From assembly GCA_024403415.1 (NCBI GenBank), contig JAKSRY010000017.1, positions 1-44,682 of the forward strand: a DNA stretch of 44,682 nucleotides, in the 5' to 3' direction. The position numbers were made by a program, and so were the translations under genes. The notes beneath the pieces are model-generated. The model was not told the DNA's origin. It worked only from the letters and a program-made list of their open reading frames with translations, and did not search any database. This document shows positions 1 to 44,682 of the stretch, piece by piece (the first letter of the stretch is position 1; each line of letters opens with the position of its first letter). This stretch comes from Lachnospiraceae bacterium. Its GTDB lineage: Bacteria; Bacillota; Clostridia; Lachnospirales; Lachnospiraceae.

Positions 1-50
1 GGGCATGTTCGGGACTTACACCCGTTAGAGCGCGCCCATGGCGCGCAAAC
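1..50 (-). mobile_element. 5' end of a putative group IIC intron (continues beyond window)
   Basis: Read on the minus strand, positions 50 to 1 begin GUUUGCGCGCC, form a GCGCGC/GCGCGC hairpin with a CAUGG loop (46-30), then carry CUCUAACGGGUGUAAGUCCCGAAC. This order (G-start, hairpin, then a GGGUG..AGUCCC block) is the opening of domain I in bacterial class C group II introns, as recalled from Oceanobacillus O.i.I1. The proposed first base at 50 lies directly behind a terminator hairpin and T-run (79-51), which is the known insertion preference of IIC introns. The reverse transcriptase and domains V/VI would lie outside the window. The call rests on primary-sequence resemblance only. Confidence 0.68.
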
Positions 51-79
51 AAAAACAGGAGTAACATTTAAGTTACTCC
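51..79 (-). terminator. Rho-independent terminator of the HNH-DGQHR operon
   Basis: On the minus strand, GGAGTAAC (79-72 read as complement), a 6-nt loop and GTTACTCC form an 8-bp stem, followed by TGTTTTT. It sits 21 bases past the DGQHR gene stop and forms the boundary with the putative group IIC intron. Confidence 0.8.
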
Positions 80-100
80 CACAAATACTTTCATTAGTTT

Positions 101-1180
101 CTATCCTAATGGATTAAATCCTTGACTTCCTATGTTCTTTATCTTCTTAACACATTCTTCTGCAAAAGCTTCAGTTTGACTTCTTTCTCTAAAATACATC
201 TTATTCTTTTCACAGGTGAAAAATTCCTCTCTCTCAACACCCATGTCAGCAATCATTTTTTTCAATGTATCTTCTACAAATTGAGTGGTATACGGCTGTT
301 GAAGTTGAATCGACCTTTCCCATACACATGGAAGAATAGTAAGCATAAATCTAACGCCAGCTATCTTTATAGCCGCTCCGGCTTCTTTTGCATTTGATGT
401 GGCAAAATTGAAGTCGACAACATTTTCCCACGCAGTTAAGTATGTCGAAAGAACTTTAACTTCCTGTTCTATATCCATGTCCGCACCCATAATCTGCAAT
501 TTTGTAATGCCAGCCTTTTTTATAACTGCCATCAGTTCTTTTGCTTTTATTCCGTTCTTTATTTTTTCAGCACTCATAATAATATGATTTTTAAGAGGAT
601 ACTCCTCATTCAGCCTATTGACTAAATCATATAATTCTTTTTCCTCTGCTTGTAACATATTTAATTTCGACTTAAACCATATTAAAAGATTATTGCTTAC
701 TTTCTCTTGTTTTTCATTACAACTAATAAATATTTTTTGTCTTTCCCTTAGTGTTGGTCTAATGTACAAAGTAAATCCTATTTCATATGTAGCGCTTTCT
801 TCCAAATTACTTATATCTGGCAAAAATGAATATAATCTATGTTGTCCATCCATAACATCGATGGTTTCCTTATAAACCTTAAATTCATCCTCATTATCTG
901 GAAATTCAATATAGTACAAATCTTCTATACCATCTACCTTAACAACATCAAATTTATTATCCTTAGTTGCTAAAGTCAATGTATTAGGAAGAATACCTTT
1001 TTCATTAGAAACATAATTACTAATATCTTTCACCCTTTTTTCATTAAGAGGGCGCTGCGCTTCTTGTGTTTCACTCATACCAACCTCTGTAGCAACCCTT
1101 ACAAGTTTTCTTGGGTCTATTCTTCCAACATAACATTCTTTAGAAAACTGTGTAATCTTTATCAAATATATTTTTTTCAT
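101..1180 (-). CDS. DGQHR-domain (DndB/DpdB-like) protein
   Basis: A 359-residue protein with the signature DVMDGQHRLYSF at about residues 109-120, the hallmark of the DGQHR family that includes DndB of DNA phosphorothioation systems and DpdB-like proteins of 7-deazaguanine DNA modification. The N-terminal region has RPLNEKRVKDISNYV, resembling the N-terminal part of such proteins. The start ATG at 1180 follows AAAGGAT at a good distance. It is the second gene of a two-gene unit, 16 bp behind the HNH nuclease gene. No dndCDE or dpd genes are visible, so it is either a standalone DGQHR/HNH cassette or a piece of a larger island outside the window. A role in DNA modification or defence is inferred from the family only. 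Confidence 0.75.
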   Translation of the reverse strand: MKKIYLIKITQFSKECYVGRIDPRKLVRVATEVGMSETQEAQRPLNEKRVKDISNYVSNEKGILPNTLTLATKDNKFDVVKVDGIEDLYYIEFPDNEDEFKVYKETIDVMDGQHRLYSFLPDISNLEESATYEIGFTLYIRPTLRERQKIFISCNEKQEKVSNNLLIWFKSKLNMLQAEEKELYDLVNRLNEEYPLKNHIIMSAEKIKNGIKAKELMAVIKKAGITKLQIMGADMDIEQEVKVLSTYLTAWENVVDFNFATSNAKEAGAAIKIAGVRFMLTILPCVWERSIQLQQPYTTQFVEDTLKKMIADMGVEREEFFTCEKNKMYFRERSQTEAFAEECVKKIKNIGSQGFNPLG

Positions 1181-1196
1181 TTGTAAATCATCCTTT

Positions 1197-1703
1197 CTAT
1201 ATTAATTTCAACTTTTTAGCTATCATATAGTCTGTTCTAGAACTTTTACACTCATTGCATGTTTCACATAATGCTTGATAATTATCTGGCAATTCATCTC
1301 CTACTAACATCCATGGAATAATATGATCAACATGAATTTTTGAAGTATCTTCACCCAAATCACACCCACAGGAAAGACATTTACCGTTTTGTATATTTTT
1401 CAAGTATACTTTTTCCTCTTTGGAGATAGGTTTCCTGCGATTTTGCTTACTTTGGTTAGCCCTAAACCAAGTATCCATTAGTTTGGCTTCTTCATCGCTC
1501 AATTCACAGTCAAAATCTTGCTGAACAATCAATTTTACTGTTGTCACCCTATTATAAGTCTGCTTAAATAAATTACTTACTCTTTTTCTATATTTATCAT
1601 CTTTATTTGTTCGAATAATAATTTTCTTGAAAATACTTAATAAAACAGCTTTTTTATATTCAGCTATAAAATCATCATCAAGTATTTGCTCTATAGAAAT
1701 CAT
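1197..1703 (-). CDS. HNH endonuclease
   Basis: A 168-residue protein with a C-terminal HNH nuclease fold: CLSCG (first zinc knuckle, near residue 111), HVDHIIPW (catalytic beta-beta-alpha core), LCETCN (second knuckle) and the typical NECKSSR helix. The N-terminal ~100 residues are charged and helical, with no recognised domain. The start ATG at 1703 follows GGGAGAA. It is the first gene of the HNH-DGQHR unit, so the two proteins are probably made together. HNH enzymes act as nicking or double-strand DNA endonucleases in restriction, homing and phage packaging. The DGQHR partner points to DNA modification or restriction, but this is an inference. Confidence 0.85.
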   Translation of the reverse strand: MISIEQILDDDFIAEYKKAVLLSIFKKIIIRTNKDDKYRKRVSNLFKQTYNRVTTVKLIVQQDFDCELSDEEAKLMDTWFRANQSKQNRRKPISKEEKVYLKNIQNGKCLSCGCDLGEDTSKIHVDHIIPWMLVGDELPDNYQALCETCNECKSSRTDYMIAKKLKLI

Positions 1704-1801
1704 AATAGTTCTCCCATATGAAACATTGTATCAAATCAATTCAGTATTTCCAAAAACTTTATAATTCGCTCTGTAAACTGTGCTGAATTATTTCTCGACT
1801 T

Positions 1802-1888
1802 TTAAACGGTAATCTGCATTTCCGGATATTCAGCAACTGTAAGTTCCTCCACATCAGTAACAGTTCCTTTATAGGTAGAATAAAGATA
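1802..1888 (-). pseudogene. C-terminal gene remnant, unidentified
   Basis: The minus strand reads through about 28 codons (containing TDVEELTVAEYPEMQITV) to a TAA at 1804-1802. It has no start codon, and a TGA lies just upstream in the same frame. The composition looks like real protein (alternating acidic and hydrophobic residues), so this is probably the tail of a lost gene, as expected in a decayed mobile element. The parent gene is not recognised. Confidence 0.25.
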
Positions 1889-1899
1889 TCATGGACTCA

Positions 1900-1922
1900 A
1901 TATCAAGCCATCGGCTTGATAT
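1900..1922. repeat. 10-bp perfect hairpin
   Basis: ATATCAAGCC and GGCTTGATAT flank a 3-nt loop. A second small inverted repeat (AGTCC/GGACT, 1947-1964) follows. Neither has a clear T-run; they may form the 3' end of the repressor transcript (stop at 1974). Confidence 0.5.
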
Positions 1923-1973
1923 CTATAATAATTATGCAGAAGGATAAGTCCATTTTTACGGACTCATTACAAC

Positions 1974-2159
1974 CTACTCAGTTTTCTTTTCCTGAGCATC
2001 ATCTACAAGCTTATTTATTGCATCACGAATAGCCTCGGATTTAGCAATCTGCATGAGATTACAATATGCTTCCAGTCTGGTCAAAGTACTTTCATCCATG
2101 CGTATTGTACATACTTTTTCCTTATTGTTTTCACCTTTTGGTCGGCCCATTTTCTTCAT
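1974..2159 (-). CDS. Ribbon-helix-helix (CopG/Arc-type) repressor
   Basis: A 61-residue protein. A basic start (MKKMGRPKGENNKEK) precedes a beta-strand VCTIRMDESTLTRLEAYC and two helices, the layout of an RHH dimer that inserts a two-stranded sheet into the DNA major groove. The ATG at 2159 follows AAGGAG. The 60 bp upstream carry two TGTATTACA copies and an 11-bp inverted repeat (see 2188-2236), a likely autoregulatory operator. It lies just downstream of the Xis-like gene in the same orientation, as in small regulatory genes of integrative elements. Confidence 0.75.
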   Translation of the reverse strand: MKKMGRPKGENNKEKVCTIRMDESTLTRLEAYCNLMQIAKSEAIRDAINKLVDDAQEKKTE

Positions 2160-2187
2160 GGCATACTCCTTCCTATAGGTATAATTT

Positions 2188-2236
2188 TACTTTTTGTATT
2201 ACAAATTGTCAATGAATTTATGTATTACAAAAAGTA
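2188..2236. promoter_or_regulatory. Candidate operator of the RHH repressor
   Basis: The arms TACTTTTTGTA (2188-2198) and TACAAAAAGTA (2226-2236) are perfect 11-bp inverted repeats. Each also belongs to a local near-palindrome TGTA-T-TACA (2195-2203 and 2221-2229), 26 bp apart. The pair sits between the Xis-like stop and the RHH start, as expected for a dimer-of-dimers RHH operator. Confidence 0.6.
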
Positions 2237-2243
2237 TCATCTA

Positions 2244-2498
2244 CTATTCATTTTTTTCATTTTCAATTGACAGATTTATTTTAAATCTACATTCATTATC
2301 AGCGGCACACTGTGTAAGACATTTTTCTACTTTTTCTCGTATAAATAACCACTTATTTCCAAACATCATCGCCAAATGTAATTCTTTGTTCTCCGCTAAT
2401 CTTCGTAACGCTTTTTCTCCTATATTAAAGTACGCAGCCGCTTTCTTTAATGTTAATACATATTTTTGCTCCGGTAATAATTCAATAGACTTTCTCAT
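2244..2498 (-). CDS. Tn916-type excisionase (Xis-like) protein
   Basis: An 84-residue protein with a winged-helix core: YVLTLKKAAAYFNIGEKALRRL (helix-turn-helix, residues ~13-34), then a wing reading FGNKWLFIREKVEKCL. This is the pattern of Tn916-family excisionases, which bind direct repeats near element ends to steer a tyrosine integrase toward excision. The ATG at 2498 follows GGAAAGGAG. No integrase gene is next to it, so the element is either deleted or only partly within the window. Confidence 0.75.
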   Translation of the reverse strand: MRKSIELLPEQKYVLTLKKAAAYFNIGEKALRRLAENKELHLAMMFGNKWLFIREKVEKCLTQCAADNECRFKINLSIENEKNE

Positions 2499-2551
2499 AG
2501 CAATCTCCTTTCCAATGGTAGTAGCATATTGCCATTACATTCATTAAAAAG

Positions 2552-2585
2552 CAACAAAAAATAGCACCTGCTTTGAACAAGTGCT
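2552..2585 (-). terminator. Rho-independent terminator
   Basis: On the minus strand, AGCACTTG pairs with CAGGTGCT across a 7-nt loop (8 bp with one G-U), followed by ATTTTTTG. It would end transcription coming from the DUF4160/HTH side before the Xis gene. Confidence 0.65.
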
Positions 2586-2622
2586 ACTCGCGAACGATTA
2601 CCCACTACTCGTGAACGATTAC
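2584..2622. repeat. Two 18-bp direct repeats next to xis
   Basis: CTACTCGCGAACGATTAC (2584-2601) is repeated as CTACTCGTGAACGATTAC (2605-2622), with a 21-bp period and one mismatch. A degenerate inverted relative (CTACGAACGAC on the minus strand) lies near 2672-2683. Closely spaced direct repeats near xis are typical arm-type sites for Xis or integrase. The 2499-2839 stretch is otherwise empty apart from terminators. Confidence 0.5.
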
Positions 2623-2801
2623 TTACAAAAATAGACAATTTTTACTATTACATAATCATTTTTTCTTTTGTCGTTCGTAGTATTCTGGTAGTTAATCAAC
2701 TATGTACTATCCGCATTATGAAAAAGTTTGCATAATTCTGCCCAACTTTGCATCACATAAAATATTATATATTCTTGCAAATTCTTATACTTTATTAAGC
2801 A

Positions 2802-2832
2802 AAAGGTGCAAAACTATTATGTTTGCACCTTT
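2802..2832 (-). terminator. Hairpin terminator after the HTH gene
   Basis: AAAGGTGCAAA and TTTGCACCTTT form an 11-bp stem with a 9-nt loop, starting 8 bases past the HTH stop. It is A/T-flanked on both sides, so it could work in either direction. Confidence 0.7.
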
Positions 2833-2839
2833 AAATTCG

Positions 2840-3019
2840 TTAGGCACTTTTTCCGTTCTTTGCCTCTCCATACTCACGTTTCATTGCTTCTACTGAGACC
2901 ACCCATTGTTTCCCGAACTTACAAACATCCACTCCATTAATGAGTTTTCCATAAGCAATAGCTTTTCTGAGTGTGCTTTCATTTAATCCCCAAAGCTGCG
3001 TTGCATCTGCAAAAGACAT
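2840..3019 (-). pseudogene. HTH domain split from DUF2442 by a frameshift
   Basis: A 59-codon reading frame starting MSFADATQLWGLNESTLRK, then VDVCKFGKQWVVSVEAMKREYG. This is a MerR-like/HTH antitoxin-type DNA-binding domain usually found with DUF4160/DUF2442 genes. Its frame continues upstream without a start as LWERGVQVDTPFDGL into the 3' end of the DUF2442 gene (stop at 3040). From memory, related proteins carry DUF2442 and this HTH as one chain. The gene therefore looks frameshifted near 3050-3070, possibly together with a small deletion. The internal ATG at 3019 could still give a short HTH protein, but no good ribosome binding site precedes it. Confidence 0.6.
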
Positions 3020-3039
3020 AAGGCCATCAAACGGTGTAT

Positions 3040-3270
3040 CTACTTGAACGCCTCTTTCCCAAAGTTCAAATCATCATTCCAAACGATTCCATAACCTCCA
3101 ACATCAGTTGTCACACCGTAGAATTCGTCTTCATGTTCCTTGAAATATCCAAATACTGGCAATTTCTCAAACAATGGCTTTACATCATATATTTTAGTTA
3201 TTCCTTCACAAAATTGAACACTCAATCTATAATCTGATAACGCATTTACATTTTTAACTTTATGAAACAT
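3040..3270 (-). CDS. DUF2442-domain protein (C-terminus shifted out of frame)
   Basis: A 76-residue protein, MFHKVKNVNAL then ITKIYDVKPLFEKLPVF and GGYGIVWND, which is the DUF2442 fold. The last residues (LNFGKEAFK) leave the family pattern exactly where another frame continues with ELWERGVQVDTPF into an HTH domain. The ATG at 3270 directly abuts the TAG of the DUF4160 gene, so the two are translationally coupled. DUF4160/DUF2442 pairs are common in bacterial genomes and are treated as toxin-antitoxin-like, but no biochemical role is known to me. The frameshift would remove the DNA-binding half of the putative antitoxin. Confidence 0.65.
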   Translation of the reverse strand: MFHKVKNVNALSDYRLSVQFCEGITKIYDVKPLFEKLPVFGYFKEHEDEFYGVTTDVGGYGIVWNDDLNFGKEAFK

Positions 3271-3447
3271 CTATCTTACCATCTTCAGAGCTTTCGGTGG
3301 TAAATATCCCTCAAGCACGTCACCAGTCATATAATCTATGGCTGCAACATCTTCATTATAGATTGCATGAATATGTGGAGGATTATGTTCACCCTGGAGA
3401 AAATACATTTTTATTACTATTCCATAAAATCTTGATAACACCGGCAT
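3271..3447 (-). CDS. Short DUF4160-domain protein
   Basis: Fifty-eight codons: MPVLSRFYGIVIKMYF, then EHNPPHIHAIYNEDVAAIDY and LPPKALKMVR followed by TAG. The HNPPHIH motif is the DUF4160 signature. Family members usually run about 20-25 residues further past the KAL..VR helix, so this copy ends early and may be C-terminally truncated. The ATG at 3447 has a strong AGAAGGAGG site. It opens the DUF4160-DUF2442-HTH unit, and its upstream region carries a 26-bp perfect palindrome. Confidence 0.7.
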   Translation of the reverse strand: MPVLSRFYGIVIKMYFLQGEHNPPHIHAIYNEDVAAIDYMTGDVLEGYLPPKALKMVR

Positions 3448-3472
3448 ATTATTCTTCCTCCTTCTTCGATTT

Positions 3473-3498
3473 ATTATATCACGATATCGTGATATAAT
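3473..3498. promoter_or_regulatory. 26-bp perfect palindrome, probable operator
   Basis: The centre is TATCACGATATCGTGATA (3477-3494), extended by four complementary bases on each side. It lies 26 bp upstream of the DUF4160 start codon and 11 bp after the acetyltransferase stop. No T-run follows on either strand, so it fits an operator (perhaps for the linked HTH protein) better than a terminator. Confidence 0.6.
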
Positions 3499-3508
3499 TC
3501 AATTCATT

Positions 3509-3961
3509 TTATAGCTTATAATGCATAAAGTTCCCATTATGCTTAAATCCAAAATCAGTATATAGCTTTACTCCCATATCTGATGCAGTAATCTGAACAG
3601 TACCGCAACCATATTCTTTAGCTTCATTTACTACTCTTGAAAGCAATTCCTTTGCTATACCTTTTCTCCTGTAATTCGGGTTTGTGAACATGCTGGAAAG
3701 CAAACCTATTCTTCCAGAAGGGCATCCAAAATACGGTGGTTTTTCAACGAAAGACATTCCACTTGTACCAATAATCTTATCGCCATCCATTGCAAGCCAA
3801 GAAATAAATGTACCATCAGCCATATGTCTTTTATAATAATCCATTAATGCAGGAACCAAATCAATATCTTCTGTTGCTCCTTCTTCTCGAAGCTGATTTA
3901 TTCTCATATTAACGAATACATCTAATACATCTTCCGTAAGTTTTTTATATACTATGTCCAT
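3509..3961 (-). CDS. GNAT-family N-acetyltransferase
   Basis: A 150-residue protein with the GNAT layout: beta-strands with FISWLAMDGDKIIGTSGMSF, the acetyl-CoA binding motif A region SSMFTNPNYRRKGIAKELL (R-x-x-G-I/A), and a C-terminal ASDMGVKLYTDFGFKHNGNF that matches the usual 'YxxxGF' end. The substrate cannot be read from sequence. The ATG at 3961 follows AGAGAG. It has no clear operon partner; the DUF4160 unit begins just downstream behind its own palindrome. Confidence 0.85.
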   Translation of the reverse strand: MDIVYKKLTEDVLDVFVNMRINQLREEGATEDIDLVPALMDYYKRHMADGTFISWLAMDGDKIIGTSGMSFVEKPPYFGCPSGRIGLLSSMFTNPNYRRKGIAKELLSRVVNEAKEYGCGTVQITASDMGVKLYTDFGFKHNGNFMHYKL

Positions 3962-4047
3962 TAAATTAATCTCTCTTTTTATAAATTATATTGCCATATC
4001 AGAGCCTATAATTATTAGTAAATTTAAGGGTGCAAATGAGGTGCAAA

Positions 4048-4134
4048 TCATCTATCTAAAAGCCCTTCAAGTGCCCTAAATACTGCATTCTCACCTTTGA
4101 GTTGGTGGAGTGCCGTGGCAAACGAATAAGACAT
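4048..4134 (-). other. Possible 28-codon gene fragment
   Basis: An ATG at 4134 opens 28 codons (TALHQLKGENAVFRALEGLL inside) ending TGA at 4050-4048. It looks amphipathic and protein-like but has no ribosome binding site and no recognised family. The stop overlaps a GGTGCAAAT direct repeat (4029-4037 and 4040-4048). The whole 3962-4301 gap otherwise holds only a REP-like copy at 4145-4168. Confidence 0.2.
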
Positions 4135-4144
4135 GGACTCTTGA

Positions 4145-4168
4145 GGACGGGGTTAGTGGCTCATTTTT
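4145..4168 (-). repeat. REP-like copy 1
   Basis: GGACGGGGTTAGTGGCTCAT on the plus strand. In the minus orientation it reads ATGAGCCACTAACCCCGTCC and matches the other copies at 5437, 6311, 6340 and 8126. It lies beyond the 3' end of the unknown gene at 4302-5433. Confidence 0.75.
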
Positions 4169-4301
4169 ACTATACATACTGATTCTTCCTTTTTCACTAT
4201 ATTTATCCGTACTAAAATCTATTAAATTCTCTTTTTATGGTTATAACAAGTTTCACTATTTCTTTTTCAGGGTCATTTGTTATATCGCTCATTCATATGA
4301 C

Positions 4302-5433
4302 CTAATTCTCTGATTTAATAAATTCTTCAGGAATCGCGTAACCATCAACCAAAACATTATTATGTTCCATACAAATCTTAATAGGGTGTTGACCGTCTGA
4401 AACTGCTTTATCATAGGCCTCCTTTGCAGACCCGTATGTTTTATAATTCGTATTTAAGCAAACAACATTAATATTGGAACCAGTATAATTACAGTCTTCA
4501 GCACAGTACGCATATGTTTCTACTCCATCCGAAGAAGGATATTCCATAAATGCGTCTAAATAACTAACATTTTCCAGATTTTGCCAAAAGAACTCTCTTT
4601 CCACTCTTTCACACGGTGAAATAAATTTGCAATAATTCAGGTGGAAATAATTATTTTCCTTGTCTTTGTAAACCTGTTCAACACTAAGCATAGGCTGACA
4701 TGATGGCAAATCTAAAATACTTCTTTCCAGGTGGTTAAAAATAGGAATCATGCTTTCCAGAATTTTTTTATATGTTGGATATGCTTCATATACTCTTCTT
4801 AAAATAAATTCGCCAGATTTATCATTTATTGTCTGAAGCATCAACATATATTCATTAAGGCTTATCACCTCATGACTTACCATAGCACTTATTATTTCTT
4901 CCAAATCTTTTACAAAACAACTCACTTTAGGATTAATATCATTTATAGAGCTTATGCTTCCATAAAAAAAGTCACAATATTTCTTATGAGCCGTAATCGA
5001 GATATACTCCGTTAATAATTCAAGCGCTTTCGATTGATCTAAATATTCTTTTTTATATACATATTTATTCTCACTATTTTCTTCACTTACAATACCTATA
5101 ATAAAAAATCCATCACTATCAAACCACAATTCCTCATCTATCCAGCCTGCCCACTCTACTCGAGTTCTTTCAAACACAGGCTTTCTTAAATAGCTTGTTA
5201 TTTTTTTGCCTATCATACTTATCGATTCGGAACATTTAGGTAAATACCAATTTGTTGTGAGTTTCTCACAGTACACTCTGAATACTCCGTAAGGTCTCTG
5301 AAAAACAATAACAGGTATATCAGAATTAACACTATAACTATCCCACCAACCTTCAAACAAAACCTCTATCGGTGACTTACATGCACTGATTTCTTTTTGG
5401 AGTAGTTGATCAATCAGTTCCGCCCTTGGGCTA
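4302..5433 (-). pseudogene. Unknown protein, 5' end apparently lost at a REP copy
   Basis: The frame from the TTG at 5360 gives 352 residues, but protein-like sequence (AELIDQLLQKEISACKSPIE) continues upstream without an ATG until it runs into the REP-like element at 5437-5462, and a stop lies shortly beyond. The gene therefore probably lost its true start when the REP/RAYT unit arrived. The protein is soluble, with no membrane segment and several Trp-rich stretches (FEGWWDSY near the TTG). A C-terminal part with spaced cysteines (FHLNYCKFISPCERV; YAYCAEDCNYTG) may bind metal. No family is recognised. It might still be expressed as an N-truncated protein from the TTG. Confidence 0.45.
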
Positions 5434-5436
5434 CTT

Positions 5437-5462
5437 GGGGACGGGGTTAGTGGCCCATTTTT
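5437..5462 (-). repeat. REP-like copy 2, upstream of RAYT
   Basis: GGGGACGGGGTTAGTGGCCC on the plus strand, followed by ATTTTT. A small GCCC-TT-GGGC hairpin (5422-5431) abuts it. It is inverted relative to the two copies behind the RAYT gene, so the transposase gene is bracketed by oppositely oriented REPs. The AT-rich sequence between it and the RAYT start (…ATTGATTC…CTTTTTCACT) also resembles that after copy 1. Confidence 0.8.
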
Positions 5463-5540
5463 AATAAAATTATTGATTCTTTACCTTTTTCACTTTATAC
5501 TTACATAAACTATCTTTTTACAAATTTTATAGGAGACTAT

Positions 5541-6314
5541 ATGCCAAGAAAACCTCGCGTAATAAGTTCTACCGGCATATATCATATCATTCTTCGTTCT
5601 GTTAATCAGCATATTATTTTTGAAGAAGATTCTGATTATCAAAAATTTCTTTACATTTTATCAGATTGTAAAACCAAATATGATATTGATATTTTTGCCT
5701 ATTGTCTTATGGACAACCATATTCATTTATTAATTTATTCAATGTCTGACTCTTTGTCCAGTTTCTTTCAAAGTTTAGGAACTCGCTTCGCCCGTTGGTA
5801 CAACACTAAATACCTTAGAAGCGGTCACTTATTTCAGGACAGATTCTTTAGTAGCGTTGTTGAAGATGTTCCACACTATCTATCAACACTCGTCTATATC
5901 CACAATAACCCAGTCAAAGCAAATATTTGCCAAAATCCGTCAGAGTACCGATGGAGTAGTTATAATGCCTTTTACGGACAAAAAAATCCTCTGATCAATA
6001 TATCATTTTCACATGATATAGCTGGATCAAAGGATTTATTGATAACTTATTTTTCTAAACATTGTGATGGCGAAGCGTCCGAATATTTTTATAAGGATCA
6101 TCTTGAAGTCACTCATCATTTAACAGATGATCAGGCATTACAAATATTCAAGGCAATAACAAAATTGTCATCTGCCTCTGAAGTTCAATTTCTTCCTAAA
6201 AGAATCAGAAATGACTATATTCGTTCACTAAAACAAAATCGACTAACGCAAAAACAAATTGCAAGGCTGATGGATGTATCAATTACCACTGTCAAGCGAA
6301 TCTGTAGTATATGA
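5541..6314 (+). CDS. REP-associated tyrosine transposase (RAYT, Y1/IS200-like)
   Basis: A 257-residue protein. Residues 1-150 form the Y1 HUH domain: RKPRVISSTGIYHIILR, the metal-binding pair in MDNHIHLL (His60, His62), and the nucleophile region LVYIHNNPVKA with Tyr119. The C-terminal ~50 residues carry an added helix-turn-helix (LTQKQIARLMDVSITTVKRI) seen in many RAYTs. The ATG at 5541 follows TAGGAGA. RAYTs are single-copy housekeeping-type transposases that recognise flanking REP hairpins. Here REP-like copies flank the gene on both sides, and one overlaps its stop codon. All catalytic residues are present, so it may be active. Confidence 0.88.
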   Translation: MPRKPRVISSTGIYHIILRSVNQHIIFEEDSDYQKFLYILSDCKTKYDIDIFAYCLMDNHIHLLIYSMSDSLSSFFQSLGTRFARWYNTKYLRSGHLFQDRFFSSVVEDVPHYLSTLVYIHNNPVKANICQNPSEYRWSSYNAFYGQKNPLINISFSHDIAGSKDLLITYFSKHCDGEASEYFYKDHLEVTHHLTDDQALQIFKAITKLSSASEVQFLPKRIRNDYIRSLKQNRLTQKQIARLMDVSITTVKRICSI

Positions 6315-6331
6315 GCCAGTGACTCCGTCCC
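6311..6331 (+). repeat. REP-like copy 3
   Basis: ATGAGCCAGTGACTCCGTCC(C). It includes the RAYT stop codon (6312-6314). It is separated from copy 4 by 8 bp (TTGGGGCC), making a tandem pair. Confidence 0.75.
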
Positions 6332-6339
6332 TTGGGGCC

Positions 6340-6362
6340 AATGAGCCAGTAACCCCGTCCCC
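6340..6362 (+). repeat. REP-like copy 4
   Basis: GAGCCAGTAACCCCGTCC preceded by AAT and followed by CC. It ends 7 bp before the citrate synthase stop codon (6369-6371) on the other strand, so it forms part of the 3' untranslated region of that gene. Confidence 0.78.
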
Positions 6363-6368
6363 GCAGGG

Positions 6369-7700
6369 TCACTCCAATTCTTTCATAACACTCATATACG
6401 CGGGGCGGATTATTTTATTCATACAGATAAGTTCTTCTATTCTGTGCGCACTCCAGCCAACAATTCTGGCAATTGCAAAAAGCGGTGTATATAGTTCAAC
6501 CGGAATTCCCAGCATGTCATATACAAACCCGCTGTAGAAATCTACGTTTGGACATACCCCTTTATATATATGCCTGCTGGAATTGATAAGTTTCAGGCCC
6601 TCTTCTTCAACAATGTTGTAGAGTTCCATATCCGAATCCTTACCCTTATTATGAGCGAGTTCTTTAACATACTCCTTAAATATAATTTCGCGAGGATCCG
6701 ATAATGAATAAACGGCATGACCTAATCCATATATAAGTCCTTTATTGTCAAAGACTTCACCTGCTAATATTTTAGAAAGATATGCTCGAATTTCATCGCG
6801 GTCTGTTGTGTCACTTATATTTTCTTTGATATTTTTCATCATTTCCATCACTTTAATATTAGCACCACCATGTTTTGGACCTTTAAGTGATGACATAGCT
6901 GCCGCAATGGCTGAGTATGTATCTGTTCCTGCAGAAGTGACTACTCTGGTTGTAAACGTTGAATTATTACCACCACCATGTTCCATATGAAGTATAAGGG
7001 CAATATCAAGAATATGTGCTTCAAGTGGTGTATATTTTTTATCCGGCCTTAACATAAGCAGTATGTTTTCGGCTGTTGAAAGATTCGGATCCGGTCTATG
7101 AATAAACATACTGTCATAATTTTCAATGTGATTATATGCATGATATCCATATATTGCCAACATAGGAAACTGTGCAATTAACAATAAACATTGTCTTATG
7201 GAATCTTCCAAAGCCATAGAAGATATATTCTCATCATATGATGCCAGCGTAAGTATGCTTCTGGTCATACTGTTCATGATGTCCTTAGACGGAGCCTTCA
7301 TTATAACATCACGCGTGAAGTTGGTGGGTAATGTGCGATTTTCAGATATTATTTTCGTAAATTCAGCATATTCTTTATCCGTTGGTTTTTTACCAAACAA
7401 AAGCAAATATGCTACTTTCTCAAAGCCGAACTCCCCGGGCTTTATTTCATCAATTAACGAGTTAACTTTATAACCTCTATACCACAATTCTCCTTCAACA
7501 GGTACATTCACTCCATCTACATTTTTCATAGATGTAATTTTTGAAATGTTGGTAAGTCCTGTTAATATACCTTTTCCATTAATGTCTCTAAGCCCCCTGT
7601 TTACAGAGTACTTCTCGTACATATTCTCTGTGATATTGTCGTTTTTTAAGCAGATATCTTTCTGCTTTGTTGAATAATCCAAAATGTTTTTCTTTGCCAT
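6369..7700 (-). CDS. Citrate synthase
   Basis: A 443-residue enzyme that condenses acetyl-CoA and oxaloacetate to citrate, feeding 2-oxoglutarate and glutamate synthesis in an anaerobe. The catalytic triad is visible: His241 in HMEHGGGNNSTF, His328 in YGLGHAVYSLSDPR and Asp387 in NVDFYSGFVYDMLGIP. The 2-methylcitrate versus citrate preference cannot be fixed by eye. The ATG at 7700 follows GAAAGGAG. It is monocistronic here; its 5' leader of about 210 nt carries a terminator and looks regulatory (7728-7913). The 3' end is bounded by REP-like copies. Confidence 0.92.
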   Translation of the reverse strand: MAKKNILDYSTKQKDICLKNDNITENMYEKYSVNRGLRDINGKGILTGLTNISKITSMKNVDGVNVPVEGELWYRGYKVNSLIDEIKPGEFGFEKVAYLLLFGKKPTDKEYAEFTKIISENRTLPTNFTRDVIMKAPSKDIMNSMTRSILTLASYDENISSMALEDSIRQCLLLIAQFPMLAIYGYHAYNHIENYDSMFIHRPDPNLSTAENILLMLRPDKKYTPLEAHILDIALILHMEHGGGNNSTFTTRVVTSAGTDTYSAIAAAMSSLKGPKHGGANIKVMEMMKNIKENISDTTDRDEIRAYLSKILAGEVFDNKGLIYGLGHAVYSLSDPREIIFKEYVKELAHNKGKDSDMELYNIVEEEGLKLINSSRHIYKGVCPNVDFYSGFVYDMLGIPVELYTPLFAIARIVGWSAHRIEELICMNKIIRPAYMSVMKELE

Positions 7701-7727
7701 GTGTTTGTTCTCCTTTCAATCAATCCT

Positions 7728-7913
7728 ATATAACGCAAAAAACCACCATAAAGGTGGCAGGATGAATAGCACGCATGACAAATAATGCTGCAAATCCTCT
7801 GCCTGACGAAATTAGCTGACGGGCTGGGCTGAGGTAGCCTTCCTATACAGGATACGCCCCAAAAATTGGTTCTTCCGCTGCTTAAATAAGCACTCGACAT
7901 TTTTGCTTTTTGT
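7728..7913 (-). ncRNA. Candidate riboswitch/attenuator leader of citrate synthase
   Basis: On the minus strand a leader runs from a putative start near 7913. One stem-loop is GGGGC (7860-7856) with GCCC (7829-7826), enclosing GTA/TAC and TCCT-GTAT-AGGA. GGCA..GGAT (7803-7794) can pair with ATCC..TGCC (7763-7756). Finally CCACC-TTTAT-GGTGG (7757-7743) is followed by TTTTTT, an intrinsic terminator about 40 nt before the citrate synthase start. The TGCC arm of the long-range helix shares two bases with the terminator stem, so they compete. It does not match any riboswitch consensus that I recall. Confidence 0.6.
7737..7757 (-). terminator. Leader terminator before citrate synthase
   Basis: The 5-bp GC-rich stem CCACC/GGTGG with a TTTAT loop is followed by six T's. 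It lies between the promoter and the gene it precedes, which implies premature termination as a control step. Confidence 0.7.
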
Positions 7914-7919
7914 AAGTTC

Positions 7920-7925
7920 ATTATA
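7920..7925 (-). promoter_or_regulatory. -10 box for the citrate synthase leader
   Basis: TATAAT on the minus strand, about 220 nt upstream of the gene. No convincing -35 hexamer is seen, but a GTTCA..TGAAC inverted repeat (about 7929-7950) overlaps the -35 zone and could be an operator. Confidence 0.45.
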
Positions 7926-8010
7926 ATATATGAGTTCACAGTACTCTATGAACATATTATTAACAATTTAAAAATTTTTATTAAGAATGCAATTAGATTC
8001 TTTGAATATT

Positions 8011-8039
8011 AAAAAATCCCTCCTTTGAAAAGGAGGGAT
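8011..8039 (-). terminator. Rho-independent terminator of the chemoreceptor gene
   Basis: On the minus strand, TCCCTCCTT pairs with AAGGAGGGA, followed by TTTTTT. It lies about 125 bp downstream of the chemoreceptor stop. The rest of 7940-8164 holds only REP-like copy 5. Confidence 0.85.
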
Positions 8040-8125
8040 AATAAAAGAATATCGCTATCATATTTCTAAAAGACAGTACAAAACTGATGGCATATTAAAT
8101 ACTACCGTCATACGAATCAGTAGTA

Positions 8126-8148
8126 AATGAGCCAGTAACTCCGTCCCC
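8126..8148 (+). repeat. REP-like copy 5
   Basis: GAGCCAGTAACTCCGTCC preceded by AAT and followed by CC, 16 bp beyond the chemoreceptor stop codon. It is the best-conserved copy away from the RAYT gene. Confidence 0.75.
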
Positions 8149-8164
8149 AAGTGGTCCACCAGGG

Positions 8165-10384
8165 TTAGATCACAAGGTGACTCATACTATCCGTAAGTGT
8201 CTCAACCTGTTTATCCAGATCCCCTGCTTCATCAGCAAGCGATACTGCTGTACTAACCTGAGAAGCAATTGAGTCAGTCACGTTTCTTGCAACCTCAGCT
8301 GCCTTTTCTGATACAGTAGCTATATTGGTTATAGATTCAGCAATCACTTCCTTATCTTCTACCATCTGACCTACATTATCTCTAATCGCGTTAAGACCAT
8401 TAACCATGTCATCAACACAGGTAGCAATGTCTGTAAATACTGCATTTGTATCGTCAACTGCATCTCCCTGTTCTTTGATAAATTCGGTTGTATTCTTAGC
8501 CGAAGCTGTAGCTCTCTGCGATACTGCACGAATATTGGCAAGTATCTTATCAATCTGTGCTGCTGCCTTCAGTGACTCATCAGCAAGCTTTCTGATTTCT
8601 TCTGCAACTACTGCAAATCCACGACCTGCTGCGCCTGCTCTTGCAGCTTCGATAGAAGCATTCAGTGAAAGCAAATTGGTCTGATCTGAAATATCATTAA
8701 TAACACCTACAAAATCTCTGATTTCATTGGTCTGATTTATAACAGCGCCAATTTCCTCTGCAAGCTGATTAACAAGTCCTGTTGCAACTTCTGATTTCTC
8801 ATTAAGCACAACCATTGCATTACGTCCCTTCTGTGTTGACTGTAATGTTCTTTCAACAGTTTCGCTTATTCTGTCGGTGCTCAATACCACTTCATCCATT
8901 TTAGCTGAGAAATTGTTCATCTGTGTTGCGCACAAATCAGCATCCTGTGCCTGGCTTTCAGATCCCTGAGCCACCTGATCCAGTTCTGCAGAAATATCCT
9001 GCATGATTGTGCTCATATTATCTGACGCATCATTAACCCTCTTAGCTGAATTAGAAACATCGCCACTGAATCCCTGAACGCGTTTCATAATATCATCTAT
9101 ACCGGCGACAGTCTCATTAAGGGTATCAGTAAGCAACCTTAATTCGTCTTTTCTCTTAGTCTTGAATGTTCTTGTAAAGTCACCGTGAGCAACCTTTTCA
9201 AGATCTCCACATACCTGATTTAATGTTCCACTGATTCCTCTTGAAATAACAGATCCAACCAACAGAGCAACAATTATTCCTATAAGAACCATGACAATTG
9301 TTACTGTCTTAATTCCGGCCATTTCCTGAGTAATATTGTCACATGGAATTAATGCACAGAGTGCTATTCCTGTATCATCAATCGGATAATAATAGTAGTA
9401 ATGATCTACACCATTATGTTCAACTACTTCACCTTCAATTATTTCACCCTTTGCAACGGAATCGAGATAATACTGCTGGCTGGCAAACTCTGATTCACCA
9501 TCAGGAAGGAATGTATTCTCTATCTGATCACCATTCTTCTTCTGAGCCATGGTAATCTCCTCCTGATCCTTAACTACACCGGCAAAAGCTCCGTCACCAA
9601 AGTCAAGCGATGACAGCATGTCTCTTACGTTCTGTGCATCAAGGTCAATGATTACAGCACCATCATGAAGCATAAATAACTGAACATATGCGAATTTATA
9701 TGAATCAGGATCACCAAAATACAACTCATCAATGAATGGATGCTTGGTTATCCAGCCATTCATAACTGTACCATCCTTAAATAAACTTGCTTCCGGCTTA
9801 TCCCACCATTCAGCAAACCTGCCATGATCTGACTGTCTGATTTCTGTTTCACTTCTATTGATGTTCATAAAGGCTTTGCCTCGCTCACATACAATATAAA
9901 AGTCAGAAACATAGTCTGTATCTTTTACATAGACACCCATTTCATTGGTAACGCTGTTAAAAGAATCCTTTGCTTCTTTGGTATCCTTTTTATATGTTAC
10001 CTTAAAGTATTTTGTTACCGTCTGATTTCCATTCAAACTGGTTGCTTTAGTTTTAATGGATGAAAGAACCATCGAAAGATTGTTTGCTGTGGCATTCATT
10101 GCAGAACGTACACTGCCGGTATACTTGTCAACAACAACCTTTGATGCAGTATTATAAGAAATAATACCCAATGCAATAATAAGAATAACCGGAATGAAAT
10201 ATGCTCCCAGCAAAGTATTACTAATTTTATAATATCTGGTTCTTTTAACCAGACTTTCGCTCGTATCCTCTGCCTTTGGTGTACTACTTTTTTTCTTAAT
10301 AAATTTAGGCAATTCTATTTTAGGCATCTTGAAATTGAATTTCTTTCCTGCCTTCTCAGTTTTGTTCTTCTTAATCCCCTTCAT
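8165..10384 (-). CDS. Methyl-accepting chemotaxis protein
   Basis: A 739-residue transmembrane chemoreceptor. Residues 1-47 are a long basic cytoplasmic leader (many Lys, [16 protein letters not shown]). TM1 is about 55-77 ([18 protein letters not shown]). An extracellular Cache-like sensor of ~270 residues follows, then TM2 about 355-378 ([20 protein letters not shown]), a HAMP linker and a signalling hairpin whose tip reads [18 protein letters not shown] and [16 protein letters not shown]. No C-terminal CheR/CheB-tethering pentapeptide is seen. The ATG at 10384 follows AGGAAGG. It is monocistronic with its own terminator. The ligand is unknown. It implies a chemotactic and probably motile ancestry. 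Confidence 0.93.
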
Positions 10385-10430
10385 TTAAGTACCTTCCTAA
10401 TAAATGGTTATAGTTTACCTCAATTGATTT

Positions 10431-10436
10431 ATTATA
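10431..10436 (-). promoter_or_regulatory. Extended -10 promoter of the chemoreceptor gene
   Basis: TGGTATAAT on the minus strand (TG-N-TATAAT), about 47 nt before the ATG. The -35 position reads TACATA, which is weak, as expected for an extended -10 promoter. Confidence 0.5.
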
Positions 10437-10471
10437 CCATAATAACTGTAATATATGTACATATAAAACTC

Positions 10472-10677
10472 CTATATCATCGAATTTTTATGCCATCTTC
10501 CACTCAGGTAATACAGCCACGTTATTGTAAATCCTACTCCAAAACCAAATAATTTCCTACGATAATCGTATCTACCGTATTATATAATTGTTGTAATAAA
10601 GATCCGAGCAGTACAGGCAGTGCAAATTTCACCACATGTTTCCATGGCGTACCCTCTGTCATTATATTTTTCTTCAT
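10472..10677 (-). pseudogene. MATE-family efflux pump remnant with an internal deletion
   Basis: The minus strand starts MKKNIMTEGTPWKHVVKFAL, then LQQLYNTVDTIIVGNYL, the first helix of a MATE exporter. After about 47 codons that frame stops. A second frame overlapping the junction reads FGVGFTITWLYYLSGRWHK to a TAG, which resembles the extreme C-terminus of MATE proteins. Most of a ~450-residue gene is thus missing between two retained ends, with a frame change at the scar. This fills the 10385-10709 gap. The start context GGACGGAGTTACC is also close to the REP consensus. Confidence 0.7.
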
Positions 10678-10709
10678 TCAAGGTAACTCCGTCCTAAAAA
10701 TAACTATTT

Positions 10710-13700
10710 TTATAGATCAGTCACTCTCACCCTCAGTTTTTCTCCTTTAGCAACATCCTTTTGGCTAAAAGAGACAATCTTTGCGGTAATATTATTCTCC
10801 TGCGTATTCATGATAGTACTGATTGACTTTTTATAAGCCAAAATCTGCCCTGCATATTTTCCGCGAAGTCGACTTTCGAAACTTTCTTCATCCGCATATT
10901 TCTCATCGACATCTGATTTATAATCTATAATTCTGTAGCTTCCATCCTTCATTAGCAGTACTAAATCGGCCGTTCCATGCATCCACACATTGCCTTCCCC
11001 GGCATCCTCGTAGAAGAAAGAAAAAGGTAGCTCGGTGTATGTCTTCTCTATCTTTTCATTCATTTTCTCAGCATACCACCACTTTCCATAGGCCATAAGT
11101 ACTTCATGAATGAAGGTTTCATAATCCTGAAGTTCGTTTGATGGAATATTCACTATATTTTCACTGATTGCCTGATGATAACTTGCATCAATTATTTTCA
11201 TCGCATCCAGATTGGCTGCATCCATCTGCTCTTTGGTCAGTGTAATCCTGTTAACCAAAAGTTCAAGCGATCTGTGCATTACCGTACCAAACACGCCGCC
11301 TCTTGGCCGAGCCATTGCTCCTTTTTGCCCCTCATCATTCGTCGGTTTTCCTGCAGACTCATCTTCAAATTCACTTGGACTGTGAGATGTAAATATAGGA
11401 TTTTTGCTTTCTTCGGAACACATTTCGTCTCTTAGAATATCTAATTGAGCTACTCCAAATGTATTCACCGGCAGAATATTCTCATGCTCATCAATAATCG
11501 TATCTACCGATGGAAGTAATTCCAGATCATAACCTTCCGAAAACAGGCAGTGGCTTTTGGCATCCAGTCTGTCCATAAAAATAAAGGCCTGCTTTGCTCG
11601 CGTACATGCAACATATTCCAATCTTATCTTTTCTGCTGCATCTGCCATGGCAGCTCTTGTTCTGACAGCTTCATCCCTGTTGTATCCTACCCACGCCAGG
11701 GTATCCCGGTCCTTAATCTTATATGTAATACTCGGATAAAAATTATTTCCCTCACGAAATGCATTATCTCTGAATGTTGCATTTTCCTGACGGTTGGCCC
11801 ATATTACAATATTTCCTTCAAGCCCCTTAGCTTTATGAAGGTTCATGAATCTGACCGCATCCAGAGAATCATCCATAACCAGCTGATGCTCAAGCTTTGT
11901 ATAAATATATACTTTCATCGCATCCAACAGAGCAATACCATTTGCCGCGGTATTGTTAAGAACCATTTCTGTCATCTGTATGACTTTGGTCGTAATATCT
12001 GCAACTTCATCCTCGGTATACCTCGTATCCATATCAAACAGAAGATTTATATGATTTCGAAGATAAATTAATTTACCACTGTCAGAAAGGCTTTCTGTTT
12101 CATTCTGTAACAGCATAATCAGTTTATCTGCCGTGTTTTCATCCATGCCGGCGGTCTGAAATTTTTCTGATACAGCAACTCTGTTTTCCTTAACATACGG
12201 ATTCAGTAACCATTCATATATTTTGCAAAAATTATTAAGTACTCTATTTGTCGTAAGGTCTGTTTTGGAATCCATCACAAGAGGTATCCCATATCTTTTC
12301 AGCGTATCTGCATAAATGTCCATATCAGTCATATATGCACACATTATCAAAAAGTCTGAATATCTTATTTTTCTGGTATAAAGATTCCCCTGCTCGTCAT
12401 AATCCACAATAGTGTGATTGCCACCTGTCAGGTTCAGAATTAAATCTTTAATACTCTCCGCATCGGCTTCGCAGCACCCCTCAGCGGCAGCGATTGGATT
12501 CTTATATTTATACACTCCTGCTATAACATCGGCAGTCATCACGTTGGCCGGAATCTTCTTTACTGCATTCATCGGTATATAGGGACTTCCGGGAGTGATA
12601 TCTTTTGCTGCATACTCCTTATTAACCCAGTCTATAATGAGTTCATTGGAGCGATAATTGTCAGCCAGTTCCAAAACTACGGCATTTTCCATTGCTGACA
12701 TGTCTGCCTTGGTTGAAAAATATACATCCGGTTCAGCACCACGGAAACGATATATTGACTGCTTTGGATCTCCCACCACAAAAAGAGCTCCATCACGAAG
12801 TTTTTCCCCTGCTTCGTCCCTGCATATCAATCGAATCAAATTTTCCTGAACATGGTCAGTATCCTGGAACTCATCTACATAAATACACTTAAATTTGCCC
12901 GCAAGATATCTCCTGGCCTCTTCGGATTCTTTAAGCAGTTCCTCCGTCTTCTGGATAAGCAAATCGTTATACAAAACTCCGGAAGGCAACCTGTCAAAGA
13001 AATAGTCTGCCGCCTGTTTTGCATATTCAATATACGGACGATTGATATAGTTCTCATAGCCGCCAAGAAGATTGTTCATTGCCGCAGCATTACTCTCTGC
13101 ATAAGTCCTTAATTTCATAAGTTCTTCCGTATACCCGGCAACTTCTTCCTTTGCAGTCTTCTTATCCGCTCTCTTATTTTCAATCAGATACTTTTGCGAA
13201 GGATTTTTAATAATATATGAAACCGTATCCGGAATATTTACCATAAGTTTCATTATTTCCAGCTCATTACCATCTATAAGCGCTGCAACAATCTTTTTTC
13301 CGTATGATGTCAGATATTCATCAGATATCTGATCAAGGCTTCCTGCGTTTTGGTGATAAACATATGCGATATCGCTGATTATCTCGTTTTGAACATACGC
13401 AGCATATGGTGCAGCTCCATTGGCAAAAGCAACATCATCAACATCGGGTAGGGATACAGTAAAATTCGTATCCTTTGAAGCAGCTATAACCTGATCAGTA
13501 ATGCTTCTTAATCTTTCAAGTACACTCTTTTTATATTTTCCGGCCTTAAGTAAAATGTCCCAGTCTTTTCTTGAAAGTCCTTCCGCAAAATGAAGAAAAC
13601 AGTCATCTTTAAGCCTTTTTATCTCCTCCTCTTTAAGAAGATTCAGTTCCATAGGCATGCCTGCGTCCAGACTTCTCTCTTTTAACAGTCGGTTGCAAAA

Positions 13701-14003
13701 GCTGTGAATTGTAGATATCTGCATCTGGTCGATGCTGGTTATCACTTCTTTCATGCCCTCAAAATCCGACTGTTTATGTACTTCCTTTACAACACGCTCC
13801 TTTAATTCTCTCGCGGCAGCATTTGTGAAGGTAATCGCTACGATTTCCCTTGGCAGTAATCCATGTTTTAACTGATTGATAATACGGCCTACGATAAGTG
13901 TCGTCTTTCCTGCACCGGCACCGGCTTCAACAAATATATTTTTATCCAGTTCAGATACAATCAGTTTTCTTTTTTCCTGTTCCGTTAATTTGTTTTCTAT
14001 CAT
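10710..14003 (-). CDS. addA: AddA-like ATP-dependent helicase/nuclease (UvrD family)
   Basis: About 1097 residues. It has Walker A VEAGAGAGKTTLIVGRI near residue 30, motif Ia AITFTNAAARELKERV, motif II YVDEFQDTD, motif III GDPKQSIYRFRGAEPDVY, motif V MNLHKAKGLEG and motif VI EYVACTRAKQ. A C-terminal PD-(D/E)XK nuclease carries HGTADLVLL and YRIIDYKSD. This is the AddA subunit plan: 3'-5' helicase plus nuclease acting on double-strand ends to prepare recombination. The start is placed at the ATG at 14003, which overlaps the AddB stop as ATGA. An upstream in-frame ATG (14018) is less likely. Confidence 0.85.
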   Translation of the reverse strand: MIENKLTEQEKRKLIVSELDKNIFVEAGAGAGKTTLIVGRIINQLKHGLLPREIVAITFTNAAARELKERVVKEVHKQSDFEGMKEVITSIDQMQISTIHSFCNRLLKERSLDAGMPMELNLLKEEEIKRLKDDCFLHFAEGLSRKDWDILLKAGKYKKSVLERLRSITDQVIAASKDTNFTVSLPDVDDVAFANGAAPYAAYVQNEIISDIAYVYHQNAGSLDQISDEYLTSYGKKIVAALIDGNELEIMKLMVNIPDTVSYIIKNPSQKYLIENKRADKKTAKEEVAGYTEELMKLRTYAESNAAAMNNLLGGYENYINRPYIEYAKQAADYFFDRLPSGVLYNDLLIQKTEELLKESEEARRYLAGKFKCIYVDEFQDTDHVQENLIRLICRDEAGEKLRDGALFVVGDPKQSIYRFRGAEPDVYFSTKADMSAMENAVVLELADNYRSNELIIDWVNKEYAAKDITPGSPYIPMNAVKKIPANVMTADVIAGVYKYKNPIAAAEGCCEADAESIKDLILNLTGGNHTIVDYDEQGNLYTRKIRYSDFLIMCAYMTDMDIYADTLKRYGIPLVMDSKTDLTTNRVLNNFCKIYEWLLNPYVKENRVAVSEKFQTAGMDENTADKLIMLLQNETESLSDSGKLIYLRNHINLLFDMDTRYTEDEVADITTKVIQMTEMVLNNTAANGIALLDAMKVYIYTKLEHQLVMDDSLDAVRFMNLHKAKGLEGNIVIWANRQENATFRDNAFREGNNFYPSITYKIKDRDTLAWVGYNRDEAVRTRAAMADAAEKIRLEYVACTRAKQAFIFMDRLDAKSHCLFSEGYDLELLPSVDTIIDEHENILPVNTFGVAQLDILRDEMCSEESKNPIFTSHSPSEFEDESAGKPTNDEGQKGAMARPRGGVFGTVMHRSLELLVNRITLTKEQMDAANLDAMKIIDASYHQAISENIVNIPSNELQDYETFIHEVLMAYGKWWYAEKMNEKIEKTYTELPFSFFYEDAGEGNVWMHGTADLVLLMKDGSYRIIDYKSDVDEKYADEESFESRLRGKYAGQILAYKKSISTIMNTQENNITAKIVSFSQKDVAKGEKLRVRVTDL

Positions 14004-16705
14004 AACCAGCACCTGCAAACCTTTGTATATTTACAATACGTACAAAACTCCCTGTTGTTTTCTTTACTGTACATTGATGCCTCTGTCGCAAAAGAAAGAG
14101 CCTTTTCTTTCTGTCCCTGCTGCGGCAGGCCTACAAGAATTGTCAAAATATCTGTAATTCCCTGTGGAAGCTTAAAGTCAGTTGCTTTAACATCTTCCGT
14201 CACATCAATTTCTCCTATTTCTTCATCATAAGGGAATACATATTTAACATTTCTTATATTTACGTCATTTATTTTGGCATTAAACTGTTTTTCCAATGCA
14301 GATTTATTTTTCACAGCCCAGTCCAGCATAGCTATCGGATAAACATAGTGCTGAATCTGAACACCTGCATCTATCTCTGCCTTCTTATGACTGCTGGTAC
14401 CGGTCTTATAATCAATAATATCCAGCTGGAGTACACCATTTTCATCCACCTGTCCGTCCAGTCTGTCAACAGAACCGCGGAAAGACAGTTCAAAATTGGA
14501 ATCTTTATATATTACATCTGCAAAATCAACTTCACATCCTATAATCTGTTTATCCGAATCGTTCAGCTCGTTCAGCAAAGCTCTGATATATCTGAGAATC
14601 ACTGCCTTCGCTTCCTCTTTTTCTTCTTCAAAGATAACCTGTGAAGGAACAGGATTTTCTTTCACAGCATTTCGTATCTCCCCGTCAAAACATTTGTTAA
14701 AGACAGCTTCATCAAAATCATGGTTTTTATTTGTAATTATTGCCTCATTCACGTAGTTTTCCAGTGTATGATGAAAAACATTTCCTTTCTTGTGTGCCGG
14801 CAGCCATCGGTCCGCAACTCTGTCGATATGTTCAACAGAAGGCACATGTAAAATATGTGCATAATAGTATTCCAGCGGACATTTCAGCATTTCCTGCAGG
14901 CTGCTTGCACTAAAGCTCCAAGGACACTGAACTTCGCGCTTAGTATATATTTCTTCCAAAGACACATCCTTGTTAATTGCGTTAATACTCGTCACATCGA
15001 TGGTTCTTGCGCTGGTATCAGTTAGGTACTTGGCAGCTTTAACCTCTTTTTCCGTCATTTCGGACTCTTCCAGTTTGTCCAGATATAATAATGATGGAGA
15101 ACAGGTTAGCAGCGATACTGTATCATAATAGCTGTAACTGTATATTATTTCCCTGGAAGCATTGGTTTTAAGTGTTCTCTCAAATGCTTCTCTCTTACGT
15201 TTATTTGCTTCCATCTGCAAATTCACTTTTGCACCCGTGCACTTAACAAGTTCGTCATCGCAAAGAACAGGCGATTCAACCAGCGTACCTGCAATGTTTT
15301 CATTAGAGAGTCCAAGCACATACAGATACTCTCTGTCTATCATTATTTCTTTTCCAAAGGGAAGTAATGATACTGCACCCGGATATTCAGGCGTTTTGCA
15401 TCTCAGATTTTTAAGATAGTCCAGTATTATATCTAATGATTCCTCAAAGTTTTTACTATCCAGTAAAGAAAGTGTTTTGATTTCATCCTGCAAATCTTCC
15501 TTCAGATACATCCTAAACAGGTTCTGGTTATCGGTATAAAGATTTACAAGTTTTACCAACTCAGAAAAAATCTGACCACATGACTTTTCAGGATCAAAAC
15601 ATGTAATAACCGCATTAATAAAGTCTGCAAAATCGTCGTCCTCTGATTTTTTCTGATACCTGTCGATAAAATCCGCGTATCTTTCTCTCCTAAAGCCTAC
15701 TCTTTCATCAATAAACCTTCTGTATTTCTTACGCTTTTCTTTCAGAATGAAATCTGTATTATCAATTACCGCTTCCAACAGTCTTGCATCAAAATCTGCT
15801 TTTGCAAATTCGATAAGACTTATCATAAGCTGAATATAAAGCGTGCTATTAGCCGAAAATCCTTTCGGGAAGGTATATGTAATACCTGCTTCATCCAAAA
15901 CCGCCATAAGACATCTTTCATATTCCGGAGAAGGATATATGATTGCAACCTGTCCTAATTTATAACCCTTTTCAACAATCTGCCGTTTAACGGAATCCAC
16001 CTCATTAAACACACCGTAAGCCTTCATGAACGACGCTGTTGAAGCAGTTTTATTATTACTTAAAAATATATCTGTCTTCATGACTTCCGGATTTTTTCCA
16101 AGTTTAGTCAAAAGTGCTTCCAGAAACTGTTTTTCAAGAAAACTCATCCTTCCATAATACATATTTACAAAGTCGGCATGAGTATATAACGGCAGAAGGA
16201 TGTCAAGATTATTAATATTATTCAAAATCTTAAGGCACTCGCCATACAGCATCACTTCATCAAGCTCATTATTATCGGTAAGTGCCTTTTCATAATCGGA
16301 AAGCATTCTTCTAAGCTCGGATATTCTTATATCCTCTGAATTAAAAAAATATTCGGAAGGAGCATTCATTCTTATTTCATTCAACACCCTTAATATTTCC
16401 GTAACAGATCCCAAATCCTTGGATTTTTCAGAAAAAAGCCTGTAGCTTACTTTCTTTAAGGCCATAAGCATCCTTACCTGAGCTACGCCGGGTTTTACCA
16501 CGTACCATCTTTTTCCGGGAGAATACATGGCACCATATGCAAAAAACAACTCTTTAGCTATTTGCAAAAGAGATACGACATCAAAATTATAAAAAACAGC
16601 CGCTTCATTCTTTACCGTATTACGAAGATACTTATTCGTTTCGGCAACATTATTGGTTATTATTATTTTCTTTGAATCACAGTTTAATAAGGAGTCCATT
16701 TTCAC
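14000..16705 (-). CDS. addB: AddB-like PD-(D/E)XK nuclease subunit
   Basis: A 901-residue partner of the helicase that follows it with an ATGA overlap. The C-terminal nuclease has FRGSVDRLDG, LDIIDYKTG and a Q-h-x-x-Y motif (VQIQHYVYP). Four cysteines for an Fe-S staple are visible: one in SLQEMLKCPLEYYYA and three in the last residues FCTYCKYTKVCRC. The N-terminal helicase-like half has no GxxGxGKT Walker A motif (the start reads CDSKKIIITNNVAETNK), so it should not hydrolyse ATP, unlike Bacillus AddB. The ATG at 16705 follows GAAAGGATAG. A TATAAT at 16734-16739 probably drives the pair. Confidence 0.8.
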   Translation of the reverse strand: MKMDSLLNCDSKKIIITNNVAETNKYLRNTVKNEAAVFYNFDVVSLLQIAKELFFAYGAMYSPGKRWYVVKPGVAQVRMLMALKKVSYRLFSEKSKDLGSVTEILRVLNEIRMNAPSEYFFNSEDIRISELRRMLSDYEKALTDNNELDEVMLYGECLKILNNINNLDILLPLYTHADFVNMYYGRMSFLEKQFLEALLTKLGKNPEVMKTDIFLSNNKTASTASFMKAYGVFNEVDSVKRQIVEKGYKLGQVAIIYPSPEYERCLMAVLDEAGITYTFPKGFSANSTLYIQLMISLIEFAKADFDARLLEAVIDNTDFILKEKRKKYRRFIDERVGFRRERYADFIDRYQKKSEDDDFADFINAVITCFDPEKSCGQIFSELVKLVNLYTDNQNLFRMYLKEDLQDEIKTLSLLDSKNFEESLDIILDYLKNLRCKTPEYPGAVSLLPFGKEIMIDREYLYVLGLSNENIAGTLVESPVLCDDELVKCTGAKVNLQMEANKRKREAFERTLKTNASREIIYSYSYYDTVSLLTCSPSLLYLDKLEESEMTEKEVKAAKYLTDTSARTIDVTSINAINKDVSLEEIYTKREVQCPWSFSASSLQEMLKCPLEYYYAHILHVPSVEHIDRVADRWLPAHKKGNVFHHTLENYVNEAIITNKNHDFDEAVFNKCFDGEIRNAVKENPVPSQVIFEEEKEEAKAVILRYIRALLNELNDSDKQIIGCEVDFADVIYKDSNFELSFRGSVDRLDGQVDENGVLQLDIIDYKTGTSSHKKAEIDAGVQIQHYVYPIAMLDWAVKNKSALEKQFNAKINDVNIRNVKYVFPYDEEIGEIDVTEDVKATDFKLPQGITDILTILVGLPQQGQKEKALSFATEASMYSKENNREFCTYCKYTKVCRCWL

Positions 16706-16733
16706 TATCCTTTCTCAACCAAACAACACACCT

Positions 16734-16739
16734 ATTATA
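16734..16739 (-). promoter_or_regulatory. -10 box for addBA
   Basis: TATAAT on the minus strand, 29 nt before the addB ATG. The -35 region (TTTTTG, 16-nt spacing) is poor and overlaps the preceding terminator's T-run. Confidence 0.4.
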
Positions 16740-16756
16740 CTATATTTCTTTACAAC

Positions 16757-16784
16757 AAAAAGGCTGACTTTCATCAGCCTTTTT
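16757..16784 (-). terminator. Rho-independent terminator after the AAA+ gene
   Basis: AAAAAGGCTGA / TCAGCCTTTTT is an 11-bp stem with a 6-nt loop. It is symmetrical and can act on both strands. It separates the AAA+ operon from addBA. Confidence 0.88.
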
Positions 16785-16814
16785 GCCTTTTCAATTCACT
16801 TCTCTTCATTTCTG

Positions 16815-18809
16815 TTATATTGCAAATCCGAACTTTTCAACCGTCATACCGTTTTGCTGTTCACTTGCATCAGTCATTGTGGCAATTGCCCTTTTGATAT
16901 CTTCTATTTTCAGTTCTTTCATTTCCCTGATACTTGGCTCACGCTTGTTTTGGGCAAGCCTCTTAGCGGCCTCTACAACAGAATTTTCCAAAAGGCTTCT
17001 GGCCTCACGACCATTTCCAAAGTCACTGCACCTGTAACGCTTTTCAAAGAATTCTTTAATAATCACATCCGCCCGACTGCTAACACGGTATTCAGCCTGT
17101 TTTGCATGTTGGCGGAATATTTTTACCATTTCATTGGGTGTATATGAATCAAAATAAATTGTTGAGTTAATACGAGAACGAATACCCGGATTTGCATTCA
17201 GGAAATCCTTCATACGATTATCTTTTTGCGACACGCGTTTTCCTCCGTATCCTGCAAAGATAACCAGACGGTCCATTCCATGCTTTTCAAGTTCGATTAT
17301 CAGCTGTGCAATTGCTTCCTGACTGAATGAATCTGAACTTCCATCTTCTCCTGCCGCAATTGCATATGCCTCATCAATCAAAATGATGTCATACTGGTCA
17401 AAAAGTGCCTTTACCTTTGGTGCCGAATGCCCCACATACATTCCTTTCAGTTCTGCTCCGTTAACCGATATAAAGTTGGTCCCATTTAGCAGTTTTTGAT
17501 CTGACATCATATTTCCAAGTATCTCGGCAACAGTAGTCTTTGCAGTCCCCGGTGCACCAAGCATGAGATGTACATTGTGATAATCATTCCCGGATAAACC
17601 AAGCTTTTTCCTCTTTTTTTGGTATTTCATCACCTGAACAATTCCCTGAATCTGCTCCTTGACGCTTTCCATTCCAATAAGTCCGTCCAGCCTCAGGGCA
17701 GTCTTTTTTTCGGCTTTCTTTCTGTAGCTGCCTATCATCTTAAATTTTTCAAAGATATCAAAATCCTTTTCTTCAAGGCATTTTGGTTCGGGTTCATGCT
17801 TTATGACGAACTTAACAACCTTTTCCAAAAAAGCAGCTTTATCAGAGCTAATGGATGATGTAAGCAGCTCATTTATCCTTTTCTTATCAAACCCTTTCCT
17901 GAGTGTATATCCATATTTTTCCACCCAGTCTTCCAATATTCCAAAATAGTAATCGTTTTCTGTCTTTTCACTGAGAATAGCATCAACGCAACCTGCACAG
18001 TATTCAAGAATAATATTGGAAATTCCCTGGTGCATTGCATCAAGAGTATCTGTATCATCATCCTCAGAAACAATTCTAAAGAAGTTGGTATTATCCTTTT
18101 TACCCGAAGAGTAAGCAACAAAATACACATGCCTGTTTTTGCTGTATCTTTGAAAAGCTCTGACAAACTGCTCCTCATTCACCCCGAAAGGTGTCGCAAA
18201 CTGTCCTATGTCACAGGTAATACATATCCCCTCACGTCTTGTGTAATGCCAGAATGGCAAATTATTTTTGGTTTTATCCATTCCACCCATGGACATGTTT
18301 CCCATAAATAAAGAATTTATATTATTGCCTCCACCCAAAAGAAGCTGGTTCATGGTTATTACCGGTATTCTCCAGGGAGATTCTATCCAGATGCTATCGC
18401 TCTCCCAGTCTTCCTGTCCGTAATCGTTTAGGGAATCGTAGTCGTCAGCCCACAATACTTCCGCATCTTCATCATAATCATCAAATACAAGTTCAAAACT
18501 GTCTTCCATCTCACCGTCTTCATAATCATCGGGAGGCAACCCTTCCCTTTGATTATAAACAGATGCGATATACGATACTGCCATCAGACCGGTTTCCTCA
18601 TTTGAGCAGTTAATAACCGTAAATCTTGATGGCTTTTCCTTCAGGTAATCTCGTGTGTTACCAAAATGTGAGGCTCCGTTTTTGATATCTTCTTCCAATT
18701 CTTCTATTGTCAAATTCTCAGGTATCTGAAGATAAGTTACTTCCTGCCCTTTTCCATCGTTCAGGTATCCGGTATGTATATCAGGCTTAATTAAATTAAA
18801 TCTGCTCAT
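16815..18809 (-). CDS. CbbX/SpoVK/EccA-like AAA+ ATPase with a large novel N-terminus
   Basis: About 664 residues. The last ~270 are a CbbX-type AAA+ module: GLIGMESVKEQIQGIV lead-in, Walker A LMLGAPGTAKTTVAEIL, pore-loop region GAELKGMYVGHSAPKVK, Walker B DIILIDEAYAI, and GIRSRINSTIYFDSY with the arginine finger. CbbX, SpoVK and EccA relatives are remodellers of partner complexes. The first ~370 residues match no domain I know and include a very acidic tract (DDYEDGEMEDS and beyond). The start is set at the ATG at 18809, overlapping the upstream gene's stop; a GTG at 18821 is possible. It forms an operon with the cysteine-motif gene and faces a divergent WYL regulator. Confidence 0.82.
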   Translation of the reverse strand: MSRFNLIKPDIHTGYLNDGKGQEVTYLQIPENLTIEELEEDIKNGASHFGNTRDYLKEKPSRFTVINCSNEETGLMAVSYIASVYNQREGLPPDDYEDGEMEDSFELVFDDYDEDAEVLWADDYDSLNDYGQEDWESDSIWIESPWRIPVITMNQLLLGGGNNINSLFMGNMSMGGMDKTKNNLPFWHYTRREGICITCDIGQFATPFGVNEEQFVRAFQRYSKNRHVYFVAYSSGKKDNTNFFRIVSEDDDTDTLDAMHQGISNIILEYCAGCVDAILSEKTENDYYFGILEDWVEKYGYTLRKGFDKKRINELLTSSISSDKAAFLEKVVKFVIKHEPEPKCLEEKDFDIFEKFKMIGSYRKKAEKKTALRLDGLIGMESVKEQIQGIVQVMKYQKKRKKLGLSGNDYHNVHLMLGAPGTAKTTVAEILGNMMSDQKLLNGTNFISVNGAELKGMYVGHSAPKVKALFDQYDIILIDEAYAIAAGEDGSSDSFSQEAIAQLIIELEKHGMDRLVIFAGYGGKRVSQKDNRMKDFLNANPGIRSRINSTIYFDSYTPNEMVKIFRQHAKQAEYRVSSRADVIIKEFFEKRYRCSDFGNGREARSLLENSVVEAAKRLAQNKREPSIREMKELKIEDIKRAIATMTDASEQQNGMTVEKFGFAI

Positions 18810-19560
18810 TATGACTCTCACTTTCTTTTTTAACTAATATCAGTCTATGTAAAGCTGAACTGTCAAAACAGGTGGGGTATTCTTTTGCTATTATTTCAGA
18901 CAAATCGGTCTTTATTTTTCCCTTTTCATCTCTTAATTCCTTATATTCCCATTCTGAATTTTTACCGGCCTCCTGAATTGTCCATCCGACACTTAATAAC
19001 TCAGAATCCTCATTCTTTTCATAGTCCCTGCCTTCACTGTCTTCATCTTCAAAGATAGCCTTGGGAGTAACGTAATCAAGGATTATTTTTTCCGGCAATT
19101 CATCCGGCACTTTGGAATTCAGATAGTTATAACTTCTTATATATCTTTGAATACATAGGCCACTGCAAAAGCAGTTCTCTTCACAATCATCATCCGTATA
19201 TGTTTTCATCTTCCAGTAATTCATCTTGGGAAACCCTCCGCAACAGTCACATCGAAGCAGATCTCCCTGCACCGAAGAACAAAGGTCAAAGTCCTCTACC
19301 TTTTCAAATTCATAGTTCATCGGCTCATATTTTTCCGGGGTATTACACAAAAGTCCGTTGGATAAAAAACTTGATGTTCTGTTAGCCACTATCTTTTTCA
19401 CAGGAATATCACCAACAAAATGTGAAATCTGTGTGCTGATTAAAAGTGATCCTCCCGCAAGAGCCACGCTCTCATCCATTACAAGTTCCGTCAGCAGTTC
19501 ATCAAAGCTAAGGCTTTCTTCCTGACCTTCTATTTTTGTAAGATTCCAATAATTGCTCAT
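18796..19560 (-). CDS. Unknown protein with a cysteine cluster, AAA+ partner
   Basis: About 254 residues, no recognised family. The central part has LRCDCCGGFPKMNYW and CEENCFCSGLCIQRY, seven closely spaced cysteines that suggest a treble-clef/MYND-like zinc site. The C-terminus is acidic then basic. The N-terminus starts MSNYWNLTKIEGQEESL. The ATG at 19560 is preferred over that at 19566 because GGAGG ends exactly 6 nt before it. Its end overlaps the start of the AAA+ gene, so the two are translationally coupled and probably act together, perhaps as adaptor and remodeller. The partner relation is inferred from coupling only. Confidence 0.6.
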   Translation of the reverse strand: MSNYWNLTKIEGQEESLSFDELLTELVMDESVALAGGSLLISTQISHFVGDIPVKKIVANRTSSFLSNGLLCNTPEKYEPMNYEFEKVEDFDLCSSVQGDLLRCDCCGGFPKMNYWKMKTYTDDDCEENCFCSGLCIQRYIRSYNYLNSKVPDELPEKIILDYVTPKAIFEDEDSEGRDYEKNEDSELLSVGWTIQEAGKNSEWEYKELRDEKGKIKTDLSEIIAKEYPTCFDSSALHRLILVKKESESHNEQI

Positions 19561-19706
19561 CGCCATCCTCCTTATTCAATGCTTTACTTATCTTTGTCTG
19601 TATGATAATTTAAGCATTTCCTTGCGGTGAAAACTGGTCAATTTTGTCATATTATGATATTTTTAAAATATGAAATCCACGTTTGAAAGGAAACCGGCCG
19701 GACAGA

Positions 19707-21113
19707 ATGATAAACACAAATATAAGCGAAAAGATAATTGATAATAAGGTTTCATATTCCCTTCATGAAAAGGAATTTAAGGAAATAAAGAAAATATATG
19801 AACTGATACTTTTGTATTATGTCTTAAAAACCAACACAGATTATAATAATGCTCTGTCTTCCAATCAGATTACATCCTTATTAAATAACCTGTTAGCTGA
19901 CAGCTCACTTATGAACGATAACGATGAGTACACGCCTTTTAGCGAAAGAACAATAAACAGAAAGCTGACACAGCTTGTTAATCTGTCAGCCAATCCTTCT
20001 ATGTCAGAAGATTGTTCTTCCGATTTACTCAGCAGCATTATTATGGGTGGGGTCGTAAAAACCAAAAATGCAAATGGTGTTGATAAAAAAGGATACGCCC
20101 TTCGTAATGACAAAGCAAAAAGACAGAAAAGATACTATTTTGAACCTGTTCTGACTTCCGGCGATATGAACATGATCATCGGTTCAATCCTTTCCAACAG
20201 ATATTTGTCGCAACCCGAACAGGACTATCTTGTAAAACGCCTGCAGATTCTTCATGAGTGTAACGATTATGACTCTGCATATTTTTATAATGAAGAGGGC
20301 ACTAAAGGGGTAGATTCAATTTCAAATCTTCCCCCACTCCCGATGCGTCCTGAAAATCACACTAACCAACCGGTTCCCCCGCTTCCTGTTGATTCTGTTC
20401 AGCTGTTAGCTCATATTCAGACATTAAATGATGCCATAAAAAAAAGAAATCAAATTGAAATCACATATGGAATATATGATGCGGATAATCAAAAGAATAG
20501 AAATCGCATAACTTTCACGGAAAGAGCAACCTCCATCCTTAATCCTTACGCACTCATGTGGAATAATGGTGGATACTATCTGATTGCCGCCAATATAAAG
20601 CATTCAAATCCTACCAACTACAGAGTTGACAGGATTATTTCTGTCAAAATACACTCTGAAAAAAATGAAGCAGGAGCAATTGTTTATCCCACATGGAAAG
20701 AAGTTCCGACCACATTAAAAGATTTCTTCACCTTAAAGGGTAAAAAAACTCTCATTTTTGACTCTATCGCATATGCCAACAGGTATCCCAATATGCGTAT
20801 AAGCCAGACACAAAACCTTATTGATTTAAAGATAGAATGTACATCCTGGAGTCTTCAGATTCTGGTAGATGCTTTTGGTACAAATATAAAGATAGAACCA
20901 TCTCCTATGGAACATAGCGAAGATGAACTTGATTATAATGGAAAACCGCAGCAATTTTACGTTGCTACGGTTCGTAAGGTTCAATATGACAATGCCCGGG
21001 ATTTCTGCCTGGCGCACCCTCAGTATTTAACTGCGCTTGCCCCGGTGGAACTGGTGAAGGATGTTAAAAATATATTATCTGAATCGGTTAAAAAGCTTGA
21101 ACGGGTAAAATAA
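19707..21113 (+). CDS. WYL-domain transcriptional regulator
   Basis: About 468 residues. The N-terminal ~150 residues have a helical segment with LHEKEFKEIKKIYELILLYY and SERTINRKLTQLV, consistent with a winged-HTH DNA-binding part. The middle carries ILNPYALMWNNGGYYLIAA and NYRVDRIISVKI, the WYL (Sm-like) ligand-sensing domain, followed by a WYL C-terminal extension. WYL proteins often bind nucleotides or nucleic acids and control defence or DNA-repair operons. It is divergent from the AAA+/cysteine operon with a 146-bp gap and is a good candidate for its regulator. The ATG at 19707 is chosen over the TTG at 19683; AAAGGA lies 15 nt upstream, which is long. Confidence 0.78.
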   Translation: MINTNISEKIIDNKVSYSLHEKEFKEIKKIYELILLYYVLKTNTDYNNALSSNQITSLLNNLLADSSLMNDNDEYTPFSERTINRKLTQLVNLSANPSMSEDCSSDLLSSIIMGGVVKTKNANGVDKKGYALRNDKAKRQKRYYFEPVLTSGDMNMIIGSILSNRYLSQPEQDYLVKRLQILHECNDYDSAYFYNEEGTKGVDSISNLPPLPMRPENHTNQPVPPLPVDSVQLLAHIQTLNDAIKKRNQIEITYGIYDADNQKNRNRITFTERATSILNPYALMWNNGGYYLIAANIKHSNPTNYRVDRIISVKIHSEKNEAGAIVYPTWKEVPTTLKDFFTLKGKKTLIFDSIAYANRYPNMRISQTQNLIDLKIECTSWSLQILVDAFGTNIKIEPSPMEHSEDELDYNGKPQQFYVATVRKVQYDNARDFCLAHPQYLTALAPVELVKDVKNILSESVKKLERVK

Positions 21114-21121
21114 TATCTTTA

Positions 21122-21796
21122 TTAAACATCCACAGCATCACCGAGTTTACCCAACAGCCTTAACTTAGCTATGAAGTTATTAATCTTTTCATTCATCGCA
21201 TAATTTAAAATTTCACGATAGCATCCAATAATACCGGCTATTTTTACTTCCCAGTTCAGTTCTGCTTCATCTGCGTTGATCTCAAATGACAGCAGATTAT
21301 TAACATTGTTTATACATTTCTTACCGCTATTATCAACATACCCAATATAATATCCGTATTTATTCTGAAGCTGCACCAGTATCGGCCAGTCCGGTAATGA
21401 CTCTTTTTGTTCTTCAAGAAGGTAAATGTCTCCACCATTACAAAGATCCGTAACTGTCTTGAAATGAACCAAATCTTTTCTCGAAAAATATATTTCAACA
21501 CCATTAACCATTTTCAGATAGTACGCGGAACAAACCAGAAACAACCCTGACATATATTCTGAAATCTTCTCGACAAAATGCTCCCTTTCACATGTCAAAA
21601 GCTGTTCCAGCAATTTGAAATTACCTTCAGGCCCTCTGTATCCTATTATTTTAAGTCCGATAACCGGAACCTTCTCATCCCTTTTTTGAAAAATGAGTTC
21701 TACATAATCACCCGGCTGTTTGTCCTCATTATCTTTTGAGATAATAAGTATCCCACCCGGAGTCTCATCGATTCGCTTATATTCTTTCTTTTCCAT
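21122..21796 (-). CDS. Unknown 224-residue protein
   Basis: Starts MEKKEYKRIDETPGGILII. Rich in beta-prone segments (PGDYVELIFQKRDEKVPVIG) then an alpha/beta C-terminal half. No signal peptide or membrane helix, and no family recognised. The ATG at 21796 follows AGGAAG; a GTG at 21805 in the same frame is an alternative. It converges on the WYL gene (8-bp gap) and diverges from the Lon-like ATPase, so it is interleaved with the two-ATPase cluster and may belong to it. Confidence 0.55.
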   Translation of the reverse strand: MEKKEYKRIDETPGGILIISKDNEDKQPGDYVELIFQKRDEKVPVIGLKIIGYRGPEGNFKLLEQLLTCEREHFVEKISEYMSGLFLVCSAYYLKMVNGVEIYFSRKDLVHFKTVTDLCNGGDIYLLEEQKESLPDWPILVQLQNKYGYYIGYVDNSGKKCINNVNNLLSFEINADEAELNWEVKIAGIIGCYREILNYAMNEKINNFIAKLRLLGKLGDAVDV

Positions 21797-22034
21797 AACA
21801 TCCACTTCCTATTCTTCCTCGCCGGGTCCTACATATAATATACCAAGCAATGGTCCCTGATGACATGTACAGAATACAGCCTCCGCACGATTAAAACATG
21901 TCAAAAATGTCGGTTTTTAAATATTATTATCTTTGTTCATTACTGCTCTGCAGCCAAGCTTGCTCTTTATTACAGACGAAACCACACATATTGTGCTATA
22001 CTATACCATATTATTAAGAATACGAGGAAAAAAT

Positions 22035-23522
22035 ATGCCTGTTTTTGATTTTAACCAAATGAAAAAAGAAGAAGTTAAAGCAGAGAAGACCTATGAGCTC
22101 ATCTATTCTAATGAAAGATTTTCAGATGCCAGCCATCCGATTCTCATATTGGAGGACAAAGATAACAAGCTTGTGCATCATTCATCCGGTATGTTTGAAG
22201 CTCCTACGAAAGGCACTGCTTTTATATATGAAAGAGATGGCGAGAAGTCGTCACATAATATCACTTTAATAGATGCCCGTTTTGAAAATCTGATCAAATG
22301 GCTTGGTGATAATCATATTATGGTTCGTCTGAGTGGTAAAAATACCGACAATGGCTATGCAGTATATAAGATTTTTGAACTTGGCGTTGCTGTCAGAGGC
22401 TCAAAGCTTGCAGGTGAAAACGGCTTCCTACAGTTTATGATTGAAAGACTCTTCCAGAGTGAAGCTCCTTCAAAAGAGGTTGTTGACATAGACGATATGG
22501 AAGATTCTGACGATATGAAGCTTACAAGCATTCAGTCAATCACAGACTATATCACCTGTGCCGGAAGTACACTTCCGGACAATATCAGACTGTGGGCAAG
22601 AAGAAACCTTGCTGTAGCAAAATCTCAGGAAGTAACTCCTGAAGAAAGGCGCCATGCTCAGCGTGCTCTTTCAATAATGCTTAATATCCAGTGGAAAAAT
22701 ACTGAATTCCAGCCTATAGACCCTGTTGAGGCTCGTCGTATTCTTGACGAAGAGCTTTATGGACTTGATCAGGTTAAGCAAAGAATCATCGAAACCATCA
22801 TCCAGATTAATCGTACTCATACGCTTCCTGCTTACGGCATCTTGCTTATTGGTCCTGCCGGCACCGGTAAATCACAAATTGCTTACGCAGTTGCGAAGAT
22901 ATTGAAGATGTCATGGACTACTCTTGAAATGAGTTCCATCAATGATTCTGAACAGCTTACCGGAAGTTCACGTATTTATGCAAATGCCAAGCCCGGACTT
23001 ATAATGGAAGCATTCGCTAATGCCGAAAGTTCAAATCTGTTATTCATTATCAACGAGCTTGATAAGGCATGCTCCGGAAAAGGAAACGGCAATCCTGCGG
23101 ACGTATTGTTAACATTACTTGATAACCTTGGTTTCACAGATAACTATATTGAATGCAACATCCCGACAACCGGTGTTTATCCGATTGCTACTGCAAATGA
23201 TAAGAATGCCATAAGCGCACCGTTAATGTCGCGTTTTGCTGTAATTGAACTTCCTGATTATACCCTGGAAGAAAAGAGAGTTATATTTACCAATTTCGCC
23301 ATGCCAAAGGTATTAAAAAGAATTGGCCTTAAAAAGGAAGAAATCACTATTACCGACGAAGCTCTTGATACAATCATGGAAATCTTTAAGTCAACCTCCG
23401 GTATTCGTGATATCGAACAGGCAGCTGAACACATTGCCGCAAATGCACTCTATCAGATTGAAGCCGAGAAGAAGGCAAGTGTAACATTTGATTCTGAAAT
23501 GATAAAAAAATTATTAGCATAA
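22035..23522 (+). CDS. Lon-like AAA+ ATPase without a protease domain
   Basis: About 495 residues. The N-terminal ~245 residues (MPVFDFNQMKKEEVKAEK onward) are unrecognised. The C-terminal half begins ELYGLDQVKQRIIETI, Walker A LLIGPAGTGKSQIAYAVAKI, Walker B LLFIINELDKA, sensor 1 IATANDKNA, arginine-finger region APLMSRFAVIEL and sensor 2 TSGIRDIEQAAEHIAANAL. That order is that of Lon/MoxR-like AAA+ modules, but there is no Lon Ser-Lys protease domain. In Walker B the usual DE reads NE (INELDK), which may weaken hydrolysis. The ATG at 22035 follows GAGGAAAA; upstream in-frame ATGs lie in non-coding-looking sequence. Confidence 0.75.
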   Translation: MPVFDFNQMKKEEVKAEKTYELIYSNERFSDASHPILILEDKDNKLVHHSSGMFEAPTKGTAFIYERDGEKSSHNITLIDARFENLIKWLGDNHIMVRLSGKNTDNGYAVYKIFELGVAVRGSKLAGENGFLQFMIERLFQSEAPSKEVVDIDDMEDSDDMKLTSIQSITDYITCAGSTLPDNIRLWARRNLAVAKSQEVTPEERRHAQRALSIMLNIQWKNTEFQPIDPVEARRILDEELYGLDQVKQRIIETIIQINRTHTLPAYGILLIGPAGTGKSQIAYAVAKILKMSWTTLEMSSINDSEQLTGSSRIYANAKPGLIMEAFANAESSNLLFIINELDKACSGKGNGNPADVLLTLLDNLGFTDNYIECNIPTTGVYPIATANDKNAISAPLMSRFAVIELPDYTLEEKRVIFTNFAMPKVLKRIGLKKEEITITDEALDTIMEIFKSTSGIRDIEQAAEHIAANALYQIEAEKKASVTFDSEMIKKLLA

Positions 23523-23535
23523 TATGATAGCAAGT

Positions 23536-23619
23536 CATCTATGATTTGCGGTCGCCAAATGCCTTTGCGCTGCGCTTCATGCCAGCATGGTGCATCGCCT
23601 CTGTCACTTGGTTCGTCGC
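23536..23619. repeat. Terminator-adjacent dispersed repeat, copy 1 (divergent)
   Basis: Shares CATCTATGATT-GCGGTCG-CAAAT and the CGTCGC end with copies at 28830 and 37272. The middle differs (GCCTTTGCGCTGCGCTTC). It sits immediately beside the terminator at 23629. Confidence 0.55.
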
Positions 23620-23628
23620 AATTAATAT

Positions 23629-23686
23629 AAAAAAAGACGTTTTAGCCTCGGTGTCCAAAATAGCACCTGACTAAAACGTCTTTTTT
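23629..23686. terminator. Bidirectional terminator between convergent genes
   Basis: AAAAAAGACGTTTTAG / CTAAAACGTCTTTTTT is a 16-bp stem with a 26-nt loop. It serves the plus-strand ATPase gene and the minus-strand argG, which converge here. Confidence 0.85.
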
Positions 23687-23687
23687 A

Positions 23688-24911
23688 TTATTTAGTATTT
23701 TCTTTCTTCAACTCATTCATTCTCATTGCACGAACTTTGAGCGGAAGTCCCCATAATGTGATGAAACCATCTGCATCATGGTGGTCATACATATCACCTG
23801 TTGTGAATGAAGCAAGTGACTCTGAGTAAAGTGAGTATGGAGAAGTTGTACCATTCTTAATGATGTTGCCCTTGTAGAGACGAAGCTTAACTTCACCTGT
23901 TACATACTGCTGTGTAACATTTGTAAATGCTGTGATAGCTTCACGTACAGGAGTGAACCACTTTCCTTCGTATACGATGCTTGCAAGCTTGCTTCCAAGA
24001 TCCTTCTTTAATGCGATTGTATCTCTGTCAAGTACAAGTTCTTCCAACTGCTGATGTGCTTCCATAAGAATTGTTCCACCGGGAGTTTCATATACACCAC
24101 GGCTCTTCATACCAACAACACGGTTTTCAACAATATCAACAATACCTACACCATGCTTTCCACCAATCTTGTTAAGTTCACGAATGATGTCAGCAACCTT
24201 CATCTTTTCACCGTTAAGTGCTACAGGCATACCCTTTTCGAAGTTAATTGTAAGTTCCTCTCCTTCTTCCGGAGCCTTTTCAGGTGTAACACCAAGTACT
24301 AACATGTGATCATAGTTTGGAGCAAGTGCAGGGTTCTCAAGTTCAAGACCTTCATGGCTGATATGCCAGATATTTCTGTCACGGCTATATGACTGATCTG
24401 TTCCAAAAGGAAGGTCAATTCCATGTGCCTTACAATATTCAATTTCAGCTTCACGTGAATCCATCTTCCACTTATCATCTCTCCAAGGAGCGATAACCTT
24501 AATATCCGGAGCTAATGCCTTAATACCAAGTTCGAAACGAATCTGGTCGTTACCCTTACCGGTTGCACCATGACAAATAGCAACTGCATCCTCTTTACGA
24601 GCGATTTCAACAAGCTTTGCTGCAATTGTTGGTCTTGCCATAGCTGTTCCCATAAGGTACTTATGCTCATATACGGCACCGGCCTGTACACATGGCATAA
24701 TATAGTTTTCACATAAATCATCTACAACATCTTCTATATAGAGCTTTGATGCACCTGAAAGTGCAGCTCTTTCTTCAAGACCATCAAGTTCTTCGCCCTG
24801 ACCACAGTCGATACAGCAACATACTACTTCATAACCATATGTTTCCTTCAACCAGGGAATAACTGCTGTAGTATCAAGTCCACCTGAATACGCTAAAATA
24901 ACCTTTTCCAT
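23688..24911 (-). CDS. argG: Argininosuccinate synthase
   Basis: A 407-residue enzyme that joins citrulline and aspartate with ATP to make argininosuccinate, the penultimate step of arginine synthesis. The PP-loop ATP motif is YSGGLDTTA at residues 8-16. Family motifs follow: CIDCGQGEEL, GTAMARPTIAAKLVEIA, CHGATGKGNDQIRFE and the tail of NIWHISHEGLELENP. Length and motifs are normal. The ATG at 24911 follows AGAGGAAG. Neither argH nor other arg genes are adjacent. It has its own sigma-A type promoter just upstream. Confidence 0.97.
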   Translation of the reverse strand: MEKVILAYSGGLDTTAVIPWLKETYGYEVVCCCIDCGQGEELDGLEERAALSGASKLYIEDVVDDLCENYIMPCVQAGAVYEHKYLMGTAMARPTIAAKLVEIARKEDAVAICHGATGKGNDQIRFELGIKALAPDIKVIAPWRDDKWKMDSREAEIEYCKAHGIDLPFGTDQSYSRDRNIWHISHEGLELENPALAPNYDHMLVLGVTPEKAPEEGEELTINFEKGMPVALNGEKMKVADIIRELNKIGGKHGVGIVDIVENRVVGMKSRGVYETPGGTILMEAHQQLEELVLDRDTIALKKDLGSKLASIVYEGKWFTPVREAITAFTNVTQQYVTGEVKLRLYKGNIIKNGTTSPYSLYSESLASFTTGDMYDHHDADGFITLWGLPLKVRAMRMNELKKENTK

Positions 24912-24964
24912 TTTTCTTCCTCTTTTCTTCTATAAATAAAATCAACAGAATTCTCAATTAGTTC

Positions 24965-24993
24965 ATTATAAGCATTGTTTCTGCATTCTTCAA
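24965..24993 (-). promoter_or_regulatory. argG promoter
   Basis: On the minus strand TTGAAG (24993-24988), 17-bp spacer, TATAAT (24970-24965), 54 nt before the argG start codon. It overlaps the very end of the upstream peptidase gene by zero to a few bases. Confidence 0.7.
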
Positions 24994-25000
24994 GTAATAT

Positions 25001-27655
25001 CTAGAACCATTCACTAAAATAGAAGTTTCCATAAATATCCTGCAATACAACTCTGCATATAGAATCATCAATCACACCTGTAATGTCACTGTATCCAATA
25101 TTAAATGAACCATTTGCTCCGGCTACAACTGAAAATGCGTTTTCTTCAACAGTTTTCTCAGTCAGAGAACTGTCAAAGCATATATAATCGAAAAACAGTT
25201 CGTCCCCTTCATCTGCTGTATATAGATTGTCCTCATAGTACCATCCCATGCAGTCCCACTCACCGCTTGAGATATTATATGTTAAAACAAGTGAACCATC
25301 CATTCCATCATATCTTGCCGGTACTTCGTACAAACCGTATGTCACATCATTATCGTCTGTTGTTTCACTCAGATACTCCGCATATACAACGTTACCATCA
25401 ATGGTTATCCAATTTCCATCTGATAAAGCATAAATGAAGCCTTCTTCGTCACATGCAGCATTGTTAATCATACCAAAATAATAGATTTTGCCATCACTTT
25501 CAACAAGCAACTGCGTATATAATTTATCTGTCTGGCTAAACTGTTCCCCTGTCAGCTGTCTTCCTTCATAACCGTCTTTTTCATCACTCATTGCAAAGGT
25601 AGGCTCAATAATGGCATTTTCATTATTTGAATTATCACCTTCGTCAGCCAGTGAATCATCATTCCTTCCCTTTCCTGTTGCATATCCTTCAAGTCTTGCA
25701 ACAAAGGAATCAAAAAATCCAAAGTAAGCTCCTGTATATCCGATTTTCTCTAAGTTATTTCTAACTGTAGGATATTGTTCTATCTGATTACCTGGAAAAT
25801 ATATTGCCAGTCCATTGGCATGCTTTGAATCATTTCTCTTATATACAATACAATCGTTTACCGCCTTCTCCCAGTCGTACATATTTCCTGATGGGAGTTC
25901 GGTAAGACTCATATACTGCAGCAAATCAATCTGGTCATATTTTCCATCACCAAACTCAAAACACTCGTTTCTGGCTTTAACCATCTTAATCCAGGCTTCA
26001 TCACCACTGATAAGATACTTCGACATTTCTGAATACATCTCACACATGGCTTCATAGAGCGCATCTACCTTTGACAAATCTATTAATGATAAGGTTGTTC
26101 TGCATTCATAAGAATCATGCATTAAGTCTGCCTGGTCAGGATTTGAGTAAAACTCATAGGAATCAAAATAGTTGTCGCAAATCATACGTCCCAAACCGGT
26201 ATGGTTATTTTGATCATCCATCACCATATCCGGATTCTTACACAATTCATCAACCCATTTCGTATAAGACCATGTAGCACACCCCTTTTCAACACCTACA
26301 ATCCGCATACCTTCTTCTGTGAGACTAAACTCTGTTTCCTCAGAAGCCAGATAATAATCTGCATAATCCTTAAATGCATAGGCATACTCCATTGTTCCCA
26401 TAAGACAGGCATCAAATCCAATAAAATCAAAGTGGATTCCTGTTTCTCCGCAGGCATCTGCAAAGGCATCATGAAACTCAACAATGTCCAGACTTTCTTC
26501 GGGGAAAAGTTCATCCACGCCAAATCCATACATTGTTCCACCGCCATGGTCACACATAATAATGCCATATCTTTCTGCGGGATATTCCTTCGCACAGAAT
26601 TTAATAAAATCAGTAAGGGCGCCCTGTGTTGCCATTGGAGCTGCCGGTGCTGAATATATTTCGGTTAGCGAGGAATTTCCACCCGGTGTGACCTCAAAGC
26701 GCTGCATCTTACCGGCATCTATTCCATCATAATGCCATTCCTTTGTTCCACCAGTCTGAACAATAATGTTAACATCGTCAGTCAGATTTAATTTTTCAAA
26801 GTCCTCAAAATCTCTGGTAAACAAAGCGCCTTCGCTCTCAAGATTTGAACCCAGCAGGTATACCATAAGCGTCCATTTATCTTCAGGACCATTAACTTCT
26901 GTTATTCCCAAATCTCCGTTTGGTGTCGAAATCTGTATCTCATTATTCTTATTGTCGTTTTCGCCGGTAGCAACATATTTATCTGTATCACTGCTGCCAC
27001 TTCCACTCATTCCGATAGCCACACCACCGGCACCGATTCCAAGTGCCCCAATGATGGATGCTGCTATAATCAAAGCTTTTTTAGGTTTCTTTTTAGGAGT
27101 TTCCGCATTCACATTCTGCGCATCATATGTTTGCTGTCCCATTGACTGTGAGTTGACTGCATATTGCTGATCCGGTTGCGCATACTGCTGGTCTGGCTGC
27201 ATATACTGTGCATCAGTCTGCTGCCATTGTGTCTGGCCATCCTGATTCAGCGGCTGTCCGGTATACGGATCATAATATGAACCTGCCTGCTGATCTTGCT
27301 GCGCATACTGCTGGTCTGGCTGTATATACTGTGCATCATATTGTTGCCATTGTGTCTGGTCATCCTGATTCAGCGGTTGTCCGGTATACGGATCATAATT
27401 TGAACCTGCCTGCTGATCCGGTTGCGCATACTGCTGGTCCTGTTGCATATACTGTGCATCAGTCTGCTGCCATTGTGTCTGGTCATCCTGATTCATCGGT
27501 TGTCCGGTATACGGATCATAATTTGAACTTGCCTGCTGATTTTGCTGCGCATACTGCTGGTCTGGCTGCATATACTGTGCATCAGTCTGCTGCCATTGTG
27601 TCTGGCCATCCTGATTCAGCGGCTGTCCGGTATATGGATCAAAATTTTGTGCCAT
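25001..27655 (-). CDS. Membrane-anchored clostripain-family (C11) cysteine peptidase with Q-rich repeats
   Basis: An 884-residue protein. Residues 5-168 are four near-identical 41-residue repeats starting YDPYTGQPLNQD and rich in Gln. One membrane helix (~195-215, ALIIAASIIGALGIGAGGVA) after KKPKK suggests an N-in topology with the catalytic part outside. The peptidase region reads KWTLMVYLLGSNLES, the His motif GIIMCDHGGGTMYG and the Cys motif FIGFDACLMGTMEYAY with the ensuing YLASEETE, as in clostripain/C11 (Arg-specific in characterised members). The C-terminal ~200 residues are beta-rich. The cytoplasmic repeat domain is unusual for the family. The ATG at 27655 follows AGAGGGAGAG. Confidence 0.82.
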   Translation of the reverse strand: MAQNFDPYTGQPLNQDGQTQWQQTDAQYMQPDQQYAQQNQQASSNYDPYTGQPMNQDDQTQWQQTDAQYMQQDQQYAQPDQQAGSNYDPYTGQPLNQDDQTQWQQYDAQYIQPDQQYAQQDQQAGSYYDPYTGQPLNQDGQTQWQQTDAQYMQPDQQYAQPDQQYAVNSQSMGQQTYDAQNVNAETPKKKPKKALIIAASIIGALGIGAGGVAIGMSGSGSSDTDKYVATGENDNKNNEIQISTPNGDLGITEVNGPEDKWTLMVYLLGSNLESEGALFTRDFEDFEKLNLTDDVNIIVQTGGTKEWHYDGIDAGKMQRFEVTPGGNSSLTEIYSAPAAPMATQGALTDFIKFCAKEYPAERYGIIMCDHGGGTMYGFGVDELFPEESLDIVEFHDAFADACGETGIHFDFIGFDACLMGTMEYAYAFKDYADYYLASEETEFSLTEEGMRIVGVEKGCATWSYTKWVDELCKNPDMVMDDQNNHTGLGRMICDNYFDSYEFYSNPDQADLMHDSYECRTTLSLIDLSKVDALYEAMCEMYSEMSKYLISGDEAWIKMVKARNECFEFGDGKYDQIDLLQYMSLTELPSGNMYDWEKAVNDCIVYKRNDSKHANGLAIYFPGNQIEQYPTVRNNLEKIGYTGAYFGFFDSFVARLEGYATGKGRNDDSLADEGDNSNNENAIIEPTFAMSDEKDGYEGRQLTGEQFSQTDKLYTQLLVESDGKIYYFGMINNAACDEEGFIYALSDGNWITIDGNVVYAEYLSETTDDNDVTYGLYEVPARYDGMDGSLVLTYNISSGEWDCMGWYYEDNLYTADEGDELFFDYICFDSSLTEKTVEENAFSVVAGANGSFNIGYSDITGVIDDSICRVVLQDIYGNFYFSEWF
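27151..27643 (-). repeat. Four 123-bp in-frame tandem repeats
   Basis: Four direct copies of a 41-codon unit at the 5' end of the peptidase gene. The copies differ by only a few bases (for example GGCCATCCTG versus GGTCATCCTG), so they are recent or homogenised and should be prone to copy-number change without frameshift. Confidence 0.9.
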
Positions 27656-27850
27656 CGCTCTCTCCCTCTTTATTCCTCATAACCATTCAAGTTTTCAATC
27701 ACGAAACTACTTTATACTGATTATCTATTTATCCTGTTACCAAATAATAATTTTAACATTTTTTATTTCATAAAAAAACTGTCTTCTTAAATTTTCATTA
27801 TTTCTTATATCTTATGAAAACACATAAATTCATTGTTTTTCGACGCCTGA

Positions 27851-28642
27851 CTAATTAAGTTTTGACATGATATCATCGTATGTCATTTCACCGCAGATAG
27901 GTTTATATTCTCCGGGAAAAGTATACTTCAAATATTCTTCATATGTTATATTCTCATCACCATAAAAATATAAGACTTCGTCTGTCAGTCCACCCTCTAA
28001 GATATCAGTAAAATCAGTAACGCCGTCGCCATTTATATCGTAATAAACATAACGCATACACAATTCTTCATCGTAGGCATTTTCAAGATTCTTCGCTTTA
28101 GCGTCCCATTTCCAATAGGTTTCATACTCTTCCGCACCCGCTGAATCTGAATTACTGTTATATACGATACCCTGCTTTTCAAGATAATCATATCCACCAT
28201 TTCCACCGGCTCCATATGCCCAGTTATCTATAATAACAACAATCTGTCCATCTATGACAGTATACAGATCAACGTAATAACCACGCTTACCCATAACCAG
28301 TTCCGGGACATCATCTTCATCAAAATAAATCAAATCAAAGCGATATTTAGAAAGATCTTCTTCTGAATTACCTTTTGTAATGACAAAATTCTCAATTGCC
28401 TCCTTATACAAATCCACATAAGAAACTTCTTTAACTTCTTCCTGAACAGGTACCTGTTCTTCTGCGGTTTCATTAACTTCTTCTACTACTTCAGCCACGT
28501 CTTCCTTAACCTGCTCGGGCTTTCGTTCAATACTTACTTCAGCTGCTTTATTGCTATCGTTTCCACAACCTGTCATGGCAGCACTCATAACCAGAACAAT
28601 ACTCATAAAAGAAGCTAATTTTCTTATGATATGATTTTTCAT
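27851..28642 (-). CDS. Lipoprotein with an EF-hand-like loop
   Basis: About 263 residues. The signal peptide is MKNHIIRKLASFMSIVLVMS ending in the lipobox SAAMTGC, so it is anchored to the outer face of the membrane. A Glu/Val-rich spacer (VKEDVAEVVEEVNETAEEQV) follows, then a globular domain with FDLIYFDEDDVPELVMG and YYDINGDGVTDFTDI, the DxNxDG calcium-loop pattern found in many Lachnospiraceae surface lipoproteins. Function unknown. The ATG at 28642 follows CGGGAGA; the frame extends to a TTG that is not needed. It is encoded upstream of the peptidase in the same direction, 195 bp apart. Confidence 0.75.
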   Translation of the reverse strand: MKNHIIRKLASFMSIVLVMSAAMTGCGNDSNKAAEVSIERKPEQVKEDVAEVVEEVNETAEEQVPVQEEVKEVSYVDLYKEAIENFVITKGNSEEDLSKYRFDLIYFDEDDVPELVMGKRGYYVDLYTVIDGQIVVIIDNWAYGAGGNGGYDYLEKQGIVYNSNSDSAGAEEYETYWKWDAKAKNLENAYDEELCMRYVYYDINGDGVTDFTDILEGGLTDEVLYFYGDENITYEEYLKYTFPGEYKPICGEMTYDDIMSKLN

Positions 28643-28829
28643 TGGCAATCTCCCGTTTTATAAAAATATTTTATGCTTAATTATATACTTTTTATGCCCT
28701 GTTTTCATCTGATTTCAGCATATATCGTCCTTAAATTACATATACTTGGCTCATCGTCTTAACAAAGCAGGCTGTCGCCTGTTCTATACACTCGTATACC
28801 ATCTCAATTTCGCTTCGCTCATCGTGTAT

Positions 28830-28927
28830 AACATAGATGCAACACGCTTTGCGAGTAGCATCTATGATTAGCGGTCGTCAAATCTCCTTGCATGCAAGCA
28901 TACAGTCGATTTTCCTCGTCGCCATAA
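28830..28927. repeat. Terminator-adjacent dispersed repeat, copy 2
   Basis: Begins AACATAGATGCAACACGC; CATAGATGC and GCATCTATG form a 9-bp hairpin. It continues TTAGCGGTCGTCAAATC and ends CTCGTCGCCATAA. It is nearly identical to 37272-37361. On the minus strand it starts right after the T-run of the hsp20 terminator. Confidence 0.85.
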
Positions 28928-28958
28928 CAAAAACGGCACCTCTTTTACAAGGTGCCGT
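28927..28958 (-). terminator. Rho-independent terminator of hsp20
   Basis: On the minus strand ACGGCACC/GGTGCCGT (8 bp) with a 10-nt loop, followed by TTTTTG, 60 bp past the hsp20 stop. Confidence 0.85.
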
Positions 28959-29018
28959 CTCTCGTGACAATAAGTGAATTGTCACATGTTTATAATGAAA
29001 TGTATTGTGGACTAAATA

Positions 29019-29501
29019 TTATCCTTCAATAGCTATACATTTGTCGGTTTCAACCTGTACAGCCTGCCTTTTAGGAATAATCACTGTCAGAAGTCCATGC
29101 TTAAACTTAGCTTTTATATCATCCTGTTTAAGATATTCGCCTACATAGAAGCTTCTGCTGTATTCTCCCTGATAGCGTTCTCTTCTGATATACTTTCCTT
29201 CGTCCTTTGCTTCCTCAGATTCAGCTTCATCCTTTTCCAATCCTTTCTTTGCACAAATTGTAAGATAGCCGTTCTCGAGTTCAGCTCTAATGTCTTCCTT
29301 CTTAAATCCCGGAAGGTCGATTATCATCTCATACTGATTCTCCTCTTCCTTAATGTCGGTACTCATAATATTCTTGGCATTGTGTCCATATAACTGTTTA
29401 CGGGCATTCTGTAAGTTGCGATTGTTAAACCAAGGACCACCGAACACATCATCAAACAAATCAAAATCATTAAAAAATAAACTGGGCATTGTTGTCATCA
29501 T
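29019..29501 (-). CDS. Small heat-shock protein Hsp20
   Basis: A 160-residue alpha-crystallin-domain chaperone. The crystallin domain runs from YEMIIDLPGFKKEDIRAELE through LTICAKKG to FKHGLLTVIIPKR (the conserved A/GxLxVxxPK end). A short N-terminal region MMTTMPSLFFNDFDLFDDV and an acidic insertion (EKDEAESEEAKDEGKY) are normal for clostridial members. It holds unfolding proteins as oligomers in the cytoplasm. The ATG at 29501 follows AAGGAAGG. A CIRCE operator and a good promoter upstream indicate HrcA control. Confidence 0.95.
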   Translation of the reverse strand: MMTTMPSLFFNDFDLFDDVFGGPWFNNRNLQNARKQLYGHNAKNIMSTDIKEEENQYEMIIDLPGFKKEDIRAELENGYLTICAKKGLEKDEAESEEAKDEGKYIRRERYQGEYSRSFYVGEYLKQDDIKAKFKHGLLTVIIPKRQAVQVETDKCIAIEG

Positions 29502-29574
29502 AGGTCATCCTTCCTTTCTAAATATGCTATGTATATTTTCCTTTGAACTAAGTTTTGTTCCTTGTTCTGATTAC

Positions 29575-29603
29575 GTTATAGTCCCAGTTTTAGCACTCGT
29601 CAA
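29575..29603 (-). promoter_or_regulatory. hsp20 promoter
   Basis: On the minus strand TTGACG (29603-29598), 17-bp spacer, TATAAC (29580-29575). The -35 box lies inside the CIRCE element. Confidence 0.85.
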
Positions 29604-29616
29604 TAGAGAGTGCCAA
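29590..29616. promoter_or_regulatory. CIRCE element (HrcA operator)
   Basis: On the minus strand TTGGCACTC-N9-GAGTGCTAA, one base off the TTAGCACTC-N9-GAGTGCTAA consensus. It overlaps the -35 of the hsp20 promoter, so HrcA would block transcription until heat stress. Confidence 0.93.
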
Positions 29617-29681
29617 TGTTTCATAAAAGCTTTATAATCATAATTTTGGCTTAATAAATATTATAAATTTTTAATAAAATA

Positions 29682-29707
29682 GCCCATGTAAGTCTCCTTA
29701 CATGGGC
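29682..29707 (-). terminator. Terminator overlapping the mini-flagellin stop
   Basis: GCCCATGTAAG and CTTACATGGGC form an 11-bp stem with a 4-nt loop. On the minus strand it is followed by TATTTTATT. The TAA of the 42-codon ORF lies inside the stem. Confidence 0.75.
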
Positions 29708-29826
29708 ATCATAAATCCGATACCATCGGAAATATTTCTTGCTCCCTGATCAAGTCTGCGAATCTGTCTACGCATTTTTTCAGAAATAGCAAGCCCTGCG
29801 GCAACAAGATTATGCGAAATGACCAT
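29698..29826 (-). pseudogene. Flagellin-derived 42-codon mini-ORF
   Basis: Reads MVISHNL, then AAGLAISEKMRRQIRRLDQG, ARNISDGIGF and a short MMPM tail. The first residues match a flagellin N-terminus, and the rest matches the conserved segment that normally begins about 45 residues later (AAGLSISEKM..QIRGL..A.RN..DGI). The intervening D0/D1 residues and everything after are missing. The ATG at 29826 has a good GGAGG site, and a strong terminator follows directly, so a short peptide could still be made. Either a deletion remnant of a flagellin gene or a retained fragment. Confidence 0.72.
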
Positions 29827-30125
29827 CCCAGACCTCCACAAATACCTATACGGCATTTACATCGGATATGTTGTGAATATTCTTTACCTCTGTACTATAT
29901 ATTCTTATATTTAAGCAAATGAGTGACTTTTTCATTTTCACACATTCGAAGACACCGTTTATATTTTTTCATTAAAATAATATTACTGTCTTTTTCATTA
30001 TATATGGAATAAACATTTAATTATCATATATAATATTACATAATCTTAAGCAATTATATAGGTGATGTCTGTCATTGAATAATGATATCAACATATACTT
30101 GCTAACTGTTTGAACGGAGAAATAT
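29827..30125. other. AT-rich intergenic region upstream of the TIR gene
   Basis: About 300 bp, very AT-rich, between divergent genes. Apart from the TIR ribosome binding site (ACGGAGA) I see no clear promoter, hairpin or reading frame. Confidence 0.5.
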
Positions 30126-32534
30126 ATGGGTCTTGAAAATATACACTATGATGCGTTTATAAGTTATCGGCACGCTGAATTGGATCAGTTTGTTGCAACC
30201 AATCTTCATAAAAAGCTTGAAAATTTCAAACTGCCAAAATCACTTATCGGTAAAGTTAAAAATGGCAAAACGAAAATAGAGCGTGTTTTTCGTGATGAAG
30301 ATGAACTACCCTTGTCGGATAATTTGTCGGATCCCATTAGCGAAGCCCTGGCCAATTCTGATTATCTGATAATTATATGTACTCCAAGATATCCGCAGTC
30401 AAGATGGTGCATAAAGGAAATAGAAGTATTTCTCCAGACACATGACAGAAAAGATATTCTTGTCGTTCTTGCTGAAGCCGAACCATCAGATTCTTTCCCG
30501 GAAATTATCACCTATGAAGAATATTCGGAAACATTCTATGACGGCACCACCATAATAAAAAGACGAGAGCTTGAACCCCTGGCGGCCGACACTCGTGGGG
30601 CAACGCAAAAAGATATTTTGAAAGCAATGGACACAGCAGTAATTAAACTATGTGCTGCCATCTTTGGCTTAAATTATGATGATCTTCGTCAACGTCATCG
30701 CGAACAAAAGATGAAGAAAATGTTTGCGATTTTTGGCACAATAACAGCAGTGATGAGTGCCGTTGCTATTGTTATGCTTATACTCATGATGACAATCAGT
30801 TCTCAAAAACAAACAATCCAGGCTCAATATAATGAGTTAGAGGACAAATATGCCGGTTCCATGGCGGTTGCTGCAAAATCACTTATTGGCGAAGGAAGGA
30901 CTATGGATGCTCTTTACGCTGTAAGAAGTGTACTACCTGAAGACGAAACCAACAGTTATAATTCTGAAGCCTATTATATGCTTAATCGCGCCATAAACAC
31001 CTACCTTACCGGAGATGGATATATTCCTCTTAGCGTATATAATCTCACAACAACTGTATTTGATTATAAAGTTTCCAAGGATGGAGCATATCTGGCTGCT
31101 GAAACCATAGACGGCAGTATTTATCTGTTTAATGGCAAAAATACACAAGAGCCTGTTTGTATAGAAAGGTATGATGATGCTGATTTCGATGTTTTTGCTT
31201 TCACATCCGAAAACATGCTCATCTACACTGACAAAGACAAGGTCTACAAAATAGACCCTGCCGCCACAGAGCCTGCCGTAATAACAGATATTGGCTATAG
31301 GGGTAAAATATATTCTGATTCGGATAGTGATAGTCTCATTTGCTTTGGAGACGATTATCTGTATGGTGTCGCACCTGATGGAGATATCGTCTATAGAATA
31401 GATTTAGTTAATGAAATAAATGCCGGTAACCTAAAAATTATTGATGCCGCTTTTGATAAAGAATCATATACCTGCGTATTAACAGATGACAATGTAGATT
31501 ATGTATTGTGTTGCAGTGACCTTGGGGATGTAAAGGTTTCATTTTGGATAGATCATCACGAGACTAACAAGATAGCCTTACATGATGACATAATATATTT
31601 ATGCCAAAATGATGAATATTCTGATTCAAATAAAAATGCAAAAGTGTATGCCATAGATACAAACACCGGCATGACCCTGTGGATTCAGGACTTTGCTAGT
31701 TTTACATGCAATAATCTAATTGCAAATGACAACTATATATATGTTTGTGGTGACTATTCAATATCTGTATTTGATTCTAAGTATGGAAAATTATATAACT
31801 CATACACATATGCAGATGTCTTGGTGGATTCTTACAGCATAGATGAAAAACTATACCTTATAGATGGTCGCGGACATATAAACATAGCAGACAGAATATC
31901 TTCTAATGATTATACCTATACCCTTTTTGAAGAATTACCCGGAAGATACATAATAAACAGCACTCATAACGATACTGCCCTATACTATCAGTTCCTTGAT
32001 GCAAATTACATAGTAAAATATGCTTCCGGGGATAATAAACATTCCAGGATTCTCGATGATTCAACCTACAAAAATAAAAAACTATTAAAGAGTAAATCTG
32101 CTGAGGATATAATAGACAGTCTTCCGGATATAAATATTGATTATGTCAAAAAAGCATTCTATTCAAATGATGAATCAATAATTGTTGTCGAATACCTAGA
32201 TGACTCAATTATTATGTATGATGCTCATACTTTTGAAAAGAAGAATACACTGTATGATTACCATTATGAGTTTGGTGAGATGTTACATGCCGAAGATATC
32301 GATGCGTATATATTAACAGCTTATTCGCTTTCATTAATACTTAATAGTGACTTAGAGGTAATTGCAGATTCAAAACCGATATCCGAATACAGCAATGGAG
32401 ATTTTATCATATCTGATGAAATGCTATATGCCATTCCTTATGTTCCATATGCAGAATTAATAAAACGCGCTGATGACATTCTGGGTGATTATCAGCCATC
32501 TGAAGAAATAAAGGGAAAATATAATATTAAATAA
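30126..32534 (+). CDS. TIR-domain membrane protein with a C-terminal beta-propeller-like region
   Basis: An 802-residue protein. Residues ~6-160 are a TIR domain (YDAFISYRHAELDQFVATNL, VFRDEDELPL, ANSDYLIIICTPRYPQSRW). The WCxxE motif (WCIKE, Glu98) carries the putative NAD-cleaving glutamate. One membrane helix follows at ~200-224 (AVAIVMLILMMTISS), then a coiled stretch and ~570 residues of short beta-repeats typical of WD40/PQQ-like propellers (DGSIYLFNGK, KVYAIDTNTGMTLW, ISVFDSKYGKLYNSY). The TIR is cytoplasmic and the propeller should be outside. The ATG at 30126 follows ACGGAGA. It is encoded alone. It could be a surface sensor coupled to an intracellular TIR effector. Confidence 0.82.
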   Translation: MGLENIHYDAFISYRHAELDQFVATNLHKKLENFKLPKSLIGKVKNGKTKIERVFRDEDELPLSDNLSDPISEALANSDYLIIICTPRYPQSRWCIKEIEVFLQTHDRKDILVVLAEAEPSDSFPEIITYEEYSETFYDGTTIIKRRELEPLAADTRGATQKDILKAMDTAVIKLCAAIFGLNYDDLRQRHREQKMKKMFAIFGTITAVMSAVAIVMLILMMTISSQKQTIQAQYNELEDKYAGSMAVAAKSLIGEGRTMDALYAVRSVLPEDETNSYNSEAYYMLNRAINTYLTGDGYIPLSVYNLTTTVFDYKVSKDGAYLAAETIDGSIYLFNGKNTQEPVCIERYDDADFDVFAFTSENMLIYTDKDKVYKIDPAATEPAVITDIGYRGKIYSDSDSDSLICFGDDYLYGVAPDGDIVYRIDLVNEINAGNLKIIDAAFDKESYTCVLTDDNVDYVLCCSDLGDVKVSFWIDHHETNKIALHDDIIYLCQNDEYSDSNKNAKVYAIDTNTGMTLWIQDFASFTCNNLIANDNYIYVCGDYSISVFDSKYGKLYNSYTYADVLVDSYSIDEKLYLIDGRGHINIADRISSNDYTYTLFEELPGRYIINSTHNDTALYYQFLDANYIVKYASGDNKHSRILDDSTYKNKKLLKSKSAEDIIDSLPDINIDYVKKAFYSNDESIIVVEYLDDSIIMYDAHTFEKKNTLYDYHYEFGEMLHAEDIDAYILTAYSLSLILNSDLEVIADSKPISEYSNGDFIISDEMLYAIPYVPYAELIKRADDILGDYQPSEEIKGKYNIK

Positions 32535-32608
32535 ATACTTACTAAATCAATATATTATTCGTCAAATACAATATTATACAAATATCATATTAAGCAAAAT
32601 AAAATCTC

Positions 32609-33112
32609 CTATACTAAATCTATCGTAAGTATCTCTCTTGTTGGCCAAAACGCACACAGATGCAGTCTGACTATCTTTCCGTAAAAAGGATGAAAAGATT
32701 CTGCAAAAATCGGTAATGCTCTTGCTACCACATGAGGTTCATCAATAATCATTGTTGAATGAGGAGTCCATACAAACTCTTCAATACTGTCTTTCATCAG
32801 ACTTGCTTTTTGAAGAGACATCAGTTCGTCACTCATATCGGGCGCTCCAAACAGCACTTTTCCTCCCGGAAATACCCCTATATGACTGATATAAACATTT
32901 ATCTTTTTGAAATCCTCTGCAACTTTTTTAACCAGTTCAATCGCTTCCTGTTCCTTCTCAACTTTATAAGAAGCAATACTTATATGAAACGGTAGTCCAT
33001 GTGTCTGAACGCCATCAAAGCCTGCGTCCTTAAGCTTATCATACCATTCGGACATTAAATGCTGTGATTCCTCATCCAGATCCGCCATTAATGTCAAAAA
33101 CTGCTCAGCCAT
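32609..33112 (-). CDS. 2H phosphoesterase superfamily protein
   Basis: A 167-residue protein with the two catalytic His motifs of the 2H (2'-5' RNA ligase-like/cyclic phosphodiesterase) fold: GLPFHISIAS and VWTPHSTMII. Members hydrolyse 2',3'-cyclic phosphates or 2'-5' linked nucleotides; the substrate here is unknown. The ATG at 33112 has an AGGAGG site overlapping the stop of the upstream phosphodiesterase gene, 8 bp away, so they are co-transcribed. It converges with the TIR gene; no clear terminator lies between them. Confidence 0.8.
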   Translation of the reverse strand: MAEQFLTLMADLDEESQHLMSEWYDKLKDAGFDGVQTHGLPFHISIASYKVEKEQEAIELVKKVAEDFKKINVYISHIGVFPGGKVLFGAPDMSDELMSLQKASLMKDSIEEFVWTPHSTMIIDEPHVVARALPIFAESFHPFYGKIVRLHLCAFWPTREILTIDLV

Positions 33113-33120
33113 ATAACCTC

Positions 33121-34224
33121 CTACCTCTCAACTACTATAAAAGGAATTGTCATCTCTTCTTTAGTATATCCGGCATGAACCCCCTTAAATTTTTCTGCTT
33201 CTTCATAGGTATTAAATACAGTAAGCTTTGTTGTCGCAATTGCTATATAGTCACCGAGCATTCCATCTGCATTAATATGCTTTGTTCCGGTTCCAAAAAG
33301 GTTCGTGTCGTATACTTCCTGCTTAGTCAACAGCATGAAGTCATTCCCAAAAGCCTTCCTAAATTCTTCTTCAAATATCTTCTCTTTTCCTTTTTTGACA
33401 AACATATTCAACGTTCTTGGTTCAATGGACGGATTTCTCTCAAGGCAATCCAAAATTTCAGGATAATCCAGGATGCAAACATTTTGTCCATCCACATGTC
33501 CATGATCAGCAGTTATTATCAGAAGAGTGTCTTCCAGATGCTCAGCCATGCTCTGCACTTTCTCTTCTAACGATCTGAGCATATTCTTCGTTTCTTCAAC
33601 ATAGCAGCCATATTCATGCATTGTTGTATCCGGTTCATTCCAGTATGCATAAATATATTTGTTTCCATCCTGCTCACATAAATCTATAATTCTCTGACAT
33701 ATTGCATCCATATTATTAGGATAGGGATCTACAAAAGGAGTTGCGTTATATGCTTTCGTTCCATTGCGATTCAAAATATCGCAGACAGATTCATATCCGC
33801 AGTACTTATAAGCAACAGATTCATCTGCAACCTTCTCCTCAGTTCCCTGTCTGGTATTCAGGAACACCGTCACATTCTCATCAATCTGTGGGTAATAACA
33901 GTCCCACCCAAACCAGGCATGTTCAATAGGCTGTAATCCACTCCCAATTGATGTCGTTGCTGCAACAGTTGTTGGTGGATAGACCGTCTTATAGGAATCC
34001 ACCAAATGACTTCTGAAGAAGCTATCTTTAGGAAGGTTCTTTTCCAAAATATATGTTCCCATTCCATCAAGAAGCAGAACAACTATATTTTTATAATCCT
34101 TTTCCATATATTTGTCTGCAATATCAAGCGTATTACCTACAGTCTCAACTTTGAATTTCTTCAAAACAGAGTTCGGTAAATTAGCTATACAATTGTTATA
34201 ATTCAGCAATTCCAGATTTATCAT
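33121..34224 (-). CDS. Alkaline-phosphatase-superfamily phosphodiesterase
   Basis: A 367-residue metal-dependent enzyme. Conserved parts are NIVVLLLDGMGTYILEK (first metal Asp), VYPPTTVAATTSIGSGLQP (nucleophile Thr) and TADHGHVDGQN (metal-binding Asp/His). This is the nucleotide pyrophosphatase/phosphodiesterase type. No signal peptide is present, so it should be cytoplasmic. The ATG at 34224 follows AAGGAGG. Its co-transcription with a 2H phosphoesterase suggests a two-enzyme pathway acting on phosphodiester or cyclic nucleotide substrates, which is an inference. Confidence 0.83.
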   Translation of the reverse strand: MINLELLNYNNCIANLPNSVLKKFKVETVGNTLDIADKYMEKDYKNIVVLLLDGMGTYILEKNLPKDSFFRSHLVDSYKTVYPPTTVAATTSIGSGLQPIEHAWFGWDCYYPQIDENVTVFLNTRQGTEEKVADESVAYKYCGYESVCDILNRNGTKAYNATPFVDPYPNNMDAICQRIIDLCEQDGNKYIYAYWNEPDTTMHEYGCYVEETKNMLRSLEEKVQSMAEHLEDTLLIITADHGHVDGQNVCILDYPEILDCLERNPSIEPRTLNMFVKKGKEKIFEEEFRKAFGNDFMLLTKQEVYDTNLFGTGTKHINADGMLGDYIAIATTKLTVFNTYEEAEKFKGVHAGYTKEEMTIPFIVVER

Positions 34225-34294
34225 TTTGGGGCCTCCTTATGTTTTTCTTTTAGCATAAGCCCTCCCCTAGGGGCAGAGTCAAAGGAAAAATATA

Positions 34295-35890
34295 TTAGTC
34301 TGCTAATTCATCAAAAAAATCCAGAATCAGAGCATTTACGTTAAATCCACAGCTTGCTTCTTCCGGCCAAGAATGTCTTCCATTCTCAATTAACACCTGC
34401 CATACCTGTTTAGATTTTGTTCCGGCATCTTCTGAATATCTCTTAATAAGTTCTGACTTTTCAGAGAGCTTCTCTTTCTTCATATCAGTAAGTAAATTGG
34501 CTGTGGCAAAATAATCCATTACGTCTTCGATTGCAGGGGCCTTTGAGTATTTAGCACTGCCGTTACTATTCATAGGAACGACATCGTCTTTAGTCCCGTT
34601 AATCTGAAGAATTGAAACATCTGATGCCTCAGATTTAATATCCCACATTGCCTCAGGCATCATTCCTGCAACACTGGAAACACCGGCAAAACAATCCTTT
34701 CCTTCAACAGCAATCCGATACATCATAAACCCGCCATTGCTGAAGCCTGCGGCAAAGGTCTGCTCTCGAGTCAGTTTATATTTATCCTGCATATAAGAAG
34801 CCAGTGTCTTAAGAAATCCCAAATCATCCCTGTTCGAATTTCCTATTCCGGAATTCCATCCGGTTGCTGAAGTCTTATCATTGTCATTTGCCATTCCGTT
34901 CACATAGACGACAACATAGCCTCTTTCGTTTGCAGCCTCATCCAGCTTAGTTTCCGTGCGAAATGATTCCGCTACATTTCCATATCCATGGAGCATGAAG
35001 ATTATGCCCTTGGCTTCCCCTTCCGGTGCATACTCCAGATATTTCCGTACATCACCATCATATCCACAAGAGTACTCATTATTTCCTTCATCCTTAACAT
35101 CCATTCCCTGCACAAAGAAATTGAAGAATAAAACAACCGCACTTGTCAAAACCATTATTCCGCCGGCCATTCTGCTTAGAGTCTTCTCTGATGCTCGGTT
35201 AGCAATTACTGCTGCAATTCTTGCCCAGATAAGGGTAAATATAACACACAGTACAAGGCAGAGGGTATCCGGCATCCCACCAATATAAAAATGGCTTCCA
35301 CCACCGATAAGCGCAGTAAAAGCCATAATAAACACTGACGTTCCCACGGCTTTATGCATTTCATATCCAAGAAATGAAACGAGTACAAACAGAAGCATCA
35401 TTCCGCCTCCTGCACCCACAAAGCCACAGATAAATCCAACAAAAATTCCGCCAATGACAGATTTAATTATTCTTTTTTTCTTACTCTGGTCTTCAAATCT
35501 GCCTACCTTCTTTTCAGGTTTAAGCAGGAATTTGATACCAATGACAAGCAATCCAAACTGAGACATATATCCCATAGTCTGGTCCGGAAGAAAACTTGCA
35601 ATAAAGCTTCCAAATATTGTCATGGACAATACGCAGCTTAATAAAACTAATGAATTCTTAACATCAAGATTTCCATGTTTCTTATATGTATAGGCGCTGA
35701 CTGCACTCGCAAGAACGTCGCTTGCAAGTCCAATTCCGATAGCCTGATACGCAGGAACGCCACAAAAGGTTAAAAGTAATGGCCCAACAATTGCTGCCGC
35801 ACTCATACCTGCAAAGCCCGTACCAAGACCGGCTCCTGCTCCTGCAAAAAAACATATCATCAGTTTAAATAAGAATTCTGTAAAACTCAC
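34295..35890 (-). CDS. TauE/SafE permease fused to a PHB-depolymerase-like esterase
   Basis: A 531-residue fusion. Residues 1-~262 are a TauE/SafE anion-exporter-like membrane domain ([20 protein letters not shown] repeated later as [16 protein letters not shown], about eight helices). After a short linker, residues ~275-531 are an alpha/beta-hydrolase of the Esterase_PHB/LpqC type: [15 protein letters not shown] (oxyanion His-Gly), nucleophile Ser384 in [13 protein letters not shown], acid region [10 protein letters not shown] and His506 in [10 protein letters not shown]. With both ends complete this is a real fusion, not a frameshift. The GTG start at 35890 overlaps the QueF stop (GTGA), so they are translationally coupled. 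Confidence 0.8.
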
Positions 35891-36369
35891 CTGTTATCCA
35901 CCTTTTCCGGATTCATATCGTGGTGCGTCATCCTATCCCAAGCAACCTCTTCCCATCTGGTTCCGGGTTTTCCATAGTTGCAATATGGATCAATTGATAT
36001 TCCTCCTCTTGGAAGAAATCTTCCAAGCACCTCGATATACTTAGGATCCATAAGCTTAATGAGATCCTTCATGATTTTGTTAACACAGTCCTCATGAAAA
36101 TCTCCATGATTCCTATAAGAAAAAAGATACAGCTTAAGTGATTTACTTTCAACCATCAGTTCTCCGGGAACATATGATATTGTTATTGTTGCAAAATCAG
36201 GCTGTCCTGTTATCGGACAAAGACTTGTAAATTCAGGACAGTTAAATTTAACAAAATAATCATTTTCGGGATGCTTGTTACTAAAGGTTTCAAGCAATGA
36301 AGGATCATAATCTGTTTTATATTCTGTTCCCTGACTTCCAAGTTTGGTTAAATTTTCTTTTTCACGCAT
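35887..36369 (-). CDS. queF: NADPH-dependent 7-cyano-7-deazaguanine reductase
   Basis: A 160-residue cytosolic enzyme that reduces preQ0 to preQ1 for the tRNA nucleoside queuosine. YkvM-type QueF motifs: [16 protein letters not shown] with the catalytic Cys, [22 protein letters not shown] (family NADPH/substrate motif E-S-K-S-L-K) and [13 protein letters not shown] at the end. The ATG at 36369 follows AAAGAGG at a longish distance. Together with the COG1738 transporter just upstream it forms a salvage pair: import of a deazaguanine precursor, then reduction. No other que genes are present. Confidence 0.95.
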
Positions 36370-36498
36370 ATAATAAATACCTCTTTTTAATCAATATATA
36401 TTTGTCAATTATTTATGTATACGTATTCCTGATATTTGTCCAGATATATACATTTCGATACCAAAAGTATTCCGGCATGTAAATATACAGGCATATGT

Positions 36499-37209
36499 TT
36501 ATTCCTGACTTTCCAACGCTTTAGCTACCGACTCACTTATAGGCTTAATCTTTCTTGCAATATAAATAAATGGTGTGTCGAACAAAGCAACTACTGCCTT
36601 AAATACATATGTTGTAACAAGAATGCTAATGAAAACATCCAGTGGATATGTTCCCCAAAAAGCAAGTGTTGTAAACAAAACCGTATCAATTGCCTGGCTT
36701 ATAAGAGTACTGCCATTGTTTCTGAGCCAGAGCTTCTTCTCACTTCCACCTGACTTACTCCAAATCTTATGATAAAGAAATACATCGATATTCTGGCTGC
36801 ATACATAACCAACCAGACTGGCAAATGTAATTCTTGGAGCAAGACCAAATACAACCTGAAGGCTGTCGTTAATGTAATCATTTCCATTTGGAGTAAACTG
36901 CAAAATAAGCTGAGTTCCGATAAGCCAGATAAGCATTATCGAAAAGCTGTATTTAACTGCCTTTGTAGCTTCTTTCTTTCCATATTTTTCTGACAGAATA
37001 TCAGTAATAAGGAATGTCGATGCATACAATACATTTCCACAGGTTGTTGATGCTCCAAAAAGATCTACGCACTTACATACTGCGATGTTTCCAAGCAGGG
37101 TGCCGAATATTGAGAATGCAAATAAACCATTCTTGCCAAACAGCTTATAAAGTAAGAGCACACACCCCAAGTAAAAAAATACACATACAAAAAACCATAA
37201 TTCATTCAT
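36499..37209 (-). CDS. Queuosine precursor transporter (YhhQ/VUT family)
   Basis: About 236 residues with six membrane helices (ELWFFVCVFFYLGCVLLLYK at the start). YhhQ-family hallmarks are NVLYASTFLITDILSEKYGKKEA and SLVGYVCSQNIDVFLYHKI. The family imports preQ0/preQ1-type queuosine precursors. The ATG at 37209 follows GAAAGAGG; a GTG 30 nt earlier extends the frame but lacks a site. It lies upstream of queF in the same direction (129-bp gap), which supports the substrate. No preQ1 riboswitch pattern was recognised upstream. Confidence 0.88.
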   Translation of the reverse strand: MNELWFFVCVFFYLGCVLLLYKLFGKNGLFAFSIFGTLLGNIAVCKCVDLFGASTTCGNVLYASTFLITDILSEKYGKKEATKAVKYSFSIMLIWLIGTQLILQFTPNGNDYINDSLQVVFGLAPRITFASLVGYVCSQNIDVFLYHKIWSKSGGSEKKLWLRNNGSTLISQAIDTVLFTTLAFWGTYPLDVFISILVTTYVFKAVVALFDTPFIYIARKIKPISESVAKALESQE

Positions 37210-37271
37210 TTCTTTTCCTCTTTCCGGTGAAATCACCACTTGAATTCCCCAGGGCGTATTTCTTCGTTACC

Positions 37272-37361
37272 AACATAGATGCAACACGCTTTGCGAGTAG
37301 CATCTATGATTAGCGATCGTCAAATTTCCTTGCATGCAGTCAATTTTCCTCGTCGCCATAA
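37272..37361. repeat. Terminator-adjacent dispersed repeat, copy 3
   Basis: Nearly identical to 28830-28927, with the CATAGATGC/GCATCTATG hairpin, AGCGATCGTCAAATTTCCTT and the CTCGTCGCCATAA end. It lacks about 8 bp (GCAAGCATA region) present in copy 2. It again starts directly behind a terminator T-run on the minus strand. Confidence 0.85.
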
Positions 37362-37362
37362 T

Positions 37363-37389
37363 AAAAAAGGCTTTGCAAAACGCAAAGCC
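37363..37389 (-). terminator. Rho-independent terminator of the hydrogenase gene
   Basis: On the minus strand GGCTTTGC/GCAAAGCC (8 bp, 5-nt loop) followed by TTTTTTATT. Confidence 0.85.
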
Positions 37390-37542
37390 ATAATCTTAAT
37401 CATAGTACAAATATAATACGCATAAGTTATAGTCCTGGTTTTGTTTAACGACAGGATGGTACAAACGAACTGTCGCCTGTTAAGGGTTAATATTATTAAA
37501 AGCAAAATGAAGTATATCAAAGATATCTGAATAATACAACTA

Positions 37543-39084
37543 TTATTCCTGAGGCACTACTATATCTTTCTCCTCAAGATGATCAAGAATATCTGCATAC
37601 TCACTGGTTGATGCATGCTTCATTGATGACTGGGCCTGATGACTCTGAATCGCTCTTGCGGTACTTGCTATCGGCTGTATAGTTCCGGCTCCGGCTACAC
37701 AACCACCCGGGCATCCCATTCCTTCAAGAAGGTAACCATTATATTTACCGGCCTTGGCAAGCGTCAGAAGTCTTCTACAGTTTTCAAGTCCATCCGCCTT
37801 CTCGACCTTCAGTTCAACATCGGGATAGTTCTCCTTAAGGTATTCAGAAACAGCATTAGCTACTCCTCCACCTATAGCAAAGCCTCTTCCATCTGCTGAT
37901 GCACCGTGCATTGAATGGTCAGGCTCAAGCTTCTTGAAATCAACTTCTTTTGCTTCGAACATTCCCATTACTTCTTCAAATGTAAGAACGAAGTCAACAT
38001 CTGAACGAATGGATTTACGCATAGCCTCAAGCTTCTTAGCTGAGCAGGGACCTATGAAAGCAACCTTACATCCTGGGTGATCCTTTTTAATAAGTCGTCC
38101 TGTAAGTACCATCGGTGTCAATGCCATGGAAATACATTTTGCCTGTTCAGGGAAGAGCTTCTTAGCCATCATAGACCAGGCAGGACAGCAGGAAGTTGCC
38201 ATGAATGGTATCTCATCAGGAACCTCTTTAACAAACGCTTCTGCTTCTGATATGGTACAAAGATCTGCTCCGATTGCCACCTCGACTACATCCTCAAATC
38301 CAAGTGCCTTAAATCCTGATCTTATCTTCTGAGGAGTCATGTCAGGTCCAAACTGACCGGCTGCTGCAGGTGCAATCGCCGCATATACGGGAACATCACT
38401 CTTAATCGCCTGAATTGTCTGGAATATCTGTGCTTTATCCGCGATTGCTCCAAACGGACAGTTTGCAAGACACTGTCCACAAGAAACACACTTATCATAA
38501 TCAATATCCGCACAACCATTTTCGTCAGAACCGATTGCCTTCATACCACATGATTTAACACAGGGACGATCCATTTTCAGGATGGCACCATATGCACAGG
38601 CATCCTTACATTTACCACATTTGATACATTTTTCCGGATCGATATGTGATTTTCCTTCGTATATTCTGATAGCATCTCTCGGACATACCTCTTTACAAGG
38701 ATGTGCAAGACATCCCTGACATGCGTCGGTAACCTTCATAACATTATCTGGACATTTATGACATGCAAACTTAATAATATTTACAAGAGGTGGTTCATAA
38801 TATGTTTCAGGCTTGGTACACTCCTCAACACCCTTTGTTATAGAGTTATATTCTTCAAACGAACGAAGCGGAAGCCCCATCGCAAGACGTGCACGTTCAC
38901 GAACTATTGCTCTTTCAAGGAAAGCACTGTCTCTGTAGGTTGCAACAGTACCCGGAATAATATGATAGGGAAGCTGATGCATAACCTCCATATTGAAACC
39001 ATCTTCATACTCATAAGACAGCTTCGCAACCTCCGCAAATACTCTCTTACGAATGTCATTTACATTAGTATAAATTCCACGCAT
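37543..39084 (-). CDS. [FeFe] hydrogenase (group B-like), monomeric ferredoxin-type
   Basis: About 513 residues. The N-terminal part has several Fe-S cysteine sets (CHKCPDNVMKVTDACQGCL, CIKCGKCKDACAYGAI, CVSCGQCLANCPFGAI). The C-terminal H-cluster domain has L1 MATSCCPAWSMM, L2 FIGPCSAKKLEAM and L3 LEGMGCPGGCVAGAG. The TSCCPxW and GPCxAKK variants fit group B (clostridial, ferredoxin-linked) rather than the prototypical group A. It would evolve or oxidise H2 in fermentation. The ATG at 39084 follows AAAGAGG. No HydEFG maturases are in the window. It is monocistronic with its own terminator. Confidence 0.9.
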   Translation of the reverse strand: MRGIYTNVNDIRKRVFAEVAKLSYEYEDGFNMEVMHQLPYHIIPGTVATYRDSAFLERAIVRERARLAMGLPLRSFEEYNSITKGVEECTKPETYYEPPLVNIIKFACHKCPDNVMKVTDACQGCLAHPCKEVCPRDAIRIYEGKSHIDPEKCIKCGKCKDACAYGAILKMDRPCVKSCGMKAIGSDENGCADIDYDKCVSCGQCLANCPFGAIADKAQIFQTIQAIKSDVPVYAAIAPAAAGQFGPDMTPQKIRSGFKALGFEDVVEVAIGADLCTISEAEAFVKEVPDEIPFMATSCCPAWSMMAKKLFPEQAKCISMALTPMVLTGRLIKKDHPGCKVAFIGPCSAKKLEAMRKSIRSDVDFVLTFEEVMGMFEAKEVDFKKLEPDHSMHGASADGRGFAIGGGVANAVSEYLKENYPDVELKVEKADGLENCRRLLTLAKAGKYNGYLLEGMGCPGGCVAGAGTIQPIASTARAIQSHQAQSSMKHASTSEYADILDHLEEKDIVVPQE

Positions 39085-39224
39085 TACCAAAACCTCTTTT
39101 ACTTAGTTTATTCACACTTATATTTTAAGACGTCAGTACAATCTCTTTTAACTAACACGACTTAATTGCATAACTATCTTTACGGTTATTGCACTTCACA
39201 AGCATATATTATAAAAATGCTTCA

Positions 39225-42011
39225 CTACCCCAGGAAAACCTTAACATTAATCGCCTTGTTTCCGGCAACTTTCTCAATATCTCCCTTACCAATTATGACA
39301 TATCCGTCATTTACCGTTCCTGTCAGTCCATCAGCTTCAACTTTGGTTACACTATAATCTCCGACTTCAAGCCTGCTCTCATTAATAATTTCAATCTTAA
39401 AGTCAGTTCCTCCGAATGTCAAAGAAATATATGCTTTACCCTCATCATTAAACTGACAGTTGAGAAGCTTAGGATTAATAACAAGATTTCCGTATTCACC
39501 TCGCACACCAAACATCTGGGTAACAACCGTAAGCATATACCAGCTTGCTGCACCGGTAAGATAATGATACAGACCTCTTCCACCTCTTCCAAAATATTCA
39601 GGAATACCGGGATAAATTCTGCTGACACCAAAGTCCATCGACTGAGCATACAATGCTTCAAGTGATTTGAAACCTTCTTTTGCAAAGCCTCTTCTGTAAA
39701 GAGCATTCGCATACATTACAGCCATATGAGAGAATACTGCTCCGTTTTCCTTTTCGCCATATGCGAAACCAAACATTCTTCCCATATCAGTCTTAACTTC
39801 TTTGAAGTCTGTGTTGAGCCTGTATCCACCGCATGCTCTGTCATAAAGATATTTGTCTGCCGACTTAACGATATCCTTAACCTGATCGTCAGATGCAGTA
39901 CCTGCCATTATCGAAAATACCTGACCTGTAAGCATCATTCTAACATTATTACCTGCGGTTGCTCCTTCGGCACTGTTTCCATTGCTGCTCGCTGCCATGC
40001 CTTCAGCACCGTTTCCATTGCAACACTGTACTATGCCTTCAACACGATTTCCGCTGTTATCATAATATCCGTTGAACCATCCGTTTCCTTCCGAATCCTC
40101 AACCCATTCCGTCTTACGAATGTTTTCCTTAAGCCATTTTGATTTTGACTCCAAATCAGCTATAAGCAAATCAATATCTATATCTTTGTGCGAACCTTTA
40201 ATTGTGTGTCTGCAGGAATCCACATATTTAGCAAGAATTTCAAGTTTAGTTTCAATGCTGTCATATACCTTGACATCCGAACCCACAAGCGCAGCCATTT
40301 CTTCAAAAACAGATACACCGGTCATTCCATCTTCTTTAAGCTTCTTCAAAATATCAGCAAGCGTCTGAAGATTCATGGCATAAGCATTGGTAAAGGCAAC
40401 ACTTTCACCTCTTTTTGATGCCATATCGATAGCATCGTTCCAGTCAGCGTCACGAAGACGTATATGATTGTGCTCACCAACCTCATAGAAGGCTGCCAGA
40501 TTCTGTAACAGCAGGTGCTCAAGAATAGTACCTTTGTATTCCTCTCCATTCACATCAAGCTGCCACTTTTCATTATTCCACTCTGTATCAATCTGGGTTC
40601 CACGGGCAACCTGCCTATCCTTAAAGTACGGAACCTTTTCAAGAAGAATATTGATATCTCCTGTCTGATCTATATAAAGCTTAGTTGTTTCAAGAGGCCA
40701 TACACCGTGATCCATCCAGACTCTGGTGATTGAATTTCTGTCTGCCTTGAATTCACCCTGCTTCTCGCCAATAATCGTTGCATTGGTACCATCAACTCTT
40801 ACACCGCCGAAGTTACCGATAAGCATCTCTCTTACACCGGCAGGATTCATGATAAGAAGCGCCAGACAATCCTGCCAGAGGTCTCTCCAGCCACGTCCAC
40901 CCTTTCCGTAATCATGATGCGGAAGGAATGAACATCCAAACAGTCTTCTGAGTTCAGGCTGGAAGTTAACCCAATCCATAAATCTGTCAAAGGCCACATC
41001 TCCTGTTTCGTATTTAACGGTACATTTCTTTAACCAGTACTGCTTACAATATTCCAAAGCTTTCTTTGCCTTGTCTGCAGTATTATAAACTTCAATCTCT
41101 TTGTCAACACTTTGTTCTTTAGAACAGATTCCAAGAAATACAACGTACTCAGCTGTTTCGCCAGGCTTAAGTTCTTTCGTGCCAAACTTAATTGCTCCGA
41201 CAGTTTCCTGGCCATCGAGACTCAAATCCTCTCCGTTCCAGATATATGAAGGCTCTTTGTCTGTGTATACAGCTTCAGGTCTAATAAAGCTTCCACCTTT
41301 TCCAATAAAATCTGCAACCTCAGGGAAAAATCCCACGGGTTTCAATCCATCTCCTTCCATTCCGCATACGTAGTATGTCATATCATTAACATTATGTCCG
41401 CGTTCGTCAAATGAAAGAGTCGGGGTTACCTCAACTCCATACTCTGTGATTCTGTCTCTGTGAAGCATAGCTGTAACATGTCTGTGGTCTCTTATATTAT
41501 CAGCACTTCTTCCATACAGCGGGATTGCCGCAGTCGGAGTAATTTTAATGCTGTCTGAACTTTCATTTTTAATACCGACAAGCATAATTTCAACGTTGGT
41601 CTCTACCGGAATGAAGGATGTGATTTCAGCACTCACTCCGTAGGACAAAGATATACGTTTAGTCTTATGCCACATAATACCGGCCTCAACCTGAGACTTG
41701 TCCTGTGCCTCAGTACCTGCCATTGCTTCCTGAAGAGCAGACATACCTGTTGCCGACCAGATATCTGATTTATCATTCCTGTCAATTTTAACCCAGAAAT
41801 TGCGGGTGCTTCTGTTGTTATGAAGGTTATCAGCACTTACCGGCTCAAGTAAGAAATGATTCTGATCAATCTTTGAGTCACCTCCAAGATTAGGCGTCAG
41901 TGCACTCTTCAATCCCTTTTCACTTGCAAGCGGAAAATATAAGCTTCTGTCACTTTCTGCATTTTCCATGATGAAGCTTCCATTTTTATCTAAAAATTTA
42001 TATTCAGCCAT
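39225..42011 (-). CDS. GH94-family glycoside phosphorylase
   Basis: About 928 residues. N-terminal beta-sandwich (GT36 type) and an (alpha/alpha)6 catalytic barrel with HHDYGKGGRGWRDLWQDCLA, which holds the catalytic Asp, and MDHGVWPLETTKLYIDQTG. It phosphorolyses beta-linked gluco-oligosaccharides to glucose-1-phosphate; cellobiose, cellodextrin or another beta-glucan cannot be decided by eye. Around residues 648-688 three 12-residue units (AEGMAASSNGNS-like) form a tandem repeat not typical of the family. The ATG at 42011 is preferred because GGAG lies 6 nt upstream; the ATG at 42023 has no site. Confidence 0.85.
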   Translation of the reverse strand: MAEYKFLDKNGSFIMENAESDRSLYFPLASEKGLKSALTPNLGGDSKIDQNHFLLEPVSADNLHNNRSTRNFWVKIDRNDKSDIWSATGMSALQEAMAGTEAQDKSQVEAGIMWHKTKRISLSYGVSAEITSFIPVETNVEIMLVGIKNESSDSIKITPTAAIPLYGRSADNIRDHRHVTAMLHRDRITEYGVEVTPTLSFDERGHNVNDMTYYVCGMEGDGLKPVGFFPEVADFIGKGGSFIRPEAVYTDKEPSYIWNGEDLSLDGQETVGAIKFGTKELKPGETAEYVVFLGICSKEQSVDKEIEVYNTADKAKKALEYCKQYWLKKCTVKYETGDVAFDRFMDWVNFQPELRRLFGCSFLPHHDYGKGGRGWRDLWQDCLALLIMNPAGVREMLIGNFGGVRVDGTNATIIGEKQGEFKADRNSITRVWMDHGVWPLETTKLYIDQTGDINILLEKVPYFKDRQVARGTQIDTEWNNEKWQLDVNGEEYKGTILEHLLLQNLAAFYEVGEHNHIRLRDADWNDAIDMASKRGESVAFTNAYAMNLQTLADILKKLKEDGMTGVSVFEEMAALVGSDVKVYDSIETKLEILAKYVDSCRHTIKGSHKDIDIDLLIADLESKSKWLKENIRKTEWVEDSEGNGWFNGYYDNSGNRVEGIVQCCNGNGAEGMAASSNGNSAEGATAGNNVRMMLTGQVFSIMAGTASDDQVKDIVKSADKYLYDRACGGYRLNTDFKEVKTDMGRMFGFAYGEKENGAVFSHMAVMYANALYRRGFAKEGFKSLEALYAQSMDFGVSRIYPGIPEYFGRGGRGLYHYLTGAASWYMLTVVTQMFGVRGEYGNLVINPKLLNCQFNDEGKAYISLTFGGTDFKIEIINESRLEVGDYSVTKVEADGLTGTVNDGYVIIGKGDIEKVAGNKAINVKVFLG
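39961..40068 (-). repeat. 36-bp tandem repeat within the GH94 gene
   Basis: CCTTCGGCAC (39964), CCTTCAGCAC (40000) and CCTTCAACAC (40036) mark three units with an exact 36-bp period, each followed by a related TTTCC(A/G)(T/C)TG. In frame they give a 12-residue Ala/Gly/Asn/Ser-rich unit. Confidence 0.8.
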
Positions 42012-42060
42012 ACTCTTCTCCATAACTTATAAGCCACATATCAATATAAATATATCGACA

Positions 42061-42145
42061 ACATATCAGTAAATATACCAACAAACATATAAGTAAGTAT
42101 ACCAGCAAACATATAAGTAAACATACTGACAAACATATCAGTGAC
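42061..42145. repeat. 24-bp tandem repeat upstream of the GH94 gene
   Basis: ACATATAAGTAAGTATACCA-type units occur three and a half times with a 24-bp period (starting 42061, 42085, 42109, 42133). They lie between metH and the GH94 start, in the GH94 promoter region, and could be an iterated regulator-binding site. Confidence 0.75.
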
Positions 42146-42194
42146 CATGTCAAAAAGTTCAAAATCAATTTTGAAACATCATTGTCTGTTGTAG

Positions 42195-44630
42195 TTACTT
42201 ATCTGTTCCCTCAACTACACTCATTGCATATCTGACAGTTGCCATCGCATCCTTACCATAAAAATCTGCACCTATCATATCTGCATATTCCTGAGTAAGA
42301 ACTGCACCACCAACACACACCTTAACCCAGGGTGCTTTATCACGAAGCTGCTTGATAGTCTCTTCCATTGCAGGAACTGTAGTTGTCATCAAAGCACTTA
42401 ATCCTACAAGAGGAACATTATCCTTAACTGCTGCCTCAACGATTGTTTCAGGTGGAACATCCTTTCCAAGATCAATTACATCAAATCCGTAATTTTCAAG
42501 AATCAGTTTAACTATATTCTTACCAATATCATGAATATCACCCTGAACTGTTGCTATGACAAACTTGCCTCTCGTTGATGCATCGCTTTGAGATTCTGCC
42601 ATCTTTTTCTTAATCTGCTCGAAAGCACACTGCGAAGCTTCTGCAGCCATAAGAAGCTGTGGAAGATACATTGTTTTATTTTCAAATCCCTTACCTACGA
42701 TATCAAGGGCAGGAATAATCTGCTCATTAACAATTGCAAGCGGTTCCTTTGTTTCAAGCAGTTTAAGTGCTACATTTGCTGACTGCTCCTTAAGACCTTT
42801 AACAATAGCTCTCTGGAGTTCATCCTCCGGTGCTGCCGCGTCTGCATCTTTGGCATTCGCACCACCTGCAGCACTACCAGGTGTACCAGAAGCTGCCACC
42901 ATTGCATATTTTTCTATATTTGTAATGTAATCCGTACAATTATCATCAAGACCGTGCAAAGCTCTGAATGAATAATATACCTTCATCATCTCTGCTGAAT
43001 TAGGGTTCATTATTGCTGCTGACAAGCCATTTTCAAGAGCGATGGCAAAGAAAGAAGCAGTAATCACCTCTCTTAACGGAAGTCCAAAGGATATATTTGA
43101 AACGCCAAGAGAAGTATGACAGCCAAGCTCATGTCTTATCACATTAAGAGCTTTTAATGTCGAAAGAGCGGCTCCCGAATCAGCACTTACAGTCATTGCA
43201 AGTGTGTCAAAGATTAAATCTTTCTTCTGAATTCCGTACTCTGCGGCTCTTTTAATTATCTTCTTGGCAATTGCAATTCTGCCCTCAGCCGTTTCGGGAA
43301 TTCCGTCCTCATCAAGTGTAAGACATACCACAAGTCCGCCATATTTTTTAACAAGAGGGAAGATTTCACTCATTACCTCTTCCTTACCGTTAACGGAATT
43401 AATCATAGCCTTACCATTATATCTTCTAAGAGCTCCCTCCATGGCAACCACATCCGTGGTATCAATCTGAAGCGGAAGGTCAATTATCGACTGAAGCTCA
43501 TAGCTTACAGTCTTAAGCATTAACGGCTCATCTATTTCCGGAAGTCCTACATTAACATCAAGTACATGTGCACCCTTTTCCTGCTGGGTAAGTCCTTCCT
43601 TAAGAATGTAGTCAATATCATTGTTTCGTAATGCTTCCTTAAACTTCTTCTTTCCGGTCGGGTTAATTCTCTCACCGATAAGAATAGGTGAATCGGCAAA
43701 TTCAACAGCATGTGTATAAGAACTGATAAGTGTTTTTCCTTTATCGGTAACCGGCACAGGTGTTAAATCTTTAGTCGCTTCTACTGTTGCCCTGATATAG
43801 TCAGGGGTTGTTCCGCAGCATCCTCCTGCAATGCGAACTCCCTGTTCAACATACTCTCTCATTGTCTCTGAGAATTCCGGCGGATAAACATCAAATACAG
43901 TCTGTCCGTCCACACTTCTTGGAAGACCGGCGTTTGGCTTAAGAAGAACAGGAACTGAGGCATACTCAAGATATTCCTTAACAACACCTGCAAGCTGCTT
44001 TGGTCCAAGTGAGCAATTCATTCCAATCGCATCTGCATGCATACCTTCAAGCATTGCAACCATTGCCGCAGGACTGGCACCGGTCATCAGCTTACCGTCT
44101 TCTCCGTACGCATTTGAAACAAAAACAGGAAGGGCACAGTTTTCCTTGGCTGCAAGAAGTGCCGCCTTGGTATCAAGTGAATCATTCATTGTTTCAATAT
44201 AAACAAGATCGATGTCATATTTTGCACCGATTCTGACTATCTTTGCATAAATATCCACAGCGTCTTCATACTCGAAATCGCCATAGGGCTTAAGCAGTTT
44301 TCCCATTGAGCCTATGTCAAGCGCTACGAATTTCTCCTGTGTTCCTGTGGATAGTTCTGCTGCCTTACGAACATTCTCGACACCTGCTTTGATTACAGCT
44401 TCAAGCTCCTCGTCATCATACTTAAGTGAGTTGGCTCCAAAAGTATTTGTCGATACAATATTTGATCCTGCATCATAATATGCTTTATGAATTGCAATAA
44501 CCTTATCCGGATGAGAAATATTCCATCTTTCCGGTAATTCACCGGGTTTCAGGCCTTCCTTTTGAAGAAGTGTTCCCATACCTCCATCAAGGTAAACTAT
44601 ATGATCTTTTAAGTAATCTAAAACTTTCAC
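42195..44630 (-). CDS. metH: Cobalamin-dependent methionine synthase, short form
   Basis: An 811-residue enzyme. In order: homocysteine methyltransferase domain (VYLDGGMGTLLQKEG; zinc cysteines in GMNCSLGP and IAGGCCGTTPDY), a pterin-binding methyltetrahydrofolate domain (ILIGERINPTGKKKFKEAL, VLDVNVGLPEID), a B12 cap and a Rossmann B12 domain with the ligand His700 in VQGDIHDIGKNIVK. It stops there: the C-terminal S-adenosylmethionine reactivation domain of E. coli-type MetH (~1200 aa) is absent, as in many clostridia. An Ala/Gly-rich insert (SGTPGSAAGGANAKDADAAA) precedes the cap. The GTG start at 44630 follows AGAGGAAAA. Confidence 0.93.
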   Translation of the reverse strand: MKVLDYLKDHIVYLDGGMGTLLQKEGLKPGELPERWNISHPDKVIAIHKAYYDAGSNIVSTNTFGANSLKYDDEELEAVIKAGVENVRKAAELSTGTQEKFVALDIGSMGKLLKPYGDFEYEDAVDIYAKIVRIGAKYDIDLVYIETMNDSLDTKAALLAAKENCALPVFVSNAYGEDGKLMTGASPAAMVAMLEGMHADAIGMNCSLGPKQLAGVVKEYLEYASVPVLLKPNAGLPRSVDGQTVFDVYPPEFSETMREYVEQGVRIAGGCCGTTPDYIRATVEATKDLTPVPVTDKGKTLISSYTHAVEFADSPILIGERINPTGKKKFKEALRNNDIDYILKEGLTQQEKGAHVLDVNVGLPEIDEPLMLKTVSYELQSIIDLPLQIDTTDVVAMEGALRRYNGKAMINSVNGKEEVMSEIFPLVKKYGGLVVCLTLDEDGIPETAEGRIAIAKKIIKRAAEYGIQKKDLIFDTLAMTVSADSGAALSTLKALNVIRHELGCHTSLGVSNISFGLPLREVITASFFAIALENGLSAAIMNPNSAEMMKVYYSFRALHGLDDNCTDYITNIEKYAMVAASGTPGSAAGGANAKDADAAAPEDELQRAIVKGLKEQSANVALKLLETKEPLAIVNEQIIPALDIVGKGFENKTMYLPQLLMAAEASQCAFEQIKKKMAESQSDASTRGKFVIATVQGDIHDIGKNIVKLILENYGFDVIDLGKDVPPETIVEAAVKDNVPLVGLSALMTTTVPAMEETIKQLRDKAPWVKVCVGGAVLTQEYADMIGADFYGKDAMATVRYAMSVVEGTDK

Positions 44631-44656
44631 TTATTTTCCTCTTTTGCCCTAGTTCT

Positions 44657-44662
44657 ATTATA
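44657..44662 (-). promoter_or_regulatory. Possible metH -10 box
   Basis: TATAAT on the minus strand, about 27 nt before the metH start. The -35 would fall at or past the window edge. Confidence 0.4.
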
Positions 44663-44682
44663 TTGGTCTTCTCTATTAGTCT

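Follow-up and report, generated by a model that had tools for sequence, protein, structure and literature searches.

A diverged c-di-AMP-class riboswitch upstream of citrate synthase in a Lachnospiraceae bacterium: a probable transcriptional OFF switch

By sequence comparison, the leader RNA of a citrate synthase gene from a Lachnospiraceae bacterium belongs to the c-di-AMP (ydaO) riboswitch class as a diverged copy. The class is a known one, the citrate synthase target is unusual, and comparisons in two lineages support the pairing. It is highly probable that the leader serves as a transcriptional OFF switch for the gene, with c-di-AMP most likely stopping citrate synthase transcription. The computed basis for this reading consists of the class match, conservation, gene linkage in two lineages and competing helices, from which we infer the ligand c-di-AMP, the direction of control and the physiology.

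The initial annotation had described a leader of about 210 nucleotides before citrate synthase in the 44.7-kb window (the whole stretch of DNA that was analysed), and this description holds. The leader is approximately 213 nt long and lies on the minus strand upstream of the gene at 7700-6369, which is identified as citrate synthase by NF010635 (674 bits, cut-off 426). The features that enter the argument are as follows.

6369..7700, minus strand: citrate synthase gene, 443 aa, NF010635 match
7710..7715, minus strand: ribosome-binding site AAGGAG, read in the sequence
7742..7758, minus strand: intrinsic terminator stem-loop from the terminator scan, -9.8 kcal/mol, with its U tract reaching 7737
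7756..7763, minus strand: candidate antiterminator partner AUCCUGCC, overlapping the base of the terminator 5' arm
7792..7909, minus strand: c-di-AMP (ydaO/yuaA) riboswitch aptamer, RF00379 match
7794..7803, minus strand: putative switch strand GGCAGAGGAU, either P1 3' strand plus pseudoknot strand or part of the antiterminator
7800..7803, minus strand: P1 3' strand GGCA, from the RF00379 alignment
7831..7834, minus strand: loop bases CCUC, candidate pseudoknot partner, complementary to GAGG at 7799-7796
7896..7899, minus strand: P1 5' strand UGUC, from the RF00379 alignment
7902..7906, minus strand: 5' GCAAA, which in folds pairs with UUUGC at 7794-7790 or with the U-rich stretch past the terminator
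7920..7925, minus strand: -10 box TATAAT of the putative promoter, read in the sequence, with TATAAT or TATACT at a like place in all nine related leaders

The start of the leader is placed, provisionally, by the TATAAT at 7925-7920. A promoter scan of a 3.5-kb region performed at chance level (12 sites versus 12.5 expected), and 23-30 nt before P1 the motif TATAAT recurs in eight of nine related leaders, with TATACT in the remaining one. The inverted repeat that had been reported over the promoter does exist as two 9-nt arms (7913-7921 and 7948-7956, 89%), but it is weak, and by eye the promoter-side arm is lost in locus L129 and altered in L016, whose citrate synthases are 92% and 98% identical to that of the window. 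Because the repeat is weak and this arm is not kept in L129, its role as an operator was rejected. The upstream neighbour is a chemotaxis receptor gene ended by a strong terminator at 8039-8016 (minus strand), which makes the leader look like a separate transcription unit. This same terminator is most likely all there is to a weak L10-leader-like match at 8002-8060 (25.7 bits, gathering threshold 44). Immediately past citrate synthase, on the plus strand, lies a gene resembling a REP-associated tyrosine transposase (5541-6314; 73.5 bits, under the cut-off of 80). Carriage of the switch by a mobile element was considered and dropped: there was no plasmid blastn match, and one exact 28-base pattern was absent from viral contigs.

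The hairpin in the leader had been called stable. Folding of 195 nt of leader gave no excess stability over shuffled sequences (z 0.23; 114 of 200 shuffles were at least as good), and thermodynamic stability is thus unsupported as evidence for the leader. The terminator scan returned three sites in 3.5 kb where 1.5 ± 1.3 were expected, which alone is not striking. Since folding, promoter and terminator scans are each unremarkable when taken alone, the case is carried by the covariance model and by the relatives.

RF00379 aligns to 7909-7792 on the minus strand over its full length (model positions 1-134 of 134; 57.1 bits, gathering threshold 38, E 9.4e-11 in the window search) and is the sole Rfam match above the gathering threshold in the window. 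The initial annotation had assigned the leader to no class and had named a hit to a known Rfam family as a refutation; that part of its claim falls with this match, which rules out an orphan class, and the claim of a riboswitch stands. Its remark that citrate synthase is not a usual riboswitch target, the point in favour of an unassigned riboswitch or attenuator class, was borne out. Against such a class are the full-length match in the window, matches at 6 of the 11 citrate synthase loci scanned, and the retention of near-invariant RF00379 positions, which together leave it a negligible chance. The usual gene context of ydaO (ion and osmolyte transport, osmolyte synthesis and the cell wall) is not matched by a citrate synthase target; this context is an association and not a defining criterion of RF00379.

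Relatives of the RNA were sought by a citrate synthase protein scan of genome contigs, from which the best 80 of 226 loci were kept, and by an RF00379 scan of 11 of these 80. Six loci (L016, L017, L018, L020, L021 and L022) have the same aptamer directly upstream of citrate synthase, with RF00379 scores of 45.6-59.9 bits compared with 72-116 bits for the ordinary aptamers fetched; the aptamer of L020 contains undetermined bases. A covariance model built on six of the variants, R1, found no further variant at E 0.01 or better over the best 80 of 226 loci, some of whose upstream stretches are short (200 nt at L078). Two more variants, L128 and L129, each preceding citrate synthase, came from searching 97 genomes akin to one carrier, together with four ordinary-scoring matches. 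With the window, the total is nine loci in nine genomes, and all nine precede citrate synthase. R1 scores them at 113-145 bits versus at most 73 bits for ordinary aptamers, having been trained on six of the nine variants that it separates. Searches of more than 40 genomes used stricter filters under which weak copies can be missed, and within this limit the sample of the window's family yielded RF00379 matches in 10 of 397 genomes, an R1 variant in one of the 397 (the window's own) and eight ordinary-scoring matches. Five congeners of the window's genome gave no match above the cut-off. An ordinary aptamer of the same family, L014, precedes an ABC ATPase with a CBS domain; its 5' half, GUCGAGUGC...GCAGCGG, is common to the citrate synthase variants, near whose ancestor this aptamer may stand.

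A citrate synthase tree was built from 60 of 99 proteins, 39 non-carrier rows having been dropped by hand. One supported clade (100/99) holds the nine carriers together with the non-carrier L019, a pattern consistent with a single gain and a single loss. The L019 citrate synthase is 80% identical to that of the window and stands without the riboswitch, which it has apparently lost. Four carriers (G720, G721, G730 and G738) have a single citrate synthase found, the riboswitch-bearing one, and there are two copies in G000 and G719 and three in G723, G724 and G725; the carrier genomes are mostly drafts, so these counts may be low. The other citrate synthase encoded in the window's genome (L102; G000:C41:6536-7846) is 63% identical to the first and without such an RNA; it is neighboured by genes with PLD, CmpB-type ABC and VTT domains, and it groups with those of the congeners G001 and G002.

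How far the variants depart from the class was assessed in an alignment of the nine with 47 ordinary RF00379 aptamers, the latter mostly the best-scoring of those fetched, so that the conservation yardstick leans toward the consensus. By this yardstick, 36 of 39 near-invariant columns (at least 95% in the 47) are identical in all nine variants. The three exceptions are a C to U change in P1 that turns a C-G pair into U-G (one ordinary member has U-A), a G to A change in the next helix that turns G-C into A-U (one ordinary precedent), and an A to U change within GGGGYGAAUC in eight of the nine (precedents in 2 of 47). The P4 extension pair is C-G in all nine variants and in 6 of the 47 ordinary aptamers and U-A in the remaining 41, with the two bases switching together. 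Over the 56 aptamers, 96.1% of helix cells are paired and both partners vary in 17 of 26 pairs (a level reached by 0 of 500 shuffles), in an alignment that was fitted to the tested structure; one pair beside P5 is broken in 39 of 55 sequences. The conservation and covariation among relatives that had been proposed as a check are present. The putative pseudoknot strands, CCUC and GAGG, complement each other in every one of the nine variants, and neither ever varies within the group.

These data bear on whether the aptamer might have decayed, so that it senses nothing and its hairpins amount to a fixed partial terminator. The RF00379 score beneath those of ordinary aptamers and the loss of the aptamer in the clade member L019 would suit such decay. 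Across six loci (15 pairs), however, the aptamer is 85-98% identical versus 38-52% at third codon positions (82.6% for the closest pair, the window and L016), and the antiterminator partners change while their pairs are kept. Decay is accordingly very improbable: preservation of the aptamer while third codon positions diverge, together with the core columns and the covariation, argues for a constrained member of the ydaO class rather than a decayed one.

Whether the constraint is still for c-di-AMP is a separate matter, because the nine variants are tight and stand apart from ordinary aptamers, have one target gene only, and are altered at the last hairpin in its third pair, following base, five-base loop and pseudoknot placement. 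The third pair is C-G in six variants and U-A in three; C-G appears there in two ordinary rows of 47, L010 and L011, which we think are misaligned. The following base is C or U in place of G (U in 3 of 47 ordinary aptamers), the loop has the five bases ACCUC, and the pseudoknot strand abuts P1 directly. A four-pair stem followed at once by A is shared with L012, L013 and L014. A published list of ligand contacts (PMC7288161, Table 1), placed on the variants with a provisional position numbering, suggests that one site shows either no change or changes with ordinary precedents, and that the other site would carry substitutions at three listed positions, C6, A45 and G69. Some substitutions at listed contact positions have few or no ordinary precedents. 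Shifts of ligand are known in other riboswitch classes (PMC10853860), and the variants could form a separate class, fixed on one enzyme, that retains the ydaO fold with an altered ligand or stoichiometry. We regard this as unlikely, whether the change were to one c-di-AMP site only, to another adenine-containing molecule or to a TCA-linked metabolite, given that 36 of the 39 near-invariant positions are kept, that the departures mostly preserve base pairs, and that an unmodified c-di-AMP aptamer precedes citrate synthase in another lineage.

That second lineage emerged from a Clostridia sample in which 113 of 391 genomes had an RF00379 match. Flanks were examined at 166 distinct RF00379 loci among the matches listed, 119 stretches being added to the earlier-fetched loci and some stopping early at contig ends, and citrate synthase adjoins an ordinary riboswitch at four of them: L159 (the same as L300), L203, L245 and L246, all from genus g548 of family f31. 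The order in each is aptamer, terminator, citrate synthase, and two of the four proteins were confirmed with Pfam. These citrate synthases are 54-56% identical and lie far from the window's clade in the tree. Most simply, riboswitch and citrate synthase came together on two occasions, in one of them with an aptamer of the unmodified c-di-AMP type, a reading that favours c-di-AMP as ligand in each lineage; a single ancient origin followed by many losses is conceivable. An ordinary aptamer on citrate synthase elsewhere also indicates that c-di-AMP makes sense as a signal for citrate synthase. In the window's own family, eight of nine ordinary loci were scanned; five of their targets are ion exchangers or antiporters, and the other three are a lysine aminomutase, an ABC ATPase and a solute-binding protein.

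With c-di-AMP as the probable ligand, the switching itself can be drawn from the folds. The long-range helix of the initial annotation is recognizable in the 5' GCAAA, whose pairing with UUUGC at the aptamer 3' end corresponds to the closed aptamer state and whose other partner is the U-rich stretch past the terminator. The terminator with its overlapping arm was likewise recovered as the hairpin 7758-7742; that arm is best drawn as aptamer GGCAG(AGGAU) against (AUC)CUGCC, the GCC of AUCCUGCC forming the base of the terminator's 5' arm. The aptamer 3' strand thus competes for the terminator arm, in keeping with the architecture of a transcription-terminating riboswitch that had been proposed. 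Other leaders allow an equivalent competition between strands of different sequence, the partner changes keeping the pairs. For seven leaders, with strands picked by eye, the summed duplex energy is matched by 0.15% of 2000 shuffles (0.6% without near-duplicates); the antiterminators of single leaders are not striking (shuffle fractions 0.02-0.35). Folds of the growing transcript, from programs that model neither the pseudoknot nor the ligand, give the antiterminator a probability of about 0.99 until the terminator 3' arm emerges. Once this arm is made, the terminator wins without ligand (0.97, falling to 0.90 for the full-length RNA), which means that any read-through would need to be under kinetic control.

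The leader anatomy points to an OFF switch in which high c-di-AMP would turn citrate synthase off, since the terminator 5' arm is complementary to the aptamer 3' strand. The opposite response, with c-di-AMP turning the gene ON, or an action on translation instead of termination, would be easier to reconcile with a terminator that prevails in the ligand-free model of the full-length RNA (0.90) and with the weak U tracts in L021 and L022. The complementarity just described is the published OFF logic (PMC9337991), however, and no pairing to the ribosome-binding site was seen in the folds made; ON or translational control is therefore distinctly unlikely.

In the OFF mechanism that we favour, high c-di-AMP, as when potassium is sufficient, would fold the aptamer, and P1 and the pseudoknot would then hold GGCAGAGGAU. 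With this strand held, the terminator 5' arm would be free, the terminator would form and transcription would stop before the gene. At low c-di-AMP, GGCAGAGGAU would instead pair with AUCCUGCC and delay or block the terminator, so that citrate synthase would be made and more flux could pass to 2-oxoglutarate and glutamate. c-di-AMP tunes potassium and osmolyte handling, and glutamate is the main partner ion of potassium. A diadenylate cyclase domain is found in one gene each in 8 of 8 genomes, namely the genome of L019 and the seven carriers other than G730 and G738. If the mechanism is true, the step toward 2-oxoglutarate and glutamate is under direct RNA control by the potassium and salt messenger c-di-AMP, and a central-metabolism gene joins the c-di-AMP riboswitch regulon. 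The compact aptamer group additionally offers natural changes near one ligand site, and the leader is a simple test construct.

No report of a c-di-AMP riboswitch on citrate synthase was found in the literature searched. PMC3766115 gives the ydaO targets as transporters and cell-wall enzymes, and its main text is without the word "citrate." Where PMC5670726, PMC4342826 and PMC8388888 mention citrate synthase, they do so within a reference or because it is an antisense target, and not as a ydaO target, and the mention of citrate in PMC9337991 is a transporter reference.

Compared with known systems, the RNA of the window resembles the ydaO class in its full-length covariance match, its helices, its 36 of 39 near-invariant positions and its terminator expression platform with OFF anatomy, and differs in its citrate synthase target, the C-G or U-A third pair of the last hairpin, the five-base loop, the U-G pair in P1 and the pseudoknot strand placed right after P1. 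The g548 riboswitches (L300, L245, L246 and L203) share its class, its target enzyme and a terminator between aptamer and gene, but have an ordinary aptamer sequence and a citrate synthase distant in the tree. In the tandem Na+/c-di-AMP riboswitch of Dehalobacter, P1 and pseudoknot bases alternatively pair with the left arm of the terminator, and the response in vitro is OFF (PMC9337991). The competition of aptamer bases for a terminator arm is the same as that proposed here, whereas the gene is lysine-2,3-aminomutase and the aptamer stands in tandem with one for Na+. The level of c-di-AMP increases as potassium does (PMC7288161). Demand for glutamate is high under potassium starvation, and c-di-AMP restrains the entry of carbon into the TCA cycle, and so the supply of glutamate, via pyruvate carboxylase, which it inhibits in Listeria and Lactococcus and controls in Bacillus through DarB (PMC8822347, PMC5919688). 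These ties of c-di-AMP to potassium, glutamate and pyruvate carboxylase are what make a link to citrate synthase sensible. Control of pyruvate carboxylase differs from that proposed for the window in being protein-mediated, in acting on the enzyme and in falling one pathway step earlier.
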